64,000 nucleotides of DNA, taken from Moorella sp. E308F. GTDB taxonomy: Bacteria > Bacillota > DSM-521 > Neomoorellales > Neomoorellaceae. The position numbers and the translations under genes are program-made. Where the stretch lies: assembly GCF_006538365.1 (NCBI RefSeq), contig NZ_BJKN01000002.1:331276-395275 (forward strand), written 5' to 3'. Below, piece after piece: positions 1 to 64,000 of the stretch (positions within the stretch are counted from its first letter, which is position 1; every line of letters starts with the position of its first letter). Below the pieces are notes generated by a model. It worked only from the letters and a program-made list of their open reading frames with translations. It did no database searches and was not told the DNA's origin.

Positions 1-104
1 ACCTCGTGCCCCAGTCCTTCCAGGGCTGCGGCAACAGCGGCCCCGCTCTTTAAGGAAATTTCCCTTTCGGAAGAAGGGCCTCCCATTAAGACGGCGATTT
101 TCAT
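1..104 (-). CDS. ddl: D-alanine--D-alanine ligase, N-terminal part (runs off the window)
   Basis: Only the first 34 or so codons are present. The reading MKIAVLMGGPSSEREISLKS, followed by GAAVAAALEGLGHE, matches the amino-terminal ATP-grasp subdomain of Ddl, with its GGxSSEREIS signature. Ddl joins two D-alanines for peptidoglycan precursor synthesis in the cytoplasm. The ATG overlaps the TGA of the upstream PHP gene (ATGA), so the two are probably translationally coupled. Confidence 0.85.
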   Translation of the reverse strand, partial: MKIAVLMGGPSSEREISLKSGAAVAAALEGLGHE

Positions 105-949
105 ATTTTTACAGGTGCCTCCTTAAAATCCTTTAGCCTTTTAACCATCCTGGCGGAAATACCCATAGAGCCCATTTCTACTGGCGTATAAATACCGTGG
201 AAATCGGTGCCACCGGTAATGAGAAGCCGCCGTTCCAGGGCCAGCCGGTAGAAATAACGGATAGCGGCTCTTCCTTTATCCCCTAGATAATAATAAAATA
301 CCTCCAGGCCGTCAATGTCCTCTTCCAGGATGAGATTTAACAGCCCGTCGTCTCTGATCAGGCCTGGATGGGCCAGCACGGCAATCCCTTTGGCGGCGTG
401 AATCAAGGCGATTGCTCGAGGCAAGGGGTTACCTTCATAGGGGATGTAGGCCAGGCCCCCGGGGGATAAATAACGCCGCAAAAATTCGATTGTCTGGGCA
501 GGTTCCCGGATATAACCAGCCTGCCGTAAAAGTTGCAGGATGTGGTTTTTTCCCAAGACCCCGCCAGGGGGTATTAGCTTTAAGGCCTGTTCCCAGCTAA
601 TATTAAAACCAAGGGCTTGCAGGCGCTGGATAATTTTGCGGGCAAGGAAATTTCGTTCCCGGCAGATTGTTTGTAAAGCGGAGATTAGTACGGGAGAATA
701 GGGATCAAAGTTATAACCAAGGAGATGGATTTCGTGACCTTTAAAACTTGTAACCATTTCAATCCCAGGCAGGAGATCCAGTTCGAGTTCCCGGGCATAA
801 TTGCGAGTCTGGTAATAACCGGCAAGGCTTTCATGATCGGTAAAGCTAAGGGTCTTGAGACCGATTTTTTTTGCCTGTTCCAGGACTGCAGCCGGCGTTA
901 GGCTTCCGTCCGAAGCCAGGGTGTGAATGTGGAGATCAGCGTATACCAA
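101..949 (-). CDS. PHP-domain metal-dependent phosphoesterase (TrpH/YciV/RNase AM-like)
   Basis: The protein is about 282 residues. It opens with the PHP motif DLHIHTLASDG (His at about residues 7 and 9), followed by FTDHES and later VLAHPGL and GGTDFHG, which supply the remaining metal ligands. Family members hydrolyse 3',5'-nucleoside bisphosphates or act as 5'-3' exonucleases on RNA; the substrate here cannot be read from sequence. An upstream GTG at 958 is in frame, but the GAGGTG ribosome site overlaps it and lies 6 nt before the TTG at 949, so I prefer the TTG start. The 3' end overlaps ddl by 4 nt. Confidence 0.85.
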   Translation of the reverse strand: MVYADLHIHTLASDGSLTPAAVLEQAKKIGLKTLSFTDHESLAGYYQTRNYARELELDLLPGIEMVTSFKGHEIHLLGYNFDPYSPVLISALQTICRERNFLARKIIQRLQALGFNISWEQALKLIPPGGVLGKNHILQLLRQAGYIREPAQTIEFLRRYLSPGGLAYIPYEGNPLPRAIALIHAAKGIAVLAHPGLIRDDGLLNLILEEDIDGLEVFYYYLGDKGRAAIRYFYRLALERRLLITGGTDFHGIYTPVEMGSMGISARMVKRLKDFKEAPVKI

Positions 950-1031
950 GGGCAACACCTCGAAAAGTTGACATTATATCTATATTCGGCTTATAAAAAA
1001 AGAAACCTGCCTGGTGGTAAAAATGTTATCC

Positions 1032-1060
1032 TTGACTGGCGGGCGGAAAGGGGGTATAAT
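1032..1060 (+). promoter_or_regulatory. sigma-A type promoter of tRNA-Trp
   Basis: TTGACT at 1032-1037 and TATAAT at 1055-1060 are separated by exactly 17 bp. The -10 box ends 11 nt before the tRNA 5' end. This is a near-consensus vegetative promoter serving only the tRNA. Confidence 0.85.
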
Positions 1061-1071
1061 AAAATTGCTGT

Positions 1072-1147
1072 AGGGGTGTAGCTCAATTGGTAGAGTAGCG
1101 GTCTCCAAAACCGTTGGTTGCGGGTTCGAGTCCTGCCACCCCTGCCA
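1072..1147 (+). tRNA. trnW: tRNA-Trp (anticodon CCA)
   Basis: The sequence folds as a 76-nt cloverleaf. The acceptor strands AGGGGTG and CACCCCT pair, the anticodon stem is CGGT/ACCG around the loop CTCCAAA (anticodon CCA), the T arm carries GGTTCGAGTCC, the discriminator is G and the terminal CCA is encoded. It stands alone, with its own promoter and a candidate terminator. Confidence 0.96.
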
Positions 1148-1165
1148 ACCAGATATATCAAAATT

Positions 1166-1220
1166 TATGGCCTCTAAAGGACCAGTTGGTGACCATGGTT
1201 CTTAGGAGGCCATATTATTT
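1166..1220 (+). terminator. candidate terminator of tRNA-Trp
   Basis: TATGGCCTCTAA and TTAGGAGGCCATA can pair with one bulged G, closing a loop of about 23 nt, and are followed by TTATTTTAATT. The long loop makes this less certain than a compact terminator. Confidence 0.5.
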
Positions 1221-1221
1221 T

Positions 1222-1653
1222 AATTCTCTATCCTTCTCCCTGCCTTAAGGTGCCGGATGATAAGACCTGTTAGCGGGGTTTCTCCTGTCAAGCGGGTCGG
1301 AGCTATGCCACGCGCCCACTGCATGATTAATTTTCTTCCCCGGGTATTCGCAGCGCCCGTAAAATGTGCAATCAAATCGTTGATTTGGGTATTGCCTTGC
1401 CTTCCCAGTAAACAGCCGGCAACCCCGGCAGCCAGGCCGAGGAGAAACAGCAGCCGCCGGTGAGTGTTCACCCCGCCGGTGCTTCCAAACATCTTTTGCT
1501 CGAAGTTATAGCCTACCATCCTCGCCCTGGCAAGGACTGTATGCCCAGACCTATAGCTGCCAAGGTGCCGAAGGCCTGGGAAAGGACCGCAAAACTGGCG
1601 AGAAAGGTCCAATAGTTCATATTGCGGTCGATTCCCGGGCCTTTCTTGGGCTT
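1222..1653 (-). pseudogene. citG: decayed citG (triphosphoribosyl-dephospho-CoA synthase)
   Basis: CitG makes the precursor of the citrate lyase acyl-carrier prosthetic group. Two reading frames carry pieces of it. One (1653 down to about 1513) reads KPKKGPGIDRN then NYWTFLASFAVL, resembling the PKPGLVDR and following helix of CitG. It ends in a TAG. The other frame (from about 1600 down) reads EQKMFGSTGGVNTHRRLLF, matching the family signature MF-x-ATGGVNTH-x-G-x-IF. The intact enzyme continues roughly 170 residues past that motif; here about 80 poorly matching residues follow. The gene is therefore frameshifted and truncated. It lies directly downstream of a citrate/malate-type carrier and two-component system, which fits a lost citrate fermentation cluster. 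Confidence 0.6.
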
Positions 1654-1985
1654 ACAAAACCGGAAGCAGACCGCATGGCAGCTTTAAATAGCATACCGGT
1701 CGTGCACTTTTCCCCGTTCTCGAAGGCTGCCTCGTCCGCGCTTGCGTTAAATGACACGAAAACCTTAGGATCGTAACTCTCGACGAGCTCGAAAACCGCG
1801 TTCTTTTATATCTTTTAGACTGGTCAATACCTTGTTTTCGCCTGGTCTTAAACTCCGTACCGGGGGAGCGGCTTTTCTTCCCACCGGTGTTCGAGCAAAG
1901 GCGCCTTGAAACAGTAAACGGTTACCTGATACCTCATCCGGTATGAACCTTCCTAAATAGAATTCTCAACCCAGAAGACTTTACC
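1654..1985 (-). other. gene-free stretch with unrecognised broken frames
   Basis: No complete gene is visible. On the minus strand two frames look protein-like for 30-60 codons and end in stops: one begins MRYQVTVYCFKAPLLEHRW, another contains ELVESYDPKVFVSFNASADE. I recognise neither. They may be further relics of the damaged citrate cluster. Confidence 0.35.
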
Positions 1986-3305
1986 TTATATTTTACTGAG
2001 GATGTTAATCAACAAACCGCCAATTATAAGCATAATGGCACCACCGATCCGCGAAGAGATCTGCGCGAATGGCATTATCTCCATCCGTCGGGCAGCGCTC
2101 AGGATAGCCACATCTCCCGTTCCACCCATGTTAGCCATACACAACCCGGCGGTTATCGAGGACTCGATCTCGTAGAATCCGACGAGTTTTCCGGCATACC
2201 AGGTGCCAATGATAGCTCCCAGGACGGTTATACCTACTAACAAGAGATAAGCAGGCGTGAAGGCCTTAATGATATCGGCCAGGCTGGTGTACTTGACCCC
2301 AATGCCCACCAGCAGGACCCCGGTAAAGTTACTCATCACGAATTGGAACCAATAGTACGCGGCCGCCTCATATTGATGGGGGATCAACCCCAAAGCCTTC
2401 ACCACCGCTACGGCAATGATCATCCACGCGAAGGCGTGGATTGAAGGGAAGAGCATCCCAAAGAATTGGCCTATGACAAAGAAGGTACCCGCCAATAACA
2501 AACCGGTGCCTAGCATCTCAAGCTTAAGGGCCGGTTTTTCGTCGGCCTTGATAATGGAATCGTCCGCCACCTTCATGAGCTGGCCATTACCCGTGTACTG
2601 GGGTTTGACCCGTCCCAGACGGTCGAGCAGGCCCGCGAATATAATCGCAAGGGCATTACCCAGGGCCACTGCTGGGATCATCATCGATAGGAGCTTGGCA
2701 GCATCCCCACCGGATGCGCCGGCGTAGATCTTAGAAAGGGGCACTGCTCCGGCGCCCATTCCGCCGCCCATTATAGGAATGCCTATGAACAAGATGGCCT
2801 CCCGCCAGCCGTAACCGGTAACGGCACCCACTATGCCCACCAGACCCAACGCGGCAACGACGCCGGCCAGGATAGCAGGAATGTAGCGGGCAAAGGCCTT
2901 CACCAGCAGTTTTCTGTTCATGCCAAGGATGGAACCGGTTATGAGGGAGGCAATATACCACTCCAGGAAACCCCAATCCTGCATAAAGTTGCCGATTAGG
3001 TCAGTGAGGGGTTTAGGTAAGATTTTAAAATGTACCAGAGCAGCGGTCCCGAAGATGATGACTATGGGGCCGCCCCCTAAGTAGGTGTTTATAATCGGGA
3101 AGCGGTTGCCCACCTCGTTAAAAATCGCCCCGAGGACAGCCATAAAGGCAAACGCACCAATGAGGTTAAGGGGAAGCAAAGTCTTCTTACCGAAAGTCCA
3201 TAGCCCCGACATAAGGACGATAGCAGCAGCGATAGTAAAGTAATACCATGGCAGACCCAGAATAGTGAATGTGGCAACCTGTTTCCGTTCTTGGACTATC
3301 GCCAT
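1986..3305 (-). CDS. 2-hydroxycarboxylate transporter (CitS/MleP/CimH family)
   Basis: The 439-residue protein is very hydrophobic, with about ten or more membrane segments, and has the typical length of the family. It carries the two glycine-rich re-entrant-loop motifs, GGGMGAG at about residues 180-186 and MGGTGD at about 393-398, and the conserved substrate-binding Arg in ISSRIGG (about 419). Family members carry citrate or malate with Na+/H+ or exchange them for lactate. Translation starts at the ATG behind AGGAGGAAGAGG. A 2CRT-type sensor kinase and regulator lie immediately upstream on the same strand, so transcription is probably induced by external di- or tricarboxylates. The exact substrate is not readable. 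Confidence 0.88.
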   Translation of the reverse strand: MAIVQERKQVATFTILGLPWYYFTIAAAIVLMSGLWTFGKKTLLPLNLIGAFAFMAVLGAIFNEVGNRFPIINTYLGGGPIVIIFGTAALVHFKILPKPLTDLIGNFMQDWGFLEWYIASLITGSILGMNRKLLVKAFARYIPAILAGVVAALGLVGIVGAVTGYGWREAILFIGIPIMGGGMGAGAVPLSKIYAGASGGDAAKLLSMMIPAVALGNALAIIFAGLLDRLGRVKPQYTGNGQLMKVADDSIIKADEKPALKLEMLGTGLLLAGTFFVIGQFFGMLFPSIHAFAWMIIAVAVVKALGLIPHQYEAAAYYWFQFVMSNFTGVLLVGIGVKYTSLADIIKAFTPAYLLLVGITVLGAIIGTWYAGKLVGFYEIESSITAGLCMANMGGTGDVAILSAARRMEIMPFAQISSRIGGAIMLIIGGLLINILSKI

Positions 3306-3439
3306 CGAAACCTCTTCCTCCTGCAGACAGAGTAATGTTGGTTTTTTAGAAAATATGAAAACTATATTCGTTCTCCCCTTTTTTCCACCTCCTTTTGAAG
3401 AAGTATAGCTCTGGGAAACAAAAATATTTTAAATAAATT

Positions 3440-3471
3440 ATAAGCTCCTCCGCGCCGGCGGAGAAGCTTAT
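3440..3471 (-). terminator. terminator after the response regulator
   Basis: An inverted repeat (ATAAGCT-CTCCGC around a short loop) closes a strong stem. On the minus strand it is followed by an A/T-rich tract with runs of T. It separates the kinase-regulator pair from the transporter gene. Confidence 0.7.
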
Positions 3472-3506
3472 TGGTCATATCGGTATTTTTGTTCATTTTG
3501 TTCGTC

Positions 3507-4214
3507 TTACTGTCTATTCTCGCCACTACCCTCGTTCCAGCGGTAGCGGTTCAGGGGCCTCCCTACGCTGCCGTATTCAGGTTCTGCAATCACGAGACCG
3601 AGGCCCAGCAGGTATTCCAAATAACGGCGGGCGGTGATGCGAGAAAGCCCTGCCATTTCAGCCACTTCCCGCGCGGATAAGGAGGATGGCGACCGGGACT
3701 TTAGTACCTGAATTACCAAATCCAGGGTCTTATCCTGCAGGCCTTTAGGAAGGTCCGGCCTGTTGGCTTCTGGTCTGGTCTCCAAGATCCGGTCCAGGTC
3801 TTCTTGTTTCAGCTCATTTGTCTTTAACTGCATTAACTGTCGGCAGCGGTTACGGTAGCGCTCCAATGCCTGCCGCAACCGCTCAAACCTGAATGGTTTA
3901 ATAAGATAATCGACGGCGCCAAGCCACAAAGCTTCCTGCACTGTACTTGCTTCCTGGGCGGCTGTAACCACGATAACGTCTACAGGGACGGTAAGCTGGC
4001 GGAGCTGGCGTAGAAGGGTAAGCCCGTCTATCTCGGGCATAAAGATATCCAGTATAACTAGCTGCGCCCCGGTGTTCTGCACCCCTTCTAAGGCCGATTG
4101 ACCGTCCTGGGCCGCACCTACCACCTGGAAACCCGGTACCGACTCTATGAACCGCCTGTGGATCTCCAGCACCATTGGATCATCCTCGACAATAAAGACG
4201 CCCACCGCCGTCAT
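3507..4214 (-). CDS. CitB/DcuR-family response regulator
   Basis: The 235-residue protein has a receiver domain (residues 5-120) with acidic residues E10-D11-D12, phospho-acceptor D56 in ILDIFMP, T84 and K106. It ends in a helix-turn-helix region with LSAREVAEMAGLSRITARRY at about 178-197, the layout of the CitB/DctR/MalR class. Its ATG overlaps the stop of the kinase gene (TGATG). It should bind DNA near the downstream 2-hydroxycarboxylate carrier gene; no operator could be identified with confidence. Confidence 0.88.
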   Translation of the reverse strand: MTAVGVFIVEDDPMVLEIHRRFIESVPGFQVVGAAQDGQSALEGVQNTGAQLVILDIFMPEIDGLTLLRQLRQLTVPVDVIVVTAAQEASTVQEALWLGAVDYLIKPFRFERLRQALERYRNRCRQLMQLKTNELKQEDLDRILETRPEANRPDLPKGLQDKTLDLVIQVLKSRSPSSLSAREVAEMAGLSRITARRYLEYLLGLGLVIAEPEYGSVGRPLNRYRWNEGSGENRQ

Positions 4215-5812
4215 CAGTCTTCCACCCTTTCAGGCCAGGGTATGCGCACGCTGAACAGGGCTCCCCCCAAGGGTGATTGTCCCACCGTTATACTCCCGCC
4301 TAGATTCTTCACCAGCCTCTCCACCAGGGCCAGGCCGATACCCCGGCCGTTGCTCTTAGTAGAGAAACCGTTTCTAAATATTTCTCGGCGCAGCGAGGGC
4401 GGGACACCGGAACCGGAATCGGCCACGAGGATCTCTAGCTGCTCGGGGGAACTCTCTAACAAAACCTCTATACGCCTCCGGTCGGCCGGTAAAGTCAACA
4501 CCGCTTCAAAGGCGTTCTCTATAAGGTTGGCCACAATAGTACAGATGTCGTTCTGGTCTATGTCCGGCGGAAGCCAGTCCACCCGGGTATTAGGCAGCAC
4601 GACAAACTTTATCCCCAGCTCTCGCGCCCTGCCGCTTTTACCCAGCAACAATGCGGTAAGGGTCTCAGCCTTGATCCTCCGGTTGAGAAACAGGAGTAAA
4701 TCCTGTTGGGGGTCTATTGCCTCCATGATATAGTTCAACGCCCTCTCATGGTCTCCGAGCTGCAGGAAGCCAGCAATGGTATGGAGCTTGTTGCGAAACT
4801 CGTGGGCCTGTGTACGGAGGGCTTCCGCGTAGCGCCGGACACCGCTTAGTTCATCGGCCATTTGTTTCACCTCAGTCCTATCGCGGAAGCTGGCCACAGC
4901 TCCGACTAACTCATCCTTCACCTTAATGGGCACTACGTTGCTCACGATCACCCCGAAGTTCGTCAACTGCTCCCGGTTTAGCTCGGCCAGCCCCGTCTTG
5001 AGCACCGCCAGCAACCTGGCGCCCGGTATAACCTTTTCTACGTTGCGGCCGATTACTTCGGGGTCGCAGCGCAGGATGCGCCGCGCATTATCGTTGACAA
5101 AGGTTATCCGGCCCTCTTTGTCTACCGTGACTAAGCCTTCGTGCAGGGAGGTCAAAATGGCTTCTCTTTCCTTCAAAAGTTTTGCTATTTCCGAAGGCTC
5201 CATGTTAAACATAATGGCCTTTATCCTTCTCACCACAAAATAGGAGCCTAAAACCGCAGCCAAAATCCCTACCACTAAGGCAAGGTAGACTTGCTTTAGT
5301 ACCTTGCCTATCTGGAATTTTACGTCCTGGGCGAGAAATCCTACCAGAACGGCACCGACCTGCTGCCCCCTGTAATCATATACAGGGGCAAAACCTCGGA
5401 CCGAAGTGCCCAAGGTACCCACGGCTACCGATACATACTCTTTACCCTGTAAGGCAGGACCTTCATCCCCGCCAACTACATGCTTGCCTATCCTTTCAGG
5501 AACCGGGTGAGAGTAGCGGATACCCTTATTGTCGAAGGTCACGATGAACTCAGCGCCCGTAGCCCGGCGGATGTCTTCCATCACTGGTTGGATGAATATG
5601 CTGCCGGAGGGCTGACCCAAATACCGCCGCAACACATCATGGCGGGCGACGGCGCGGGCCAGGTTCAGCGCTTGTCGCCCCACCCTTTCCTCAAGTTCGA
5701 TCTTAACGGCCCTATTGACGATTAACCCGACCAGACCAAAGGCAAGCAATAAAACAGCCAGTAGCAGGGATAAGACCTGCCCTTGGAGGGTTGACGGTCT
5801 AAGGCGGCGCAT
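4214..5812 (-). CDS. CitA/DcuS-family sensor histidine kinase
   Basis: This is a membrane sensor of about 532 residues. Numbered from an in-frame GTG at 5839, a membrane helix at about 22-42 is followed by an external PAS-like sensor (about 45-180, with FIVTFDNKGIRYSHP), a second helix (about 184-203), a cytoplasmic PAS domain (about 225-325), the dimerisation box with His346 in QAHEFRNKLH, and an HATPase with NLIENAFEAV and DSGSGVPPSL plus GRGIGLALV. The architecture is that of citrate, malate and fumarate sensors. I prefer the ATG at 5812 because AGGAGA precedes it; the GTG has no clear ribosome site. Confidence 0.88.
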   Translation of the reverse strand: MRRLRPSTLQGQVLSLLLAVLLLAFGLVGLIVNRAVKIELEERVGRQALNLARAVARHDVLRRYLGQPSGSIFIQPVMEDIRRATGAEFIVTFDNKGIRYSHPVPERIGKHVVGGDEGPALQGKEYVSVAVGTLGTSVRGFAPVYDYRGQQVGAVLVGFLAQDVKFQIGKVLKQVYLALVVGILAAVLGSYFVVRRIKAIMFNMEPSEIAKLLKEREAILTSLHEGLVTVDKEGRITFVNDNARRILRCDPEVIGRNVEKVIPGARLLAVLKTGLAELNREQLTNFGVIVSNVVPIKVKDELVGAVASFRDRTEVKQMADELSGVRRYAEALRTQAHEFRNKLHTIAGFLQLGDHERALNYIMEAIDPQQDLLLFLNRRIKAETLTALLLGKSGRARELGIKFVVLPNTRVDWLPPDIDQNDICTIVANLIENAFEAVLTLPADRRRIEVLLESSPEQLEILVADSGSGVPPSLRREIFRNGFSTKSNGRGIGLALVERLVKNLGGSITVGQSPLGGALFSVRIPWPERVED

Positions 5813-5907
5813 GGGGATAAATCTCCTACCCTTATCCACAGATGGTGTCAGCCAGATGACTATTTATTATCGTTTTTCCGCGCAATTAGTCCAACTTAGA
5901 GGTATCA

Positions 5908-5944
5908 GGGAGGGTTAAATTATGCTTAACCCGCAATCCCTCCC
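5908..5944. repeat. interrupted inverted repeat, possible bidirectional terminator
   Basis: GGGAGGGTTAA at 5908-5918 can pair with TTAACCC at 5926-5932 and, across a 5-nt bulge, CCCTCCC at 5938-5944. It lies between the EF-G-like gene (3' end) and the sensor kinase (5' end). Confidence 0.4.
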
Positions 5945-5986
5945 TAATTTCTCCCCTTTTCCTCGCTTTTGTAAACGAGAAATCAG

Positions 5987-6009
5987 AGCCCCCTCCTGAT
6001 GAGGGGGCT
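5987..6009 (-). terminator. rho-independent terminator of the EF-G-like gene
   Basis: A perfect 9-bp stem AGCCCCCTC/GAGGGGGCT closes a 5-nt loop ten bases past the stop codon. The downstream tract on the minus strand is only moderately T-rich. Confidence 0.75.
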
Positions 6010-6018
6010 ACAAGGTGC

Positions 6019-8064
6019 CTACTCTTCCTTTTCTCGCCTGGCTTCCTGGATAATCTTTTCGGCAATATTGGCCGGGACTTCTTCGTACTGGGCAAAATCC
6101 ATTTTAAAGTGGCCGCGGCCCTGGGTGATAGACTTCAAGTTGATAGCGTAACGGTACATTTCTGCCAGGGGTACCTGGGCGCGGATTACCTGGTTTTTGC
6201 CCTTCGGCTCCATTCCAAGAATTCGTCCCCGGCGGCTATTTAAATCGCCCATGATGTCACCCATGAACTGTTCGGGCACGGTAATTTCAACGTTCATGAT
6301 AGGCTCCAGCAGTACCGGCTTGGCCTGTTCGACGGCCTTGCGGAATGCTATCCCGGCGGCAATCTTAAAGGCCATTTCCGAGGAGTCGACCGTATGGTAT
6401 GAACCGTCGGCCAGGTTGACCTTAATATTGGTAACCGGGTAGCCGGCCAGGATCCCTTCCTGCATGGCTTCCCTGATGCCCTTCTCTACGGCTGGGATAT
6501 ACTGCCGTGGCACGGCACCGCCGAAGATGGTTTCGGTAAACTCAAATTCCTTGTCGGGCAGGGGGGCCATGTCGATAAAGACATGCCCGTACTGGCCGTG
6601 ACCGCCCGTTTGTTTCTTGTGCTTGCCTTCCACCCTGGTAACACTGGTGCGAATGGTTTCCCGGTAGGGTACCCTGGGTGTGCTCATTTCCACTTCGACA
6701 CCGAATTTCCGCTGCAGGCGCTCCAATGTAATGTCCAGGTGGGACTCGCCCATACCGGTGAGAATGGTTTCCCTGGTCTCTGTATTTTTGCTCAGGCGCA
6801 GGGTCGGGTCTTCTTCCAGTAGCCTTGCCAGGGCATTGCTGAGCTTATCTTCGTCACCTTTACTTTTAGGTCTGATGGCTACAGGAAGGGTTGGTTCGGG
6901 GAAGTTGATTCCTTCCAGTTGGACCGGGTCGGCTTTGGCGCTGAGGGTATCACCGGTAGTAGTTACCTGTAATTTGGCAACGGCCCCCATGTCCCCCGGC
7001 CGCATTTCGGCCACGGCTACCTGGTTTTTGCCCTGGAGGGCAAAAAGTTGGCCGATTTTTTCTTCGCTTTCCCGGTTGGCGTTGTAAACACTGGAATCAG
7101 ATTTCAGGATACCACTGTAAACCCGGAACATACTTAACCTGCCGACATAGGGATCGGCCAGGGTTTTAAATACCAGGGCGGCCAGGCTTTCCTTTTCCAG
7201 TTCGGCCGCTGTTTTACCGGCCACGTCTACGGGCGAAGGTAAATAGTCCACAATATAGTCTAGCAAGGGTTTAACCCCCATATTTTTCAGGGCTGAACCG
7301 CACAGGACCGGGACCACTTTTCCTTCGGCAATGGCTTTTTTAAGACCCAGGCGCACCTCATCCGGCGTAAGTTCCTCGCCTTCCAGGTATTTCATTAAAA
7401 GTTCGTCATCGCCTTCGGCCGCAGCCTCGACCAGGGCTTCCCGTAAAGAAGCAACTTCGTCGGCGTATTCCGCCGGGACGGGGCCCTCTTTTTCATTGCC
7501 GTTATCGTTATAGGTGTAGGCCTTTTGATTTAGAATATCGATGACACCGCTAAAAGTTTCGGCGGCTCCTATGGGTAGCTGGACGGGGACAATACGACCG
7601 CTCAAACGTTCCCGCATGGATTCTACGGCCTTCTGGAAATTGGCGTTTTCCCGGTCCATTTTATTAACATAGGCCAGCCGCGGCAGGTGACGGGCCTCGG
7701 CTTCTTCCCAGACAACCTCCGTCTGCACTTCCACGCCCGCTACGGCGCTGACAACTACCAGCACACTATCAACTACCCGTAAGGCACTTACCACATCGCC
7801 AAAGAAATCGCTGTAACCCGGCGTATCGAGGATATTTATCTTATGATCCTGCCACTCGGCAAAAGCGAGGGAGGTATTAATGGTTACCTTGCGTTTGATT
7901 TCTTCCGGGTGGTAGTCGGTTACGGTGTTGCCCTCGTCCACCCGGCCCAAACGCTTGGTGGCCCCGGTATTATACAGCAGTGCTTCCGTGAGGCTCGTTT
8001 TGCCGGCGCCGCCATGGGCTACAATGCCAACGTTGCGGATATTGGTACTGGGGTAAACCTTCAT
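6019..8064 (-). CDS. EF-G-like translational GTPase (FusA2 type)
   Basis: At 681 residues this has the full EF-G domain order. The GTPase motifs are AHGGAGKTS (16-24), DTPGYSDF (80-87) and NKMD (134-137). The P-loop reads AHGGAGKT rather than the AHIDAGKTT of canonical EF-G, which marks the EF-G-like/FusA2 group. Domain IV (GGHGQYGHVFIDMAPL) and the C-terminal fold with the RRGRILGME motif are present. Canonical EF-G catalyses ribosomal translocation; the precise role of this paralogue is not settled. The ATG follows AGGAGG by 11 nt, and the gene stands alone between terminators. Confidence 0.88.
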   Translation of the reverse strand: MKVYPSTNIRNVGIVAHGGAGKTSLTEALLYNTGATKRLGRVDEGNTVTDYHPEEIKRKVTINTSLAFAEWQDHKINILDTPGYSDFFGDVVSALRVVDSVLVVVSAVAGVEVQTEVVWEEAEARHLPRLAYVNKMDRENANFQKAVESMRERLSGRIVPVQLPIGAAETFSGVIDILNQKAYTYNDNGNEKEGPVPAEYADEVASLREALVEAAAEGDDELLMKYLEGEELTPDEVRLGLKKAIAEGKVVPVLCGSALKNMGVKPLLDYIVDYLPSPVDVAGKTAAELEKESLAALVFKTLADPYVGRLSMFRVYSGILKSDSSVYNANRESEEKIGQLFALQGKNQVAVAEMRPGDMGAVAKLQVTTTGDTLSAKADPVQLEGINFPEPTLPVAIRPKSKGDEDKLSNALARLLEEDPTLRLSKNTETRETILTGMGESHLDITLERLQRKFGVEVEMSTPRVPYRETIRTSVTRVEGKHKKQTGGHGQYGHVFIDMAPLPDKEFEFTETIFGGAVPRQYIPAVEKGIREAMQEGILAGYPVTNIKVNLADGSYHTVDSSEMAFKIAAGIAFRKAVEQAKPVLLEPIMNVEITVPEQFMGDIMGDLNSRRGRILGMEPKGKNQVIRAQVPLAEMYRYAINLKSITQGRGHFKMDFAQYEEVPANIAEKIIQEARREKEE

Positions 8065-8248
8065 TAAATTAAGCCCTCCTCATCCTTCTGCTGTTAACGA
8101 AAACTTAACAAGGTATATATTAGCCTTCCTTTTGTAAAAATCCTCTTTTTCTACTCAAATATTTTTACGATAGGCAGTTTCTACTTTTCCCCACTTCTGG
8201 TTCTTCTAAACATTTACCGGCTGGCATAAGTTTAGATGGGGTGAAAGT

Positions 8249-9790
8249 ATGCGTGCATCTATCTGGCAGGGTGCTGCTATTCTCATGCTGGCCAGCCTGT
8301 TAAACAGGATCGTCAGTTTTGCCTATCGCATCCTGGTGGTACGTTACATTGGTGCCGAAGGAATGGGCCTTTATGAAATGGTTTTTCCCTTCTATAGCCT
8401 GGTTTTAATGATCGCTACGGCCGGTGTGCCGGTGGCCCTGGCCAAGTTAGTAGCGGAACGAGTAGCCCTCCAGGCCTGGGGAAAGGTACGCAGTGTTTTC
8501 CGTCTCTCTTTATATTTTTTAACCGGTAGCGGGCTCATAGCAGCCTTAACTTTATGGTCCCTGGCTCCTTATCTAACTGGCAGGTTCTTCGCCGATACCC
8601 GGGTTTACCCGGCTTTTATGGTTATGTTGCTGGCCCTCCCTGTGGTCTGTACTTGTTCGGCCTTTCGTGGCTATTTCCAGGGATTGCAACTGATGCAGCC
8701 GGTGGCCCTGGCCCAGGTAAGTGAACAGGTGGTCCGCGTGGGTGCTGGTCTTTTCTTTGGCCTCCATTTTCTTCCCTACGGGGTGGCCATGGCTGCCGCC
8801 GGCCTGGCTATGGGTATGGTCCTGGGGGAACTGGCAGGGCTGGTTATAAGTATCGTTATTTTCTGGCAGGCGCTTTCCTACTATGAAGTTGCTCCCTACC
8901 AGGAAGGTTCAATGCAGGCCGATATCTTACCCCTGGCCCGCCTGTCCTTGCCAGTCATGCTGGCCCGGGCAGCCGGCGGGTTGATGTTAACCATGGAGGC
9001 CCTGCTGATCCCCCGCCAGCTGCAGCGTTGGGGAGTAAGTGTAGTGGAAGCAACGACAATTTATGGCCAGTATGCCGGCATCGCCCTGACCCTGGTTTAC
9101 CTCCCTATGGTTATTACGGTGGCAGTTGCTATAGCTATGGTCCCGGCCATTGCTGAAGCCCAGGCCATTAAGGATTATGATCTTTTATCTAAACGCTGCC
9201 GGCAGGCTTTAAAACTTACGGTTTTAAGCGGTTTACCCTTTGCGGTCATCTTTTATCTCCTGGCTACACCACTTTGTGACCTCATTTTCTCTACCCCGGC
9301 AGCCGGGGTGGCCTTGAAAATGCTTGCCTGGGGCAGCGTTTTTATCTACCTCGAGCAAACTACCGTCGGCATCCTCAACGGCCTGGGGGCTATGCCCATC
9401 GTCCTCAGGACGACCGTTACCGGCGGGATTATTGATATTCTGGGAATTTATTTCTTTACTCCCTTGTTGGGGATTACCGGAGCTGCCCTGGGAGTGAACC
9501 TGGGTAGCGGGGTGACGGCTATTTTAAATCTCCTGGCTCTGTCCAGGTATACCCCTTTACGCCTGGATCTCCGGACATTTGTTTACTGGCCCCTGGTGGC
9601 CTCCTGCGGGCTGGTCCTGGTTACTTCCTTTATCTGGACGGTTCTCGCTGCTGTACCGGCAACCTGGCGTCTTATCCAGGCTATTGCCGGCGGCGGCTTG
9701 ATCTATCTCTTAATCCTCCTTGCTTCTGGCGTGATTAACCCCACCCACCTTTATTTATTACCGTGGCCCGGCCACAAGCCTGGTAGATAG
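8249..9790 (+). CDS. spoVB: stage V sporulation protein B, MOP-family flippase
   Basis: The 513-residue polytopic membrane protein, with about 14 predicted helices, carries the SpoVB signature GAEGMGLYEMVFPFYSLVLM at residues 36-55 and the polysaccharide-transporter fold throughout. SpoVB is needed for spore cortex formation and is thought to move a lipid-linked peptidoglycan precursor across the forespore outer membrane. GGGGTG lies 5 nt before the ATG. The 3' end overlaps the convergent surE gene by 40 nt. Its presence argues for an endospore former. Confidence 0.9.
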   Translation: MRASIWQGAAILMLASLLNRIVSFAYRILVVRYIGAEGMGLYEMVFPFYSLVLMIATAGVPVALAKLVAERVALQAWGKVRSVFRLSLYFLTGSGLIAALTLWSLAPYLTGRFFADTRVYPAFMVMLLALPVVCTCSAFRGYFQGLQLMQPVALAQVSEQVVRVGAGLFFGLHFLPYGVAMAAAGLAMGMVLGELAGLVISIVIFWQALSYYEVAPYQEGSMQADILPLARLSLPVMLARAAGGLMLTMEALLIPRQLQRWGVSVVEATTIYGQYAGIALTLVYLPMVITVAVAIAMVPAIAEAQAIKDYDLLSKRCRQALKLTVLSGLPFAVIFYLLATPLCDLIFSTPAAGVALKMLAWGSVFIYLEQTTVGILNGLGAMPIVLRTTVTGGIIDILGIYFFTPLLGITGAALGVNLGSGVTAILNLLALSRYTPLRLDLRTFVYWPLVASCGLVLVTSFIWTVLAAVPATWRLIQAIAGGGLIYLLILLASGVINPTHLYLLPWPGHKPGR

Positions 9791-10533
9791 CTGCTTAATT
9801 CTTCCTGGAAGGCGTAATGGGTTAAATCTAGCTGCAGGGGTGTCAGGGAAATCAAGCCGCAACTCAAGGCACCGATATCGGTATCGGGACCCTGGTCAAG
9901 GTCCTCTTTCTCACCGGCCAACCAGTAGTAAGCCCGCCCGCGGGGATCTTTCCGGCTGCTGACGGTATTGACGTAACGCCGCCGGCCCAGGCGGGTGATG
10001 GCTATCCCCTTTATTTCAGCCTCAGGCAGGTGGGGAATATTCACGTTCAACAAAGTACCCTGCGGCAGCCCCCGCTTCAGTATTTCCCGGGCCAGACGAG
10101 CCGTGAAACTGGCGGCAAAGGTGAAATCAAACTCCTCTTCCCCTACCAGGGATACCGCCAGGGATGGAAGGCCGTTGATACAGCCTTCAATGGCTCCCGA
10201 AACGGTACCAGAATAAAGGACATCAGTACCCAGGTTTTCACCGCGGTTAATGCCGGAGACAACCAGGGCCGGTGGTTCCTCCAGGAGGGCATCCAGGGCC
10301 AGTTTAACGCAATCGGCAGGAGTGCCGTTAATGGCCAGACCCTTGCCGATGGGCTCTTCCCACGGAACTTCGGTAACCCGTAACGGTTTATGCATGGTTA
10401 TACCGTGACCTATGGCGCTGCGTTCTTTTTCGGGGGCTACGACTACCACTCTGCCGATGGCCGTCAGGGCCAGGCTCAGGGCTTTGATACCAGGTGCATG
10501 GATACCGTCGTCGTTAGTTACCAGGATTAGCAA
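9751..10533 (-). CDS. surE: 5'/3'-nucleotidase SurE
   Basis: The 260-residue protein starts LILVTNDDG (metal ligands D8, D9) and continues with NGTPADCVKLA and SGINRGENLGTDVLYSGTV, the SurE active-site signatures. SurE dephosphorylates nucleoside monophosphates in the cytoplasm. The start is TTG behind GAGGTG, the ribosome site lying inside the end of the preceding YpmA-like gene. It is the last gene of a minus-strand series and converges with spoVB. Confidence 0.95.
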   Translation of the reverse strand: MLILVTNDDGIHAPGIKALSLALTAIGRVVVVAPEKERSAIGHGITMHKPLRVTEVPWEEPIGKGLAINGTPADCVKLALDALLEEPPALVVSGINRGENLGTDVLYSGTVSGAIEGCINGLPSLAVSLVGEEEFDFTFAASFTARLAREILKRGLPQGTLLNVNIPHLPEAEIKGIAITRLGRRRYVNTVSSRKDPRGRAYYWLAGEKEDLDQGPDTDIGALSCGLISLTPLQLDLTHYAFQEELSSYLPGLWPGHGNK

Positions 10534-10535
10534 TG

Positions 10536-10691
10536 TTACACCTCGTAAATGGACAGGGTCATGGTATGCCCATCTGTATCTTGGGACAGGCCGAACATCA
10601 GGTTATAATCCTTCAGGGTTTTATTTAATAAGTCAACAATTTTATATAATTCATCGTTGCTGGTAAAACTCTTGCTGACTAGCAGGCGCAT
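10536..10691 (-). CDS. small DUF4264 (YpmA-like) protein
   Basis: This is a 51-residue protein. Translation gives MRLLVSKSFTSNDELYKIVD, then LLNKTLKDYNLMFGLSQD and TLSIYEV. The segment DELYKIVD-LN-TLK-NLMFGL is the YpmA/DUF4264 family core. The start lies inside the end of the TPR gene (41-nt overlap, different frame), and its stop lies 2 nt before the TTG of surE, so the three are probably cotranscribed. Its function is unknown. Confidence 0.8.
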   Translation of the reverse strand: MRLLVSKSFTSNDELYKIVDLLNKTLKDYNLMFGLSQDTDGHTMTLSIYEV

Positions 10692-11607
10692 GCAGGCCCA
10701 TTCTCTCCTTTCTTTCTTCTTTACTGGCGGGAGTCAATCCCCAGGCCCGGTTGTAACATCCGGCGGCAGTTTCAGGCTCACCCATGGCCTCAAACAGGAC
10801 GCCCAACAGTTGCCACCCATCGCTATGCCTGGGGTCAAGGCGCAACAATTCTTCTAGGACTTCCCGGGCTTCCTCTAACCGGCGTAGCTTGATCAAGCAG
10901 GCGGCATAATTTCGCCTAACCTGCAGGTCGCCCGGCTGGAGGGCCAGGGCCCGGGCATAGAGAGGGGCAGCCAGGTAATATTTACCAAGAGCTTCCAGAC
11001 AAATGGCGGCATTATTGAGGACGGAGAAGTCCGCCGGTAACAGGCGCAGGGCCATTTCCAGGCATTCAATTGCTTCCAGCCAGCGCCGTCCCTGGGCCAG
11101 GGCAGCCGCCAGGTTGGCGATAACTTCCCCCTGTCGCGGGGCCAGGGCCAGGGACTGGTGATAAAAGTTGATGGCTTCTTCAGTACGGTTGAGCTGGGCC
11201 AAGCAGACACCTATGTTATTCAGTAGTTCGGCATCCCTGGCACCATACTGGCTGGCCCGCTGAAAATACCGGTAGGCCTCCTGCCATTGCCCCAGGCACT
11301 GGTAACAGAGCCCGGTATTAATTAAAATGTCCGCATCCTTGGGAGCAAGTTTCAGGGCTTTCTGGTAACAGGCCAGGGCTTCCTTGGCTTTTCCCATTTT
11401 AAAAAGACAATAACCCAGGTTGTTCCACCCGGCAGCGTACCGCTTCCTGGTATGAAGGATAGATTGATAAAGCCGGGCCGCTTCTGGATAGCGCCCCTGT
11501 TCCAGCAGCCTCCAGGCCTGCTCTTCTTTACTTAATGTTTCTTTATTGGAGAGGGCAACTGGCTGCTGGTCTCGTCTGTAAGCTGGATTTTGGACAGGAC
11601 TGGACAC
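10651..11607 (-). CDS. tetratricopeptide-repeat protein
   Basis: The 318-residue soluble protein consists mainly of about seven 34-residue TPR units between residues 27 and 290; W-LG/A-YP/LAP spacing repeats through it, for example AGWNNLGYCLFKMGKAKEAL. TPR arrays mediate protein-protein contacts; no catalytic domain is seen. The start is GTG behind AGGAG at 9 nt. It lies between the Fur-family gene and the overlapping YpmA-like gene on the same strand. Confidence 0.85.
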   Translation of the reverse strand: MSSPVQNPAYRRDQQPVALSNKETLSKEEQAWRLLEQGRYPEAARLYQSILHTRKRYAAGWNNLGYCLFKMGKAKEALACYQKALKLAPKDADILINTGLCYQCLGQWQEAYRYFQRASQYGARDAELLNNIGVCLAQLNRTEEAINFYHQSLALAPRQGEVIANLAAALAQGRRWLEAIECLEMALRLLPADFSVLNNAAICLEALGKYYLAAPLYARALALQPGDLQVRRNYAACLIKLRRLEEAREVLEELLRLDPRHSDGWQLLGVLFEAMGEPETAAGCYNRAWGLTPASKEERKERMGLHAPASQQEFYQQR

Positions 11608-11696
11608 TGTGCATCGCTCCTTTTCATATCCATCCTGTCCTTAATTTTTCGTCCTCCTTCATACCATATCCTTCCATAAATACCAAAAATCGTACG

Positions 11697-12164
11697 TCAA
11701 ATAACGTCGCTACTCGACTTCCCCCGGTCTTTGGCAGCGCATTCACGACAGTATCCGAAAAATTTTAGCTGGTGATCGGTAATATGGAAACCGGTCTGCC
11801 GGGTTAAAATTTTTTCCAGGGATTCCAGCAGGTCATCATCAAACTCCTGGACCCGGCCGCATTCCAAGCAGATCATGTGGTGATGGTAGTGGGTTTCGTG
11901 CTGGTCCAGTTCATACCGGGTACGGCCATCACCGAAATTGATTTTCTGCAAAATATCAAGTTCGGCCAAGAGATCAAGGGTGCGGTAAACGGTAGCCAGC
12001 CCAATATCGGGGTAGCGTTCCTTGACTATATTATATACCTCTTCGGCACTCAAATGCTCGGCTGCATTCTCCAGGAAGGCCTTGAGTATCACCTGGCGCT
12101 GGGGGGTTACCTTATAATCCAGCTGGTGGAGCTTTTGACATATGGCATTGAAAGTATTTTCCAT
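11697..12164 (-). CDS. Fur-family metalloregulator (Fur/PerR/Zur)
   Basis: The 155-residue protein has a winged helix with VTPQRQVIL and LATVYRTLDLL, then the metal-binding region HETHYHHHMICLECG and a structural zinc pair CLEC/CREC. It represses or senses by metal (Fe, Mn or Zn) or peroxide; which one cannot be decided. A longer TTG-initiated frame exists, but AGGTG lies 6 nt before the ATG at 12164, which I take as the start. It sits in a minus-strand operon-like series. Confidence 0.92.
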   Translation of the reverse strand: MENTFNAICQKLHQLDYKVTPQRQVILKAFLENAAEHLSAEEVYNIVKERYPDIGLATVYRTLDLLAELDILQKINFGDGRTRYELDQHETHYHHHMICLECGRVQEFDDDLLESLEKILTRQTGFHITDHQLKFFGYCRECAAKDRGKSSSDVI

Positions 12165-12183
12165 AAGTAACACCTGCAATCCT

Positions 12184-13149
12184 TTAGTCCCTGGCAGTAA
12201 AGGTTTCCATAAATCCCAGTCCGGAGACTTCTTCTTCCGGCCGGGTGGCCAGCCTTAGTTGCCCTTTAAAGCGGCAGTAAAGACCTCGTACCCCCTTGGC
12301 GGTAACTAATCGCGGGCCTAAAGCTGTTGTTTCTTTAATATCCAGCCTGATGAGGGGTGTAGTACCGGCCTGCAAGGAAAGTTCAGCAGGATAGCTCAAG
12401 TTATCCTTAGTTAGCTGTTCAAAAACCTGCACTTCCAGGTTGCCGGTGGCAGCCAGGATTTCTTTATGGCGTGCCAGGTAAAGGGCCCTTACGTGTTTAC
12501 CACTGTAGAGGAGGTTGCCCCAGAAGTCGGCCCACAGGAGGGTATAGGCATCGGTATAATAACGCCCCAGGAGGGCTCCTCCTAAGGTCTGCGGTAAAGG
12601 GAAATTATAACGCCGGTGCTCAATATATCCCTGGCCGCTAAAGCTCTCCTCTTGTCCTGCCAGGACTATCTTGCCACTGACACGGGCGCGAGGTACCGGA
12701 ACGGTCCAGAACAGGTATTTATTACCCTTCTCGCCGTAGTTAATCCGGCCGTGGCCCGGTTGCCAGCCAGGCAATTGGGGTTCATACTCTAACTCCAGCC
12801 CCGGCTCTCCTGATCGCCATTCCAGGCGGAAAAAGTTTCCTTCCTGGTAGATATGATTACCAGCCATGCGGACATCGAGGCGATCGGTGGCGGCCGTAAA
12901 AGGGGCAGTGACTTCCCGGGTAATTATTTCCTTGCCCGGTCGGGCCAGTAGGAGACGAGCTTTTCCTTCTTCACCGCAGACGGTAAAGAAAACGTTCAGG
13001 TAGGTACCTTCACCGTTGCTGGCTTCCCAGAGCCAACTCTCTTCCTCACCGACCTGGCCCTGGTAAGCATTGTCGGCTGCCGCCAGGGGTTTACCTGGTA
13101 AAGCGTTAAACTCCGTATCCTCCCAGAAAGAAAAGGTACTTTCACGCAA
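12184..13149 (-). CDS. lipocalin-like protein related to CrtC/AttH
   Basis: The 321-residue soluble protein is rich in beta-strand patterns with many aromatic residues. GQGYIEHRRYNFPL at about residues 172-185 and the following WADFWGNLLYSG recall the motif centre of the two-lipocalin CrtC (carotenoid hydratase)/AttH fold. No signal peptide is visible. It lies 17 nt after the dehydratase-activase gene and 20 nt before the Fur-type gene. The family assignment is by pattern only and the substrate is unknown. Confidence 0.5.
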   Translation of the reverse strand: MRESTFSFWEDTEFNALPGKPLAAADNAYQGQVGEEESWLWEASNGEGTYLNVFFTVCGEEGKARLLLARPGKEIITREVTAPFTAATDRLDVRMAGNHIYQEGNFFRLEWRSGEPGLELEYEPQLPGWQPGHGRINYGEKGNKYLFWTVPVPRARVSGKIVLAGQEESFSGQGYIEHRRYNFPLPQTLGGALLGRYYTDAYTLLWADFWGNLLYSGKHVRALYLARHKEILAATGNLEVQVFEQLTKDNLSYPAELSLQAGTTPLIRLDIKETTALGPRLVTAKGVRGLYCRFKGQLRLATRPEEEVSGLGFMETFTARD

Positions 13150-13166
13150 GCCCCTCCACTCCTTTC

Positions 13167-14129
13167 CTATTCACCAAGGGTATCCCATTTGCCACAGCGG
13201 CTGCCCCAGCGGGCAACTATACTACCTTCTTCTTCTATATTAACAATTTCACACAGGTTTGAACACCCCTGGCAGGTAAAACTGTGGGCCCGGAATTCTT
13301 CTTCGGCTACTTCGAAACCTTTAAATTTAGTTTCCCGGTTATTGTTGACGTAATCTCGAGCCAGGAGGGCGGCGCCCAGGGCTCCCATAACGGCAAAGTG
13401 GCGGGGCACGATTATTTCCTGTCCCAGGGCTTTACTGAAGGCGGCCCGGATACCGGCGTTGGCCGCTACTCCCCCCTGGAAAACGATGGGGGCGAGTATC
13501 TCTTTGCCTTTGGCGACGTTATTTAAGTAGTTGCGGACCAGGGCCTCACACAGGCCGCCAATAATATCTTCTATATTGTGCCCCATTTGCTGTTTATGAA
13601 TCATGTCGGATTCGGCAAACACTGTGCAGCGGCCGGCAATGCGTACAGGATGCCGGGCCTTTAAAGCCAGTTCGCCGAAGTTTTCAATGGGAATCCCTAA
13701 GCGGGCGGCCTGTTGATCCAGGAAAGAACCCGTCCCGGCGGCACAGACGGTGTTCATGGCAAAATCGATCACTACTCCCTGGCGGAGAATAATAATCTTG
13801 GAGTCCTGGCCGCCGATTTCCAGGATGGTTTGTACCTCCGGTACTTCCAGGCGGGCGGCCACAGCATGGGCTGTAATCTCGTTTTTAACAATATCAGCGC
13901 CGATAATGGCCCCCGCCAGATAACGGCCGCTGCCGGTGGTACCGGCCCCAGCGATGCTCACGTCTCCCGGCAGGGTGGCCTTCACCCGGCGAAGGCCCTC
14001 TTTCACGGCCTGGATAGGCTGGCCGTGGGTACGTATGTAAAGACTGCTTAATACTTCGCCTGCAGCGGTAATGACAACGACGTTGGTACTGACGGAACCG
14101 ACATCAATACCCAGGTAACAGGACTGCAT
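13167..14129 (-). CDS. 2-hydroxyacyl-CoA dehydratase activase, BadF/BadG/BcrA/HgdC ATPase
   Basis: From the ATG at 14129 the protein is 320 residues. It has the ASKHA ATPase motifs YLGIDVGSVSTN, GAGTTGSGR and EIGGQDSKII. It also has the two cysteines that bridge a 4Fe-4S cluster at the dimer interface, in NTVCAAGTGSF and AGRCTVFAESD. Such activases use ATP to fire one low-potential electron into a dehydratase or reductase. A 32-codon upstream extension is open but unlikely, because GGAGG lies 9 nt before this ATG. A Cys-rich tail (CQGCSNLC, SRCGKW) follows the ATPase core. It overlaps the preceding gene by 26 nt. Confidence 0.92.
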   Translation of the reverse strand: MQSCYLGIDVGSVSTNVVVITAAGEVLSSLYIRTHGQPIQAVKEGLRRVKATLPGDVSIAGAGTTGSGRYLAGAIIGADIVKNEITAHAVAARLEVPEVQTILEIGGQDSKIIILRQGVVIDFAMNTVCAAGTGSFLDQQAARLGIPIENFGELALKARHPVRIAGRCTVFAESDMIHKQQMGHNIEDIIGGLCEALVRNYLNNVAKGKEILAPIVFQGGVAANAGIRAAFSKALGQEIIVPRHFAVMGALGAALLARDYVNNNRETKFKGFEVAEEEFRAHSFTCQGCSNLCEIVNIEEEGSIVARWGSRCGKWDTLGE

Positions 14130-15216
14130 TACTCCTGGCCTCCATTTGCTCGCGCCGCTGGCGCAAAAGATCGACAAAGGCTTCCAGCCTGGTTTCCACT
14201 CCGGCCCGGCCGGTCTGTTCGTCAATAGTCAGGCTTAAGATGGGAATGCCAAAGTCCCGGCTGATTCGCGGCAAAATACTTTTGGCTACTATTTCCGGAA
14301 TGCAGGTAAAGGGTGCCAGCTGGATGACACCGTCAAAACCATTCCGGGCGTAAAGGATGGTTTCGCCGACGCTATTCTGGCCGTGTCCCCCGACAAATTG
14401 ATTTAGATAAGGGTGGGCCAGCTGGCGCACGTCCTGGGCACCGTGGGCCAGAACGTCGGTGGCCGTGTACTGGGTCAGGTAAATAGAGCGGTGGGTAATA
14501 ACCCCCATCTCTCCCAGGGTTTTTTCTATATCCAGATTCATAAAGGGCTCCAGCAGGACGTAAATTTCCCCGACAATACCCACCTTGAGGGGACGGCGGC
14601 CGGTATCCCGGGGAATATTTTGTAAAAGCTGCCGACATTCTTCCCGGGCAGCAGCTATTTCCTTCCGGCTCCGGGCTTGTTCCACTATTTTGAGACAGCT
14701 GTGGAAGGTACGGGTAGTTTCCCCTTTTTTTAATTCATAGGGGCGGATGCTGGTGGCCAGCTGTTCCAGCTCATCCAGGAGCTTTAACTTGGCCCAGGCA
14801 CGGCGAACGACTTCCACAAAGGCCAGCCAGGAAAGGCCGGCTGTTTTGAGTACGCGCCTTAATTTGATAAAAAATGGCCATAAACCCGTCAGGGGGGGAT
14901 CAAAAACAAAGATATCAAAGTTAAACCCCAGGTTGCGTAAAATCCTTTCGTGCATCATGCCGTACAGGCCAGCGCGGCAGGGACCTACTCCCCCGGAGGT
15001 AATGATTATCTCCGCCCCCCGTTCCAGGACTTCCAGGTAGGTGCCCAGGACCATTTTAAAGGGGATACAGGCATATTCCGGGGCATACGTAACGCCCCGG
15101 TCCAGGGTGGCGGGGCTGGGGTTGGGCGGGACGACGGCTTCGAAGCCCATATCTTCCACCAGCTGTTTGAAACCCAGGTAGGAATATCCCATATGGGCAA
15201 AGGACACCTTTTTCAC
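14104..15216 (-). CDS. DUF2229/HgdB-like activase-associated protein, second of a tandem pair
   Basis: The 370-residue protein has conserved Cys patches (PEYACIPFK, SGGVGPCRAG, LAPFTCIPE) of the kind that hold Fe-S clusters in 2-hydroxyacyl-CoA dehydratase-like proteins. It ends with SLTIDEQTG-AGVETRLEAFVDLL, shared almost exactly with the preceding gene, so the two are tandem paralogues. In relatives these domains are often fused to the activase in one large protein; here they are separate overlapping genes. The true substrate is unknown and no classical dehydratase alpha/beta pair is in the window. Confidence 0.8.
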   Translation of the reverse strand: MKKVSFAHMGYSYLGFKQLVEDMGFEAVVPPNPSPATLDRGVTYAPEYACIPFKMVLGTYLEVLERGAEIIITSGGVGPCRAGLYGMMHERILRNLGFNFDIFVFDPPLTGLWPFFIKLRRVLKTAGLSWLAFVEVVRRAWAKLKLLDELEQLATSIRPYELKKGETTRTFHSCLKIVEQARSRKEIAAAREECRQLLQNIPRDTGRRPLKVGIVGEIYVLLEPFMNLDIEKTLGEMGVITHRSIYLTQYTATDVLAHGAQDVRQLAHPYLNQFVGGHGQNSVGETILYARNGFDGVIQLAPFTCIPEIVAKSILPRISRDFGIPILSLTIDEQTGRAGVETRLEAFVDLLRQRREQMEARSNAVLLPGY

Positions 15217-16199
15217 CTGTTCCCCCTCCTCTGGTGCAGCATATCGACAAAGGCCTCCAGTCGGGTGGTTATACCGGCATCACCCGTTTGCTCATCAATG
15301 CTTACAGACATAAAGGGTAGTTGTCCACGACTTAACTTCCGTATGTCCAGTTCCATAATCTTATCCACCATGGCATCGGGGCCGCAACCGAAGGCAGTGA
15401 CGTGAATGATGCCGTCTATATTTCCCTGGTGGAGATAATGATAGGTTGCTCCAAGAACCAGGTTGGAATAATGCCAGAAAAGGCGCTTGGGAAGGCGGCT
15501 GCTCAACCGGTAAAGCCTGGCCGGGTGGACCATTTCCATGGTCCAGACGTTCACGCCCATCTTTTTTAACTTGCCAATGATATCCAGGCTGATATATTGA
15601 TCGTAAACCTGGTAGGGATAGCCCAGGACGGCCAGGTTCAATTTTCCCGGTTCCCTGATTGGAGCTTCAGCTGCCTCGCCCCGTAGTTTGGCCATGGCCT
15701 GCAGGGGCAGGTAACCTGCCAGGAGCAATTTCTGGTAGGCATGCTGGTGGTGCCTTCCTTCCAGGTAGGCAGACCATGCCTGCCGCAGGCTAAAACCCAG
15801 CAGTTCGGCCAGGCCCCGGCAGGTCGGCCATAAACCCCATAGGCCCCGGCCCGCATCGACCTGGAGATCGATGATGGGGGGCAGGTGGGGCAGGCTAGCA
15901 CGCACCATATCCGGTAAACCTAAAAATTTGGGACAAAAAGTGGCGCGCTTACTTATCCTTACCATGCGCGGGATAAAAATGGCATCTACCTTATCTTTAA
16001 GGGTCAAGACGTGACCGTGGTAGAGTTTAATAGGAATGCAGGCATCGGCTACTGCTTCGCGGGAGCCGTCATCCAGGATAGCCTTGGTAGTAAGGGGTGA
16101 CGTGACAATTTCGATTCCCAAACGGTTAAAAAAGGCTAGCCAGAAGGGAAAATGGCTGTAATACATCAAGGCTGTCGGGAAGCCAATATGTAACGCCAA
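15213..16199 (-). CDS. DUF2229-family activase-associated protein, first of a tandem pair
   Basis: The 328-residue protein starts MALHIGFPTALMYYSHFPFW, typical of DUF2229. It carries conserved Cys in DACIPIKLYHGH and FGCGPDAMV and ends with VSIDEQTGDAGITTRLEAFV, as its downstream paralogue does. It probably forms a complex with the BadF-type ATPase two genes on. The 4-nt ATGA overlap indicates translational coupling. It opens the minus-strand operon; the 114-bp gap to the divergent gene at 16314 should hold promoters in both directions. Confidence 0.8.
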   Translation of the reverse strand: MALHIGFPTALMYYSHFPFWLAFFNRLGIEIVTSPLTTKAILDDGSREAVADACIPIKLYHGHVLTLKDKVDAIFIPRMVRISKRATFCPKFLGLPDMVRASLPHLPPIIDLQVDAGRGLWGLWPTCRGLAELLGFSLRQAWSAYLEGRHHQHAYQKLLLAGYLPLQAMAKLRGEAAEAPIREPGKLNLAVLGYPYQVYDQYISLDIIGKLKKMGVNVWTMEMVHPARLYRLSSRLPKRLFWHYSNLVLGATYHYLHQGNIDGIIHVTAFGCGPDAMVDKIMELDIRKLSRGQLPFMSVSIDEQTGDAGITTRLEAFVDMLHQRRGNR

Positions 16200-16313
16200 A
16201 GAATTCTTCCTCCTGTTGAACTGTCCTACCTAGATTTCGACGTTCATTAAAAAAAACCTTCTGGGATTATAAAGAAGCAGGTATTTTCTTTAGGGGGCCG
16301 GCATAGGGTTTAG

Positions 16314-16697
16314 GTGAGACAAGAATGGGGTTCGGGGGTGGAAATTTTGCTGCGGGCTGTTTTGACAGGGTTACTTTATGCCATGTTAGCCGGTCTGGGT
16401 ATGGCCACCTTGCTGGGGTTACTGCTGTATTTCACCCCCCTTTCCGAGGGACTGTTACCCTTGCTGGCCAGTATTACTGTAGCCCTGGCCGTCTTTTTTG
16501 GGGGGCTGCAGGCAGCAAGGATCGCCGCGGCCAGGGGGCTAGTCCAGGGGTTAGGGGTAGGCTTGCTCTTTTTCATAGTAACCCTGACTATGGGCTGGAC
16601 CGGAGGGCCTCTAACCATTGGCGCTACCGGCCAGAAGCTGGGGCTTTGTCTCCTGGCCGGGGCCATGGGCGGGGTAGCCGGCATGGCCGGCCGTTAA
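16314..16697 (+). CDS. small four-helix membrane protein (TIGR04086/YrzE-like)
   Basis: The 127-residue protein has four predicted membrane helices with Gly- and Ala-rich packing (LLYAMLAGLGMATLLGLLLY, then GLGVGLLFFIVTL and LCLLAGAMGGVAG). It fits the TIGR04086 family of Firmicutes by length and hydropathy. The start is GTG with a weak upstream AGGGTTTAGG. The gene is divergent from the DUF2229 operon. Its function is unknown. Confidence 0.65.
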   Translation: MRQEWGSGVEILLRAVLTGLLYAMLAGLGMATLLGLLLYFTPLSEGLLPLLASITVALAVFFGGLQAARIAAARGLVQGLGVGLLFFIVTLTMGWTGGPLTIGATGQKLGLCLLAGAMGGVAGMAGR

Positions 16698-16698
16698 T

Positions 16699-16845
16699 TT
16701 AATGCCGGAAAGCTACCAGTAACCAGCAGAGGAGCCCCCCTGCCAGGAATGCAAGGCCGAAGATCAAGCGGAAACGCGGCCCCCCGTGTGGGGTAAAATA
16801 GACAGGCCATAGGGCCTGTTTTTCTTTGGGACGCATGAAATTCAT
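16699..16845 (-). CDS. 48-residue single-span membrane protein
   Basis: From the ATG at 16845 the peptide reads MNFMRPKEKQALWPVYFTPH, followed by one hydrophobic helix (LIFGLAFLAGGLLCWLLVAF) and RH. CAGGGGTAA precedes the ATG, and the stop of the upstream gene lies 2 nt away, so translation is coupled. A longer frame from 16950 lies inside that gene and is probably not used. Its function is unknown. Confidence 0.6.
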   Translation of the reverse strand: MNFMRPKEKQALWPVYFTPHGGPRFRLIFGLAFLAGGLLCWLLVAFRH

Positions 16846-16847
16846 TG

Positions 16848-17315
16848 TTACCCCTGCTCCTTGATATCCTGTATTTTCCATACACCTTGCTCGTTCAGAA
16901 TGATAATTGTTTGGGGAACGGAAATGGTACCCTGCCGTGACGATACCCACTCGGCACTTCCCCGCACCCGGGCAATCCCAGTTTTAAGATCTACCTCCTG
17001 TTCTTTGATCAAGAAAAAAACGAACCGCAGGGACGGATCTTGCTGCCGGCGTTGCTGCCACCTCTGGAGCAGGGAGGTACTTTTCAGAGCAGTGCCAAAC
17101 TCCCGGGTGACCAGGGTGGAAAGCTGATCCTCCCTTCCTGCGGCCAGAGCCTGGTAAAAGCTATAAATAACAGCAAAGGGTGCCGGCTGTTGACTGGCCG
17201 GAGCCAGGGCCGGCAGGGCAGGTTCTGCCTTATTTTTTTCGCTAAAGGAAAACCACCCCCAGGTCAGCACGATTCCCAGAATTAAACCCAAAGCGAAATA
17301 TTTACAAAGCCTCAT
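16848..17315 (-). CDS. membrane-anchored protein with an NTF2-like (DUF4878-type) outer domain
   Basis: The protein is about 155 residues. An N-terminal helix (YFALGLILGIVLTWGWFSF) acts as an anchor or signal, then a Pro/Ala-rich linker leads to a domain of about 100 residues (FAVIYSFYQALAAGREDQLS ... VWKIQDIKEQG) whose pattern fits NTF2-like folds. I prefer the ATG at 17315, downstream of GGAGGTGGGATTG, over the ATG at 17333, which has no ribosome site. It precedes the 48-residue membrane protein. Confidence 0.6.
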   Translation of the reverse strand: MRLCKYFALGLILGIVLTWGWFSFSEKNKAEPALPALAPASQQPAPFAVIYSFYQALAAGREDQLSTLVTREFGTALKSTSLLQRWQQRRQQDPSLRFVFFLIKEQEVDLKTGIARVRGSAEWVSSRQGTISVPQTIIILNEQGVWKIQDIKEQG

Positions 17316-17391
17316 TCTCAATCCCACCTCCATGGTTAATTGTAATGGTGGGACCGGCCTTTTATGCTAAAAAAGAAGAGAGGTTGCCCCC

Positions 17392-17463
17392 TCATTCCTG
17401 GTGTAAAAATTTTTTTAACAGGCGTTTCAAGAAGGACGGTAAAGGAATAAAGTAAACCCGCAT
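17392..17463 (-). CDS. possible 23-residue basic amphipathic peptide
   Basis: The frame reads MRVYFIPLPSFLKRLLKKFL, then HQE and stop. AGGTG lies 6 nt before the ATG with GGAGCG further up. The peptide would be a hydrophobic, Lys/Arg-rich helix. The good ribosome site is the only support, so this is tentative. Confidence 0.35.
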   Translation of the reverse strand: MRVYFIPLPSFLKRLLKKFLHQE

Positions 17464-17673
17464 GCCATTCACCTCGCTCCAATCTTGCCTCCGTAAATGG
17501 ATGTGGGAAGTGGGAGGTTAGGGGTGGGAGACTAGTAGAAACTGGCTACGCCAGTTTCGGATTCAAAGCTTGTCGCACCCCCTACTTTCTCCCGTTCGGC
17601 TCACGGTGGTCCGCCGCCATGAGTCGTTCCTCTTTTTAATTATAGTATTAAGGAGGCAACTAAAAAGTGCATA
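17464..17673. other. gene-free spacer with a perfect hairpin
   Basis: No gene is seen. GAAACTGGC and GCCAGTTTC form a perfect 9-bp stem with a 3-nt loop at 17538-17558. It is flanked by a G-rich stretch on the left and by a GC-rich tract containing CGTTCGGCTCACGG. There is no U-tract, so it is unlikely to be a terminator. It may belong to a dispersed repeat family, which cannot be judged from one copy. Confidence 0.35.
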
Positions 17674-20454
17674 TCAGGTGTGAGCAGGCGGGTTAAACCA
17701 GGTTGCGAGCCTTGCAGGGAGTTCAGCCGGTGTCACTTCAGCTGTGGTAACCGGCGGCAGGGATTGGAGGAAGTGGCGTCCGTAGCGCTGGGATAGGAGG
17801 CGCTGGTCGAGGACTACCAGGGCGCCGCGATCGGTAGAACTCCGGATCAGGCGACCAAATCCCTGGCGGAAACGGATTACAGCCTGGGGCAAGCTTAAAG
17901 TTGTAAAGGGATTTCCTCCTTTAGCAGCCAGATGTTCCATGCGAGCGGCCAGAGTCGGCATGCCGGGAGAGGGAAAAGGCAGGCGGGGAATAATTACACA
18001 GCGCAGGAGATCCCCCGGAAGATCGATACCTTCCCAGTAACTGTTGGCCCCCAGGAGGACAGCCCGGGGTGTTTGCCGGAATTCTTCCAGGAGCTGGGAA
18101 CGACCGCCATCAATCCCCTGGGCCAGGACGCTAAAATCGCTGTCAGCCAGCATAGTGCTCAAGATGTTGTACATATCGCGCAAGAAACGGTGGGAGGTAC
18201 AGAGGATCAGGGTGCGACCGCCCACGGCAGGCAGAATCTGCTTTATCACCGGCGCAATAGCTGCGGCGTAAGCACTGTCATTAAGCTGGCCGGGGTTTGG
18301 GAGGCCCCTGACGGTACACACCAGGGCCTGGGAACGGTAGTCAAAGGGCGAGGCCACCTGGCAGGTAGTGATCTGCCCGGGAGGTAACTCCGTTAATCCC
18401 ACCTGTTGCTGGTAAAAATCAAAGGTATTATCAACAGTTATAGTAGCCGAGGTTAAAATTACGGCTTCTTTTCGGGCAATGAGCAGTTCTGCCAGTAAAG
18501 GCCCAACTTCCAGGGGGGCCAAACGTAACGTATACTGGCCGGCATTATTTTTTTCCAGCCAGCTAACGTATGCTTCCGGGTCGGCTTCGAGAATTTCCCC
18601 CAGATCATGGCTGTACTGGGCAAAGATGTTGCCCAGGTTGGTGGCATCAGCCGCCATTTCTTCAGCACCGGCAGCGTAAAGCAATTCCGCCAGGCGACCC
18701 AGGCGACCGGCCAGGCTGTTCAGCGTCTCCTCCAGGTGACCAAAGATGCTTAGCAAGGTGTCCCAGGCCGGCGTTTCCTTCAAGCGGGCCGTGAAGCGTA
18801 AAGTGGAGTTACTATTTTCCCATAGGGCCGCCACACTTAATTGCGCCAGGCCATCCCAGAAGGCTTGCCATTCATGATGAACCCGGACAACGGTACCTTC
18901 CAAATCTTCAAGCAGGGGCAACAGTTCGGCGTTTCCTTCCCCGGTTAAACGGCGAGCAAGGTTCCAGGCCCGTCCTAAAAAGCTAAAGTTACTACTTCTA
19001 CCTCCCAGGCGCTGGAGAAAAAAGTCACAACTGGCCTGCCGGACCGAAATGCCCAGGTGTTCGGTGGCCGCTTCTTCCAGGTGATGGGCTTCATCAATAA
19101 TGAGATAGGGATAATCGGGCAGAACCTGGTTGTTTAAGCGGACATCACTTAAAAGCAGGGAATGATTTAAAATTAAGATATTAGCAGCTTCAGCCTCCCG
19201 CCGGGCAGCATTGACAAAACAGCTGTCATTAAAGGGACAGCTGTTACCGGCACAGGTGTCTTTATCAGCGGCCAGGGCAAGCTTCAAAGATTCCTCTTCC
19301 GGTTTCAGCTTCATTTCGCTCCAGTCTCCGGAAGTAGTCAGCTTGAGCCAGCGCAGTACCCTGAGAATAAAATGGCGTTCTTCTTCCCCTGGAGGGGGGT
19401 TATGCTGGTAATCCCTGAGTTTACGCCGGCAGAGGTAGTTATTGCGCCCCTTGGCCAGGGCGGCCTTGAAGGGGAAAGGAAGGATTTCCTTTAAGAGGGG
19501 CAAGTCTTTATGCCAGAGTTGTTCCTGGAGGTTTATAGTATGGGTGGCAATGGCTACTCTCCTGCCCTGGCGGCAGGCCCAGTAAATGGCCGGCAGGAGA
19601 TAGGCCAGGGATTTGCCCGTACCTGTTCCGGCTTCAACAATGAGATATTGATTCCTGCTCAAAGCCGTAGCTACGGCTTTGAGCATCTCTGCCTGCTGGG
19701 GGCGGTATTCATAACCGGGGAGTTTACTGGCCAGCAGGCCCCCTGGAGTCAGGAGGGCGGCTATTTCGTCCGGGCTGAAGTCGGGAATTACCGGCGGTGA
19801 TGCCTGAAGTTCCTCCAGGGCAAAGAGCCCGGTGGCGGCCACCTCGGCCGGGGCCGCCGGGATGGATTCGGCGGCCAGGGCTGCCTGAAACCAGGGCTGC
19901 AGGCCGGCCGGAGCCAGCTTGAGCAGGCTGGTTAATAGATGCTTATCCAGGGCCAGGGTAGCCCGCCAGAGGGTATGCAGCAGCTGGACGGTGGCCAGTA
20001 CGTCTCCCAGGGCGCGGTGGTGTTCGGTTACTTCGAGGGAAAATTTTTGGCTTAAAAACTCCAGCCGGTAGGATGGCAGGCAGGGATAGAGTATACGGCT
20101 CAAGGTTAAGGTATCCAGCAAGGGGCGGTGCCAGGCAGTAGTACCCAGTGCCCGGTTTAAAAAAGCCAGGTCGAAATTGCCATTGTGACCGGCGGGAATA
20201 GCCTCACTCATAAAATCCAGCAACCCGGGGAGGATTTCTGTCAAACGGGGGGCTTCGCGGACCATGGCGTCATTGATACCGGTGAGCTTCTGGATATAGG
20301 GCGGTATCGGCCGGCCGGGATTGACCAGGGTATGCAACTGGCCGGTTATCTGGCCTTTCTCCAGGCGGACGGCGGCAATCTCAATGATCTGGTCCTGGTT
20401 TGGGTCCAGGCCGGTTGTCTCTACATCCAGGACGACATAAGTATGAGGTAGCAC
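17674..20454 (-). CDS. dinG: DinG-type helicase fused to a DnaQ-like 3'-5' exonuclease
   Basis: The 926-residue protein begins with a DEDDh exonuclease (VLDVETTGL at 8-16, later GHNGNFDLAFL and HHRALGDV). It continues as an XPD/DinG superfamily 2 helicase with Walker A EAGTGTGKSLAY and Walker B IIDEAHHLEE. Cysteines in NNYLCRR and DTCAGNSCPFNDSCF match the spacing of the 4Fe-4S domain of XPD/DinG helicases. It should unwind and trim DNA during repair. It starts at an ATG 29 nt downstream of the biotin-carrier gene. Confidence 0.92.
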   Translation of the reverse strand: MLPHTYVVLDVETTGLDPNQDQIIEIAAVRLEKGQITGQLHTLVNPGRPIPPYIQKLTGINDAMVREAPRLTEILPGLLDFMSEAIPAGHNGNFDLAFLNRALGTTAWHRPLLDTLTLSRILYPCLPSYRLEFLSQKFSLEVTEHHRALGDVLATVQLLHTLWRATLALDKHLLTSLLKLAPAGLQPWFQAALAAESIPAAPAEVAATGLFALEELQASPPVIPDFSPDEIAALLTPGGLLASKLPGYEYRPQQAEMLKAVATALSRNQYLIVEAGTGTGKSLAYLLPAIYWACRQGRRVAIATHTINLQEQLWHKDLPLLKEILPFPFKAALAKGRNNYLCRRKLRDYQHNPPPGEEERHFILRVLRWLKLTTSGDWSEMKLKPEEESLKLALAADKDTCAGNSCPFNDSCFVNAARREAEAANILILNHSLLLSDVRLNNQVLPDYPYLIIDEAHHLEEAATEHLGISVRQASCDFFLQRLGGRSSNFSFLGRAWNLARRLTGEGNAELLPLLEDLEGTVVRVHHEWQAFWDGLAQLSVAALWENSNSTLRFTARLKETPAWDTLLSIFGHLEETLNSLAGRLGRLAELLYAAGAEEMAADATNLGNIFAQYSHDLGEILEADPEAYVSWLEKNNAGQYTLRLAPLEVGPLLAELLIARKEAVILTSATITVDNTFDFYQQQVGLTELPPGQITTCQVASPFDYRSQALVCTVRGLPNPGQLNDSAYAAAIAPVIKQILPAVGGRTLILCTSHRFLRDMYNILSTMLADSDFSVLAQGIDGGRSQLLEEFRQTPRAVLLGANSYWEGIDLPGDLLRCVIIPRLPFPSPGMPTLAARMEHLAAKGGNPFTTLSLPQAVIRFRQGFGRLIRSSTDRGALVVLDQRLLSQRYGRHFLQSLPPVTTAEVTPAELPARLATWFNPPAHT

Positions 20455-20482
20455 TTCCCAGCACTTCCTTTTGCGGGGCTGA

Positions 20483-20863
20483 TTAGCCCAGTCTAACCAG
20501 GGGCTGGCCGCTGGCTACGTTACTACCGGTCTGGACCAGGACCTCCTGGACAACTCCCCCGGCTGGAGCCTGGATTTCATTTTCCATTTTCATGGCTTCG
20601 ATAATGAGCAGGACCTGACCGGCAGCTACTTTCTGCCCCGGTTTAACCCTTACTTCTACTACCGTACCCGGTAAAGGCGATGTAACAGTGCGGTTATCCT
20701 GGGGTAAGGGGGGTCGCGGGGAAAGGCCGGCCTGGTAGAGAGGAGGCGTTTTCTTCACGGGAGCTTTCATTGCCGAGCGTAAATGATCAAGTGCCCCACC
20801 TACCTCCTCCACTTCGACGCTAAAAGTTTCCCCATTAACAGTAACCTGAAAATGACGCTTCAA
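20483..20863 (-). CDS. biotin carboxyl carrier subunit of an acyl-CoA carboxylase/decarboxylase
   Basis: The 126-residue protein has the biotinyl-Lys motif EAMKMEN in the C-terminal domain, a Pro/Ala-rich linker and a short N-terminal domain, the layout of MmdC/OadG-type carriers. The biotin arm shuttles CO2 to or from the carboxyltransferase encoded two genes upstream. Its ATG overlaps the preceding stop by 4 nt. Confidence 0.92.
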
Positions 20864-21081
20864 CCGGCCATCCGCCTCCTTACTAACGCCAGCGAACTAT
20901 GCATTAGCTCCTGCCGCCCGGCCAGGACCCAGCGTCTGGTGTTCCTGTTCAAAGGCCGGATGGCCGTGATTTGCCAGCCGGTTTCCGCTGACATATATAC
21001 AGCTATGGCAGCGGTAATGGCGGCGACGATTTCCGGGGCAACTGCTTTATCTAAAACAATTTGCTGGTAAGAAACGACCAC
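20860..21081 (-). CDS. small epsilon-type subunit of the carboxyltransferase complex
   Basis: The 73-residue protein reads [20 protein letters not shown], then WQITAIRP and [10 protein letters not shown]. This A-I-A-A-I pattern followed by I+P-W-LAGR-E is seen in small proteins encoded between carboxyltransferase and biotin carrier in decarboxylase-type operons (MmdE-like). It is probably a structural accessory of the complex. It overlaps the biotin carrier by 4 nt. Confidence 0.6.
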
Positions 21082-21112
21082 AAAATATCACCTGCCCTGA
21101 AAATAAATACAG

Positions 21113-22669
21113 TTAAACGGGAAAATTACCGTGTTTCTTAGCCGGGCGGCTTTCCCTTTTATTAAGTAAAGTTAACAGGACCTGGACTAGATGCCGGCGA
21201 GTGAGAGCCGGGTCAATGACGGCATCCACCAGGCCCAGGCCGGCGGCTACATAGGGGTTGGCAAATTTCTCCCGGTATTCGGCTATTTTTTGCCGGCGTA
21301 CCTCAGGCGGATCGGCGGCCTGGCTGATTTCCTGGCGGAAGATAATATTTGCCGCCCCTTCGGGACCCATGACGGCAATTTCCGCCGTCGGCCAAGCTAC
21401 CACATGATCAGCCCCCAGGGAGCGCGAACACATGGCCAGGTAGGCACCGCCGTAAGCCTTGCGCAAGACCAGGGTTATTTTCGGAACGACGGCTTCGGCA
21501 AAGGCATACAGCAGTTTGGCCCCATGGCGGATAATGCCGCCCTGCTCCTGGTCGACTCCGGGTAAATAGCCGGGGGTATCGACCAGGGAAAGCAGAGGAA
21601 TGTTGAATGCGTCACAGAAGCGGACGAAACGAGCGGCTTTATCGGCAGCATTGATATCCAGGCAGCCGGCCAGGTGCCGGGGTTGATTGGCAACAATACC
21701 TATAGTATACCCGCCCAGGCGGGCCAGGCCGATAACTATATTGGTTGCAAATTGAGCCTGGATTTCCAGAAACAGGCCGTCATCTACCACCCCGTGGATT
21801 ATTTCTTTGACGTCATAGGGTTTATTGGGATCGACGGGGACCTGATTGCGTAAATTGGGGCACTGCCGGTCAACCGGGTCATGGCTGGGTACATAGGGCG
21901 GATCTTCCAGGTTGTTACCCGGGAGGTAGCCGAGCAAGGTTCGGATTAAATGCAGGCAATCTTCTTCTGTAGGAGTATAGAAATGGGCTACCCCGCTTTT
22001 CATGGCATGGGTGGCAGCCCCGCCCAGCTCTTCCGGCGTTACCTCTTCGCCGGTAACGGCTTTGATGACCTGAGGCCCGGTAATGAACATTTGGGCCGTA
22101 TGATTGACCATGAAAATAAAGTCCATTAACCCTGGCGAATAGACGGCACCGCCGGCACAGGGTCCCATAATGGCAGCAATCTGGGGGATAACGCCGGAAG
22201 CATGGGTATTGCGGCGGAAGATTTCCCCATAACCATTGAGGGCCGCCACCCCTTCCTGGATGCGGGCACCGCCGGAGTCATTTAAACCAATAATTGGCAC
22301 CCCTGTCTTCAAGGCCAGGTCCAAAACTTTACAGATTTTGGCGGCATGCATTTCCCCTAAAGAGCCGCCCATGACGGTAAAATCCTGGGCATAGACATAA
22401 ACCTGGCGGCCGTTGATGGTACCGGAGCCAGTAACTACCCCTTCCCCTGGTGTTTCTATATTTTGCATGCCAAAATCTGTGGCCCGGTGGCGGACAAATT
22501 GGTCCAGTTCCAGGAAACTGCCCGGGTCCAGCAATAATTCGATTCTTTCGCGGGCCGTTAGCTTGCCAGCAGCATGCTGCCTGGCGATGCGTTCCTCACC
22601 GCCGCCGGCTAAAATTACTGCACGCCTGGCTTCAAGGTCGGCCAGCCTGGCTTTAATATCTTCACTCAA
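21113..22669 (-). CDS. mmdA: acyl-CoA carboxyltransferase subunit (MmdA/PccB family)
   Basis: The 518-residue protein has the two crotonase-like halves of the family. Signatures include GKLTARERIELLLD, IGLNDSGGARIQEG, GPCAGGAVYSPGL in the first half and LVDTPGYLPG, LRKAYGGAYLAM in the second. It moves CO2 between biotin and propionyl-/methylmalonyl-CoA-like substrates. The start is TTG behind GGGGGAT. The biotin carrier and a small subunit follow, but no Na+-pumping beta subunit or biotin carboxylase is in the window, so direction of reaction is open. Confidence 0.9.
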   Translation of the reverse strand: MSEDIKARLADLEARRAVILAGGGEERIARQHAAGKLTARERIELLLDPGSFLELDQFVRHRATDFGMQNIETPGEGVVTGSGTINGRQVYVYAQDFTVMGGSLGEMHAAKICKVLDLALKTGVPIIGLNDSGGARIQEGVAALNGYGEIFRRNTHASGVIPQIAAIMGPCAGGAVYSPGLMDFIFMVNHTAQMFITGPQVIKAVTGEEVTPEELGGAATHAMKSGVAHFYTPTEEDCLHLIRTLLGYLPGNNLEDPPYVPSHDPVDRQCPNLRNQVPVDPNKPYDVKEIIHGVVDDGLFLEIQAQFATNIVIGLARLGGYTIGIVANQPRHLAGCLDINAADKAARFVRFCDAFNIPLLSLVDTPGYLPGVDQEQGGIIRHGAKLLYAFAEAVVPKITLVLRKAYGGAYLAMCSRSLGADHVVAWPTAEIAVMGPEGAANIIFRQEISQAADPPEVRRQKIAEYREKFANPYVAAGLGLVDAVIDPALTRRHLVQVLLTLLNKRESRPAKKHGNFPV

Positions 22670-22831
22670 TTAATCTATCCCCCTTATTATTCCCTACCTC
22701 CTTATATTACCAGGTAATAAGGGCAGCTTGCAAGTCCTGCCTACAAAACTTTCAATCCATCTTCCTGGCTATAGCTTGCCCTGGCGCTCCCACAAACTAC
22801 CCTGAACAGCAAGAGCACAACTTTTTAACTA

Positions 22832-23836
22832 TTACCGGAAATGATTATAACCACCGGGGTTTAAAGGCAATCTCTTTCCCTCAATGATAATGGTAATACC
22901 CTCAGCGGCCGGAACCACATTGCCGATGGGGGTCACGGGGGTCTGGCAGGCTTCGGCTATGGCTTTCTGGACGGCAGCTACTTTGTCCGGCCGGCAGGTG
23001 AGGAGGAGCTCGAAATCTTCACCTCCGTAGAGGGCATAATCCAGAGGATCTTTTTGGTAAATAGCGGCCAGCTGCCTGGTGGCCGGGGCGATGGGCACGG
23101 CAGCGGCTTCCAGGGTAATGCCTACACCAGAGGCCTGGGCAAGGGTATATATTTCAGCTACCAGGCCATCGCTGATATCATCGGCTGCCGTTATTCCCCC
23201 TGCTGGCAGGGCGGCACGAATTTCAGCTACCCTGGGGGTGGGCCGGAAGTGGCGTTCCCGGGCGAAGGCCACGGCCTCCGTTGGAGCCGGGCGCGGTGAG
23301 AGCAGGGTATCCAAGCCGGCAGCCGACCCGCCGAGATCGCCCGTTACCAGCAGGACATCCCCCGGCCGGGCGCCGCTGCGGTAGAGACAGGCTCCCTCTT
23401 CTACCCGCCCCAGGATGGCCAGATTTATAACCATGGCCCGGGGGGAAGATACGGTATCGCCGCCGATTATATTGACCCCAAAACGCTGGCCGCATTCCCG
23501 TAAGCCCGCGTAAAGCTCGTCCACAAACTCCACCGGCTGCTCCGGCCTTAAACCCAGGGAAATAAGGGCCTGTTCTGGTATACCACCCATGGCGGCAATA
23601 TCGCTCACATTTACCGCCATGGTTTTGTAGCCTATTTCCCGGGCCGTAGCCGTGGCCAGGGTAAAGTGGATATCTTCCACCAGCATGTCCGTAGAGGCCA
23701 GGGTCAGGTAACCTCTTTCTCCTTTTAAAACCGCAGCATCATCACCGATACCCATAATGACCTTATCCGGGACAACTACAGCTCCGGCTTTCAGGCGTTC
23801 GATGAGGCCAAACTCGCCGATAGTTTTCAAATTCAT
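22832..23836 (-). CDS. thiL: thiamine-monophosphate kinase
   Basis: The 334-residue protein has the ThiL/PurM fold with motifs GIGDDAAVL (29-37), STDMLVEDIHF, GYKTMAVNVSDIAAMGG and VTGDLGGSAAGL. ThiL makes thiamine pyrophosphate from thiamine monophosphate and ATP. It is 162 nt upstream of mmdA on the same strand. Confidence 0.95.
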   Translation of the reverse strand: MNLKTIGEFGLIERLKAGAVVVPDKVIMGIGDDAAVLKGERGYLTLASTDMLVEDIHFTLATATAREIGYKTMAVNVSDIAAMGGIPEQALISLGLRPEQPVEFVDELYAGLRECGQRFGVNIIGGDTVSSPRAMVINLAILGRVEEGACLYRSGARPGDVLLVTGDLGGSAAGLDTLLSPRPAPTEAVAFARERHFRPTPRVAEIRAALPAGGITAADDISDGLVAEIYTLAQASGVGITLEAAAVPIAPATRQLAAIYQKDPLDYALYGGEDFELLLTCRPDKVAAVQKAIAEACQTPVTPIGNVVPAAEGITIIIEGKRLPLNPGGYNHFR

Positions 23837-23962
23837 GGCTTATTCCCGTCCCCTTTTTCTGGCTATCTATATATTGCCACAGGGACAGGACGGGTGCAAG
23901 CCTTCCGTGCTGGGACACGGAAGGCCGCCGGTTTGAATATGCTTCCTTAAACTGGTAAAACC

Positions 23963-24523
23963 TCAGTTTTGCTGCTGTCCTGAGGTTGATAATAGTTGCT
24001 GTAATAATGATAGAATATCCTGGAGGCGTTCCTTGATGAAGGTGTCTTCCGGATCCAGGTCATGGGCGGCCCAGTAACTGGCTAGAGCCGGGGCAAAACG
24101 GCCATGGTATTCATGGATGACTCCCAGGGCCAGCCGGGCTTCCAGATCCCGGGGGTCATTTTCTACCCGGCGCAGGTAGGATAGGTATTTTTCTTCATCT
24201 TCAAGGAGGTCCTGGTGAAAAAAGACGCTACCTATTTTAACCCGCCAGGTACAGCTATTATCCTGGACTTCAAAGGGACAGGTGCAACTAAAACGAATAC
24301 CGCGGTTTTGTAAGGCTTTTCGAAAATAGCGGCAGAAGGCGCAGCGGCCGTCATAGCCCAGGCCCTGGATAGCCAACTCATTACCTTCCAGATTGATGCC
24401 GGCACAGGTGGGTATGCGCTTCCGGGTCAGGTCCAGGTAATAGGCAATCGTTTTTCTCTCCCCGGCGTGCCTGGGCTTGCAATTAATCCGGCAGATCGTA
24501 GGGTTGCCACTGGTGACAGCCAT
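23963..24523 (-). CDS. Cys-rich protein with a TPR-like tail, unknown function
   Basis: The 186-residue protein has an N-terminal half with eight or so cysteines (TICRINCKP, TCAGINL, GRCAFCRYF, SCTCPFE, NSCTW), suggesting a metal site. Its C-terminal half matches a tetratricopeptide-like pair (DLEARLALGVIHEYHGRFAP, ALASYWAAHDLDPEDTF). I do not recognise the family. It stands alone on the minus strand between thiL and the quinate-dehydrogenase-like gene. Confidence 0.55.
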   Translation of the reverse strand: MAVTSGNPTICRINCKPRHAGERKTIAYYLDLTRKRIPTCAGINLEGNELAIQGLGYDGRCAFCRYFRKALQNRGIRFSCTCPFEVQDNSCTWRVKIGSVFFHQDLLEDEEKYLSYLRRVENDPRDLEARLALGVIHEYHGRFAPALASYWAAHDLDPEDTFIKERLQDILSLLQQLLSTSGQQQN

Positions 24524-24635
24524 TATTTCTCTCCCCGTTCCTGTTATATCCTATTGCCAGGAAGGGAGAGAAATGACTACTAATTCGTAGAGGTGGTATT
24601 TGCCCCTGGCAGGCCTGGCAAGGGGGGATTACCTT

Positions 24636-25508
24636 TTATTTGTGCAGGCAGTAAAGGGAGGGCAACCAGCCTAACTTCCCGGCCAGAGCCGGGTACTGGG
24701 GCGCTGCAGCCCCCAGGGCCACCATAATGGCTTCCATGGCATTGGCCGCCGGGCTGAGACCATCGATGACAGGCGTTGTTGCCAGAAGCCAGGCGGCCCC
24801 GCGCCGGCGCAGGAGTTCCTGGTCGGCAGGCGTAGTGCCGCTGGTAATAATTACCTTGCCGGCCAGAGAAAGAGGTAAATGATGACGGATAAAATGCCAG
24901 TCCCCGGCAATAATTTTTACCCTGGCGAAGAGATGGCGGTAACGGGGATGAGATTTTTCCTGGTCAAGGCCCAGGGGGTAAAGGTAGGCCAACGGTAAAC
25001 GGGCCAGGAGGGGCATGGTTAAATAACCCAGGATCATGAAAGTTGATAAAGGAAAACCCAGGGGAAGTTTTAAACCAAAAGCGGCATCCCCCGCCAGGAC
25101 GGGATAGCCGCTTGCCTGTAAAGCCCGAGCCAGCCAGAAGCGGTCCAGGACGGAAACTACCAGCGCCCTGCTACCGGTGGGTAAAAAAGCCAGCCGGCTT
25201 ATGGCCCGGGGCTCTATCCATTGTTTCCAGCCTGAGCCATCCACCAGGGGGGTCTCTTTAACCTGGCGGGCTAAATACCGGCCTGCCGGGCAGGGATAAC
25301 ACCGCAAACCCAGGTGGTAGTTAAAATTGGCGCCACCAAGCCCCAGGGCATCCACCCGTCCATCCAGTTTTTTAAGAAGGCGGGCTGCCAGGTCTAGGCG
25401 GCCATTGCAGCCGCGCCGCTCCAGGAGGATTGTCTCCTGGCCGCAGTTCAGCTTTACCTGGTAATCCCTGCTATTAGTACCCAAACTGATGCTGACTACA
25501 TGCTTGAT
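24636..25508 (-). CDS. quinate 5-dehydrogenase-like family protein, apparent AUC start
   Basis: The protein is about 290 residues. The N-terminus KHVVSISLGTNSRDYQVKL and LDGRVDALGLGG match a Firmicute family often labelled quinate 5-dehydrogenase; that enzymatic name is unproven. An ATG/GTG/TTG-limited reading starts at the TTG at 25484 and cuts off the conserved VVSISL strand. The conserved Met position corresponds to an ATC codon at 25506-25508, two bases after the stop of the DUF3786 gene and about 11 nt after GAGGGAG. I therefore extend the gene to a probable AUC start. Confidence 0.6.
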   Translation of the reverse strand: MKHVVSISLGTNSRDYQVKLNCGQETILLERRGCNGRLDLAARLLKKLDGRVDALGLGGANFNYHLGLRCYPCPAGRYLARQVKETPLVDGSGWKQWIEPRAISRLAFLPTGSRALVVSVLDRFWLARALQASGYPVLAGDAAFGLKLPLGFPLSTFMILGYLTMPLLARLPLAYLYPLGLDQEKSHPRYRHLFARVKIIAGDWHFIRHHLPLSLAGKVIITSGTTPADQELLRRRGAAWLLATTPVIDGLSPAANAMEAIMVALGAAAPQYPALAGKLGWLPSLYCLHK

Positions 25509-25510
25509 AG

Positions 25511-26149
25511 CTACTTCGACTCCCTCGCCTGGCTTTTTAAACGTTTGACGAGGTATTCAGCCAGGACGGCGTAATCTTCCGTGGCCAGGATTGCCGCCGC
25601 GGAAGCGTCGAAAAGGATAGTCCCGCTGGGGGGAATTTCTTCATCGCCGGCCCAGATAACCAGCCTTATCGGCAGGCTAGGAAAGGGATAAAGTTCAACG
25701 GCAGCATCTCCATGGTTTACTGGCCGGCCACCAAGGGGCCGGGCGGCCTGGAGGAGGCCGGCGGGATCCTGGCCGAAGGTGCGGACCAGGGGCAAGACGG
25801 CCCGGCCAAAAAAGGGTTGCTGGTAAAGATGGCCGCCGGGTAATTCCTTAAAGGAAATCCATTCACCCTTAAGGGCAACTGCCGGTCCCACCAGGTAGTG
25901 GAGGATTAAAACCTGCACCCGCGGGTCGACGCTGCTACCGTCACTGGTACTGATGGTCCCGCCGGGGCAGGATATGTGAAATACGTCACTTAAAGAGGGC
26001 AGGATTAACACCTTTTTTTCCCCATCCCAGGTAGCCCCCTTATTGACGGCTATTTCCCGGGGGTTGCCTTGCTCCAGTTCCTTACGGGCCAGGTCCAGGG
26101 TGACATCCAGGTTATAGGGGAGGGCCAAGTTAATCACGTCCTCTTTCAT
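25511..26149 (-). CDS. DUF3786 protein
   Basis: The 212-residue soluble protein matches DUF3786, found in strict anaerobes, often near corrinoid or CO-dehydrogenase genes. Signatures are DPRVQVLILHYL, WISFKELPGG, and the tail ILFDASAAAILATEDYAVLA. There is no known activity. It ends 2 nt before the probable AUC start of the next gene, so the pair is likely an operon. Confidence 0.75.
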   Translation of the reverse strand: MKEDVINLALPYNLDVTLDLARKELEQGNPREIAVNKGATWDGEKKVLILPSLSDVFHISCPGGTISTSDGSSVDPRVQVLILHYLVGPAVALKGEWISFKELPGGHLYQQPFFGRAVLPLVRTFGQDPAGLLQAARPLGGRPVNHGDAAVELYPFPSLPIRLVIWAGDEEIPPSGTILFDASAAAILATEDYAVLAEYLVKRLKSQARESK

Positions 26150-26227
26150 TATTTGCCTGAAGAGGGTGTTACCGTTATCAGGAGTTCCTTCCTGTTAATG
26201 TTTTTTATAGAGTACCATGGTTTAAGA

Positions 26228-26253
26228 AAAAATAAAAGCCGGCTCATGCCGGA
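26228..26253 (-). terminator. terminator after the 42-residue ORF
   Basis: GCCGG/CCGGC arms around a short loop are followed on the minus strand by CTTTTATTTTTTC. The stem is short but the U-tract is good. Confidence 0.7.
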
Positions 26254-26262
26254 TCGGGGTGC

Positions 26263-26391
26263 CTAATGTAACGGGACAACGATGCAGTTTTGTTTTTCTT
26301 CTTCAGCAGCCAGGACCTTTTGTAACTCCTGAGCGCTGACAAACCGGTAATCTACCTCTTCCCCGTTAATCCAGGTCAGCAGGTAATCCAT
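26263..26391 (-). CDS. 42-residue acidic protein, unknown
   Basis: The frame reads MDYLLTWINGEEVDYRFVSA, then QELQKVLAAEEEKQN and CIVVPLH. GGAGGAGGCGGGGGTT immediately precedes the ATG and a rho-independent terminator follows the stop, so it looks like a complete small transcription unit. No family recognised. Confidence 0.6.
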   Translation of the reverse strand: MDYLLTWINGEEVDYRFVSAQELQKVLAAEEEKQNCIVVPLH

Positions 26392-26608
26392 AACCCCCGC
26401 CTCCTCCGGTGTTTTGTATACACCATCCTGTCTTCAGGATAACACCTGGAGGAGAAAAATGCAAGGGGAAAATTAAAATTTAGTTAATTATTACTGGCGG
26501 TGGGTTTAGATTTAAATTGGTTTTACAAGGCTTTCTGAATATTAGCTGGCCATAGTTAACGGACGGCGATTTGTAGACAGATTCGCCGTGTGTTAGTAAG
26601 GTAGATAA

Positions 26609-26645
26609 AAATTAAGTCCCGCAAACTTTTGCGGGACTTAATTTT
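26609..26645. terminator. bidirectional terminator, formerly of tRNA-Lys
   Basis: AAGTCCCGCAAA and TTTGCGGGACTT form a near-perfect stem with A/T tracts on both sides, so it can work on both strands. It lies a few bases beyond the CCA end of the tRNA-Lys fragment, where the terminator of the original tRNA gene would be expected. Confidence 0.85.
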
Positions 26646-26648
26646 TCC

Positions 26649-26693
26649 TGGTGCGCCAGGTAGGCTTCGAACCCACGACCCGCTGATTAAGAG
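26649..26693 (-). other. 3' fragment of tRNA-Lys(CTT): attachment site of an integrated element
   Basis: Read on the minus strand, 45 nt match a tRNA from the anticodon loop (CTCTTAA) through the 3' anticodon strand (TCAGCGG), the T arm (GTGGGTTCGAAGCCTAC), the acceptor strand (CTGGCGC), discriminator A and CCA. Upstream of the anticodon loop the sequence stops matching a tRNA: no 5' anticodon strand, D arm or 5' acceptor strand. This is the duplicated part left by tyrosine-recombinase integration into a tRNA gene. An intact tRNA-Lys should lie at the other end of the element, outside the window. Confidence 0.8.
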
Positions 26694-26908
26694 ATATAAG
26701 ATCGCATTTTTCAGTACGTGCTCTCACGTGATCCGCTGTTATCCATGGTGATGCGAAGTCAGCATTTTCAAGGCTTCGGGAGATTTTTCATCTCATCTAG
26801 TGATGCCTCGTGATTTCTAATTATCCCCCGGTAGTAGTACGGGTAGTAGTCAAAATAGTAGTCAGAATGAAGGGGGGTTCCTGCAAGGATTCGCAATGCT
26901 TTTGAGGA
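26694..26908. other. gene-free stretch between attachment site and excisionase gene
   Basis: No gene is seen. It holds direct GTAGTAG repeats (about 26830-26870) and an ACGTG-CTCT-CACGT palindrome (26716-26729). This is where an integrase gene would normally be; none is present, so it may be deleted or lie at the other end. Confidence 0.45.
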
Positions 26909-27181
26909 TCATCTCACTGACTTTTTCAATTTCAAAGGGATAATCTTTTCTACCCCAGCGGCGGAATTCTCTTCGCAGGTTTTTTCCATCCACCGGAGCA
27001 ACGCTTCACGGGGGATACGGATGGTGCGACCGATTCTTATTGTCGGAAAATCCTTTCTGTTAGCGAGCTCATACGCCGCCGCCCGTCCTATCCTTAAAAG
27101 CCTCGCCACTTCAGGCACGGTGAGCACGGGGGGCAAATCGTCAGTCTCAAGTTTCTTGACAGTGGGTTCCGCTTCTTGCAT
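26909..27181 (-). CDS. excisionase-type helix-turn-helix protein
   Basis: The 90-residue protein has the MerR-like excisionase domain: PPVLTVPEVARLLRIGRAAA, YELANRKDFPTIRIGRTIRI and PREALLRWME. Such proteins bend DNA at attachment sites for element excision, or act as small regulators. GGAGGAGATGATTCA precedes the ATG. Its place next to a tRNA-Lys attachment fragment favours the excisionase role. Confidence 0.8.
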   Translation of the reverse strand: MQEAEPTVKKLETDDLPPVLTVPEVARLLRIGRAAAYELANRKDFPTIRIGRTIRIPREALLRWMEKTCEENSAAGVEKIIPLKLKKSVR

Positions 27182-27214
27182 TGAATCATCTCCTCCGGTC
27201 GAAAAATGGCACCG

Positions 27215-27248
27215 GAAAAGAACAGCCCTGGCGTGAGCCAGGGCTGTT
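27215..27248 (-). terminator. terminator of the pseudopilin operon
   Basis: A perfect 12-bp stem AACAGCCCTGGC/GCCAGGGCTGTT closes a GTGA loop and is followed on the minus strand by CTTTTCC. It lies downstream of the LAGLIDADG-like gene. Confidence 0.8.
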
Positions 27249-27335
27249 GAGATTAACTCGGAAAATTATAAGCGTACTGCTCTTATTACAGTTTGTGATT
27301 CACATAAACTATAAATCCATTCTTTATTAAGTGCT

Positions 27336-28022
27336 TTATATGTTTTCATTTCCCCGTAAAACTCCTTCGAACCTCGCCCTTACCAACAGGTTGTACAGCT
27401 CTGCTCCAGCGTAGAGCCAATCCACCACGGTCCGGAAGCTCTTTCCATAGTAGTAAAGCGCCACCGTGGCTTCATTCACCGTTTTCTGCAACGTCCGTAG
27501 GGGCAGCCCTGTACCGGTAGCTATAACGCGGTTTATATCGTCCATAAGCACCCTGTTCCCGTACACCCTCAGCCTGGGCGTCAACGTCCTCTTCCGCCCG
27601 ATCCGAGTTACATCCGCGCTTCCGTGCAGCTCGACCCACGCCCGTACGAAGCCCCGGTCGTCTAAAGGGCCGTGCGGGTACGGCCTCTCCGGGGCCTTCC
27701 TGGGCGTCCAGCCGTAGCGTTCTAGAATGGTTTTCACGGCGGCCACGTCTGCCGCGCGGGTTATTTTCAGCCGCCACTGTGTACCAGTGTTTGAATGGCT
27801 TTCATGCCCGCAAGATGCTATTCTAAAATACTGTTTAACCACTTCGATATACCATCTGTCGCGGTGGCGGAGCCAATAGCCTTCATCGGATATGGAGAAG
27901 GCACCCCAAAGTATACCCAGTATGTATGCACCCAAATCGGTTGTTGGGTCAAAAATTTTGCATAATCTATCTCCGCATTTTTGAGAGAGGTTCTGCTCAC
28001 GAAGAAGAATATCGTCCTTCAT
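27336..28022 (-). CDS. LAGLIDADG-like (homing-endonuclease-type) protein
   Basis: The 228-residue protein carries AYILGILWGAFSISDEGYWL at about residues 32-51, which has the helix-plus-acidic pattern of a LAGLIDADG motif. A second half contains RVYGNRVLMDDINRVIATGT and YYYGKSFRTVVDWLY, as in the LAGLIDADG_3 type domain. Its start overlaps the stop of the upstream pseudopilin gene (ATGA), so it is translated with that operon. It could be a free-standing endonuclease or a domesticated DNA-binding relative. Confidence 0.5.
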   Translation of the reverse strand: MKDDILLREQNLSQKCGDRLCKIFDPTTDLGAYILGILWGAFSISDEGYWLRHRDRWYIEVVKQYFRIASCGHESHSNTGTQWRLKITRAADVAAVKTILERYGWTPRKAPERPYPHGPLDDRGFVRAWVELHGSADVTRIGRKRTLTPRLRVYGNRVLMDDINRVIATGTGLPLRTLQKTVNEATVALYYYGKSFRTVVDWLYAGAELYNLLVRARFEGVLRGNENI

Positions 28023-28567
28023 TCTCTGCTTGCCAGGTTCCGTGGTAGTATTTTGGTAGCCAAAGTAATGTCGCTTTTTGTATTTACATCGCTGCCCTGG
28101 CCTATTTCTAAAGTTATGCTGACCAGCTTCCCGCTATCAGGTTTTACCATGAAATTCTTTACGTTTCCAGCTATTTGCACCCCGCCGGTTTCATTAATGA
28201 CTACTGACCCGTTGTCTGGATGTACGCTTCTATAAAGTACACCATCATTTAAATAATAGCTGACAACGCTTGTTCCTGCCAGATAGGCGAACCTGCTGTA
28301 ATCCGGCGAATCAAATGTAACCGCCCCGGCGCCCCTTATCCCTTCAACCCTAGCGCCATTATTCGTAAATCCGTCGCAGATTTCTTCCATCACCTTCACT
28401 GCTGCGTCCTGAGTGTTTGTCTGTCTAAAAGCCTTGGTGTTAGCCTGCCAGCCGCGGAGATAGATATCATAGATAGGAATCGCGATTAGCCCGATAATAG
28501 CGACAACAACCATAACTTCTACTAAGGTAAAACCCTTGCTATCCCTTAAATGCTCTCGTAGCATCAA
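28019..28567 (-). CDS. type IV pseudopilin-like protein (PilW/PulJ type)
   Basis: The 182-residue protein has a class III signal: SKGFTLVEVMVVVAIIGLIA, where prepilin peptidase cuts after G and Glu follows at +5. The long hydrophobic helix then leads into a globular domain. It overlaps the neighbouring pseudopilin by 4 nt. It probably assembles into a short pilus or pseudopilus at the cell envelope. Confidence 0.85.
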   Translation of the reverse strand: MMLREHLRDSKGFTLVEVMVVVAIIGLIAIPIYDIYLRGWQANTKAFRQTNTQDAAVKVMEEICDGFTNNGARVEGIRGAGAVTFDSPDYSRFAYLAGTSVVSYYLNDGVLYRSVHPDNGSVVINETGGVQIAGNVKNFMVKPDSGKLVSITLEIGQGSDVNTKSDITLATKILPRNLASRE

Positions 28568-28956
28568 ATCCCCCCTTTATAGAGGAGAAAAGTCAGAGAA
28601 TCAACCATGTTACCGTTCTTATCCAGTTCCAGCGTAACTTTTTTTACCACAGCGCTCCCACACTGGCCCGGCATTGAATTTATCGTGCTGACATTTTGTT
28701 TAAGCGTCCACGCGCTCCCGCCATAGTTAGGATAAGCCGTCTCGCCAACAGGCAGGTTGTCATATCCAGCAGCTTTAATTTCCTCCGCCCGCTGCTGGAG
28801 GAGGTAACTGGCGACAGACCTGTCGCGGCCGCGGTAAAGCATCATGATGCCATTGGTCAGCGCCCCCATAAAAGGTACGAGCACAATTATAAGCAAAGAA
28901 ACCGCAATCACCATTTCTACAAGGGTAAAGCCGTCCTGCTTTCGTCCGCATCGCAT
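28564..28956 (-). CDS. type IV pseudopilin-like protein (PilV/PulI type)
   Basis: From the ATG at 28956 the protein is about 130 residues: RCGRKQDGFTLVEMVIAVSL, a class III signal and hydrophobic helix, then a small domain with QQRAEEIKAAGYDNLPVG, typical of PilV-like minor pilins. GGGGGAATAATTAT precedes this ATG; a 20-codon upstream extension overlaps the previous gene and is unlikely. Confidence 0.82.
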   Translation of the reverse strand: MRCGRKQDGFTLVEMVIAVSLLIIVLVPFMGALTNGIMMLYRGRDRSVASYLLQQRAEEIKAAGYDNLPVGETAYPNYGGSAWTLKQNVSTINSMPGQCGSAVVKKVTLELDKNGNMVDSLTFLLYKGGI

Positions 28957-28960
28957 ATAA

Positions 28961-30544
28961 TTATTCCCCCGCCCAAGAACCGGCCTGGATTTTCCAGGTG
29001 CCATTGCTCCCGCCACCGACGTTCTTCAAGCTTTCATCATAGTTAATAGCTGCATGGTTTTTTAAACTTACCTGCTGGCCTACTACACCACCATTTATTG
29101 TGGCGTTATTGCCAATATTAACCTGGCCAGTCGCATTAAACAGGCCGGCTTTAATGGCGGCATTGTTGTTTACATCCACGTCATGGCTTTTGTCGGTCGT
29201 CAGATAAAAGAGCAGGTTGGCCGCCGGTATGGTTCCCAGACGACAGTTATTGCCCGCGTCTAAATCGCCTTTAATGTAAAAGACTGCCGGTTGCATTTGG
29301 GTTAAAGTAACGCCGTTTTGGAATGAGGCATCGTTGCCGATATACCACGTTGTCATCCCCAAAAGGTTTAAGCTGCTGTTGTTTTCCAGATGCAGGTCTC
29401 TTGAGATGTAAAATGTGACCTGGCCGTTGACTGTAAGGCCGGCATTATTGTCGAGCTGGAAATCTCCGGTCACATATATGTTCGCTGGGCCGGTGATAGT
29501 GGTGCTTTTGTTGTTTTGCAACTCAAAGCTGGTAAAACAGTGGTCGCCGGGCCCCACACCCTGCCCGGGGTTTAACGTTTCCGGGTTCAGGGCCGGTGGG
29601 ACAGCGGGTAGATTGAATGTTATCGCTGGATACTGGTAACCTTCATAATAGCCATCTTCCTCGGGTTGGGCGCTCAAGTCCACTATAGCCTGGGGGAACA
29701 AAGTCTCACCCACATAGTAGACCATCAGGCTTGCCGTATTTTTGACACCCCGGTACGTGCCCGTAGATGTTATTTTTAACTTGTCGCTTCCTGCGGGAAT
29801 GAGCTGGACGCTGTAAGAAGCGTCGCTGCCCATTACCGCAGGGTCGCTGTTGATCTGTGCCGGCTGTTCGCCTTTTTCGATAAGGTGATAGAGGGCATCA
29901 TTAATCCCCGACTCGGCCAGGTAAAGGGCTTTGGTTTTGTTATCCCAATAGGTTGCATTTTTGTAGTTAGTTAGGACCAGAGAATAAATAGCTGTGATAA
30001 GGAATGACAGTATAACTATGACAATAAGGGTTAACGGTAAAACGGCCCCTTTCTTGTCGCGAAGTATTCTGGAGATGGAATATTGCTTTTCTTCCAGCCA
30101 GGAACGGACTTCCCGTGCTATGCCGAAACAAATAAAGACAATACCGGTAAATAAAGCAATATCTGCTAAATTGGCGGCAACCCCAAGATTAGGCAGTAGT
30201 ATGTAATCTACGACGTATCCCTGTATCAGCCAGGATAGGCCGTTGCTAATGGCGCCGCCGGCAGCCAGCCCCGTCCCCAAGTATAATCTGAAATCTTTAT
30301 GGGGTGGATTATACCTTGCAAGGTAGAATACACAGACAATTATTATTGCGAAAAGTAAAATTCGGCCTGCGAAAGAGGGGCCAAAGGGGCAAAAGGGATT
30401 AACTGCTGGCCCGAAGCTTATGCCTTCCAAAATGGTTATTGGCTGGGGAATCATATATCTGGCCGTCAATTTGATTATCTGATCGCAGAGAATAATTCCT
30501 AATCCCAGAAATAGATGATGCATGGGTTTTACATTGTTTTGCAT
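28961..30544 (-). CDS. fusion of a signal-peptidase-II-like (LspA) domain with a PilX-like pilus protein
   Basis: The protein has 527 residues. Residues 1-150 have four membrane helices with DQIIK at 21-25 and the LspA catalytic aspartate pair in GYVVDY (D113) and NLADIA (D128). From 164 a new unit begins with KKGAVLPLTLIVIVILSFLI, the PilX N-terminal helix, followed by YLAESGINDALYHL and a beta-repeat region with many N-rich turns (NNAGLTV, ENNSSLNL, GNNATING), like the DUF7305 surface domain. No start codon or ribosome site occurs at the junction, so the fusion appears real. It heads an operon with two pseudopilins. Confidence 0.75.
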   Translation of the reverse strand: MQNNVKPMHHLFLGLGIILCDQIIKLTARYMIPQPITILEGISFGPAVNPFCPFGPSFAGRILLFAIIIVCVFYLARYNPPHKDFRLYLGTGLAAGGAISNGLSWLIQGYVVDYILLPNLGVAANLADIALFTGIVFICFGIAREVRSWLEEKQYSISRILRDKKGAVLPLTLIVIVILSFLITAIYSLVLTNYKNATYWDNKTKALYLAESGINDALYHLIEKGEQPAQINSDPAVMGSDASYSVQLIPAGSDKLKITSTGTYRGVKNTASLMVYYVGETLFPQAIVDLSAQPEEDGYYEGYQYPAITFNLPAVPPALNPETLNPGQGVGPGDHCFTSFELQNNKSTTITGPANIYVTGDFQLDNNAGLTVNGQVTFYISRDLHLENNSSLNLLGMTTWYIGNDASFQNGVTLTQMQPAVFYIKGDLDAGNNCRLGTIPAANLLFYLTTDKSHDVDVNNNAAIKAGLFNATGQVNIGNNATINGGVVGQQVSLKNHAAINYDESLKNVGGGSNGTWKIQAGSWAGE

Positions 30545-30577
30545 CTCGTACTTCTCACAATTTTGCTTTAGATATTT

Positions 30578-30763
30578 TTACAGCAAGTCAGGGTGATGGC
30601 CGCAGCCTACCGCCGGGCTGCAGCCTTTAACCCGGCTTGCTGTTTCGCTCCGCTGATAGATTCTTCGACAAGATATTTGTTCTTCCTTCTTTTTTCTGCA
30701 TCGCCTGCAAATAGTCACCCGAGTCCCCTGTAAACTACTTTGGCTTATCACCTCCATCAACAT
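30578..30763 (-). ncRNA. GC-rich structured leader upstream of the pilin operon (candidate regulatory RNA)
   Basis: Within a gene-free gap of about 400 bases the minus strand contains GGAGGTGATAAGCC, then AACAGCAAGCCGGGTTAAAGG and AGCCCGGCGGTAGGCTGCGGCC. The last part can form GC-rich stems and recalls, without matching fully, the 3' half of c-di-GMP-I riboswitches (GCAAAGCC ... GGUAGCCGG). A 61-codon frame covers it but lacks a ribosome site. Class assignment is uncertain. The left part of the gap (30820-30842) has a separate CCCCTG/CAGGGG inverted repeat. Confidence 0.25.
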
Positions 30764-30945
30764 GGCAGTTTGTGCTGTTAATCGTTTGGAAATATTTTTA
30801 GCCTCTTAATGTTTTTCCCACCCCTGTTATATTACCCAGGGGCAAGTGGCCACTACCTTTAAATTCTACGAAATCGGGGACAACGCCTTACTTGCCGATA
30901 ATAGGTTAATTATTTTATGGTTACTATAAAATTCATAGTTAAATG

Positions 30946-32256
30946 TTAAATAAATTCGATATCATTAAAGTTCAACATAATTCTCCACGCTCCACGATTG
31001 GAATTCCTAGTTAATGGCTTACAGTTATTATCTACATAGATTAACCTAAAAGAATGCTCAATAGTAACTTTATCTGTATTTTTCTTTTCAAATGTCAATT
31101 TGACCTTTATTTCTGTAATCGCAGGTGCTCTATCTTCTACCGATATAAATTTAAAGTCAATCAATCTTTTTCCCTGAAAAATCTTTCTTATTTCTCCTGC
31201 TAGTTTTTTTATAGAATCATCTGAGGGAAAAAGCTTTGTAGTTAAAAGTGCCATTTTGCCATAATTACCTTTAAAAAGATACTCAAAATATTCTACTAAT
31301 GTTTTCTCCGGGCTCCCCTCTTGGTAATCGGAGACCTGCCCTTTTTCCGGGAAATCAGCATTAACATTAAGTGTTCGCGGTTCCCATTGTTCAATTAGTT
31401 TTTTCTCATTCTGTATCTGGTTATATTGTTCTAAAGAATCTTTGATTGATTGAATTGATTCTTTAATAGTAGGTGCTTTAAATTCTTTATTTATCCCTTT
31501 TTTCCCACTTTTAACAGCTCTTGCCCAATCACCGAGTGCAAATAAAGTTGCCCATGTTTTAAGAGCAATTATTTTGTTGTCATATCCTAAATCACGCCCA
31601 TGCAAGATGCCATGCCTATATGGAAGATATATTTCATCAGTGCTTGTCTTTTTTCTTGATTCTCCTAGAATTTTAGTCAATGTATTTAAGCCGCTATCAT
31701 GGGCTGCTATCGAATCCCAAACATTTAAATCAATGCCAGTTGCAAAAAATCCTTTTTGCTCAATGTCGTTAACAAAACCATCAATCATCATAAGCACAAC
31801 CGGTATACATGCATGATATCTGCCCGCAATATAGTCATCTAATGCTTTATGAATAAGTCTTATTCTAGGTTGAAATTCTTCTATACCTTTTAGTCTAGAA
31901 ATCATAAAAAGGAGGTTTTCTTTATTATCATAATAGTTAATCAAAACCTCTTCAGCTTTGTCCATTTTACCTTCTTCAGCAAATTTTACTGCTTCAGCCA
32001 TAATATCAAAGTTCATAGATTCATATGCAATCCATCCACGTTGAGCAAAATATTGGTTAAATTTATCTGGTATTTCCTGTAGTTGTTTAAATTTTTTGTC
32101 TATCTCTTGTAGTTCTTCAAAACTCTTTTTGATGCTTTCATTCTTAAAACCAAAAAAGTATGCCAACTTGTATATTGCCTTCAAGCTTTTAAATCCTTGT
32201 AAATTAAATTCCATTTCTTTAAAAGAATAATTATCCTTAATTTTTTTGCCTGACAT
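30946..32256 (-). CDS. unknown protein with HEPN-like motif and NTF2-like tail
   Basis: The gene encodes about 436 residues and is AT-rich compared with the core genes. A helical N-terminal half ends in LPYRHGILHGRDLGYDNKII; the RHGILH arrangement (R, four residues, H) and its setting match HEPN-type RNase or Abi-like proteins. A C-terminal part (about 320-440) with YFEYLFKGNYGKMALLTTKL and WRIMLNF looks like an NTF2-type fold. I choose the ATG at 32256, with GGTGATGTT before it, over one five codons upstream. No function is assigned; defence is suggested by the setting. Confidence 0.5.
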   Translation of the reverse strand: MSGKKIKDNYSFKEMEFNLQGFKSLKAIYKLAYFFGFKNESIKKSFEELQEIDKKFKQLQEIPDKFNQYFAQRGWIAYESMNFDIMAEAVKFAEEGKMDKAEEVLINYYDNKENLLFMISRLKGIEEFQPRIRLIHKALDDYIAGRYHACIPVVLMMIDGFVNDIEQKGFFATGIDLNVWDSIAAHDSGLNTLTKILGESRKKTSTDEIYLPYRHGILHGRDLGYDNKIIALKTWATLFALGDWARAVKSGKKGINKEFKAPTIKESIQSIKDSLEQYNQIQNEKKLIEQWEPRTLNVNADFPEKGQVSDYQEGSPEKTLVEYFEYLFKGNYGKMALLTTKLFPSDDSIKKLAGEIRKIFQGKRLIDFKFISVEDRAPAITEIKVKLTFEKKNTDKVTIEHSFRLIYVDNNCKPLTRNSNRGAWRIMLNFNDIEFI

Positions 32257-32322
32257 AACATCACCAACCACAATTTTGCTCTACCCTGAAAACCCATAAT
32301 CCTAGTTAAAGTATAAAGAGAC

Positions 32323-32363
32323 AAAAAACCTACTCGGCCTAACCCTTGAGCTTTTTGTTAGGC
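32323..32363 (-). terminator. terminator of the 537-residue protein gene
   Basis: GCCTAAC and GTTAGGC form a stem at 32337-32363. On the minus strand a run of six T follows a short spacer. Confidence 0.55.
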
Positions 32364-32658
32364 TGGTTCAGCTTAAAATATATAGAACCCTATCCCGCCC
32401 TCTCCAGAAGCGGCTCATAGGGCCGCGGAGTAAGGGGGGGCATACGTTTCCACACTGGAACAGCAGAGCCGGAGGTAACAGAGACGGCTCTGATACTGAA
32501 ACTTGCTGCGGCTACTAGCAGCTAACGTTCGTTTTGGACATTATTGAGGTTGGTTAATATAATGTTACATTCTTAATGAGCCTATCAGATTTTAACAAAT
32601 TGCTAGACGAATTGATCTTATAGTGGTTTAATTTTTTGCTATAATTATGCATTAGTCG
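32364..32658. other. gene-free stretch with a stem-loop
   Basis: No gene is seen. CAGAGCCG and CGGCTCTG pair at 32464-32492 around a 13-nt loop. The left half is GC-rich, unlike the AT-rich genes on either side, so it may be a remnant of other DNA. Confidence 0.4.
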
Positions 32659-34272
32659 TCAAACATTAGTATCCGGGAATATTATCCTTAAAATTTTATT
32701 AAGTAATTGCTGGCTTTTACAATTAATAAAGTCTGGTCTGCGCATAGGCAAGGAACTAATGTGGAGAAAGTTTTTGAAAGTTATGTTAGGATACAGCTTC
32801 GCTTTATTTTCTAAAATGCGGAAAATAGGGCGACCGTTCTTACGACTAATTAGATAGCATAGCAATTCAAATTCCTCAATATCTACATGGAAATATGCAT
32901 CGATTGGTAACTCGAAGTATTGATTAATCGTTTGCTGTATTTTATTTTCAAAAGGAAGCAGTGTGGGAAAGTTCTCCAGGGTCACGCCCATTAAATATAT
33001 ATTCTTTACATTAGATAGGTTAATGGGTATACCTGGCAGCTGAAATAGTTCTAATAAACGAGAATGCATCTGTCTGATGGGCTCGATTACCATCTTCGAC
33101 ATATCTTTATCAACTGAAGTGGGGTCCCCATCAACTAGCGAGCTTAATTTCATTCTTCTGGCTTTTCCCTCAACGACAAGTAGATTGTCTCCTAACTTCA
33201 ACATAATCTCAGGAGACCTTTTGCCTCCCCCTTTACCGTATCGAAATTCTGGCACAACTTCGTATGGAATGGGCGATTGCTTAACAGCCTCCTGCATTAA
33301 TAATCTAAGATAAATTTCAAACGGTCTCCCAATAAATCTTAAGAACCGATTATCTTGGTAGCAATAAGCGATTTTATGAAAGAGACCAATAAAAACTTGC
33401 TCCTGAACAAACTTAACCATGATAGGCAAAAAAATCTTCTTATCAATAAGAAGGAGAGGCTTGTCTTTGAATAATAAAAAATTCCAGGGGGAGTCTAAAG
33501 TCTGCCTTGCCCATTCGCTAGCATCATCAAACTCAACTAGAAGGGGTTTAATGATATCTTTGGATAAAGCAGTCTTGGAAAAAACTTCTTCTAAGTTCTT
33601 ACTCCAAACGGGACGAATCTCATAATCTTTATTCATAAATAGCGCAAACAAAGCACATACCGCTGCAAGATACTCTTCTAACGTGCAGCCATAATGCTTA
33701 TTAAATTCCGTATTGAAATCAACGTACTCCTTCTCGTTAAATAAAAGCTTATTCTGCGCCAATTCTATATACACATATGCAGCCCTTCCAATAGAAGAAT
33801 ACATATCCTGCTGCGAATTAAAAGCAGCATTTCTTAACATTTCATATTCAATATTAACAGGGTTACCGTCGCTTTCGTATAAATAGTCGGAAACAATCAG
33901 GCATAAATAAATTAGAATATTTATGCCCCTTCTTATCTCAACCCCACTTCCTAATTTATTTTTGTCACCATAAGCTAGTAACCATTTCCAGACAGTTAAT
34001 AAGCCCTGGTGACTATATAACATACGGTTTTGTAGACGATCTCTTATGGCAACGTGATTATTTTCATCTATTGATTCAATAAACGAAATGAAATGTTCTC
34101 TAATCCGATTATCATTAAGGGGTAAAGACGTTATCTGGGACAAAATGTTTAGTAACCCCCCCAAGGGAAGGGACTTGATAAAGCTAATAAGTTCCTGTTT
34201 ATCAAACTTTCTACCAAATAAATCACTAAAAGTTGCATAGATCTTCACGTATTTCAATATGCTATTAACCAC
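32659..34272 (-). CDS. unknown protein with a PD-(D/E)XK nuclease motif
   Basis: The AT-rich gene encodes 537 residues. The first 300 are mostly helical and unrecognised. At 353-373 RSPEIMLKLGDNLLVVEGKA followed by RR has the hydrophobic-strand pattern PE-IML...LLVVEGK of PD-(D/E)XK nucleases (E355, E368, K370). The gene stands alone near a type I restriction locus. A defence nuclease is likely but unproven. Confidence 0.5.
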   Translation of the reverse strand: MVNSILKYVKIYATFSDLFGRKFDKQELISFIKSLPLGGLLNILSQITSLPLNDNRIREHFISFIESIDENNHVAIRDRLQNRMLYSHQGLLTVWKWLLAYGDKNKLGSGVEIRRGINILIYLCLIVSDYLYESDGNPVNIEYEMLRNAAFNSQQDMYSSIGRAAYVYIELAQNKLLFNEKEYVDFNTEFNKHYGCTLEEYLAAVCALFALFMNKDYEIRPVWSKNLEEVFSKTALSKDIIKPLLVEFDDASEWARQTLDSPWNFLLFKDKPLLLIDKKIFLPIMVKFVQEQVFIGLFHKIAYCYQDNRFLRFIGRPFEIYLRLLMQEAVKQSPIPYEVVPEFRYGKGGGKRSPEIMLKLGDNLLVVEGKARRMKLSSLVDGDPTSVDKDMSKMVIEPIRQMHSRLLELFQLPGIPINLSNVKNIYLMGVTLENFPTLLPFENKIQQTINQYFELPIDAYFHVDIEEFELLCYLISRKNGRPIFRILENKAKLYPNITFKNFLHISSLPMRRPDFINCKSQQLLNKILRIIFPDTNV

Positions 34273-34360
34273 AAATAGTCGTCCCTTCTTTTATTGAACC
34301 CTAATACTTTGCCGCTAAATGTTTTCCTGCATAATATATAAGAATCCTATACTCAAACAA

Positions 34361-35176
34361 CTAAATATCTAAACTTGCCCCATTTTCATCTAGCCATTGC
34401 TTGTGTTCGCGGTAATCTGGCATAGCCATCTCTACCCGCTCCCAAAAGGCTTGGTTATGGCGTGGCTCCAACAAATGAACTAATTCGTGAACCAGCACAT
34501 AACGGACGACAGCAGGAGGAGCCATGAAGATGCGCCAGTTAAGATTAATGACCCCCTTGCGACTGCAGGAACCCCAGCGATAGCCCAACTCTCGAATTTT
34601 AACTGTAGGCTTATCAACCCCGATACGCCGCGAATAATACTCAAGGTCCTTATCTATCCACTCCAGGCCCTTGCATTTGTACCAGTTGATGAAATGATCC
34701 CGGCCGCGATCCACTTCGCTGGCCAGAAGCTCAAACCAGCCCCCTCGTAATACAAGAGGAGGCAGTTTTTTTTGCTTATTTGCGTTACCGCCAACACCAT
34801 GTTTAAAGTCCTGGGCCGTCTCCTGGCCAAAACGAACACCTCGGGATTCCCTCTGCCGGTCATTCTCCCCGGGGTTTACCAGGCGTAAACGATAACTTTG
34901 GCCCAGAAAAAGAAAACCTTCTCCAGGTACGAATTCCTTCGCCGTGGCTTTTTTCCGGACCAACCTTTCCTTTTCCTTCAGCTTTAAATACAACCAGAGG
35001 TTCTTCTTTTCCACGAACCTGTAAATATCTTTGTCCGGACATTCGACTGGAGCTTTGACTGTCAACCTGCCGTCCCTCTCCACAACTAGGGCCAGGCTTT
35101 TGCGCTGGCTGCGTTGTATTTCAAATACCAAATCATTCAACTGTAATACTTTATCCCCCAGTCCCTGAAGCTCCAT
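34361..35176 (-). CDS. YgjP-like (DUF45/SprT-type) zinc metallopeptidase of the restriction locus
   Basis: The 271-residue protein has LGYRWGSCSRKGVINLNWRI and VLVHELVHLLEPRHNQAFW, that is HExxH and the third His, the signature of the M48-like YgjP family. Genes of this family are often linked to type I restriction loci. It lies 70 nt downstream of hsdR on the same strand. A Lys/Gln-rich insert at about 120-145 is unusual. Confidence 0.88.
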   Translation of the reverse strand: MELQGLGDKVLQLNDLVFEIQRSQRKSLALVVERDGRLTVKAPVECPDKDIYRFVEKKNLWLYLKLKEKERLVRKKATAKEFVPGEGFLFLGQSYRLRLVNPGENDRQRESRGVRFGQETAQDFKHGVGGNANKQKKLPPLVLRGGWFELLASEVDRGRDHFINWYKCKGLEWIDKDLEYYSRRIGVDKPTVKIRELGYRWGSCSRKGVINLNWRIFMAPPAVVRYVLVHELVHLLEPRHNQAFWERVEMAMPDYREHKQWLDENGASLDI

Positions 35177-35246
35177 ATTGAACCTCCCGTAATTTCCGTA
35201 GTATTTCTTTCGAAATTAATTCTCACCCGATCAGCTTTAAGATGTC

Positions 35247-38200
35247 TTATCGCTTTACCAGAAGGGAGTGGCGTTTTCGTGCCTGGGCCAGCAGGGCATC
35301 AACCGTCTTTTCCAGGCAATCGTACGGGACCACGTCATTCTCATCAAGATACTCAATCAACCAGCGGCGCAGATTGTTTTGTAGCGCAGGAGCTCTCCAG
35401 AAATCGGTATAGCTGATGTGTTCCCGGATAGTATCTAACATAGTTCGTACATGCCTGGCCAACTGCAAACGCTTTTCCTGGCCAAGATCAACACCGCCGA
35501 AGCCCTCTTTCTCCAAAACGCCCAGGAACGGCTTTTCCGTCCGGGGATCGAGACCGGTACCATCGTCGGGCCGCCCGGCCCGGACCCGATTTACCAGGTC
35601 TTTCATATACTGCTCAAGTTCATCCCAATGTTCAGCAAACTTGTGTAAGATATTCTCCAGGTGCTCGCTAAGTTTCTGGTAATAAACCGGGTCATCATCC
35701 TCATGCTCCCTGATATATTGGCGCAAAGCATGGACCATAGTTGAGGCCCGGGCCTTGCTTGTCTTTTTCTCACCCACTACCTTCGGAAAGTCTTCATCAG
35801 TAACTGATATCGGCGGTATTTTAGGGTCGATACCCCTGGAAACCAGATACCGATCAAGAAGGCTTCTTACTTTGTCGCTGCACCCCACCAGGTTTAAGAT
35901 ACGGTCACGATAAACGTTGGCCGCAGCCTGGTTGATGAAGGCCAGAATTTTCATGTCGTTCATGTAAGGTTGCCCCTCGGGCCGGTACACAAACAGGTCC
36001 ATGCTCTCCAGAAAGCTCTTAAACCTTTGAATAAATTCCGCCCGTATCTTCAGATCACTCAACAAATCCACACAGGCATCGATGTCCCTGATATCAGAGA
36101 TACCCCTGCTATGGAAGACATCTAAGACCAGGCGGTGCCGTTCAGTTAGAAGGGGCAATTCGTCCTCAATTTTGGGGAGCACTCCTTCCACATCTTCCCC
36201 GCTGTATACATCCAGAGCCTCCTTCAGATGGGTACCGATCCCACAATAATCCACCACATACCCGCATTTTTTACCGCCAAAGGTTCGGTTAACCCGGGCT
36301 ATGGCCTGGAGAAGTTGATGCCCTTGCATAAAGCGGTCCAGATACAGAACCTGCTCATTGGGTGCATCAAAACCTGTGATGAGCATATCTTTGACGATGA
36401 GGAAAGCCAAGCCATCCTGGACTGCGGGATCTGGGTGAACCAAGGGTTTCTTAAAACGTATGATGTTGGCCTGCTGTTTTTGTTTGTCAGTAAATTTATC
36501 CCAATCAGAAGGCTGATTCTGTTTGGGGGAGAACACGCCGGCAAATTCCAGCCGCCTAATTGTTTCCTCGTGTCGTTTGGCGCGGATAAGGAACTGGGTA
36601 TCTCTGTCGTACTTTTGAATTTGCTCGTCGGTAAGTTCCAGGTAAGAATCCTGAAAGGCGGCCAATTCCTTCAACAATTCCCGGTGGGCATCCTGAAAGG
36701 CGTCATAATATCTAGCCACGGCAAGACGACTCGAAGCCACCACCTGAGCCTTGAACCCGTTGGGTAGGACCTGATCCACATAGTGGCGGAGCATGTTGGC
36801 TGCTTTGGCCCGGATAAGCTTTTCAGATTCCATAACCGCCGTGGTGGTGGCATATTTCTTCTTGATGGCCTCGATCTCCTCTGGTGTACGATCACTGAAT
36901 AGGTCTTCAAAAAGCTGGTCGAGGGTGCTGGGGCTGTCTACGGCCCCTTTTGTTGTGCGGCCTTCATACTTGACAGGAACGATCACCCCGTCCGCCTCTG
37001 CATCTTTCATGGGATACTTATCAATAAAGGAGCCGAAAATTTCCTCGGTTTTTGGCCTGTCTCCCATTAGAATCGGGGTACCGGTAAAACCAATCAGGGC
37101 GGCGTTAGGTAAGGCCGCTATTAGGTTTTGATGCAGGACATTGCTATGTGAGCGGTGAGCTTCGTCCACTATAACCACGATTTCTTCAGAGGCATTGAGC
37201 ACTTCCATTTTTTTAGTAGGCAGCCGTAGCTTCATGGTCTTACCTTGCGGTTCTTGTTCCGCTTCGGCTATGACCTCGCCGACCGCCTCAGCAAAAACTG
37301 TGGCCTCACGTTCTTCCTGCGCCTTCAGGGCAGCCCGCTCCTGTTCCAAAAACTTTTGGGGATTAAACTCAATAATTTCCGCATCCTCATCAAGTACCTG
37401 CATTTTTTGAATCATACCAAAAACCAGATCTGGACTGTTTCTTCTTAGTAAGCTAAAAAGTTCCTTAATATTGTTAGCCTTATAGATAGTTTCCCCGGTA
37501 AGGGCCGCCGTCTTTTCCAGTTGTTCCTCCAGATCGGTGCGGTCGGTGACTATCACCACCTTAAAGTTCCTTAGCTCTTGGTAGGTCCGTAGCTTGCGCA
37601 CCAGAAAAACCATAGTCAAGCTCTTGCCCGAGCCCTGATAATGCCAAACGATACCACCACGCTGGTCCTTTGTCCCGTGTCGGTTCCTTGTCTGGCCGGT
37701 CAGCAATCGCTGGATAGCCTTATGTACCGCTCTAAATTGCTGGTAACGGCAGACGAGCTTGGTCGTTCGATGTCCTTCTTTCTTGAATACGATAAAATTC
37801 CGTATAATATCCAATAAATGGGTAGGCCGTAGCATCCCCGCCACCAATAACTCCTGGGCGTTCAAAGAATCGACCCCCAGCTCAGCTCGCACCTCATCCT
37901 GGGGTACCGGACTGGTATCTCTCCAGGGAGCAAAAAATTCCGGGGACGCCCCAATGGCTCCTACCCGAGCCTCATAACGATAGGTGGCAATCATAAGCTG
38001 GTTATAGTGAAATAGGCGCTCGGCCCCTTCGGGCTCCCCACCTCTTTGGCGCTGGTTGGAATATCTGAGAAGTTGTTCAATGGCCTCATTCATGGGATCG
38101 GGCCGCTCGGGATTCTTACATTCCACCACCACTAGGGGGATGCCGTTGACAAAGAGCACCAGATCCGGAACAATAAAGCCCTTATTGCCGACCACCCAGG

Positions 38201-38639
38201 GCGGGTCAACCCGGAACTGGTTAATGACCAAAAAATCGTTCTTCTCCGGGTGGCGAAAATCAATATAGCGGCAAATCTGCCCCCGCCCACCGTCCCAATC
38301 CGGCAAACCTTCTACCTCGGTCCCTTTGAGCAGCAGTTCAGTAACTCGCTCATTGGCCTCCATAAGCTGCAACGGCCCCAGGCTTTCCAGGCGGCGGATC
38401 ATGGTGTCAATGCGCGCATCATCCAACCAGGGATTACCCTCATCATCCAGGTTGATCCTGCGCAATGCTTCCCGCAAACGAGGAAGCAGGAGAACCTGGT
38501 GGAAATTCTCACGCTCGGTCAAATAAGGAATGTCGATATCTCCCTCAAGATGTTCCCAGCCCATTTTCACCAGTTGATTAATGAACGGTTTCTCCACCAG
38601 CTCGTACTCTGTTAGACGGTCGACATCAAATAGATCCAT
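35247..38639 (-). CDS. hsdR: type I restriction enzyme, R subunit
   Basis: The 1130-residue protein has an N-terminal endonuclease domain with DLVLFVNGIPLVVVECKNP (Asp and ECK of the PD-(D/E)XK core). The SF2 translocase follows with HYQGSGKSLTM, VTDRTDLEEQ, VIVDEAHRSH and IGFTGTPI, then a helical C-terminus that binds the methylase. It cleaves foreign DNA after ATP-driven translocation. Its ATG overlaps the stop of hsdS (TAATG). Confidence 0.96.
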   Translation of the reverse strand: MDLFDVDRLTEYELVEKPFINQLVKMGWEHLEGDIDIPYLTERENFHQVLLLPRLREALRRINLDDEGNPWLDDARIDTMIRRLESLGPLQLMEANERVTELLLKGTEVEGLPDWDGGRGQICRYIDFRHPEKNDFLVINQFRVDPPWVVGNKGFIVPDLVLFVNGIPLVVVECKNPERPDPMNEAIEQLLRYSNQRQRGGEPEGAERLFHYNQLMIATYRYEARVGAIGASPEFFAPWRDTSPVPQDEVRAELGVDSLNAQELLVAGMLRPTHLLDIIRNFIVFKKEGHRTTKLVCRYQQFRAVHKAIQRLLTGQTRNRHGTKDQRGGIVWHYQGSGKSLTMVFLVRKLRTYQELRNFKVVIVTDRTDLEEQLEKTAALTGETIYKANNIKELFSLLRRNSPDLVFGMIQKMQVLDEDAEIIEFNPQKFLEQERAALKAQEEREATVFAEAVGEVIAEAEQEPQGKTMKLRLPTKKMEVLNASEEIVVIVDEAHRSHSNVLHQNLIAALPNAALIGFTGTPILMGDRPKTEEIFGSFIDKYPMKDAEADGVIVPVKYEGRTTKGAVDSPSTLDQLFEDLFSDRTPEEIEAIKKKYATTTAVMESEKLIRAKAANMLRHYVDQVLPNGFKAQVVASSRLAVARYYDAFQDAHRELLKELAAFQDSYLELTDEQIQKYDRDTQFLIRAKRHEETIRRLEFAGVFSPKQNQPSDWDKFTDKQKQQANIIRFKKPLVHPDPAVQDGLAFLIVKDMLITGFDAPNEQVLYLDRFMQGHQLLQAIARVNRTFGGKKCGYVVDYCGIGTHLKEALDVYSGEDVEGVLPKIEDELPLLTERHRLVLDVFHSRGISDIRDIDACVDLLSDLKIRAEFIQRFKSFLESMDLFVYRPEGQPYMNDMKILAFINQAAANVYRDRILNLVGCSDKVRSLLDRYLVSRGIDPKIPPISVTDEDFPKVVGEKKTSKARASTMVHALRQYIREHEDDDPVYYQKLSEHLENILHKFAEHWDELEQYMKDLVNRVRAGRPDDGTGLDPRTEKPFLGVLEKEGFGGVDLGQEKRLQLARHVRTMLDTIREHISYTDFWRAPALQNNLRRWLIEYLDENDVVPYDCLEKTVDALLAQARKRHSLLVKR

Positions 38640-39358
38640 TACTCCCCCTCCTCGTCCAAGGGTACCCTTACTTTTCCGGTTAAAAGATCGTGCATGAGGC
38701 CGGATTTAAGCTTTATAAGTTTACCGAGATAACGTTCTTCAGTATTGATCTGATTTTCAAGTGAACTCATTACGGATACAATATTATCCTGTTCTTCCAA
38801 TGTGGATGGAACAGGAATCAACATTGCTTTTAGACTTTTTAAACTGATAGCAGGCTGGGCAGTTTCGGTTTTAATAAGGTTTATTTTGCCTGTATCGTAA
38901 TAGTACTTAAGTAGCAAATCTAAATAAGCAGTACGGCATTTATTGTTATCCACGGAAATCTTAAGTGCATTTCCGGCTAAAACCCCGATTGGATGGTCAC
39001 TTGGTAAAATAGCACAAGAACCGCATTGGGCTCCTATTTTTGCCATAACGATATCCCCTGGTTCCACTGCACTTCTCTTTTGGGCAAGGAATAAGGAAGT
39101 GTCAACATAAACATAAGAATTAGCTATAAATTTACCAGTAGTTACAAATCCACTTTGAATTACCGGAACTCCTTGCTCTTTGTAGTGTATGGATTTTAAA
39201 TTACTTCCAAATGGACCATCTACAATTGCATGGGGCCTGTCGGCTGCTATTGTTTGGATTGTAACACAATCCCATCCTATCGGTATTCTACCCAACGGCG
39301 AATCCTTAAACTGCTCCGGATGAGCTACCGGGTCGCGTAGTTCCCCGTTTTCATCCAA
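38639..39358 (-). CDS. hsdS: HsdS specificity subunit, C-terminal half (second target-recognition domain)
   Basis: This half encodes the second target-recognition domain (DGPFGSNLKSIHYKEQGVPV, then PGDIVMAKIGAQCGS) and the final coiled coil (EERYLGKLIKLKSGLMHDLL, TGKVRVPL). A possible TTG start lies at 39358, but the reading is open in the same frame back through IKAGLLHDLLTRG to an in-frame TAA at 39398-39400. It is thus the second half of one hsdS of 428 codons. It may be made by reinitiation, by readthrough, or not at all. Confidence 0.85.
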   Translation of the reverse strand: MDENGELRDPVAHPEQFKDSPLGRIPIGWDCVTIQTIAADRPHAIVDGPFGSNLKSIHYKEQGVPVIQSGFVTTGKFIANSYVYVDTSLFLAQKRSAVEPGDIVMAKIGAQCGSCAILPSDHPIGVLAGNALKISVDNNKCRTAYLDLLLKYYYDTGKINLIKTETAQPAISLKSLKAMLIPVPSTLEEQDNIVSVMSSLENQINTEERYLGKLIKLKSGLMHDLLTGKVRVPLDEEGE

Positions 39359-39397
39359 TCCGCGGGTTAACAGGTCGTGGAGAAGCCCGGCTTTGAT

Positions 39398-39922
39398 TTA
39401 CTTAAGTTTGGCAATAAGTTGTTCAGTTTTACTTATTGCATTATCAATATTTTGTAGGATCTTAATTATTTTGCCCTGCTCACTAATGTTACATAACGGT
39501 ATTTCAATTTCCCTTAACTCGTTTTGATTAAGTTTTGACCGAGTACCGCCTCTAATGTAGAATCTGATATCTTTGTGAACCAAATTATAAAAAACCCATT
39601 GATTAGTTGTAATTTCTTTTCTAGCTCTTAAAACATGGGCATGATTATTAACCCATGACTTGCCGCTAATGACATAAGCTATTGGGCGAGTCTCATATTC
39701 GTCAAAATAACCACCATCTTCGGCAATCAAAACAAGTTCTTCATCAAAGATGTAATCATTAATCCAGCCTTGTTGCCCGTTGGCGCCATAATATGGTATG
39801 GTACCTTGTCGTTTCCAACGTTCCTCACTATTAACTGGAATTCGTTGGTTATCTAATATATCGCAACAATCGCCTATCCGAATGTATTGCCAATCATTTG
39901 GTAATTGGGGTTTATAAAGCAT
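39398..39922 (-). CDS. hsdS: HsdS specificity subunit, N-terminal half (first target-recognition domain), ends at a premature TAA
   Basis: From the ATG at 39922 about 174 residues encode the first target-recognition domain ([16 protein letters not shown] ... [15 protein letters not shown]) and most of the central coiled coil ([24 protein letters not shown]). A TAA then interrupts the frame where an intact subunit continues into the second half. It overlaps hsdM by 11 nt. Half-sized HsdS proteins can pair to form symmetric specificity units in known systems, so loss of function is not certain. Confidence 0.85.
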
Positions 39923-42581
39923 ACCCCAACCTCCGCAACCAGTCGGCCAGCTCTGCCGCCGCAGCGTCCCGCTCCTGCTCGATTTCACCCAGTGTAACCC
40001 GGTACTTATCCCACCAGTTTTCGAAAACCGCTATCACTTCTCGCCGGTGTTCTGCAATATAGCGTTCCAATTGCTGCTCTAATTCTTCCCTGGCTATATC
40101 CAGCACCAATCTTTCACAATCCTCTGGGGTCAACTTCTTACGCGCCTGATCCATGCGTTCGATTAACTGATTCTTTAAATCCCTTAACTGTCGTTTTGCC
40201 TCCTTTAATGCTTCTTTTACGTCAAGATAAGGTTGAAGAATGGCGGTAAGACGTTCTATTTCCCTTTCCACCGGTGCTACAGCGGCCATCAATTCATCTC
40301 TTTCCCGGATGAGGTGGCTGGCATCCTGGCCTTTTTTCTGTAAAGCGGCGATAGATTCACCGGACCTGATGTTCGGGCCCCGGTTCAATTCCTTAATACG
40401 TGCCAGTTGATTCTTGATGTTTTCTTTCAGATCCTTGATATAGTCTTCCAGTTCCTTGGCGATGTTTCTCTTGTTATCTCCGTTCTCCTCATCATCTTCT
40501 TCACCGGTATCCTCGGACCAGCCTTCTAAGCCTTCACCTCTTTCATAAGCCTCCTTCTGGGCTTGAAGTTCGGCCAGGCGGGCCTCGGCATTCTTTATCT
40601 CATCCAGGTATTCCGGAAGCAGGCGAACGATCAGTTTATGCTGCAAAGGGTCAAAGCCATTCTTTCTCTCTTCTTCATCCTCCAGGGCACTTCTGATGCT
40701 CTCGCACCAGCTATCCACCAGGCCCTCAAAACCCTGGGCAGCCAGAGTTTTTAGATCGTACTGTATTTCACCCCACCAACTGGCTACCACCCCTGCCACT
40801 TTGTAACGGTCAAGCATACCTACCGGGAGCATGGCTTCCGCAAAGGAGTCCAGCCATTCCTTCCGCAAGGCAAAAAAGTTACGGTCGGCAACCAAACGAC
40901 TCATTGCTGCCGAGTGTTTCTCCCACCACTCTTTCAATGCGCTACGCATTTCTTGCTCCCGGCGCACAACACCCGGATCTTTTTCAATGAGGGAGCGGAT
41001 ATCTTCCCTGGAGGCCAAAGATGGTGCAAAATCAAAATATCGCTCATCTTTGTCCACCAGCAGAGCAGCCGGGTCCAGACCGTGAGCGGCCAGCAATTCC
41101 CGCTTTGCTTCCACTTCATACCGGGGTATCCCACCCTGCAGGTGGGCCCGGACATCCTGGGGTTCGGGCGGTGGAGTATTGTCAGCATAACGGCGGATAT
41201 TCAAGTTATAGTCGTTTGCCTCCAATTCTTCTCTTGTCACCACCGCGGCATAGCCTGGAACAGGTGCAAAAGCTTCATAGGTAGACACTATTTTCTCAAT
41301 GTGCTCTGGTCTTAAGTAGTTCTGGGCCCTTCCTGCCTGGTACTCAGCTTCAGCATTGATAAACAAGACCTTTCCTTTCCGCTCGGGAGGCTTGCTGCCA
41401 GGAGAACGCATAACCAGAATACAGGCGGGGATCCCGGTGCCGAAAAAAAGATTATTGGGCAACCCGATAACCGCCTCCAACTGGTCCTGTTCGATAAAAT
41501 GCTTGCGGATTTCTTTTTCCACGCCGCCCCGGAACAACACCCCGTGGGGCATTACGGTGGCCACGATGCCGCCGGCGCGCAGCACTGCCAGCATGTGCTG
41601 GACAAACATCAAGTCGGCCTTTTTGCCTTTTTCTGGGCACCAGTGAGTAAAGCGTTCCGGAAAATCAATCCCTTCCTTACTGTAGTTCTGGCTAAAGGGC
41701 GGATTGGTAATTATCCGGTCAAAACGCATCAGCTTCCCGTCCTCAATATGCAAAGGACGGGCAAGTGTATCTTCATTTCTAATATCAGCATCTTCGATGC
41801 CGTGCAGGAGCATATTCATCTTGCAAATGGACCAAACCCCGCCATCGCTCTCCTGGCCATAAAGGCGAAGGTTCCTGGTATCTCCCCCGGTTTCCTCTAC
41901 ATATTGGTGAGCCTGGATAAGCATACCGCCGGAACCCACACAAGGATCATATACCCGCATGTCCGCCTGGGGCTTGACCAGGCGTACCATAAGCCGCACC
42001 ACGTCCCGGGGAGTGTAGAATTCTCCGCCCTTTTTCCCGGCAGACTCGGCAAACTGACCAATCAGGAATTCATAGGCCGCCCCGAGTAAGTCGGGGAATT
42101 CAAAGTCCTCGTCGCGAAGCCGGTACTTATCAAAATGCCGTATTAAATCTCGCAATCTCTGGTCAGGTATCCGGGATTGCCCTACCTTCCTGGTAAAATC
42201 GATGTGCGTTAAAACTCCGTCCAGTTTATCGAGATTGGCCTCCTGAATACTCTGAAGGGCCTTGTTTAAAACATTGGCCACGTCTCCATGCTGCTCTTTT
42301 TTGATATATTCCCAGCGGGCACGCTCCGGAACCCAGAAGGCACGGCCCGAATAAAAGCTCGGGTTTTCCGCCCGTTTTTTTGCCTCTTCTGGGCTGCGTC
42401 CGAGCTCGATCTGGCGTTGGTAAATGGCATCGTACTGCTCATCAAAAACGTCTGATGCCCGCTTTAAGAAGAGCATGCCGAAGATGTATTCCTTGTACTG
42501 GGAGGCGTCCATCTTACCCCGCAGGATGTCGGCTGCAGCATACAAGTGGCGGTTTAATTGTTGTAATGTTAGCTTAGGCAT
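39912..42581 (-). CDS. hsdM: type I DNA methyltransferase, M subunit, with extended coiled-coil C-terminus
   Basis: The 889-residue protein has an HsdM_N helical domain ([20 protein letters not shown]), SAM motif [10 protein letters not shown], and the N6-adenine motif NPPF. It is longer than the usual 500-550 residues: from about 480 on it carries long charged helices (for example [39 protein letters not shown]), predicted coiled coil. I choose the ATG at 42581, 6 nt after AGGTG. It heads the hsdM-hsdS-hsdR series. Confidence 0.93.
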
Positions 42582-42780
42582 AAGGCACACCTTCATATTT
42601 CTTAGCTTCTTTATTTCTCTTTAGTAAAGCTTAACTTTTTAGCATCCCAAAATCTTTAAAAGCTTGTTTGATAATAATCAATTTTATTCGGTGAACAAGA
42701 GTTAGATCTCTTTGCCGGTTCAGTTAATTAACCGTTGATTTCTTTTTTTAACTTCTCCCTTATCATTTAATGCCAAAAAG

Positions 42781-44940
42781 TTACTCGCCGTATGGAAATT
42801 GTTTTATGGAAATAGGATATTTATCACAAACCCATTCCCATCTCATACAGCGCCTTTCAAAATTAAGCTGGTTGACGGGATCTTTAATAAAACATACAGC
42901 AAAACTCTTTTCATATGGTTTTACCAGAGCTAATATATAGTTCTCGCCATATTTACTGGCCATAGAATATTCATTATTGGTCAATGAAAAAGGAAGTCCA
43001 ATTTCTTCAACACATTTGACCTCTATGTATTCCACTGTCCCATCAGGGTTTCTAACCTCTAAGTCATATCCAATATTGCTTTTACTTACATCTATAGCCT
43101 CAATACCATCGATTGAGTTAAATAAAGCTGCTAGATTTAACTCTGCTGATCTCCATTTTGTTATTACTGATTCTGTTTCTGGTATAGGGCCTTTATTGGA
43201 AATCTGTTCCAAATATTGTGTCCATGACTTTTTTAAGGGAGTTTGGTCTGATGATAACTGTATAGAATTAGGTGAATGACAAATTTCAGCCGTAGGGATT
43301 ATATTATCCTGCGCCTTATTTTTAAAGGTTATCGTTGAGTATTTACTCAAACCTATTTGATTAAGAAACCATATTAAATCTCCTGTACTCGGGATTAAAT
43401 TTTGAACCATATTTATCCATTTTTCTGCTATTTCCTTTTTATTTTTTTGCAATTCATTAACTGAATGCAATTGTCCATCATCACATTCAAACAACTTAGC
43501 GTGGCTTAAAAGATTTTTTATTTCAGATGGTATACCAAAGCGATACCTTTTTATGCATTCAGCTATTACTTGGGCGGCTCCTTCTGATGATAAAGTATAA
43601 GAAACGCACAGCGTCAAAACCTCTGACATATCTAATTCAGTGGCTCCGCAGTTAGTTATAAAGCCGGTTATACCTGGTAAACCTGTTTCCCAAACCTTGT
43701 TTACCGGATAAAAGGGAGAAGCGCTAACAAGTCCTTCGTAATCATCCAAGTTCAGCCAGTCCGGTTTTGTTTTTATTTGGGTAGGTTTACAATATAAACC
43801 GTCAGAAGTAGGTATCCATGATGTGGCCTTCAGTTTTTCAATTAACGTGGTAAGAAATAGATTTCTAAACTCAGAGCGTTTTAAATACCGTTCTAATGGA
43901 TCAAAATGGATCTCAATGACCTCAAAAAGGGTTCGCCAAAAATCGTGCTGCAATTTTTTACTTAAAACGTTTTTAAGTAAGTTTACGAGAATATCGGTAC
44001 AATTTTGGCATGCTTTTCTAGTGAATTCATCGCAATCTATTTTGGTCCGGGACGGATCCGTACTAAAATCACCATTTACTTTACAAGCGATACCAACAGG
44101 CTCTTTAGTTGGTGTAAAAGCATGAGCTACACTAGTTTCAGGCGTTGCTTTTATTAATGTATTTTCCGGTCCTAACTGAAAAGCTACAGCTTCTACCGGA
44201 TGGCTGTTCCTGACAATAACCCATCTCTGTTTCCCCTCATCTGTTGACAACTCTGCAATTTCTATGTCGTTATCTCTTTTACGTTTGATGCTAATAAGTT
44301 TTGATAGCTCTGTTTTAAATTCAACTTGTTTTATGTTCTTTAAAAACAAAAGTGAGGTGGGGTCAAAGTTTTCCAGTTCTATATTTAAAGCCTGGGTATT
44401 GATACCTTCAAATATAAATAAGGTAATATAACCTTCTTCCCAAAGTTCCTCTAAATTTCCTTCCAATTGGCTGCTTTTATTGTAAGGGTTATAATGGTGT
44501 GGTATCCGGATAAGGGGCACATTTATATTTAAACCTAAAGCTCGTTGTGATAATTCACGGCAGAATGTCATTTTAAGTTCTCCACTTAAAACATGTACCC
44601 TTCTAGCAAGATTAACTACCGATTTGAATCCTATTCCTCGATAGCCTATGGTATCTCCGCCTCTTCGTTTTCCGGAAGCTCCACTACGACATATTGCCCA
44701 AACATCCTCTTCTGTAAAATATCTCCCGTCATTTCCTATGATTAAAATATCTTGAGCTTCCATTACTATAAACCGTCTAGCCTTAGCATCATCAGCGTTT
44801 TGTAGAAGTTCTATAAAAGAACGAGCTTTATAACTTTCCGCCATATAAGTTTCCATATTTGCTAAATCAATCAGTAATAATGGCGAATTTCGGGCCTCCT
44901 TAATAAATTGTTCTTGTATATGTTCTACTAATTTATCCAT
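42781..44940 (-). CDS. sacsin-like GHKL ATPase with C-terminal DUF3883 nuclease-like domain
   Basis: The protein has 719 residues. The Bergerat fold is clear: ELLQNADDA (E44, N48, D50-51), IGNDGRYF (69-76) and GYRGIGFKSV (99-108), as in sacsin/HSP90-type ATPases. The middle is unrecognised. The C-terminus (about 610-700) contains NIGYDLEVRNPDGTVEYIEV then K, the DUF3883 pattern (D...E-V-K) related to PD-(D/E)XK nucleases. Proteins with this layout occur in defence islands. It follows the 265-residue protein by 26 nt and is AT-rich. Confidence 0.75.
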   Translation of the reverse strand: MDKLVEHIQEQFIKEARNSPLLLIDLANMETYMAESYKARSFIELLQNADDAKARRFIVMEAQDILIIGNDGRYFTEEDVWAICRSGASGKRRGGDTIGYRGIGFKSVVNLARRVHVLSGELKMTFCRELSQRALGLNINVPLIRIPHHYNPYNKSSQLEGNLEELWEEGYITLFIFEGINTQALNIELENFDPTSLLFLKNIKQVEFKTELSKLISIKRKRDNDIEIAELSTDEGKQRWVIVRNSHPVEAVAFQLGPENTLIKATPETSVAHAFTPTKEPVGIACKVNGDFSTDPSRTKIDCDEFTRKACQNCTDILVNLLKNVLSKKLQHDFWRTLFEVIEIHFDPLERYLKRSEFRNLFLTTLIEKLKATSWIPTSDGLYCKPTQIKTKPDWLNLDDYEGLVSASPFYPVNKVWETGLPGITGFITNCGATELDMSEVLTLCVSYTLSSEGAAQVIAECIKRYRFGIPSEIKNLLSHAKLFECDDGQLHSVNELQKNKKEIAEKWINMVQNLIPSTGDLIWFLNQIGLSKYSTITFKNKAQDNIIPTAEICHSPNSIQLSSDQTPLKKSWTQYLEQISNKGPIPETESVITKWRSAELNLAALFNSIDGIEAIDVSKSNIGYDLEVRNPDGTVEYIEVKCVEEIGLPFSLTNNEYSMASKYGENYILALVKPYEKSFAVCFIKDPVNQLNFERRCMRWEWVCDKYPISIKQFPYGE

Positions 44941-44966
44941 CTGCCATCAACCACCCTTGTGCAATT

Positions 44967-45764
44967 TTATTTCCCGATGGGGAAAACTCTTACTTTAGCC
45001 GGTCTTATAGGCGCATAATATTCTGTCCCGTCTAAAATTTTTATGCCGTCAAAATCATCTTCTCTTATATTAAAAGTATAGGTATATAGTATATCATCTT
45101 CTTCTGTGTAAGCTACAAATTTCAGTTCTAAATCTTGTTGAATACTTGAGCCGTTTAAAGCAATTACTTCAGAATATACCATAAAACGCTCATTTACCAA
45201 ATCGTAATAGGCGCTAACACCTCTCAAATAAATTCCATATCTTTGTTCTAATTGTTCAAATCTTTCTATAGGTAGCTTTACCCTTTTTTCGGTATTTGCT
45301 TTTAAAAATTGGGTTTTTAACCTTATTTTAAAAGGAGCGGCATCTTTAGGTAAGTCATACCAAATACGTCCCAACAATTCGATGTTAGGACTTATAGGTT
45401 TTACATGGCCTACGTAATCCCCATCTTTATCGGGAATTGTCCATACGTACTGTGAAGCAGCCGGGTGTATATAACCGTCTTTGTCTACTAATCGAAATAT
45501 TTTGGTGTAAATAGAACGTTCTATAGGAGTTGGGTTAAAATGCTTTATGGCTAAAGTAAGAGAATAATATTCGCTATCCGCGATCATTGTTTCATTGGTC
45601 AGTTCAATTTTTTTACCTATAGGTTCAAATGCTTTGGGTTTGAAGATAATCCTAAACTCATCTGTCTCTAATTTTATCTTGCTCTCATAATACTTCCTTC
45701 TCCTTATTGCTTCTAAGATGTCGATATCCCCACTTACAGGGATTATACTTTGTGATGATGTCAT
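44967..45764 (-). CDS. unknown protein, partner of the sacsin-like ATPase
   Basis: The 265-residue soluble protein is rich in predicted beta strands, with no catalytic motif I can see (FRIIFKPKAFEPIGKKIELT; TYTFNIREDDFDGIKILDGT; PAKVRVFPIGK at the end). It may consist of two beta-sandwich domains. It lies 26 nt upstream of the ATPase/DUF3883 gene on the same strand with similar base composition, so the two probably form one operon. Confidence 0.6.
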   Translation of the reverse strand: MTSSQSIIPVSGDIDILEAIRRRKYYESKIKLETDEFRIIFKPKAFEPIGKKIELTNETMIADSEYYSLTLAIKHFNPTPIERSIYTKIFRLVDKDGYIHPAASQYVWTIPDKDGDYVGHVKPISPNIELLGRIWYDLPKDAAPFKIRLKTQFLKANTEKRVKLPIERFEQLEQRYGIYLRGVSAYYDLVNERFMVYSEVIALNGSSIQQDLELKFVAYTEEDDILYTYTFNIREDDFDGIKILDGTEYYAPIRPAKVRVFPIGK

Positions 45765-45891
45765 TCGCCTTCCCCCTAGTATTAATCTACATTACATTTT
45801 TAATTGCGGAAAGCTTATTAACTATATTCCATCTGGTAAAAAGGTTTACAGTTAAAAGTCTTATGTTATAATGTTATAAGCATTTATACCT

Positions 45892-46845
45892 TCACGGCCG
45901 GCATACTTTACATGGCTGGTAGCCGGCCTTTATAGCATCTTCTCTACTGTTAAACTCTACGCGATTTTTCGGGCTTATCTCCTTTGCCCACTTGCAGTCG
46001 GGATAGTGGAATTTCTTGGAGCTTGAGTTGCCTATGTATTTCGCCGCGCTACCGCTTTTACCGCCAGAGGCTGGTGAAAGAGCGGACGCAGTTACGGCCG
46101 CACCCCAGAGGCCCTTGCCCGCCTCCCGGGCTTCCCTTTGGAGCTTGACAAAAAGATCGGCATACTTAACGTTGGGTGGTACAGTCATCACCTGCGCGTA
46201 GCCGTTTAAAAGCAGCTCGGCGTTGTACATCTTGGCCCGGACTTCAGCTTCGCTGTCGTTTACCGGTTTCTCCAGCCATACGTAGGCCAGGAGCCGCCCG
46301 TACTTATCGCGCTCGCCCACATCAAGCTCCAGGTAGACCTGCCTTCCGGCCAAACGCTGCTGGGTGTAGGCAGAGGCCTCTTTGCCGTAAGGCTCCACCT
46401 CGCGTGTGCTCTCGGGAGTATCGACGCCGATAAACCTGACCTTTTCCTCACGGCCGTTTAAACTGGCATAAACGGTGTCGCCGTCGACCACTATGGTCAC
46501 AACGGCTGGTGTGACTTTAACCGACCCGGGAGGCGCCGTCTGCTCATATACTTCTGCAGGGGCCGATTTATTTTGCCCCGTCTGGTTAATGGTGTCATTT
46601 TGGGTGTCATTAATTTTCTCTGTCCTCTTTAATGTTTCTTTTAAGGCTACTTGCGGTGGCGCCACAGACGATGCTTCAAGGGCCGTCTGCGGGGGGACGA
46701 GGGAAGAGCTGGATTCGGGACCGGCACCGCAGCCGGCCAGCGCCGCTCCTGCCAGCAGTGCCACAAGGAGGAAAAGCGCCGCCGTAACCGCCGGTCTGAT
46801 CCACTTGGGATTTGCGTTGATGAAGCCTCTTCTGTTTTGCGTCAT
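45892..46845 (-). CDS. thermonuclease-family lipoprotein, copy 1
   Basis: The 317-residue protein has a signal helix and lipobox ALAGC, so it is probably anchored outside the membrane. A linker leads to a staphylococcal-nuclease domain (VVDGDTVYASLNGREEKVRF, IGVDTPES, ELDVGERDKYGRLLAYV, with catalytic Asp, Arg and Glu). It ends with a small Cys/His domain (HYPDCKWAKEI ... PCKVCRP) like the Ada-type zinc site. It is highly similar, also in DNA, to the gene at 48881-49762; the CBASS-like pair lies between them. Confidence 0.9.
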   Translation of the reverse strand: MTQNRRGFINANPKWIRPAVTAALFLLVALLAGAALAGCGAGPESSSSLVPPQTALEASSVAPPQVALKETLKRTEKINDTQNDTINQTGQNKSAPAEVYEQTAPPGSVKVTPAVVTIVVDGDTVYASLNGREEKVRFIGVDTPESTREVEPYGKEASAYTQQRLAGRQVYLELDVGERDKYGRLLAYVWLEKPVNDSEAEVRAKMYNAELLLNGYAQVMTVPPNVKYADLFVKLQREAREAGKGLWGAAVTASALSPASGGKSGSAAKYIGNSSSKKFHYPDCKWAKEISPKNRVEFNSREDAIKAGYQPCKVCRP

Positions 46846-47043
46846 GTTGGCCCCTTCCCGCTGTCGGTTCTGGGTTTCATTATTATGACGACATCAGCAT
46901 TGCGTCATAAGGTTTGATAAGGGTTACTATTGTTATTCGCGTTTTGTTTTCGTTTTTCCTTCCATTCTCCAAAAATACCTGCTCTGCCCACTCCCTGTGT
47001 ATTCCTTTTTCCGCCCGCCCTTTTCAGATATGTGCCATCACGC

Positions 47044-47070
47044 CAAAACAAAAGCACCCTGAAGGGTGCT
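47044..47070 (-). terminator. terminator downstream of the CBASS-like pair
   Basis: AGCACCC/GGGTGCT form a perfect 7-bp stem with a TGAA loop at 47053-47070. On the minus strand TTTTGTTTTGG follows. Confidence 0.8.
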
Positions 47071-47080
47071 AACAGTGTGG

Positions 47081-47171
47081 CTATTTCCCATGCTTGGTAG
47101 GGTCCACCTCTTTAACTTCAACCCAAGCTCTGGGGACGCGGTTGCCATAAAATCCATTAACCTTAGCGGCA
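47081..47171 (-). other. protein-like tail downstream of the nucleotidyltransferase, in another frame
   Basis: Between the stop of the nucleotidyltransferase and the terminator the next frame reads RTHSAAKVNGFYGNRVPRAW, then VEVKEVDPTKHGK and TAG. It stays open back into the gene past a run of seven A (47212-47218). It could be a small gene with a TTG start, or an alternative C-terminus reached by slippage; nothing decides between these and chance. The rest of the gap up to 46846 holds no gene. Confidence 0.25.
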
Positions 47172-48155
47172 CTATGTGTTCTTAAATATCCTATCAACTT
47201 GTTGACGCACCTTTTTTTGGTCAGGCTCTTTCTCAAGGGCTTTTAGATCTGTTACGATTTTATCTATACGATCAGCATACCAGTCGAGGCTTTCAATTCC
47301 GTCAATTAAGTTATTATTGACAAAATCAAGAGGGTCATTAATAACACCGGAGCGAAACGCCGAAGCCAGATGAGACAAAGTTTCATAAACATTCAAGGCC
47401 AATGATGAGAACCAGTAATTTGACATGCCATACTGGACGATGGCAGTCTCAATAGCGAACGAGGAAACTTTGAAGTTGTAGGCCGTACGGATATACTTGT
47501 ATAAACGGATTACGTCGCGAAAATACTCTTTATTCTTTGCTACAGAATTAAGAAGATCAATATCTTCTCTGGGAGCAGTTAAAATCCAACTGTTATTAGC
47601 ATCTCCTTTAGGAATATCGTAAAAAATCCTACCATTGGAGCTTTGAAAAATACCGGCCGGCACCAAGTCTATTTTGAGGTTTTTACTCTTGATTATTGCC
47701 GTAACCGCTTGCCCATTACGCTCTGGGGCTTCTCCCCCGAAGCTGCTAACAACTGTTTGAATAACACCCTTGAGCCAGTTGAGCATCTTGGCAGGACTTA
47801 CTCCTGACCCATCTGATTTCTTATATTTGTCATAGTATCTTGGGTTGGGTGACACTGAGCCGAGGCCTTTTCCTATTTCCACCCCACCGCTAACAAAATG
47901 CCCGGTATTACAATCAAGTACCACCAGGATATCAAACTCATCTACAGTGGCAACCTTGGTTCTTTTAAAATAGCTGCCAAATCGGACAAACGGCTCAGGT
48001 TCATAAAGCACCGGTTCGTCAATACGCCTGGCGATCTCATTCTTGATACGGTCCAGGAACCATTCTCTACTTGCTACTGCCGAACTAATATCTGACTGGC
48101 TCAATTTGATTTCATCTGCGATAAAATCAGCAATTGCCTTTGAAACATCGCCCAT
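47172..48155 (-). CDS. CD-NTase (cGAS/DncV-like nucleotidyltransferase), CBASS-type
   Basis: From the ATG at 48155 (AGGAGG 9 nt upstream) the protein is 327 residues. It has FGSYFKRTKVATVDEFDILV at 59-78: the GS of the polymerase-beta fold, the acidic pair D72/D75, and a third acidic residue in LKIDLVPAG (D163). This is the active site of cyclic-oligonucleotide synthases of the SMODS/CD-NTase group. It is predicted to sense phage infection and make a nucleotide second messenger for the adjacent membrane effector. A 38-codon upstream extension overlaps the neighbour and is unlikely. Confidence 0.85.
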   Translation of the reverse strand: MGDVSKAIADFIADEIKLSQSDISSAVASREWFLDRIKNEIARRIDEPVLYEPEPFVRFGSYFKRTKVATVDEFDILVVLDCNTGHFVSGGVEIGKGLGSVSPNPRYYDKYKKSDGSGVSPAKMLNWLKGVIQTVVSSFGGEAPERNGQAVTAIIKSKNLKIDLVPAGIFQSSNGRIFYDIPKGDANNSWILTAPREDIDLLNSVAKNKEYFRDVIRLYKYIRTAYNFKVSSFAIETAIVQYGMSNYWFSSLALNVYETLSHLASAFRSGVINDPLDFVNNNLIDGIESLDWYADRIDKIVTDLKALEKEPDQKKVRQQVDRIFKNT

Positions 48156-48168
48156 AGTTTTATTCCTC

Positions 48169-48699
48169 CTAACTATTAAGTTCCTCATGGGTGTACTCTT
48201 CTTCACCTTCATTAAATCCCTTTTTGGCCTTTTTATAATCATTGTCGTTCGTTGGGAAGGCTTCTGCATCCTTTACTACTTGGTCATAAACTTTGGCGAG
48301 ACGCTCCAATTTTTCTCGCAATGCGTTTAGATCCATCTCCCCGTCCAACACATAAGCCTCAAGGCGACTGCATTCATTTGCAATTTCGAGATAACGTGAA
48401 GCAATGGAGCGATGTCCCTCGATGACCTTTGGGTAATTGCAAAGTGTTTGTAATAAGCTAAGGAAAGCAGCGATTAGGGATAGGAAGGCGCCAGCCCATT
48501 GCATGGCTATGGGAAGCGAAATGCTTAAATATGCAAATAAAATTGATCCTAAAAAGAGGTTAATCAGGATAGTAAATACACTAAATGTAAAATTATATTT
48601 CGCTATTCGATCAGCAGCGTTATAGTGCTTCTTTTTGCCAAACAGTGCGTCAACCCGAAGTTCTTTTACTTTCTTTAGGGTATAGGGGGCGTCGATCAC
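48169..48699 (-). CDS. SLATT-domain two-helix membrane effector
   Basis: The 176-residue protein has two membrane helices (about 37-60 and 66-87) preceded by a basic region and followed by a helical cytoplasmic tail with GHRSIASRYLEIANECSRLE. This is the SLATT layout, predicted pore-forming effectors that accompany CD-NTases. It is the first gene of the pair; its stop lies 13 nt before the nucleotidyltransferase ATG. It is expected to damage the membrane when the second messenger binds. Confidence 0.82.
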   Translation of the reverse strand: MIDAPYTLKKVKELRVDALFGKKKHYNAADRIAKYNFTFSVFTILINLFLGSILFAYLSISLPIAMQWAGAFLSLIAAFLSLLQTLCNYPKVIEGHRSIASRYLEIANECSRLEAYVLDGEMDLNALREKLERLAKVYDQVVKDAEAFPTNDNDYKKAKKGFNEGEEEYTHEELNS

Positions 48700-48880
48700 G
48701 AACTACCACTTCTCTTTGGCCTTATATATCAAACGATATCTTAAGCAACTGGTTTTTGTAACCCACCACAGGATATACTCACTTGCAACATTATTGCCAA
48801 GAGGATCGTTGACTTAACTAAATCTACTACCTGAATATTACTTTATCAAGTGACATTATTCTACAGTTCATTCTACTCTT

Positions 48881-49762
48881 TCATGGCCTGCACACTTTGC
48901 AGGGCTGGTAGCCGGCGCTAATAGCTTCCTGACGTGAGGTGAACTCCACCCTGTTCCTGGGACTAATCTCCTTCGCCCACTGACAGCTAGGAAGGTGGAA
49001 CTTTTTCGAGCTCGAGTTACCAATGTATTTCGCCGCGCTGCTACTTTTGTCACCGGGGGCTGGTATGGGAGCGGGAGCGGTTACGGTCGCACCCCAGAGG
49101 CCCTTGCCCGCCTGCCGGGCCTCCTGCTGGAGTTTTATAAACAGGTCGGCATACTTGACGTTGGGTGGAACGGTCATCACCTGCGCGTAGCCGTTTAAAA
49201 GCAGCTCGGCGTTGTACATTTTGGCCCGGACTTCAGCCTCGCTGCCGTTTGCCGGCTTTTCCAGCCACACGTAGGCCAGCAGCCGCCCGTACTTATCTCG
49301 CTCGCCTACGTCCAGCTCCAGGTAAACCTGCCTGCCGGCCAGCCGCTTCTGGGTGTAGGCCGCCGCTTCTTTACCGTAAGGCTCCTCTTTAATCCCCAAA
49401 TCCTGGTGCGAAATCTCAGGGGTGTTAACCCCGATCAATCTTACTTTTTCTTCCCGGCTGTTTATTTTTACATGCATGGTGTCGCCATCGGCAACCGAAG
49501 TAACTGTGGCCGTTATTACCTTTACCGCATCTCCAGCCGCAGGGGGATCTTGCCGCCCGGTATTTTCATCTGCCACTGATACCGCCCGCTGCGAGCCAGT
49601 AGACCCGGCCGGAATACCTGAAGCCTGCTGCTTTACTGCCCCGCCTTCAGAACCGCTGCTGCAGCCAGTAAGGATCAGGAAAAGCGCAAAAACCAATGCA
49701 ATGATACCGGTACGCGCGTACCTATGACCGTAAATCACATTCTCAACCCCATTATATAGCAT
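48881..49762 (-). CDS. thermonuclease-family lipoprotein, copy 2
   Basis: The 293-residue protein has a signal helix with lipobox LILTGC, a Ser/Gly-rich linker, a staphylococcal-nuclease domain (VTSVADGDTMHVKINSREEK, IGVNTPEI, ELDVGERDKYGRLLAYV) and the same Cys/His tail (LPSCQWAKEI ... PCKVCRP) as copy 1. Long stretches of DNA are nearly identical to the copy at 45892-46845, which points to a duplication. One mature-domain difference is TPEISHQDLGIKEEP in place of TPESTREVEP. Confidence 0.9.
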   Translation of the reverse strand: MLYNGVENVIYGHRYARTGIIALVFALFLILTGCSSGSEGGAVKQQASGIPAGSTGSQRAVSVADENTGRQDPPAAGDAVKVITATVTSVADGDTMHVKINSREEKVRLIGVNTPEISHQDLGIKEEPYGKEAAAYTQKRLAGRQVYLELDVGERDKYGRLLAYVWLEKPANGSEAEVRAKMYNAELLLNGYAQVMTVPPNVKYADLFIKLQQEARQAGKGLWGATVTAPAPIPAPGDKSSSAAKYIGNSSSKKFHLPSCQWAKEISPRNRVEFTSRQEAISAGYQPCKVCRP

Positions 49763-49893
49763 GGTTTCAATGGTATTATTCCTGTTTCTGTTAGATTGGG
49801 TGACTATTATTTTCTTTCTATTACCTTAAGCTTAATTTCTTATTTCTTTTTTTCTACGGGAAATCCTGCTATCTTTACCAAAAAGATTGACTG

Positions 49894-49907
49894 CAAACAC
49901 TTGTTCT
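49894..49907 (+). promoter_or_regulatory. LexA operator (SOS box) upstream of lexA
   Basis: CAAACACTTGTTCT matches the Gram-positive SOS consensus (CGAACRNRYGTTYG, either strand) at 13 of 14 positions. It starts right after a TTGACT -35 box (49887-49892), so LexA would block its own promoter. Confidence 0.8.
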
Positions 49908-49960
49908 GCAATAGGGGTTATGGTAAAATAAAGTAAAGTTATTCTCCAGGAGGGGTTTCC

Positions 49961-50572
49961 ATGCCCGAAGGTTTAACCCCAAAACAAGAAATGATCCTGC
50001 AATATATCCGCCAATTCACTAATACCCATGGCTACCCGCCTACTGTCCGGGACATCTGCAAGGCAGTTGGATTAAACTCTACTTCCACAGTCCACGGCCA
50101 TTTAAGTCGTCTGGAGAAAAAAGGCTACATCCGCCGGGACCCTACCCGTTCCCGCGCTATTGAACTAGTCGAGCGCGCTCCAAAGACAGGCGGAGACGTC
50201 GTTTATGCTCCCCTGGTGGGCAAAATCGCTGCCGGCCAGCCCATACTTGCCGTGGAGAATATCGAAGATACTTTTCCCCTCCCTTCTCAGATAACTGGCA
50301 AGGAAGAAGTCTTTATACTCCGCGTCCAGGGCGACAGCATGATTGAAGCCGGTATCCTGGACGGCGACTACATCATCGTCCGGCCGCAGGATACGGCTGA
50401 AAACGGCGATATCGTCGTCGCCCTGCTTGGCGAAGAAGCTACCGTCAAATACTTCTACCGTTACGACGACCATGTTGAACTGGTACCGGCCAACAGCCGG
50501 ATGCAGCCCATAAAAGCCCGGGAAGTGACCATTATGGGTAAAGTAATCGGACTTTTGAGGCGCAGTAATTAA
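49961..50572 (+). CDS. lexA: LexA repressor
   Basis: The 203-residue protein has an N-terminal winged helix (LTPKQEMILQYIRQFTNTHG, then VGLNSTSTVHGHLSRLEKKG). The peptidase domain has the Ala91-Gly92 cleavage site in KIAAGQPI, the nucleophile Ser126 in GDSMIEAG and Lys163 in EEATVKYF. It self-cleaves on RecA filaments and derepresses SOS genes. CCAGGAGGGG precedes the ATG. A Y-family polymerase with its own SOS box follows. Confidence 0.97.
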   Translation: MPEGLTPKQEMILQYIRQFTNTHGYPPTVRDICKAVGLNSTSTVHGHLSRLEKKGYIRRDPTRSRAIELVERAPKTGGDVVYAPLVGKIAAGQPILAVENIEDTFPLPSQITGKEEVFILRVQGDSMIEAGILDGDYIIVRPQDTAENGDIVVALLGEEATVKYFYRYDDHVELVPANSRMQPIKAREVTIMGKVIGLLRRSN

Positions 50573-50668
50573 CCGGCAGGGTGATTTTTCTATCCCCTGC
50601 CGCAAAATCATCGTACATCTGTTCTTTTCCCTCTTGCTTTCTCTTCACCGCCAGAGTTATAATAAATC

Positions 50669-50682
50669 CAAACATTTGTTCC
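50669..50682 (+). promoter_or_regulatory. LexA operator (SOS box) upstream of the Y-family polymerase
   Basis: CAAACATTTGTTCC matches the Gram-positive SOS consensus at 13 of 14 positions. It lies just after a TATAAT (50658-50663) and 14 nt before the GTG start, so it would overlap the transcription start. Confidence 0.8.
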
Positions 50683-50696
50683 GGCGGTGAGCTTAA

Positions 50697-51896
50697 GTGT
50701 CTTCCTCCTGCACCATCCTCCTCTGCGACGCCAACAGCTTCTTCGCCTCCGTCCACCAGGCCCTGGACCCGGCTTTACGCGGGCGCCCGGTCATCGTCGC
50801 CGGCCTGGAAAGCACCCGCCACGGGATCGTCCTGGCGGCCAGCTATGAGGCCAAAAGGGGTTACGGCATCAAAACCGGAATGACCGTCCGGGAAGCGAAA
50901 TGCCTTTGCCCGGACGGCATTTTCATCCCTCCCCACCACGACCTGTACATCGAGTTTTCCACCCGCATTTTACGCATCATGCGGGATTTTACTCCCCTGG
51001 TGGAGCCCTTCTCCATCGATGAAGCCTGGCTGGACGTTAGCGGTTGTGAAAATCTTTTCGGCTCACCTTTGACAATCGCGCGACAGCTGAAAGAAAGGAT
51101 TAAAACCGAGGTGGGCATCACCACCAGCGTCGGTCTGGGGCCTACAAAGCTATTGGCCAAGATGGCGGCCGAGATGCAGAAGCCCGACGGCCTGACGGTC
51201 CTTGATTACCCGGACGTTCCTAAAAAGATGTGGCCCCTGCCGGTGAAGGAGCTTTTCGGCGTCGGCCTCCGCATGGAGGCCCATCTGGCCAAGCTCGGCA
51301 TCCATACCATCGGCGATCTGGCCCGTTTTCCCGTCGAGGTACTGGTCAGGCGTTTCGGTGTCGTGGGGCAGGTTTTACACCAGTGCGCCAACGGCATCGA
51401 CTACAGCCCGGTGGACCCTCATTCCCTGGACAGGGTTAAATCCGTCGGCCACCAGATCACACTTCCCCGGGATTACTACAGTTACGAAGATATTGAGGTG
51501 GTTTTACTGGAGCTTTCCGAGCTGGTGGCCCGGCGGGCCCGCTTGGGAAATTACCTGGGCCGCACGGTGAGTATAAGCCTTAAAGACGCCGAGTTTAACT
51601 GGCTGGGTCGGTCTTACACCCTGCCCTATTACACCGATACGGCTGCCGATATTTACGCGGCGGCCCGGCAGCTCCTCCGCCGCCACTGGCCACCCGGGCG
51701 GCCGGTGCGGCTGGTGGGAGTGAGCCTGGCCAGGCTGGTACCGTCAGCGACACGCCAGGAAGACCTTTTCGGCCGGGTGGAAAAACAGGCCCGCCTGGAC
51801 CGGGTATGCGATAGGTTGAAAAATCGCTATGGGGAAAGGATTATCTACCGGGCGGCATCCCTGACGGGGGCAGGTGTCCTCTATGGGCGGGGATAA
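50697..51896 (+). CDS. dinB: Y-family DNA polymerase (DinB/UvrX-like)
   Basis: The 399-residue protein has the palm residues D11 (LLCDANSFF) and D108-E109 (PFSIDEAWLDVSG). It also has the finger motif AASYEAKRGYGIKTGM, a helix-hairpin-helix (FGVGLRMEAHLAKLGIHTIG) and a little-finger domain. It performs error-prone translesion synthesis during SOS. The start is GTG behind GGCGGTGAG. There is no clear beta-clamp peptide, though QEDLFG at about 352-357 is a good candidate for it. Confidence 0.93.
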   Translation: MSSSCTILLCDANSFFASVHQALDPALRGRPVIVAGLESTRHGIVLAASYEAKRGYGIKTGMTVREAKCLCPDGIFIPPHHDLYIEFSTRILRIMRDFTPLVEPFSIDEAWLDVSGCENLFGSPLTIARQLKERIKTEVGITTSVGLGPTKLLAKMAAEMQKPDGLTVLDYPDVPKKMWPLPVKELFGVGLRMEAHLAKLGIHTIGDLARFPVEVLVRRFGVVGQVLHQCANGIDYSPVDPHSLDRVKSVGHQITLPRDYYSYEDIEVVLLELSELVARRARLGNYLGRTVSISLKDAEFNWLGRSYTLPYYTDTAADIYAAARQLLRRHWPPGRPVRLVGVSLARLVPSATRQEDLFGRVEKQARLDRVCDRLKNRYGERIIYRAASLTGAGVLYGRG

Positions 51897-52179
51897 CGCT
51901 TTCTATGAGGGTCATCGTTTAATATTGCCCGGGATTAGGGATCGGGCAATGGCCACTTGCCAGGGCTGTCGCTTTTGTGTCCCAGTCATAGGCCGGGAAG
52001 AGACACGGTTGGCGTGTTTGGCCACCCTGGACCTCTATCTTTCCGGGGAACGTCGGGTGCCAGCCCAATTGCGGGCTGGAGACTTTATCGGGCTGGCCGG
52101 GAAGGAAATCCTGGTCAAGGCTGTGGAAAAAGTCCGGCCGGTAAGGCAGGCCTGCGGCTTCTACTGCCCAAAGATTTAG
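51883..52179 (+). CDS. small Cys-rich protein downstream of the SOS polymerase
   Basis: The 98-residue protein has cysteines in ATCQGCRFC, RLACLATLD and QACGFYCPK, enough for a metal or Fe-S site. I choose the ATG at 51883, 6 nt after AGGTG; it overlaps the polymerase gene by 14 nt, so it is probably translated from the SOS-controlled transcript. A truncated paralogue lies at 60596-60748. The family and function are unknown to me. Confidence 0.7.
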   Translation: MGGDNAFYEGHRLILPGIRDRAMATCQGCRFCVPVIGREETRLACLATLDLYLSGERRVPAQLRAGDFIGLAGKEILVKAVEKVRPVRQACGFYCPKI

Positions 52180-52243
52180 CGGTTCTTCGCCATCTTTTTG
52201 CCACAAAAACATGGTATAATAGTATCCAGAAGAAGGTGATCTC

Positions 52244-53203
52244 TTGCCGGAAAACGCAGGGCAGCCCCGGCCTCCCCATCACCCCCACGACAAGGGTTAC
52301 CGGCAGCTCCTGGCCGACAAAAGGGTGTTCCTGGAGCTGCTGAAGACCTTCGTCCGGGAAGAATGGGTGGAGGCCATTGACTCAGACGACCTCATCCTGG
52401 TGAACAAATCCTATGTCCTCCAGGACTTCAGCGAGAAAGAAGCCGATATCGTCTACAGACTTAAGACGAAAGATAAAAACGTCATCTTTTACGTCCTGCT
52501 GGAGCTGCAGTCAACGGTAGATTACCTGATACCTTTCCGCCTTTTGCTCTATATGGTCGAGATCTGGCGGGAAATCTACAACAATACCCCGCAGCACGAG
52601 CGGGAGAGCAAGCATTTCCGCCTGCCGCCCATCATCCCGGCGGTGCTCTACAACGGGGCCGGATCCTGGACTGCGGCGCTTTCCTTCAAAGAAATGCTGG
52701 ACAGTTACCGGGATTTCAGCGGGCATCTCCTGGACTTCCGCTATCTTCTCTTTGACGTCAACCGTTACAGCGAAGAAGAGCTTATCAGGGCGGCCAATCT
52801 AATCGCCAGCGTCTTTCTCCTAGACCAGAGGATGCGCCCTGAAGAGCTTGTTGGACGGTTGCAGAAACTGGCTGGGGTCTTAAGACGGCTCACGCCTGAC
52901 GAGTTTCGCCATTTTACGACCTGGCTGAAGAACGTCGTCAAGCCGAGAATACCAGGAGATTTTAGCGCAAAAATCGACGGTATCCTGGACGCAAGCAATC
53001 CCTGGGAGGTGGAACAGATGATTTATAACCTGGAATTAACCCTGGAAGAGATGCAGCGGCAGGCTTTATTGAAAGGCGAGATGAAAGGTAAGATGGAAGT
53101 TGCTAAAAATTTGTTGCGGTTGGGCATTGAATTAGATAAGATTGCCCAGGCGACAGAGCTTTCTCCAGAGGAAATCGCCACGCTGAAGAAACAGCTGGAG
53201 TAG
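52244..53203 (+). CDS. Rpn-family recombination-promoting nuclease (PF04754 type)
   Basis: The 319-residue protein starts HDKGYRQLLADKRVFLELLK and carries ADIVYRL ... VIFYVLLELQS, the Asp and ExQ of the PD-(D/E)XK core, and VPAVLYNG-like PAVLYNGAG. Rpn proteins are DNA endonucleases that promote recombination; they were earlier called transposase_31. The start is TTG behind AAGGTGA, with TATAAT at 52215-52220. A strong terminator follows and has been used as the target of a group II intron. Confidence 0.9.
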   Translation: MPENAGQPRPPHHPHDKGYRQLLADKRVFLELLKTFVREEWVEAIDSDDLILVNKSYVLQDFSEKEADIVYRLKTKDKNVIFYVLLELQSTVDYLIPFRLLLYMVEIWREIYNNTPQHERESKHFRLPPIIPAVLYNGAGSWTAALSFKEMLDSYRDFSGHLLDFRYLLFDVNRYSEEELIRAANLIASVFLLDQRMRPEELVGRLQKLAGVLRRLTPDEFRHFTTWLKNVVKPRIPGDFSAKIDGILDASNPWEVEQMIYNLELTLEEMQRQALLKGEMKGKMEVAKNLLRLGIELDKIAQATELSPEEIATLKKQLE

Positions 53204-53232
53204 TGATTTTTTGCTGGCCGTAAATTCAGGAA

Positions 53233-53263
53233 AAGGCCCGCCTCATCCACCGGGGCGGGCCTT
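53233..53263 (+). terminator. rho-independent terminator of rpn, target of the intron
   Basis: AAGGCCCGCC and GGCGGGCCTT form a 10-bp stem followed by GTTATT. The group II intron begins 7 nt after the stem. Confidence 0.9.
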
Positions 53264-53269
53264 GTTATT

Positions 53270-55159
53270 GTGCGCCCGGCATGGGCGTTAACTTAGTGGT
53301 GAAAGTCCACTGCAGGCGAGGCAGCACGAGTCTGCTAGCCAAAGGCAAGGGTGCCCATCGCGAGGTGGGATCTGAAGGAAGCCGGAGGCAAAGCCACGGC
53401 CCGATGAACAAGAACCCCATAGGAGGCTAGACCATCTGGATGAGCTGGCGAAACACAGCGAAATCCCAGGCTGCCAAGGGATGGTAGAGTATATGGGGCG
53501 GGCGCGGGGCGAAGGTTAACGCTCTTACCCGGGGAGGCCTGCCGGATAAGCCAGGAAAAGCTGGCAACCCGTGTCGAAAGGCACGGCTGAACCGGCAGGA
53601 GTCAGCAGAAGGCATAGTACCCTGGGGGTCATGAACTCCAGGGGAAGGCCCGAACATCAAGTCAGAGGTGAGACCGATGCGTTCGCGAGAAGGGCGAAGA
53701 CAGCAGAAACCCCCGGAAGGGGCCTGCCCGCGGGAGGAAGTGGTGAAGCCACAGGGGACCGCGGGAGGGCCGAGTTCTTCTCCGGCACAAAGCGGGACGT
53801 CACCTCGCGGAGGCCAAGGTAGCGGCCTGATGGAACAGGTGGTGGAAAGGCAAAACATGCTGGCCGCCCTAAAGCGGGTAGAGCGGAACGGAGGCGCACC
53901 CGGCGTGGATGGCATCCCGACCGAACGGCTTCGGGACCAAATCCGCGCCGAATGGCCGCGTATCCGGGAAGAACTGCTCGCGGGAACCTACAGACCAAAG
54001 CCCGTGCGCCGGGTCGAAATCCCGAAACCCGGGGGAGGCAAACGGATGTTAGGGATACCCACCGTAATGGACCGCCTGATCCAGCAGGCACTCCTGCAGG
54101 TATTGACGCCAATCTTCGAGCCGCAGTTTTCAGAAAGCAGTTTCGGGTTCCGACCCGGAAGGAGAGCCCACGACGCGGTAAAGAAGGCACGTCAGTACGT
54201 AGAAGAAGGATACGAATGGGCGGTAGACCTGGACATCGAGAAATATTTCGACCGGGTAAACCATGACACCCTCATGGCCCGGGTGGCCCGGAAAGTAACG
54301 GACAAGAGGGTACTTACCCTTATCCGCCGCTATCTTACCGCAGGCGTCATGGTAAATGGAGTGGTCATGGAGACGGTAGAAGGAACGCCCCAGGGTGGAC
54401 CAATAAGCCCGTTATTAGCCAACATTCTACTAGACGACCTGGACAAAGAACTGGAAAAGAGGGGCCACAAATTCGTCCGTTACGCCGATGACTGCAATAT
54501 TTACGTCAAAAGCAAACGGGCGGGAGAAAGGGTCATGGCAAGTATCCGTAAGTTCCTGCAGGAACGGTTGAAGCTCAAGATAAACGAGGAAAAGAGTGCG
54601 GTAGACCGGCCGTGGAAACTGAAATTCCTGGGGTTTAGCATGTATAAAGCCAGAGCAGGGCAAATCCTTATCCGCTTAGCACCGCAAACTATCGACCGGG
54701 TGAAAACGAAAATCCGGGAGATAACTGCCCGGAATAAACCCGTAAGCATGGCCGAGCGCATAGAGCACCTGAACGCCTATTTGGGCGGATGGATAGGATA
54801 CTTCGCCCTGGCCGACACGCCCAGCACTTTTAAGAACATAGAAGGCTGGATGCGGAGGAGGCTGCGCATGTGCCTCTGGAAGCAGTGGAAGCGAGTACGG
54901 ACCAGGTATCGCGAACTACGCGCACTGGGTTTACCAGAATGGGTAGTACATGAATACGCCAACGCTCGCAAAGGGCCATGGCGGATGGCCCATGGGCCAA
55001 TGAATAGAGCCCTGGGCAATACCTACTGGCAGTCCCAGGGCCTCATGAGCTTAACCGAACGCTATCTCAGTCTTCGTCAAGCTTGGTGAACCGCCGGATG
55101 CGGACCCGCATGTCCGGTGGTGTGAGGGGACGGGGGCTAGCCGCCCCCTCCTACTCGAT
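53270..55159 (+). mobile_element. group IIC intron with encoded maturase
   Basis: The 5' end GTGCGCCCGGCATGGGCG follows the GUGYG rule. About 400 nt of conserved ribozyme domains precede the maturase frame. Downstream of the frame, GAACCGCCGGATGCGGACCC and GCATGTCCGGTGGTGT form domain V, and GGACGGGGGCTAGCCGCCCC begins domain VI. The 3' boundary CTACTCGAT ends at 55159. The insertion directly after a terminator stem is the class C target preference. Boundaries are judged from motifs and could be off by a base or two. Confidence 0.88.
53830..55089 (+). CDS. ltrA: group II intron reverse transcriptase/maturase
   Basis: The 419-residue protein contains RT blocks GGAPGVDGIPTERLR, FGFRPGRRAHDAV, AVDLDIEKYFDRVNHD, EGTPQGGPISPLLANILLD and the catalytic FVRYADDCNIYV, then the maturase (X) domain with FLGFSMYKARAGQILIRLAP. 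No C-terminal endonuclease domain follows, as usual for class C. An upstream in-frame extension to 53668 lies in ribozyme sequence and is unlikely to be translated. Confidence 0.93.
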   Translation: MEQVVERQNMLAALKRVERNGGAPGVDGIPTERLRDQIRAEWPRIREELLAGTYRPKPVRRVEIPKPGGGKRMLGIPTVMDRLIQQALLQVLTPIFEPQFSESSFGFRPGRRAHDAVKKARQYVEEGYEWAVDLDIEKYFDRVNHDTLMARVARKVTDKRVLTLIRRYLTAGVMVNGVVMETVEGTPQGGPISPLLANILLDDLDKELEKRGHKFVRYADDCNIYVKSKRAGERVMASIRKFLQERLKLKINEEKSAVDRPWKLKFLGFSMYKARAGQILIRLAPQTIDRVKTKIREITARNKPVSMAERIEHLNAYLGGWIGYFALADTPSTFKNIEGWMRRRLRMCLWKQWKRVRTRYRELRALGLPEWVVHEYANARKGPWRMAHGPMNRALGNTYWQSQGLMSLTERYLSLRQAW

Positions 55160-55699
55160 ATAACTTGCCGGAGCCGTGCCGCCCCTTGCCGGCAATTTTG
55201 CCCTCGTTTTCCCAGGAGTATTCCAGGAAATATCAACCCTGTATAACCCTTTTTAAAGCCGCTTGCTGGCTTTCTGAAGGGTCATCTATGCCCGGGAAAT
55301 ATTTTTTTACCTTCGGCAAAAATCGGCCGCTTGCGCCAAACGACAGGGGCTGCCTTAAGAAAATATGCGTTTAACCCATTTTTTCTTTAGATTTTTATTC
55401 CACCGCTGTTAAAGGTAAGAATGTGAAATATTTATCAAGTATTATAGGACAAGACATTTTGCCGCCGTCGCCCTGCAGTGGAAAGCAGTTCCTGCCGGAC
55501 CTTCCGCGTGGTCTTGAGCGTTTTTCCCCGTCTTAGCCCAACGTTATCAGAGACATCTCCGGCGCATGAAGGGGACATGCATCAAGGCAAGGCACATTGC
55601 CTTGAGGGGTTGCCTTCGGTTTTACGCTCAAAATTTTCCTCCCCAGGTAGGAAAAAGGCAGAAACCTGTAGAATAAAAGCACTGCAGGAGGGATGAACC
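55160..55699. other. gene-free stretch after the intron
   Basis: No gene is supported. TTGCCGG...CCGGCAA with a following TTTTG (about 55163-55200) and CAAGGCAA...TTGCCTTG (about 55582-55606) are inverted repeats. The short frames here lack ribosome sites. Confidence 0.5.
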
Positions 55700-55855
55700 G
55701 TGACCATTGACCACGACGAACTCCTGCTGACCCGCGCGGTAACCGGCATCTTCCGTATTACCAAGCGCATTTTTTGGAATTGGTAGCAGGAGGGCTTCCT
55801 GATCCCTGTCCGCCTGCCCACGGGGCAGAAGCGGTACATGAGGGATGAAGTGTAA
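55700..55855 (+). pseudogene. broken helix-turn-helix (MerR/excisionase-type) gene
   Basis: GTG at 55700 opens MTIDHDELLLTRAVTGIFRI, then TKRIFWNW, a TAG at 55784-55786, and QEGFLIPVRLPTGQKRYMRD, EV and TAA in the same frame. This is one small DNA-binding domain cut by an amber codon. AGGAGGGATGAACC precedes the GTG. Confidence 0.65.
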
Positions 55856-55922
55856 ACGCTGCTGCAGGCGTTTGGCGGAAAAAGGAACGCAGCCGGAAAA
55901 ACCTGAGGAGGCGAGGTAAGTC

Positions 55923-56407
55923 ATGTGGCGAAATACCAGGTTTCTGACTACGACCGCCCTGCTGCTGGCCCTGACGGTCGCAGTCCAGATGGTCGGGCTC
56001 CCACAGCCGGTGACAGGCCCGCTGGTAAATGCGATGCTGTTCCTGGCGACTTTAACCGTAGGCATGGGGGGCGGTGTCGTCATAGGCGCCCTGACGCCGT
56101 GGATCGCCCTCATGCGGGGCATCGTGCCCCCGCTCGCCCAGCCCGTAACGCCGTTCATAATGGCGGCCAACGCTACGCTGGTGATAGTCTTCAGCCTGCT
56201 GGCAAGGTTTAACCCGTGGGTCGGCGTCGTTGCTGCCGCAGTATGCAAGTATGGGGTCTTCGTATGGCGCTGAAATTCATCCTGGTCTTACCTCCCAAGC
56301 TGGCGCAGGCTTTCCAGGTCCCCCAATTGCTTACGGCACTGGCGGGAGGGGTTATAGCGATTATCGTGCATAAAGCCCTGCCCGAGCAGTATAGGAGGTC
56401 GCTATAG
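55923..56407 (+). pseudogene. frameshifted ECF-transporter S component
   Basis: The first frame (ATG 55923, stop 56273) encodes helices with ALTVAVQMVGLPQPVTGPLV, NAMLFLATL and IGALTPWIALMRGI, typical of one ECF S-component family. The remaining conserved part, MALKFILVLPPKLAQAFQVP, then QLLTALAGGVIAIIV, is in another frame from about 56260 to the TAG at 56407. A single indel near 56255-56266 explains this. It would have bound a small vitamin-like or unknown solute at the membrane. GAGGCGAGGTAAGTC precedes the ATG. Confidence 0.75.
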
Positions 56408-56485
56408 CTTACGCCGCCGTTCTCGCGGCCGGCGAGGGAAGACCTTGCTCCGGGGCGCGCATGTTCAGGAGGAGCCACGGCAGGT

Positions 56486-56623
56486 GTGATTGAAATTGGC
56501 GAGCTGCCAGCGGCCAAGATAGGCAACCGCTACCGCATCGCCCAGGAAGATCTGGAACAGTTTATTGAGGAGAGGCGAACAGTCAAAGAGGGGGTATCAA
56601 ACATTGAGTGTCTCCAAGGATGA
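56486..56623 (+). pseudogene. 3' remnant of an excisionase-type DNA-binding protein
   Basis: The frame reads VIEIGELPAAKIGNRYRIAQ, EDLEQFIEERR and runs to TGA at 56621. This is the C-terminal half of the helix-turn-helix_17 excisionase domain; the first half is missing. It overlaps the start of the next gene. Confidence 0.6.
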
Positions 56624-57302
56624 GTTATACCGGCTGGTGGAGGCCTTGCCTGAAAAAGAAACCCTTATGGTTAAGATGTTTTTGGAGTTTGTATTGAGCG
56701 AGGCTGAAGCCAAAAACAAGGACAAAGTTTCAGAACAAACATTAGGAACCACATTTTACATCGAAGGACCTAGTGGTAAATATGCAGAAATGGAGTTTTG
56801 TTATCACCTCATGAAGCTTGATGATGTTGGAGGACAGGGTTATTTCGTATGGTACAATGACGCATTGACACAACTAGGGGATGTTGACTTTAACAAAAAT
56901 GATTTACCAGCAGTATGGCCAGTTTATTATGCATTAGCTGCTAAATGTACTATTGTACCAGAACCTTTCTTTGGCGACTTTAAGAATCGAGAAGAAGTGG
57001 AGATGTATGTTAAAGGGAGCTTTAATCCAATCCCATTAAACAAAATCCCAATGAAACTTTCTTCAAATCTAGAGGTTGCTAAATTAATGTGGAGCGGTAA
57101 GACCTATTCTAAAGCCTTAACTATTATTGCGCAGCAGAGAGACTTAAAATCAATAAGCACAGTAGGGGATCAATGTACTCGTCAAATGGGATTAAACGCA
57201 AAACAATTTAAGGAATTAGTCGATAATAAGGAAAAGTTTATGGATCACCTGATAAAGCATTTTCCAGCTTATAAAGATTTTATAGTTAAGGAGTTATCTT
57301 AG
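56604..57302 (+). CDS. unknown protein with DUF2281-like N-terminus
   Basis: From a TTG at 56604, with AGAGGGGG upstream, the protein is about 232 residues. The first 35 (SVSKDELYRLVEALPEKETL, MVKMFLEFVLSE) resemble short antitoxin-like modules often found after excisionase-type domains. The remainder (from about residue 40) is AT-rich in its DNA and unrecognised, with no catalytic motif seen. It may be a recent join of two pieces. Confidence 0.5.
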   Translation: MSVSKDELYRLVEALPEKETLMVKMFLEFVLSEAEAKNKDKVSEQTLGTTFYIEGPSGKYAEMEFCYHLMKLDDVGGQGYFVWYNDALTQLGDVDFNKNDLPAVWPVYYALAAKCTIVPEPFFGDFKNREEVEMYVKGSFNPIPLNKIPMKLSSNLEVAKLMWSGKTYSKALTIIAQQRDLKSISTVGDQCTRQMGLNAKQFKELVDNKEKFMDHLIKHFPAYKDFIVKELS

Positions 57303-57426
57303 AAAGCATCGTAAAGAGTATCGCTAAAGCTCTTTCGTAAAGCTGCTTTCTGCGGTCAACAAGGGTGGCACAGACTTCCATTTTTGTTATTTATGAACCA
57401 GGCTTGTTTTGTACCGGAACTTAAAA

Positions 57427-59121
57427 TTACTTATCCACCCGGACACCAAAGCACTGCACCAGTATCTCCCGGACGGCCGCCACGTCGGCATCGGTGAAGG
57501 TACCGGGATCGCGACCTTTCATCACGGCGTATGCCGCCGCCACCCCGGCGGCATCCCCCAGGACACATTGATTGGGCAAGACCCGCAGCTCAGCCCAGGC
57601 CAGGGAGGAGATGCTGGCCGCATAGCCGGGGATGAGCAAATTGGGCACCGGGCGGCTGAGGAGGGTGTTAAAGGGGATATAGACCGGGTTCTGCGGCCAC
57701 CCGCCCGGTCCCGGCATGGTCCGGGGATAATCAGGCCGTAAGAAAGGCGTCACCGGCCAGCGGTAGCGACCGTCGCCCCCCTTAAGGTCGCTGAAATGAT
57801 AGGCATTGATATCCTGCCAGTAAAAGCCCAGGCCGATACGGTTTACATAATTGCCAAGGTCGTTGCCTTCCGCCGGACCTGGCCCGGCGCCGTGTGCAGC
57901 CGCCGCGGTCAGGGCGTAGTTGCTGTCCTCCGTTCCCGGTCCCGCTTCCCGGGGTTCGACTACCGTATGAATCGTTTCCCGCAGGTACAGCATCCCGCCG
58001 GCAAAGGGTTTCCCATCCGCATCCAGCACCACTTCCGCCTCATGGAAGCCATCGAAGCGGCGCAGTGCCCGGATGAAATCAGGATTCGCCAGCATCTCCC
58101 GCGCCCGCTGCCAGGCCGTGTCCGTGTCCAGGGCTTCCGGCGCCATATCCCCCGGATAAGCATCGTGCCCGCGGTCGCGGGCATTCGCCCGGCCGTCGAC
58201 GTTAAAGATGAGGAGGGCATTGACCCACCACTCCGGGTTCCCCGGTCCGTCCTGGACGGCATTGAGGGGCTTTAAAGCAAAGCCCGCCGGGCCGTACCTG
58301 TCGTTAAAGGCGGTAACCACCGTGTCGTTTATGTAAACTTCCCTGCCGCCGTAGGCAGACCATACCCCTCGCTCCTGGCGGAAAATCATATCCCGGTAAC
58401 GGCCGGGCTGCACCCCGCGCACCTTGAACATGAGGGTAGCAGCCTGCTGGCGTGGTCGCAGAGTAAGGTCGATAAAATCCCCAGCCAGCAAATCCGCCGG
58501 CCAGTCGGCGCGGCCCACCGTCACCCCGGCATGGCTCAGGCGACTGAGCCGCCCGTCTTCCGAAGCGTCGACAAAGATGGTCGCGGCAAGTATTAGGCGC
58601 TCTTCACCCCAGATTACCGTCCCGGCGGCATCCCTCTGCAGCTCCCGCAGGGCCAAGGTCTTGAGCCGCCCGCGCCGGTCCTTCTGGATGGCAGTTATAT
58701 CCATAGCCCAGTAAGTATGAAGATTGGGCAGTCTCCCCAGGTCAGCAGCAATCTGCGCCGAAAGATCTGCCGTACGGTAAAAAGGTCCCACCGCTTTAAA
58801 CCAGTGGGCAAAAGACCCCCCCTGGGCCAGCCGCCCGTCCCGCGCCCAGTAACGCACGTCCCAGAAGTTCTGGCCGCCCACCGTAGCCAGGCCGCCGTAC
58901 TCGTGCTCGGGGTAGGGAACCACTAGGACCACCGTTCTATCCGGTGCCGTTGCCGCTGCCTTCCAGGCCGCCGCGCAGCCGGCCAGGCCGCCGCCGTAAA
59001 CGACGATATCCGCCCGGACCGCAGGCGCCGCTAGGGGCCAGCCCTCCGGCCGGATCCCCGTGCCGGAGAGACTTAACATAAAACAGAAAACGATAAAAAA
59101 TAACAGTAACCGTTTCCCCAT
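57427..59121 (-). CDS. exported FAD-dependent oxidoreductase (FAD_oxidored family)
   Basis: The 564-residue protein has an N-terminal signal helix (LLLFFIVFCFMLSLSGTG). A Rossmann FAD motif follows, DIVVYGGGLAGCAAAWKAAA, with GGLATVGGQNFWD and later IFVDASEDG and PNLLIPGYAASISSLAWAEL, as in the PF12831 family. Substrate unknown. Its ATG overlaps the stop of the upstream hepT-like gene by one base (TGATG). It is probably exported or anchored; whether by Sec or otherwise is unclear, since no twin-Arg is seen. Confidence 0.85.
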   Translation of the reverse strand: MGKRLLLFFIVFCFMLSLSGTGIRPEGWPLAAPAVRADIVVYGGGLAGCAAAWKAAATAPDRTVVLVVPYPEHEYGGLATVGGQNFWDVRYWARDGRLAQGGSFAHWFKAVGPFYRTADLSAQIAADLGRLPNLHTYWAMDITAIQKDRRGRLKTLALRELQRDAAGTVIWGEERLILAATIFVDASEDGRLSRLSHAGVTVGRADWPADLLAGDFIDLTLRPRQQAATLMFKVRGVQPGRYRDMIFRQERGVWSAYGGREVYINDTVVTAFNDRYGPAGFALKPLNAVQDGPGNPEWWVNALLIFNVDGRANARDRGHDAYPGDMAPEALDTDTAWQRAREMLANPDFIRALRRFDGFHEAEVVLDADGKPFAGGMLYLRETIHTVVEPREAGPGTEDSNYALTAAAAHGAGPGPAEGNDLGNYVNRIGLGFYWQDINAYHFSDLKGGDGRYRWPVTPFLRPDYPRTMPGPGGWPQNPVYIPFNTLLSRPVPNLLIPGYAASISSLAWAELRVLPNQCVLGDAAGVAAAYAVMKGRDPGTFTDADVAAVREILVQCFGVRVDK

Positions 59122-59543
59122 CAGCCAATTCCCAGTCGTTCTTTTATAGTTAACATAAAATGATGCAAATCACCAAGATCGCGTTTTAATATGCCCCAGA
59201 TGACCTCAGCATCAAGTTGAGTATAATCATGGACAATAATGTTACGAAATTGGGCCATCTTCATAAGTTTTTTAGCCAGTTCCTCGGGCAGGTAGCCGGC
59301 TTCACCTAAAACAGCAAAAATATCTTTATTATCCCGTGGCTCCCTTAATCCCTCATCGGAAATAATGTGGCTGGCAATATCTATGCAGCTTTCTATAGCC
59401 AGATGTAAAGTCCGTTCAGCATACCGGCGCAGCCGTTTATCAGCCAGGAAGTCTTTTAAGCCGATTTCCTTTTCTGCCTCCAGGTCAGCTATATATTCAC
59501 TTAACAAAGCCAGGCGGTGTCTTATAACTTCGATATCAACCAT
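59121..59543 (-). CDS. hepT: HepT-type HEPN toxin (DUF86)
   Basis: From the ATG at 59543 the protein has 140 residues with the DUF86 pattern AIESCIDIASHIISDEGLRE and the active HEPN motif RNIIVHDY (R100, N101, H105, Y107). HepT acts as an RNase or as the target of AMPylation by its MntA partner. The MntA-type gene ends one base before this ATG. A 32-codon upstream extension is inside mntA and is not needed. Confidence 0.88.
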   Translation of the reverse strand: MVDIEVIRHRLALLSEYIADLEAEKEIGLKDFLADKRLRRYAERTLHLAIESCIDIASHIISDEGLREPRDNKDIFAVLGEAGYLPEELAKKLMKMAQFRNIIVHDYTQLDAEVIWGILKRDLGDLHHFMLTIKERLGIG

Positions 59544-59544
59544 A

Positions 59545-60003
59545 TCAGCCACTCTCCAGGATTTTAGCGATAATTTTTTTATGTCGTCTCTGAAGAAGGG
59601 GTTGCAGATCAAAATAAGTGCGCCTGGACCAAACTTCAAACGCCACCCTGTAACGGGGATCTTTATCGACCAGTAAAATTCCGTCCTTTAAGATCTGGTG
59701 TTGCAGCAGTAAAGGTGCCGCCTGAATGTCAATGACATCTACCTTTTTTCCCGTTACCCTTTCCAGATCGATAATTATTTCCAGCCGGCGGTCAAAACGC
59801 TGCAATTTCTCTTCACTGCCGGCAAATAACACGGCCACGTCGATATCACTGCGCTCCCGGCTGGTCCCTCGGGCGTAAGAACCAAAAAGGTACGCCGCCA
59901 CCACATCCTGGCAGCGATTGAGATACCCGGTTAGAGCATCAGCTATTGCTTTATCCAGGCGCGTTTCGGCTGGCAAATATTTTGGGGAGAACAAAATTTG
60001 CAC
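59545..60003 (-). CDS. mntA: MntA-type nucleotidyltransferase antitoxin
   Basis: The 152-residue protein has the minimal nucleotidyltransferase motif LFGSYARGTSRERSDIDVAV (G41-S42, D53, D55) and a third Asp in KKVDVIDI. MntA enzymes neutralise HepT by AMPylation. It lies between two HepT-type genes: one 4 nt upstream and one overlapping region downstream. Confidence 0.88.
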   Translation of the reverse strand: MQILFSPKYLPAETRLDKAIADALTGYLNRCQDVVAAYLFGSYARGTSRERSDIDVAVLFAGSEEKLQRFDRRLEIIIDLERVTGKKVDVIDIQAAPLLLQHQILKDGILLVDKDPRYRVAFEVWSRRTYFDLQPLLQRRHKKIIAKILESG

Positions 60004-60007
60004 CTTT

Positions 60008-60433
60008 CTATAACTCCCGTATTCCTAAAAATTTACCAATGCCATAAATAAATTCTACCAGGTCGTCCAGGCCAGTTTGTAAGTGTTTATACACCAGGCG
60101 GCGGTCAATGTCCATGTATTCATAGACAAGGATGTTACGAAAGCGTACTGTCTCAGCCAGCTTCCGGGCTAGATCCTGCGGGATAATCCCTTCAGCACCA
60201 AGAATTAAAGGTATGTCGGCATAGGTTTCCGGTTCGGGTAAATCCATGGCGCTGATAATATAATTGCCTATATCTATGATGCAGACAATGGCCAGCTCCA
60301 TGTCCCTTTCTACCGTGGAATAAATTTGATGGTTATGCAGGAATTCATCAAGGCTCACGTTTTGATATTCCTTTAAGAAATTCACATATTCTTCGAGCTT
60401 CTTGAGGCGCCTCAAAACCCGTTCTAAATTCAC
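60008..60433 (-). CDS. HepT-type HEPN protein with the catalytic His replaced by Tyr
   Basis: The 141-residue DUF86 protein (GTG start, GGAGG 9 nt before it) resembles the HepT downstream: MELAIVCIIDIGNYIISAMD. In the HEPN motif it reads RNILVYEY, so the usual His is Tyr104. That would disable RNase activity of the HEPN site. The C-terminal stub of another MntA lies directly upstream, suggesting that its own antitoxin was lost. Confidence 0.85.
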   Translation of the reverse strand: MNLERVLRRLKKLEEYVNFLKEYQNVSLDEFLHNHQIYSTVERDMELAIVCIIDIGNYIISAMDLPEPETYADIPLILGAEGIIPQDLARKLAETVRFRNILVYEYMDIDRRLVYKHLQTGLDDLVEFIYGIGKFLGIREL

Positions 60434-60548
60434 GGCCGGCTTCCTCCTTCTTGATTTTAACTATAAACTGGCGCCGGTAGAAGGCCCGTAAGGGCTGGGT
60501 ATCCAGGTATTCGCGCCTGGCCACGGTTTCGAAATCAAGCCTGGCCTG
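60434..60548 (-). pseudogene. C-terminal remnant of a second mntA
   Basis: The frame reads ARLDFETVARREYLDTQPLR, AFYRRQFIVKIKKEEAGRE. It aligns with the C-terminus of the intact MntA nearby (RVAFEVWSRRTYFDLQPL). The nucleotidyltransferase domain is missing and a TGA closes the frame upstream at 60549-60551. Confidence 0.65.
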
Positions 60549-60595
60549 TCAATTTTAGGTATATAAGATATGCCTTCCCGTAAGACACGGCGTTC

Positions 60596-60748
60596 CTGGA
60601 TATTTATTTTACCGGGGAACGCCGGGTGCCTGGGCAACTTCAGACACGGGATTTTATCTGGCTGGCCGGGAAGGAAATTTTAGATAGGGCCGTGCAGAAT
60701 GCCCGGCAGGGGAGCCAGGCTTGCGGGTTGTATTGCCGGAAAGAGTAG
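60596..60748 (+). pseudogene. truncated copy of the Cys-rich protein gene at 51883-52179
   Basis: The frame reads LDIYFTGERRVPGQLQTRDF, IWLAGKEILDRAVQNARQ, SQACGLYCRKE and TAG. It lines up with LDLYLSGERRVPAQLRAGDF, IGLAGKEIL and QACGFYCPK of the intact gene. The first 45 or so codons, with CQGCRFC, are missing. Confidence 0.75.
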
Positions 60749-60788
60749 ATGTACAAATTGCATGGGTAAAATTAAGGCGTGGGTAAAA

Positions 60789-61379
60789 TTAAGTCGCAGA
60801 ATTCGACGGTTCGTTAAGTCCGAGAATCTGCCGCATTTTTACGATAAAATTCTTGAGATCCTGTTTAAAATCGGTAGCCAGCCCCGGAAGTTCTTTCAGG
60901 AGAGCCATTATTTTATCCGGTGCCCGTTTAAAATCATAAAGGTCGCGAAAATCCTGCCTGAAGTCCCGCAGCGCTTCCAGCTTCCGCGCCGTTGCGGCAG
61001 AGAGTAGCGCCGGACGGACGCCGGGCACCTCAAGGGTCATTTGATCGAGTAATTCTCTATCCCATAGATCGTCTTCAGGGATGGAGCAATCGATGTCTTT
61101 CGCTACAATCCTAAAGATTTTTTCTATGCCCGTATAATAGTCGTGCAGGATGGAACCTATTAGCCGCTGGGAGGTCTCGTCGCTAAGGCTGAAGCCCCCA
61201 AGGGAATCCGTTTGAATCTTCGGGAATAGGTTATATCGCACCAATTCTTTCTCTAGTTTTTCAAGGTTTGATAGTTCTTTGTGGATATTGGCCTTTGCTA
61301 GAAGCCACTTTTCAGGGAACAAAGCCCCACTCCTTTCTGTATGCTCTTTGTTAATAAGTTTTTTCCAAATAATAGCCAA
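60789..61379 (-). CDS. HepT-like HEPN-domain protein, solitary
   Basis: The 196-residue helical protein contains SILHDYYTGIEKIFRIVAKD, WDRELLDQMTLEVPGVRPAL and FRQDFRDLYDF. This is the layout of the HepT-like family in which W-HRELL...PG-RP is followed by RH-RN-Y; here RQ and RD replace RH and RN. No nucleotidyltransferase antitoxin is adjacent. It may be an orphan or inactive toxin. Confidence 0.6.
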   Translation of the reverse strand: MAIIWKKLINKEHTERSGALFPEKWLLAKANIHKELSNLEKLEKELVRYNLFPKIQTDSLGGFSLSDETSQRLIGSILHDYYTGIEKIFRIVAKDIDCSIPEDDLWDRELLDQMTLEVPGVRPALLSAATARKLEALRDFRQDFRDLYDFKRAPDKIMALLKELPGLATDFKQDLKNFIVKMRQILGLNEPSNSAT

Positions 61380-61467
61380 ACAGGGACTTTACGGCATAAT
61401 TCGGGAAACGTTTTTTAGTATTCCAATTAACCTAAAAAACTGATCCATCTTCGTCGTTAAAAAATCT

Positions 61468-62238
61468 TCACTGCCCGTTATGAAAAGCACCGCTTTCCGT
61501 GGATTTTATTGCGAGAAGGTGCCAGAAAACCTGGTGACGTTCGTCTTCATTGAGATTGTTTTTGGGTTCGGTTAAATAATTAAGCAGCCATTTCTTGTTT
61601 ACGACTCGAACCCCCTTAACAGGCTGGTACACCTTTACGAATGCCCGTGTGAATACAACAACCGCATTTATGTAGGGTACTTTTATGCCTCGCCCGGACA
61701 TCTTTTCTTTAAGCCAGAAGCATTGACCAAGTACTTGTTTTAGAAAATCCTTTTCCAGAGGTTTCCCATCTCGTAGCAATTTTCCTTCCGGAGATATGGT
61801 TATTTCGCCTGTGTGGCTTTTTGTTTCGATGACAAAGACTCCCGTAGGGCCCACAACGATGTGGTCTATATTTCCCATAGGACAGGGAAAGTCGTTGAAG
61901 ACGGCAAATTTCTTCGGCAGCCCATCGAGGATTTCTGAAATCTTTTCTTCGGCTTTAGCCCCTTTAACTGCCCGCGTGATGGCAGTCTCGATGTCTTTCC
62001 CGTCTTTCCCGGTCGAAACTTTGATAACGGAAATCAGAAAGCCTATTCCCATTCCAATTGTTAAATATCCTAATAAGGAAGTAACCCACGTATTAAGGTG
62101 CAGAAGTTTATTTCCTGTCAACGTTAAGACACTACTAATTACGATAAGAGCCAGGAGAGCCAAACAAATCCGCAAGGCCCTCTTTCTGGCTATTTCCCTT
62201 GTCCCTGCTCCAGCTTTACCTATTTGAAAGGGCACCAT
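61468..62238 (-). CDS. membrane protein with NERD nuclease-related domain
   Basis: The 256-residue protein has two membrane helices near the N-terminus (ICLALLALIVISSVLTL; LLGYLTIGMGIGFLISVIKV). A cytoplasmic NERD domain follows with GNIDHIVVGPTGVFVIETKS, the D...E-x-K nuclease core. NERD proteins are predicted to act on DNA or RNA; role unknown. It follows the 94-residue gene on the minus strand. Confidence 0.85.
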   Translation of the reverse strand: MVPFQIGKAGAGTREIARKRALRICLALLALIVISSVLTLTGNKLLHLNTWVTSLLGYLTIGMGIGFLISVIKVSTGKDGKDIETAITRAVKGAKAEEKISEILDGLPKKFAVFNDFPCPMGNIDHIVVGPTGVFVIETKSHTGEITISPEGKLLRDGKPLEKDFLKQVLGQCFWLKEKMSGRGIKVPYINAVVVFTRAFVKVYQPVKGVRVVNKKWLLNYLTEPKNNLNEDERHQVFWHLLAIKSTESGAFHNGQ

Positions 62239-62256
62239 TGATTCTCCTTTTATTTT

Positions 62257-62541
62257 TTAATAATAACTATCCCTCTGTTTCAATATGTCCTCCTGCTGTT
62301 CCTCGGTAAAAATGTCTTTAGAACTCTCGACGAAATCTGCTATTTGCTCTGGCGTTTCTAAGGGCCAGCTTCTGTCTTCGTCCTCAAAAAAATTCCATTC
62401 GTCATCGTAGGGCTTGCCGTAAACGCAAACCGCGTCGGCGGTCACGCCGACGGCCCTTTTTCCTTTATCGCCTTTTAAAACCATGTCTTTTATGCTGACG
62501 TATACATGCCCGCCGGTATCCAGCATCTTCCAATCGCCCAT
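62257..62541 (-). CDS. 94-residue acidic protein, unknown
   Basis: A soluble acidic protein (MGDWKMLDTGGHVYVSIKDM at the start, DIFTEEQQEDILKQRDSYY at the end). No family recognised. It lies 18 nt upstream of the NERD gene on the same strand, with AAAGGGGAG before the ATG, and may be cotranscribed with it. Confidence 0.6.
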   Translation of the reverse strand: MGDWKMLDTGGHVYVSIKDMVLKGDKGKRAVGVTADAVCVYGKPYDDEWNFFEDEDRSWPLETPEQIADFVESSKDIFTEEQQEDILKQRDSYY

Positions 62542-62650
62542 TTTTAACTCCCCTTTCCTTATTTAGCATAACTTACAAAGGCACGGTCTGGCAAGAATAA
62601 ATCATTCTATAAAGCGAAACGGCGCCCTTTGCCGCGAAACTTTTGGAACC

Positions 62651-62893
62651 CTATTTTAATTTGCTGTACCCTAATTTCCCCACAAAATAGTTTTCCCAAA
62701 AATGGTATTTATGATCCAATTCCGGCCGGACTTCCCTGTACTTTCGCAATTTGTCCCCAGCTTTGGCGGCCCTTTCTTCGTCCAATATTAGGCGGGCACG
62801 GGCCGCTTCGGCCTTGGAGCGTGCCCCCGCAATGATCCGTTTACGGTGAAACAGGAAAAACAACTTTTCCCGCCATCCGCCGCCGTCAAGCAT
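62651..62893 (-). CDS. 80-residue basic protein, perhaps truncated
   Basis: The frame from the ATG at 62893 reads MLDGGGWREKLFFLFHRKRI and ends KYHFWENYFVGKLGYSKLK. The same frame is open and protein-like upstream (FEYATKTARETREEFAKWSK) to a TAG at about 63003, with no ATG, GTG or TTG. Either the ATG is the true start or this is the 3' part of a broken gene. Confidence 0.4.
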   Translation of the reverse strand: MLDGGGWREKLFFLFHRKRIIAGARSKAEAARARLILDEERAAKAGDKLRKYREVRPELDHKYHFWENYFVGKLGYSKLK

Positions 62894-63052
62894 CGACGCT
62901 GGGTCGGAAGACCATTTGCTCCATTTGGCAAATTCTTCCCGGGTTTCTCTTGCCGTTTTCGTAGCGTATTCAAAATTTCGTTCTAAATTTCCGGCATACT
63001 CCTACCGTAAATCTTTAAAAGTGTGGCGATAAAAGTCAAATTCTATTATTGG

Positions 63053-63379
63053 TTAATCCTGGAAGCATATTATGCAAGACGAAGGATAATAGTTTTTGTT
63101 TTTAAGAGAAATTTCCACTTCAGAATCCAAATCGCCGAGGTAACGGGCAATTATACCAGCCAGTCGTTCTTGCATCTGGTGATAATACATTCGTTGCAAA
63201 CCGAATTCTTCAGAATGCTCTACGGCACGAAATGGGAATTCATAATACGGGTGAAGCAATGAAGGATCGAACAGCCTGGTAAGAATAAGTTCCGGTTCTT
63301 GCTCCAACCTGGCAAATATTTCTTTTTTCTTCCGGATGGCATTTATGGCAAGATCAAATAAAGTTAAGATTTCTTGCAT
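63053..63379 (-). CDS. 108-residue protein, unknown
   Basis: From the ATG at 63379 the protein reads MQEILTLFDLAINAIRKKKE and is mostly helical and charged. AGGAAGAG lies 11 nt upstream. A longer GTG frame overlaps the peptidase gene and is less likely. Family not recognised. Confidence 0.5.
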   Translation of the reverse strand: MQEILTLFDLAINAIRKKKEIFARLEQEPELILTRLFDPSLLHPYYEFPFRAVEHSEEFGLQRMYYHQMQERLAGIIARYLGDLDSEVEISLKNKNYYPSSCIICFQD

Positions 63380-63399
63380 GACGGCTTTTCTCTTCCTTC

Positions 63400-63846
63400 C
63401 TACCAGTAAAACAACAACCCCCGCTCCGCCGCCCTCCGGTAAAAGGCGGGGTCGGCCAGGTAAATCAAGCTCACCGACCACCCGCGGGCATCTTCTTCAC
63501 TCCCCTGATGCCGTCGTTTTTGGGTCTGCCAGGCGTGCCTGAATTCGTGGGCCAGGGTAGTAACGGAAAACTTAGGGAGATGGATGGCGTTATCGTCCGG
63601 GACGTAGCATCCAAAACCGCTCCTCGCCGCCAGCAGCGTTCCCATCTTTAAAGCGGGCACCCGCAGCCCGTAGACCGCGCTCGCCTCTTCCAGCCACGCC
63701 CGGCACGCTCTGTAGGCCGCCTCGAACTCGGCGCGGCCGCCCCGGCCGGGGTTGCCGCGCCAGGGCCGGGCGGCGATGAGGCGGCGGGTGGCCTCGACGG
63801 TGCGGCGGTCGATGTTCGGGAAGCGATCTTTGTAACTTGAAGGCAT
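63400..63846 (-). CDS. small HExxH zinc-peptidase-like protein
   Basis: The 148-residue protein contains VTTLAHEFRHAWQTQKRRHQ, an HExxH zinc motif, and AIHLP before it, as in minimal gluzincin-like proteins. I choose the ATG at 63846 because AGGAAGG lies 9 nt upstream. It lies on the same strand as the cyclotransferase-like gene upstream. Confidence 0.6.
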   Translation of the reverse strand: MPSSYKDRFPNIDRRTVEATRRLIAARPWRGNPGRGGRAEFEAAYRACRAWLEEASAVYGLRVPALKMGTLLAARSGFGCYVPDDNAIHLPKFSVTTLAHEFRHAWQTQKRRHQGSEEDARGWSVSLIYLADPAFYRRAAERGLLFYW

Positions 63847-63872
63847 GATAAACATCCTTCCTTTTCAGAAGT

Positions 63873-64000
63873 TTAATCTTTTGGCCGCCAGGGCTGCTCG
63901 CTGAAAGGTATTTTCCAGCCCTCCGGCTTGCCGTTCCAGACGTACACCCACGCCCGCACCGTGCCGCCCCCAGCCATCTCCACTTCGGCTTCCTCCCGGC
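63873..64000 (-). CDS. gamma-glutamylcyclotransferase-like protein, C-terminal part (runs off the window)
   Basis: The last 42 codons read REEAEVEMAGGGTVRAWVYV, WNGKPEGWKIPFSEQPWRPK and D. The AWVYVWNG strand is typical of the C-terminal part of the GGCT/AIG2-like fold. The rest lies beyond the window. Confidence 0.6.
   Translation of the reverse strand, partial: REEAEVEMAGGGTVRAWVYVWNGKPEGWKIPFSEQPWRPKD

Follow-up and report, generated by a model that had tools for sequence, protein, structure and literature searches.

We identified in the thermophilic acetogen Moorella sp. E308F a single gene in which a divergent homologue of the lipoprotein signal peptidase LspA is joined in frame to a PilX-type minor (pseudo)pilin, and the joint is genuine, since it is kept in a second species. 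The gene (28961..30544, on the minus strand like all features of its operon) lies in the analysed window, a stretch of 64,000 nucleotides. It is one open frame of 527 codons, as an earlier reading made from the sequence alone had described, and the frame carries two Pfam domains well above chance, namely Peptidase_A8 at residues 16-140 (51.1 bits against a cut-off of 25, E 2.2e-13) and DUF7305 at residues 405-508 (63.6 bits against a cut-off of 27, E 2.8e-17). With a probability of about one half, we consider the LspA module to be an anchor or giant leader that replaces the short leader of a PilX-type minor (pseudo)pilin, rather than an ordinary peptidase.

The sequence-only reading had proposed a search for homologues with both domains, and had held that homologues always encoded as two genes would point to a sequencing indel. 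In fact, a second genome of the genus, recorded as Moorella thermoacetica DSM 21394, has a full-length orthologue of 527 amino acids (88% identity) in an unbroken single frame, without frameshift. The fusion genes of the two species were separately sequenced and share 86% nucleotide identity, with identical frame and length. Comparison of the two shows purifying selection on the LspA part (dN/dS 0.15) and a dN/dS of 0.12 for the head, while the linker and pilin helix (residues 149-215) show a dN/dS of 0 and 100% amino-acid identity. No in-frame ATG, GTG or TTG is found between codons 90 and 237 of the Moorella sp. E308F fusion or between codons 108 and 237 of that of the sister species. Thus neither species has a standard start within codons 108-237 from which the pilin half with its helix could begin independently, and the earlier remark that no start codon marks a second gene at the junction holds in both. 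An assembly or sequencing artefact, at which an indel has joined two genes, could appeal to a more distant third copy (in genome G021, described below) that has frameshifts and has lost its 5′ end. Yet the two matching frames, the dN/dS of the LspA part and the second gene lacking a start codon leave this explanation with next to no credibility, and an origin from two genes by an indel is ruled out by the intact orthologue together with the missing internal start. Separately, synonymous divergence from the sister-species locus (L056) is uneven across the operon (28019-30544), dS being 0.79 in the LspA part, 0.14 in the linker and helix, 0.09 in the first pseudopilin and 0.39 in the second, which suggests recombination inside the operon.

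The fusion heads an operon with two class III pseudopilins, both positive for N_methyl, and the tight spacing bears out the arrangement read from the sequence. The first (28564..28956, GspI/PilV-like; N_methyl 27.3 bits, with a weak GspI match) has its ATG 4 nt past the fusion stop. It is overlapped by 4 nt by the second (28019..28567, GspH/GspJ-like; N_methyl 35.4 bits, with GspH/GspJ matches). The fourth gene of the operon (27336..28022) overlaps the second pseudopilin by 4 nt and encodes a protein of 228 amino acids, to which no family could be assigned in Pfam and NCBIfam profile searches and in which LAGLIDADG-like motifs were noted by eye. It occupies the same position in the sister species with 90% identity (L056), and a rearranged partial copy of it was seen elsewhere (G005:C29, L072).

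The predicted LspA-fold four-helix domain spans residues 8-152 (30089..30523). For comparison we used 25 canonical LspAs of related genomes, aligned with both fusions in an alignment of 27. The catalytic Asp118 and Asp136 of S. aureus LspA (PMC6952399) correspond to Asp113 (30206..30208) and Asp128 (30161..30163) of the fusion, and these two, together with D21, Q22 and K25, align with invariant columns of the canonical proteins; the Pfam match and these columns confirm the LspA-like domain with its DQ and Asp pair that had been read from the sequence. Fourteen residues are highly conserved in the LspA active site (PMC6952399), and the fusion keeps 10 of them (D21, K25, N49, G97, N101, V111, D113, N125, A127 and D128). 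The other four are replaced, Gly54 by Phe51, Asp109 by Ser104, the essential Arg110 by Trp105 (30230..30232, adjoining Ser104) and Phe132 by Ala124, although each of the lost residues is found in 25/25 canonical LspAs; Trp and Ser stand at the Arg110 and Asp109 columns in both Moorella fusions. Retention of the pocket is selective, since the fusion agrees with the canonical proteins at 16 of 25 near-invariant columns, but at just 15 of the 97 variable columns. In a structure model the protein forms four helices with short strands, a pilin helix, a beta-sheet and a right-handed beta-helix. Residues 1-158 of the model match LspA structures (Foldseek E 1e-6, VIA Z 14.6-15.5), a match that is not independent because LspA sequences in the model's alignment guided it; the alternative model built from the two fusions alone reached a pLDDT of 43 and is unusable as an independent control of the fold.

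The module is a divergent LspA homologue rather than an lspA, as judged from its sequence. It falls short of the NCBIfam lspA equivalog TIGR00077 (25.6 bits against a cut-off of 73.95), it has lost the four residues named above, it lies outside the canonical LspAs at the end of a very long branch (about 7 changes per site) whose placement is unsure, and the host genome has a canonical lspA elsewhere, in its usual place next to rluD. The same branch, with its unsure placement, led us to reject a recent duplicate of the host lspA as the source of the domain. The fused part has probably ceased to work as a lipoprotein signal peptidase of the usual kind.

An active but altered aspartyl peptidase could cut a lipoprotein or membrane-anchored pilus partner at the outer face, with the head guiding the substrate. 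The catalytic dyad, Asn49, Asn101, Asn125, Ala127, Asp21 and Lys25, present in both species, the selective keeping of near-invariant columns and the purifying selection all speak for such an enzyme. However, the replacements at Arg110 (Trp), Asp109 (Ser), Gly54 (Phe) and Phe132 (Ala) speak against it, as in S. aureus LspA the R110A mutant has 0% activity (PMC6952399 Table 1) and G54P is likewise at zero, though G54A is normal; the dyad mutants D118N and D136N of that enzyme are inactive as well (PMC6952399). Moreover, no lipobox-bearing substrate was seen within the operon and the equivalog score is far below its cut-off, so that we regard this activity as unlikely, though worth keeping in mind. 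A pseudo-enzyme deserves a similarly small share of belief: the old pocket, in which Asn, Lys and Asp are kept and the Arg essential for activity is lost, would bind lipoprotein precursors or lipids without cutting them and so connect the pilin with a lipoprotein or the membrane. Such binding is putative, and it counts against this reading that no partner lipoprotein was identified.

The second half of the protein aligns with PilX-type relatives from residue ~150 onward. These relatives of residues 150-527 share a basic stretch with Gly as its last residue, followed by a hydrophobic helix and a motif of the form ...ALYLAESGIN, and Gly166 is invariant in the 14 aligned proteins. Pfam PilX_N (PF14341) is matched by 8/14 of them and not, at E 1, by the fusion itself, where helix position +5 is Leu instead of the classical Glu and no N_methyl match is found; the Glu is likewise missing at +5 in the aligned relatives. 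The earlier label of a PilX-like protein therefore stands as regards the alignment and the shared Gly166, and does not extend to a PF14341 match or to the residue at +5. The N-terminal helix covers residues 167-222 (29879..30046), delimited by the alignment with the relatives and by model helices at 168-198 and 202-222. Residues 223-527 (28964..29878) form the pilin beta-sheet and an Asn-rich right-handed beta-helix head, according to the Pfam match and the model, in line with the Asn-rich beta-repeat domain noted before. The modelled head matches the tapirin C-domain (Z 13.5-14.0) and other beta-helices too, and is weakly similar to ComZ (PDB 6qvi, Foldseek E 0.04).

After the last LspA helix, residues 143-166 are basic, with 7 K/R, and the linker of residues 153-166 (30047..30088), predicted to be cytoplasmic, ends in KKG, with a predicted prepilin-peptidase site after Gly166 (KKG|A, within ...RDKKG|AVLPL). 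Type IV pilin leaders measure 6-51 residues (reviewed in PMC6916266), and those of 12 non-fused PilX-type relatives are at most ~47 residues, as limited by upstream stop codons. In the fusion, 166 residues with four predicted helices precede Gly166. Since the LspA C-terminus feeds directly into the conserved Gly site, the module takes the place of the leader peptide. The host has a full pilus operon including a prepilin peptidase; nevertheless, with Leu rather than Glu at +5, cleavage by it is a guess.

LspA has an N-in/C-in topology, with both ends cytosolic, and the leader of a prepilin is removed at the cytoplasmic face of the membrane. Taken with the basic segment, this topology would leave KKG|A on the cytosolic side and the head on the outer side. 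We therefore propose that an LspA-derived four-helix module was grafted in place of the short leader of a minor (pseudo)pilin headed by a beta-helix. Its C-terminus would leave the basic KKG|A segment in the cytosol, from which the pilin helix would span the membrane with the head outside, as in the normal prepilin topology. The part of the module would be that of an anchor or pro-domain by which the pilin is inserted and kept at the membrane. The prepilin peptidase of the main pilus operon may cut after Gly166 and release the pilin, which could then join the two downstream pseudopilins at the filament tip; if uncut, the protein would be a permanently anchored subunit of tip or base. Incorporation into a filament is a predicted part of this explanation and may take place.

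That the fusion itself processes pilins, as had been suggested earlier, agrees poorly with this geometry. The LspA dyad faces the outer membrane surface (PMC6952399) and the leader is cut on the cytoplasmic side, which leaves the module badly placed for pilin processing, and the needed Arg is a Trp. An anchoring role for the LspA part, the other suggestion made at the time, is the better fit, to which we add that the module sits at the prepilin leader position. The canonical LspA in the host, the loss of the Arg, Asp, Gly and Phe, and the matched position of Gly166 in the relatives all favour the anchor or leader. Against it, the dyad and 10/14 active-site residues are more than a pure anchor needs, and the broken relative in G021 also retains the Asp-pair motif. 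A bolder reading is a pilus-dedicated active intramembrane aspartyl peptidase carried by a tip pilin, which would cut or load a partner at the outer face during pilus assembly, with the prepilin peptidase in turn removing it as a leader of four helices; we find this distinctly unlikely, more so than either an altered peptidase or a pseudo-enzyme.

The fusion occurs in 2/11 genomes of the genus Moorella. The other nine are without it and each has one canonical lspA, with only a partial match in one genome that is 58% complete. A broken copy was found in G021, a genome from a different family within the order. There the end of an LspA domain (GVDFWLGQSVAANAADLATVAG) continues in frame as a PilX-type helix; the Asp-pair motif is kept at about a third identity, and the head follows at 35% identity. 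This gene (G021:C30, L049 40-785) has frameshifts, and its 5′ part is lost against a head-to-head truncated divergent neighbour. Since it sits on a contig of just 5.5 kb in an assembly of 590 contigs, decay and assembly error are both possible, and an LspA profile search of that assembly gave no match. Besides the two Moorella and this remnant, no LspA-pilin fusion was found in two heavily overlapping draws of 398 and 397 genomes of the phylum, which contained many PilX-type proteins and many LspAs, and no homologue was found in the plasmids, phages and viral contigs searched. Long-frame LspA candidates (six from the phylum search and one more) proved to have upstream extensions only, without a C-terminal fusion, and were set aside.

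The sequence common to every Moorella genome stops at ~26478 of the window. Shortly after it, a 51-nt 3′ end of tRNA-Lys(CTT) (26643..26693, minus strand) is 98% identical to the intact tRNA-Lys and is a likely attachment-site repeat; the intact gene is found 181 kb away at C2:538.8 kb, beside a tyrosine integrase. In relatives, tRNA-Lys comes immediately behind the shared sequence or lies no further than about 2-10 kb from it. The left edge of the accessory region thus falls at 26478-26693 of the window (L075 446-1971). The operon is thus placed a short way within the border of an accessory region that has been integrated here and may take in the whole 181 kb as one element. A type I restriction system (35247-42596), a group II intron and further mobile genes are found in this region too, and its integration accounts for the patchy distribution of the fusion. 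The group II intron reverse transcriptase lies at 53668-55089, in a region whose sequence is repeated many times in G008. Near the restriction system, 47172-48269 gives weak SMODS and Mab-21 nucleotidyltransferase matches and may encode a CD-NTase. A second pilus-like cluster was observed between the two tRNA-Lys copies (L055, G000:C2:408000-420000), with a PilT-like ATPase, pseudopilins and a pilin of 651 amino acids with extra domains. The patchy presence in 2/11 genomes, the location just inside the tRNA-Lys integration edge and the broken copy in another family could also be those of a decaying mobile-element gene that is currently functionless. However, the frame is open and dN/dS is 0.12-0.15 in both halves, which makes this reading very unlikely.

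The fusion can be compared with three known systems. With LspA (PF01252; PDB 5dir, 6ryo) it shares the catalytic Asp pair, the DQ..K motif and the pocket Asn residues, and its model, guided by LspA sequences, has four helices with beta-cradle strands; unlike LspA, it has no equivalents of Arg110, Asp109, Gly54 and Phe132 and is joined to a pilin. PilX_N minor pilins with DUF7305 heads, tapirins and ComZ resemble it in the Gly-site pilin helix without Glu5 and in the beta-helix head. The PilX-type relatives are also found in cassettes of three genes, together with GspI- and GspJ-like pseudopilins, as at the fusion, whereas their leaders do not exceed about 47 residues and have no LspA module. 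Modular type IV pilins, such as S. sanguinis PilB, are common, and 264 architectures were recorded in a survey (PMC8179133). They combine a pilin module with a domain that is not specific to pili, and here an LspA-like domain is found on the same chain as the pilin. The fusion is like them in carrying a non-pilus module on a minor pilin, and also in its bulky head, the beta-helix. That survey took proteins with an N-terminal pilin motif (PMC8179133), so that a membrane module ahead of the motif falls outside it. No report of an LspA-pilin fusion was found in the literature searched, from which most subscription journals were out of scope; within that range, the earlier claim of a new architecture is upheld by a conserved in-frame fusion. 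As read from its sequence, it is a rare fusion, with an LspA-like membrane module in the leader position of a modular pilin. In known modular pilins the added module comes behind the N-terminal pilin motif, and function is gained through modules that follow the pilin helix, whereas here a whole predicted membrane-enzyme fold lies in front of it. Nature thus offers a test of the limits of prepilin insertion and processing, and of whether the LspA fold can take on a role other than that of a lipoprotein peptidase.
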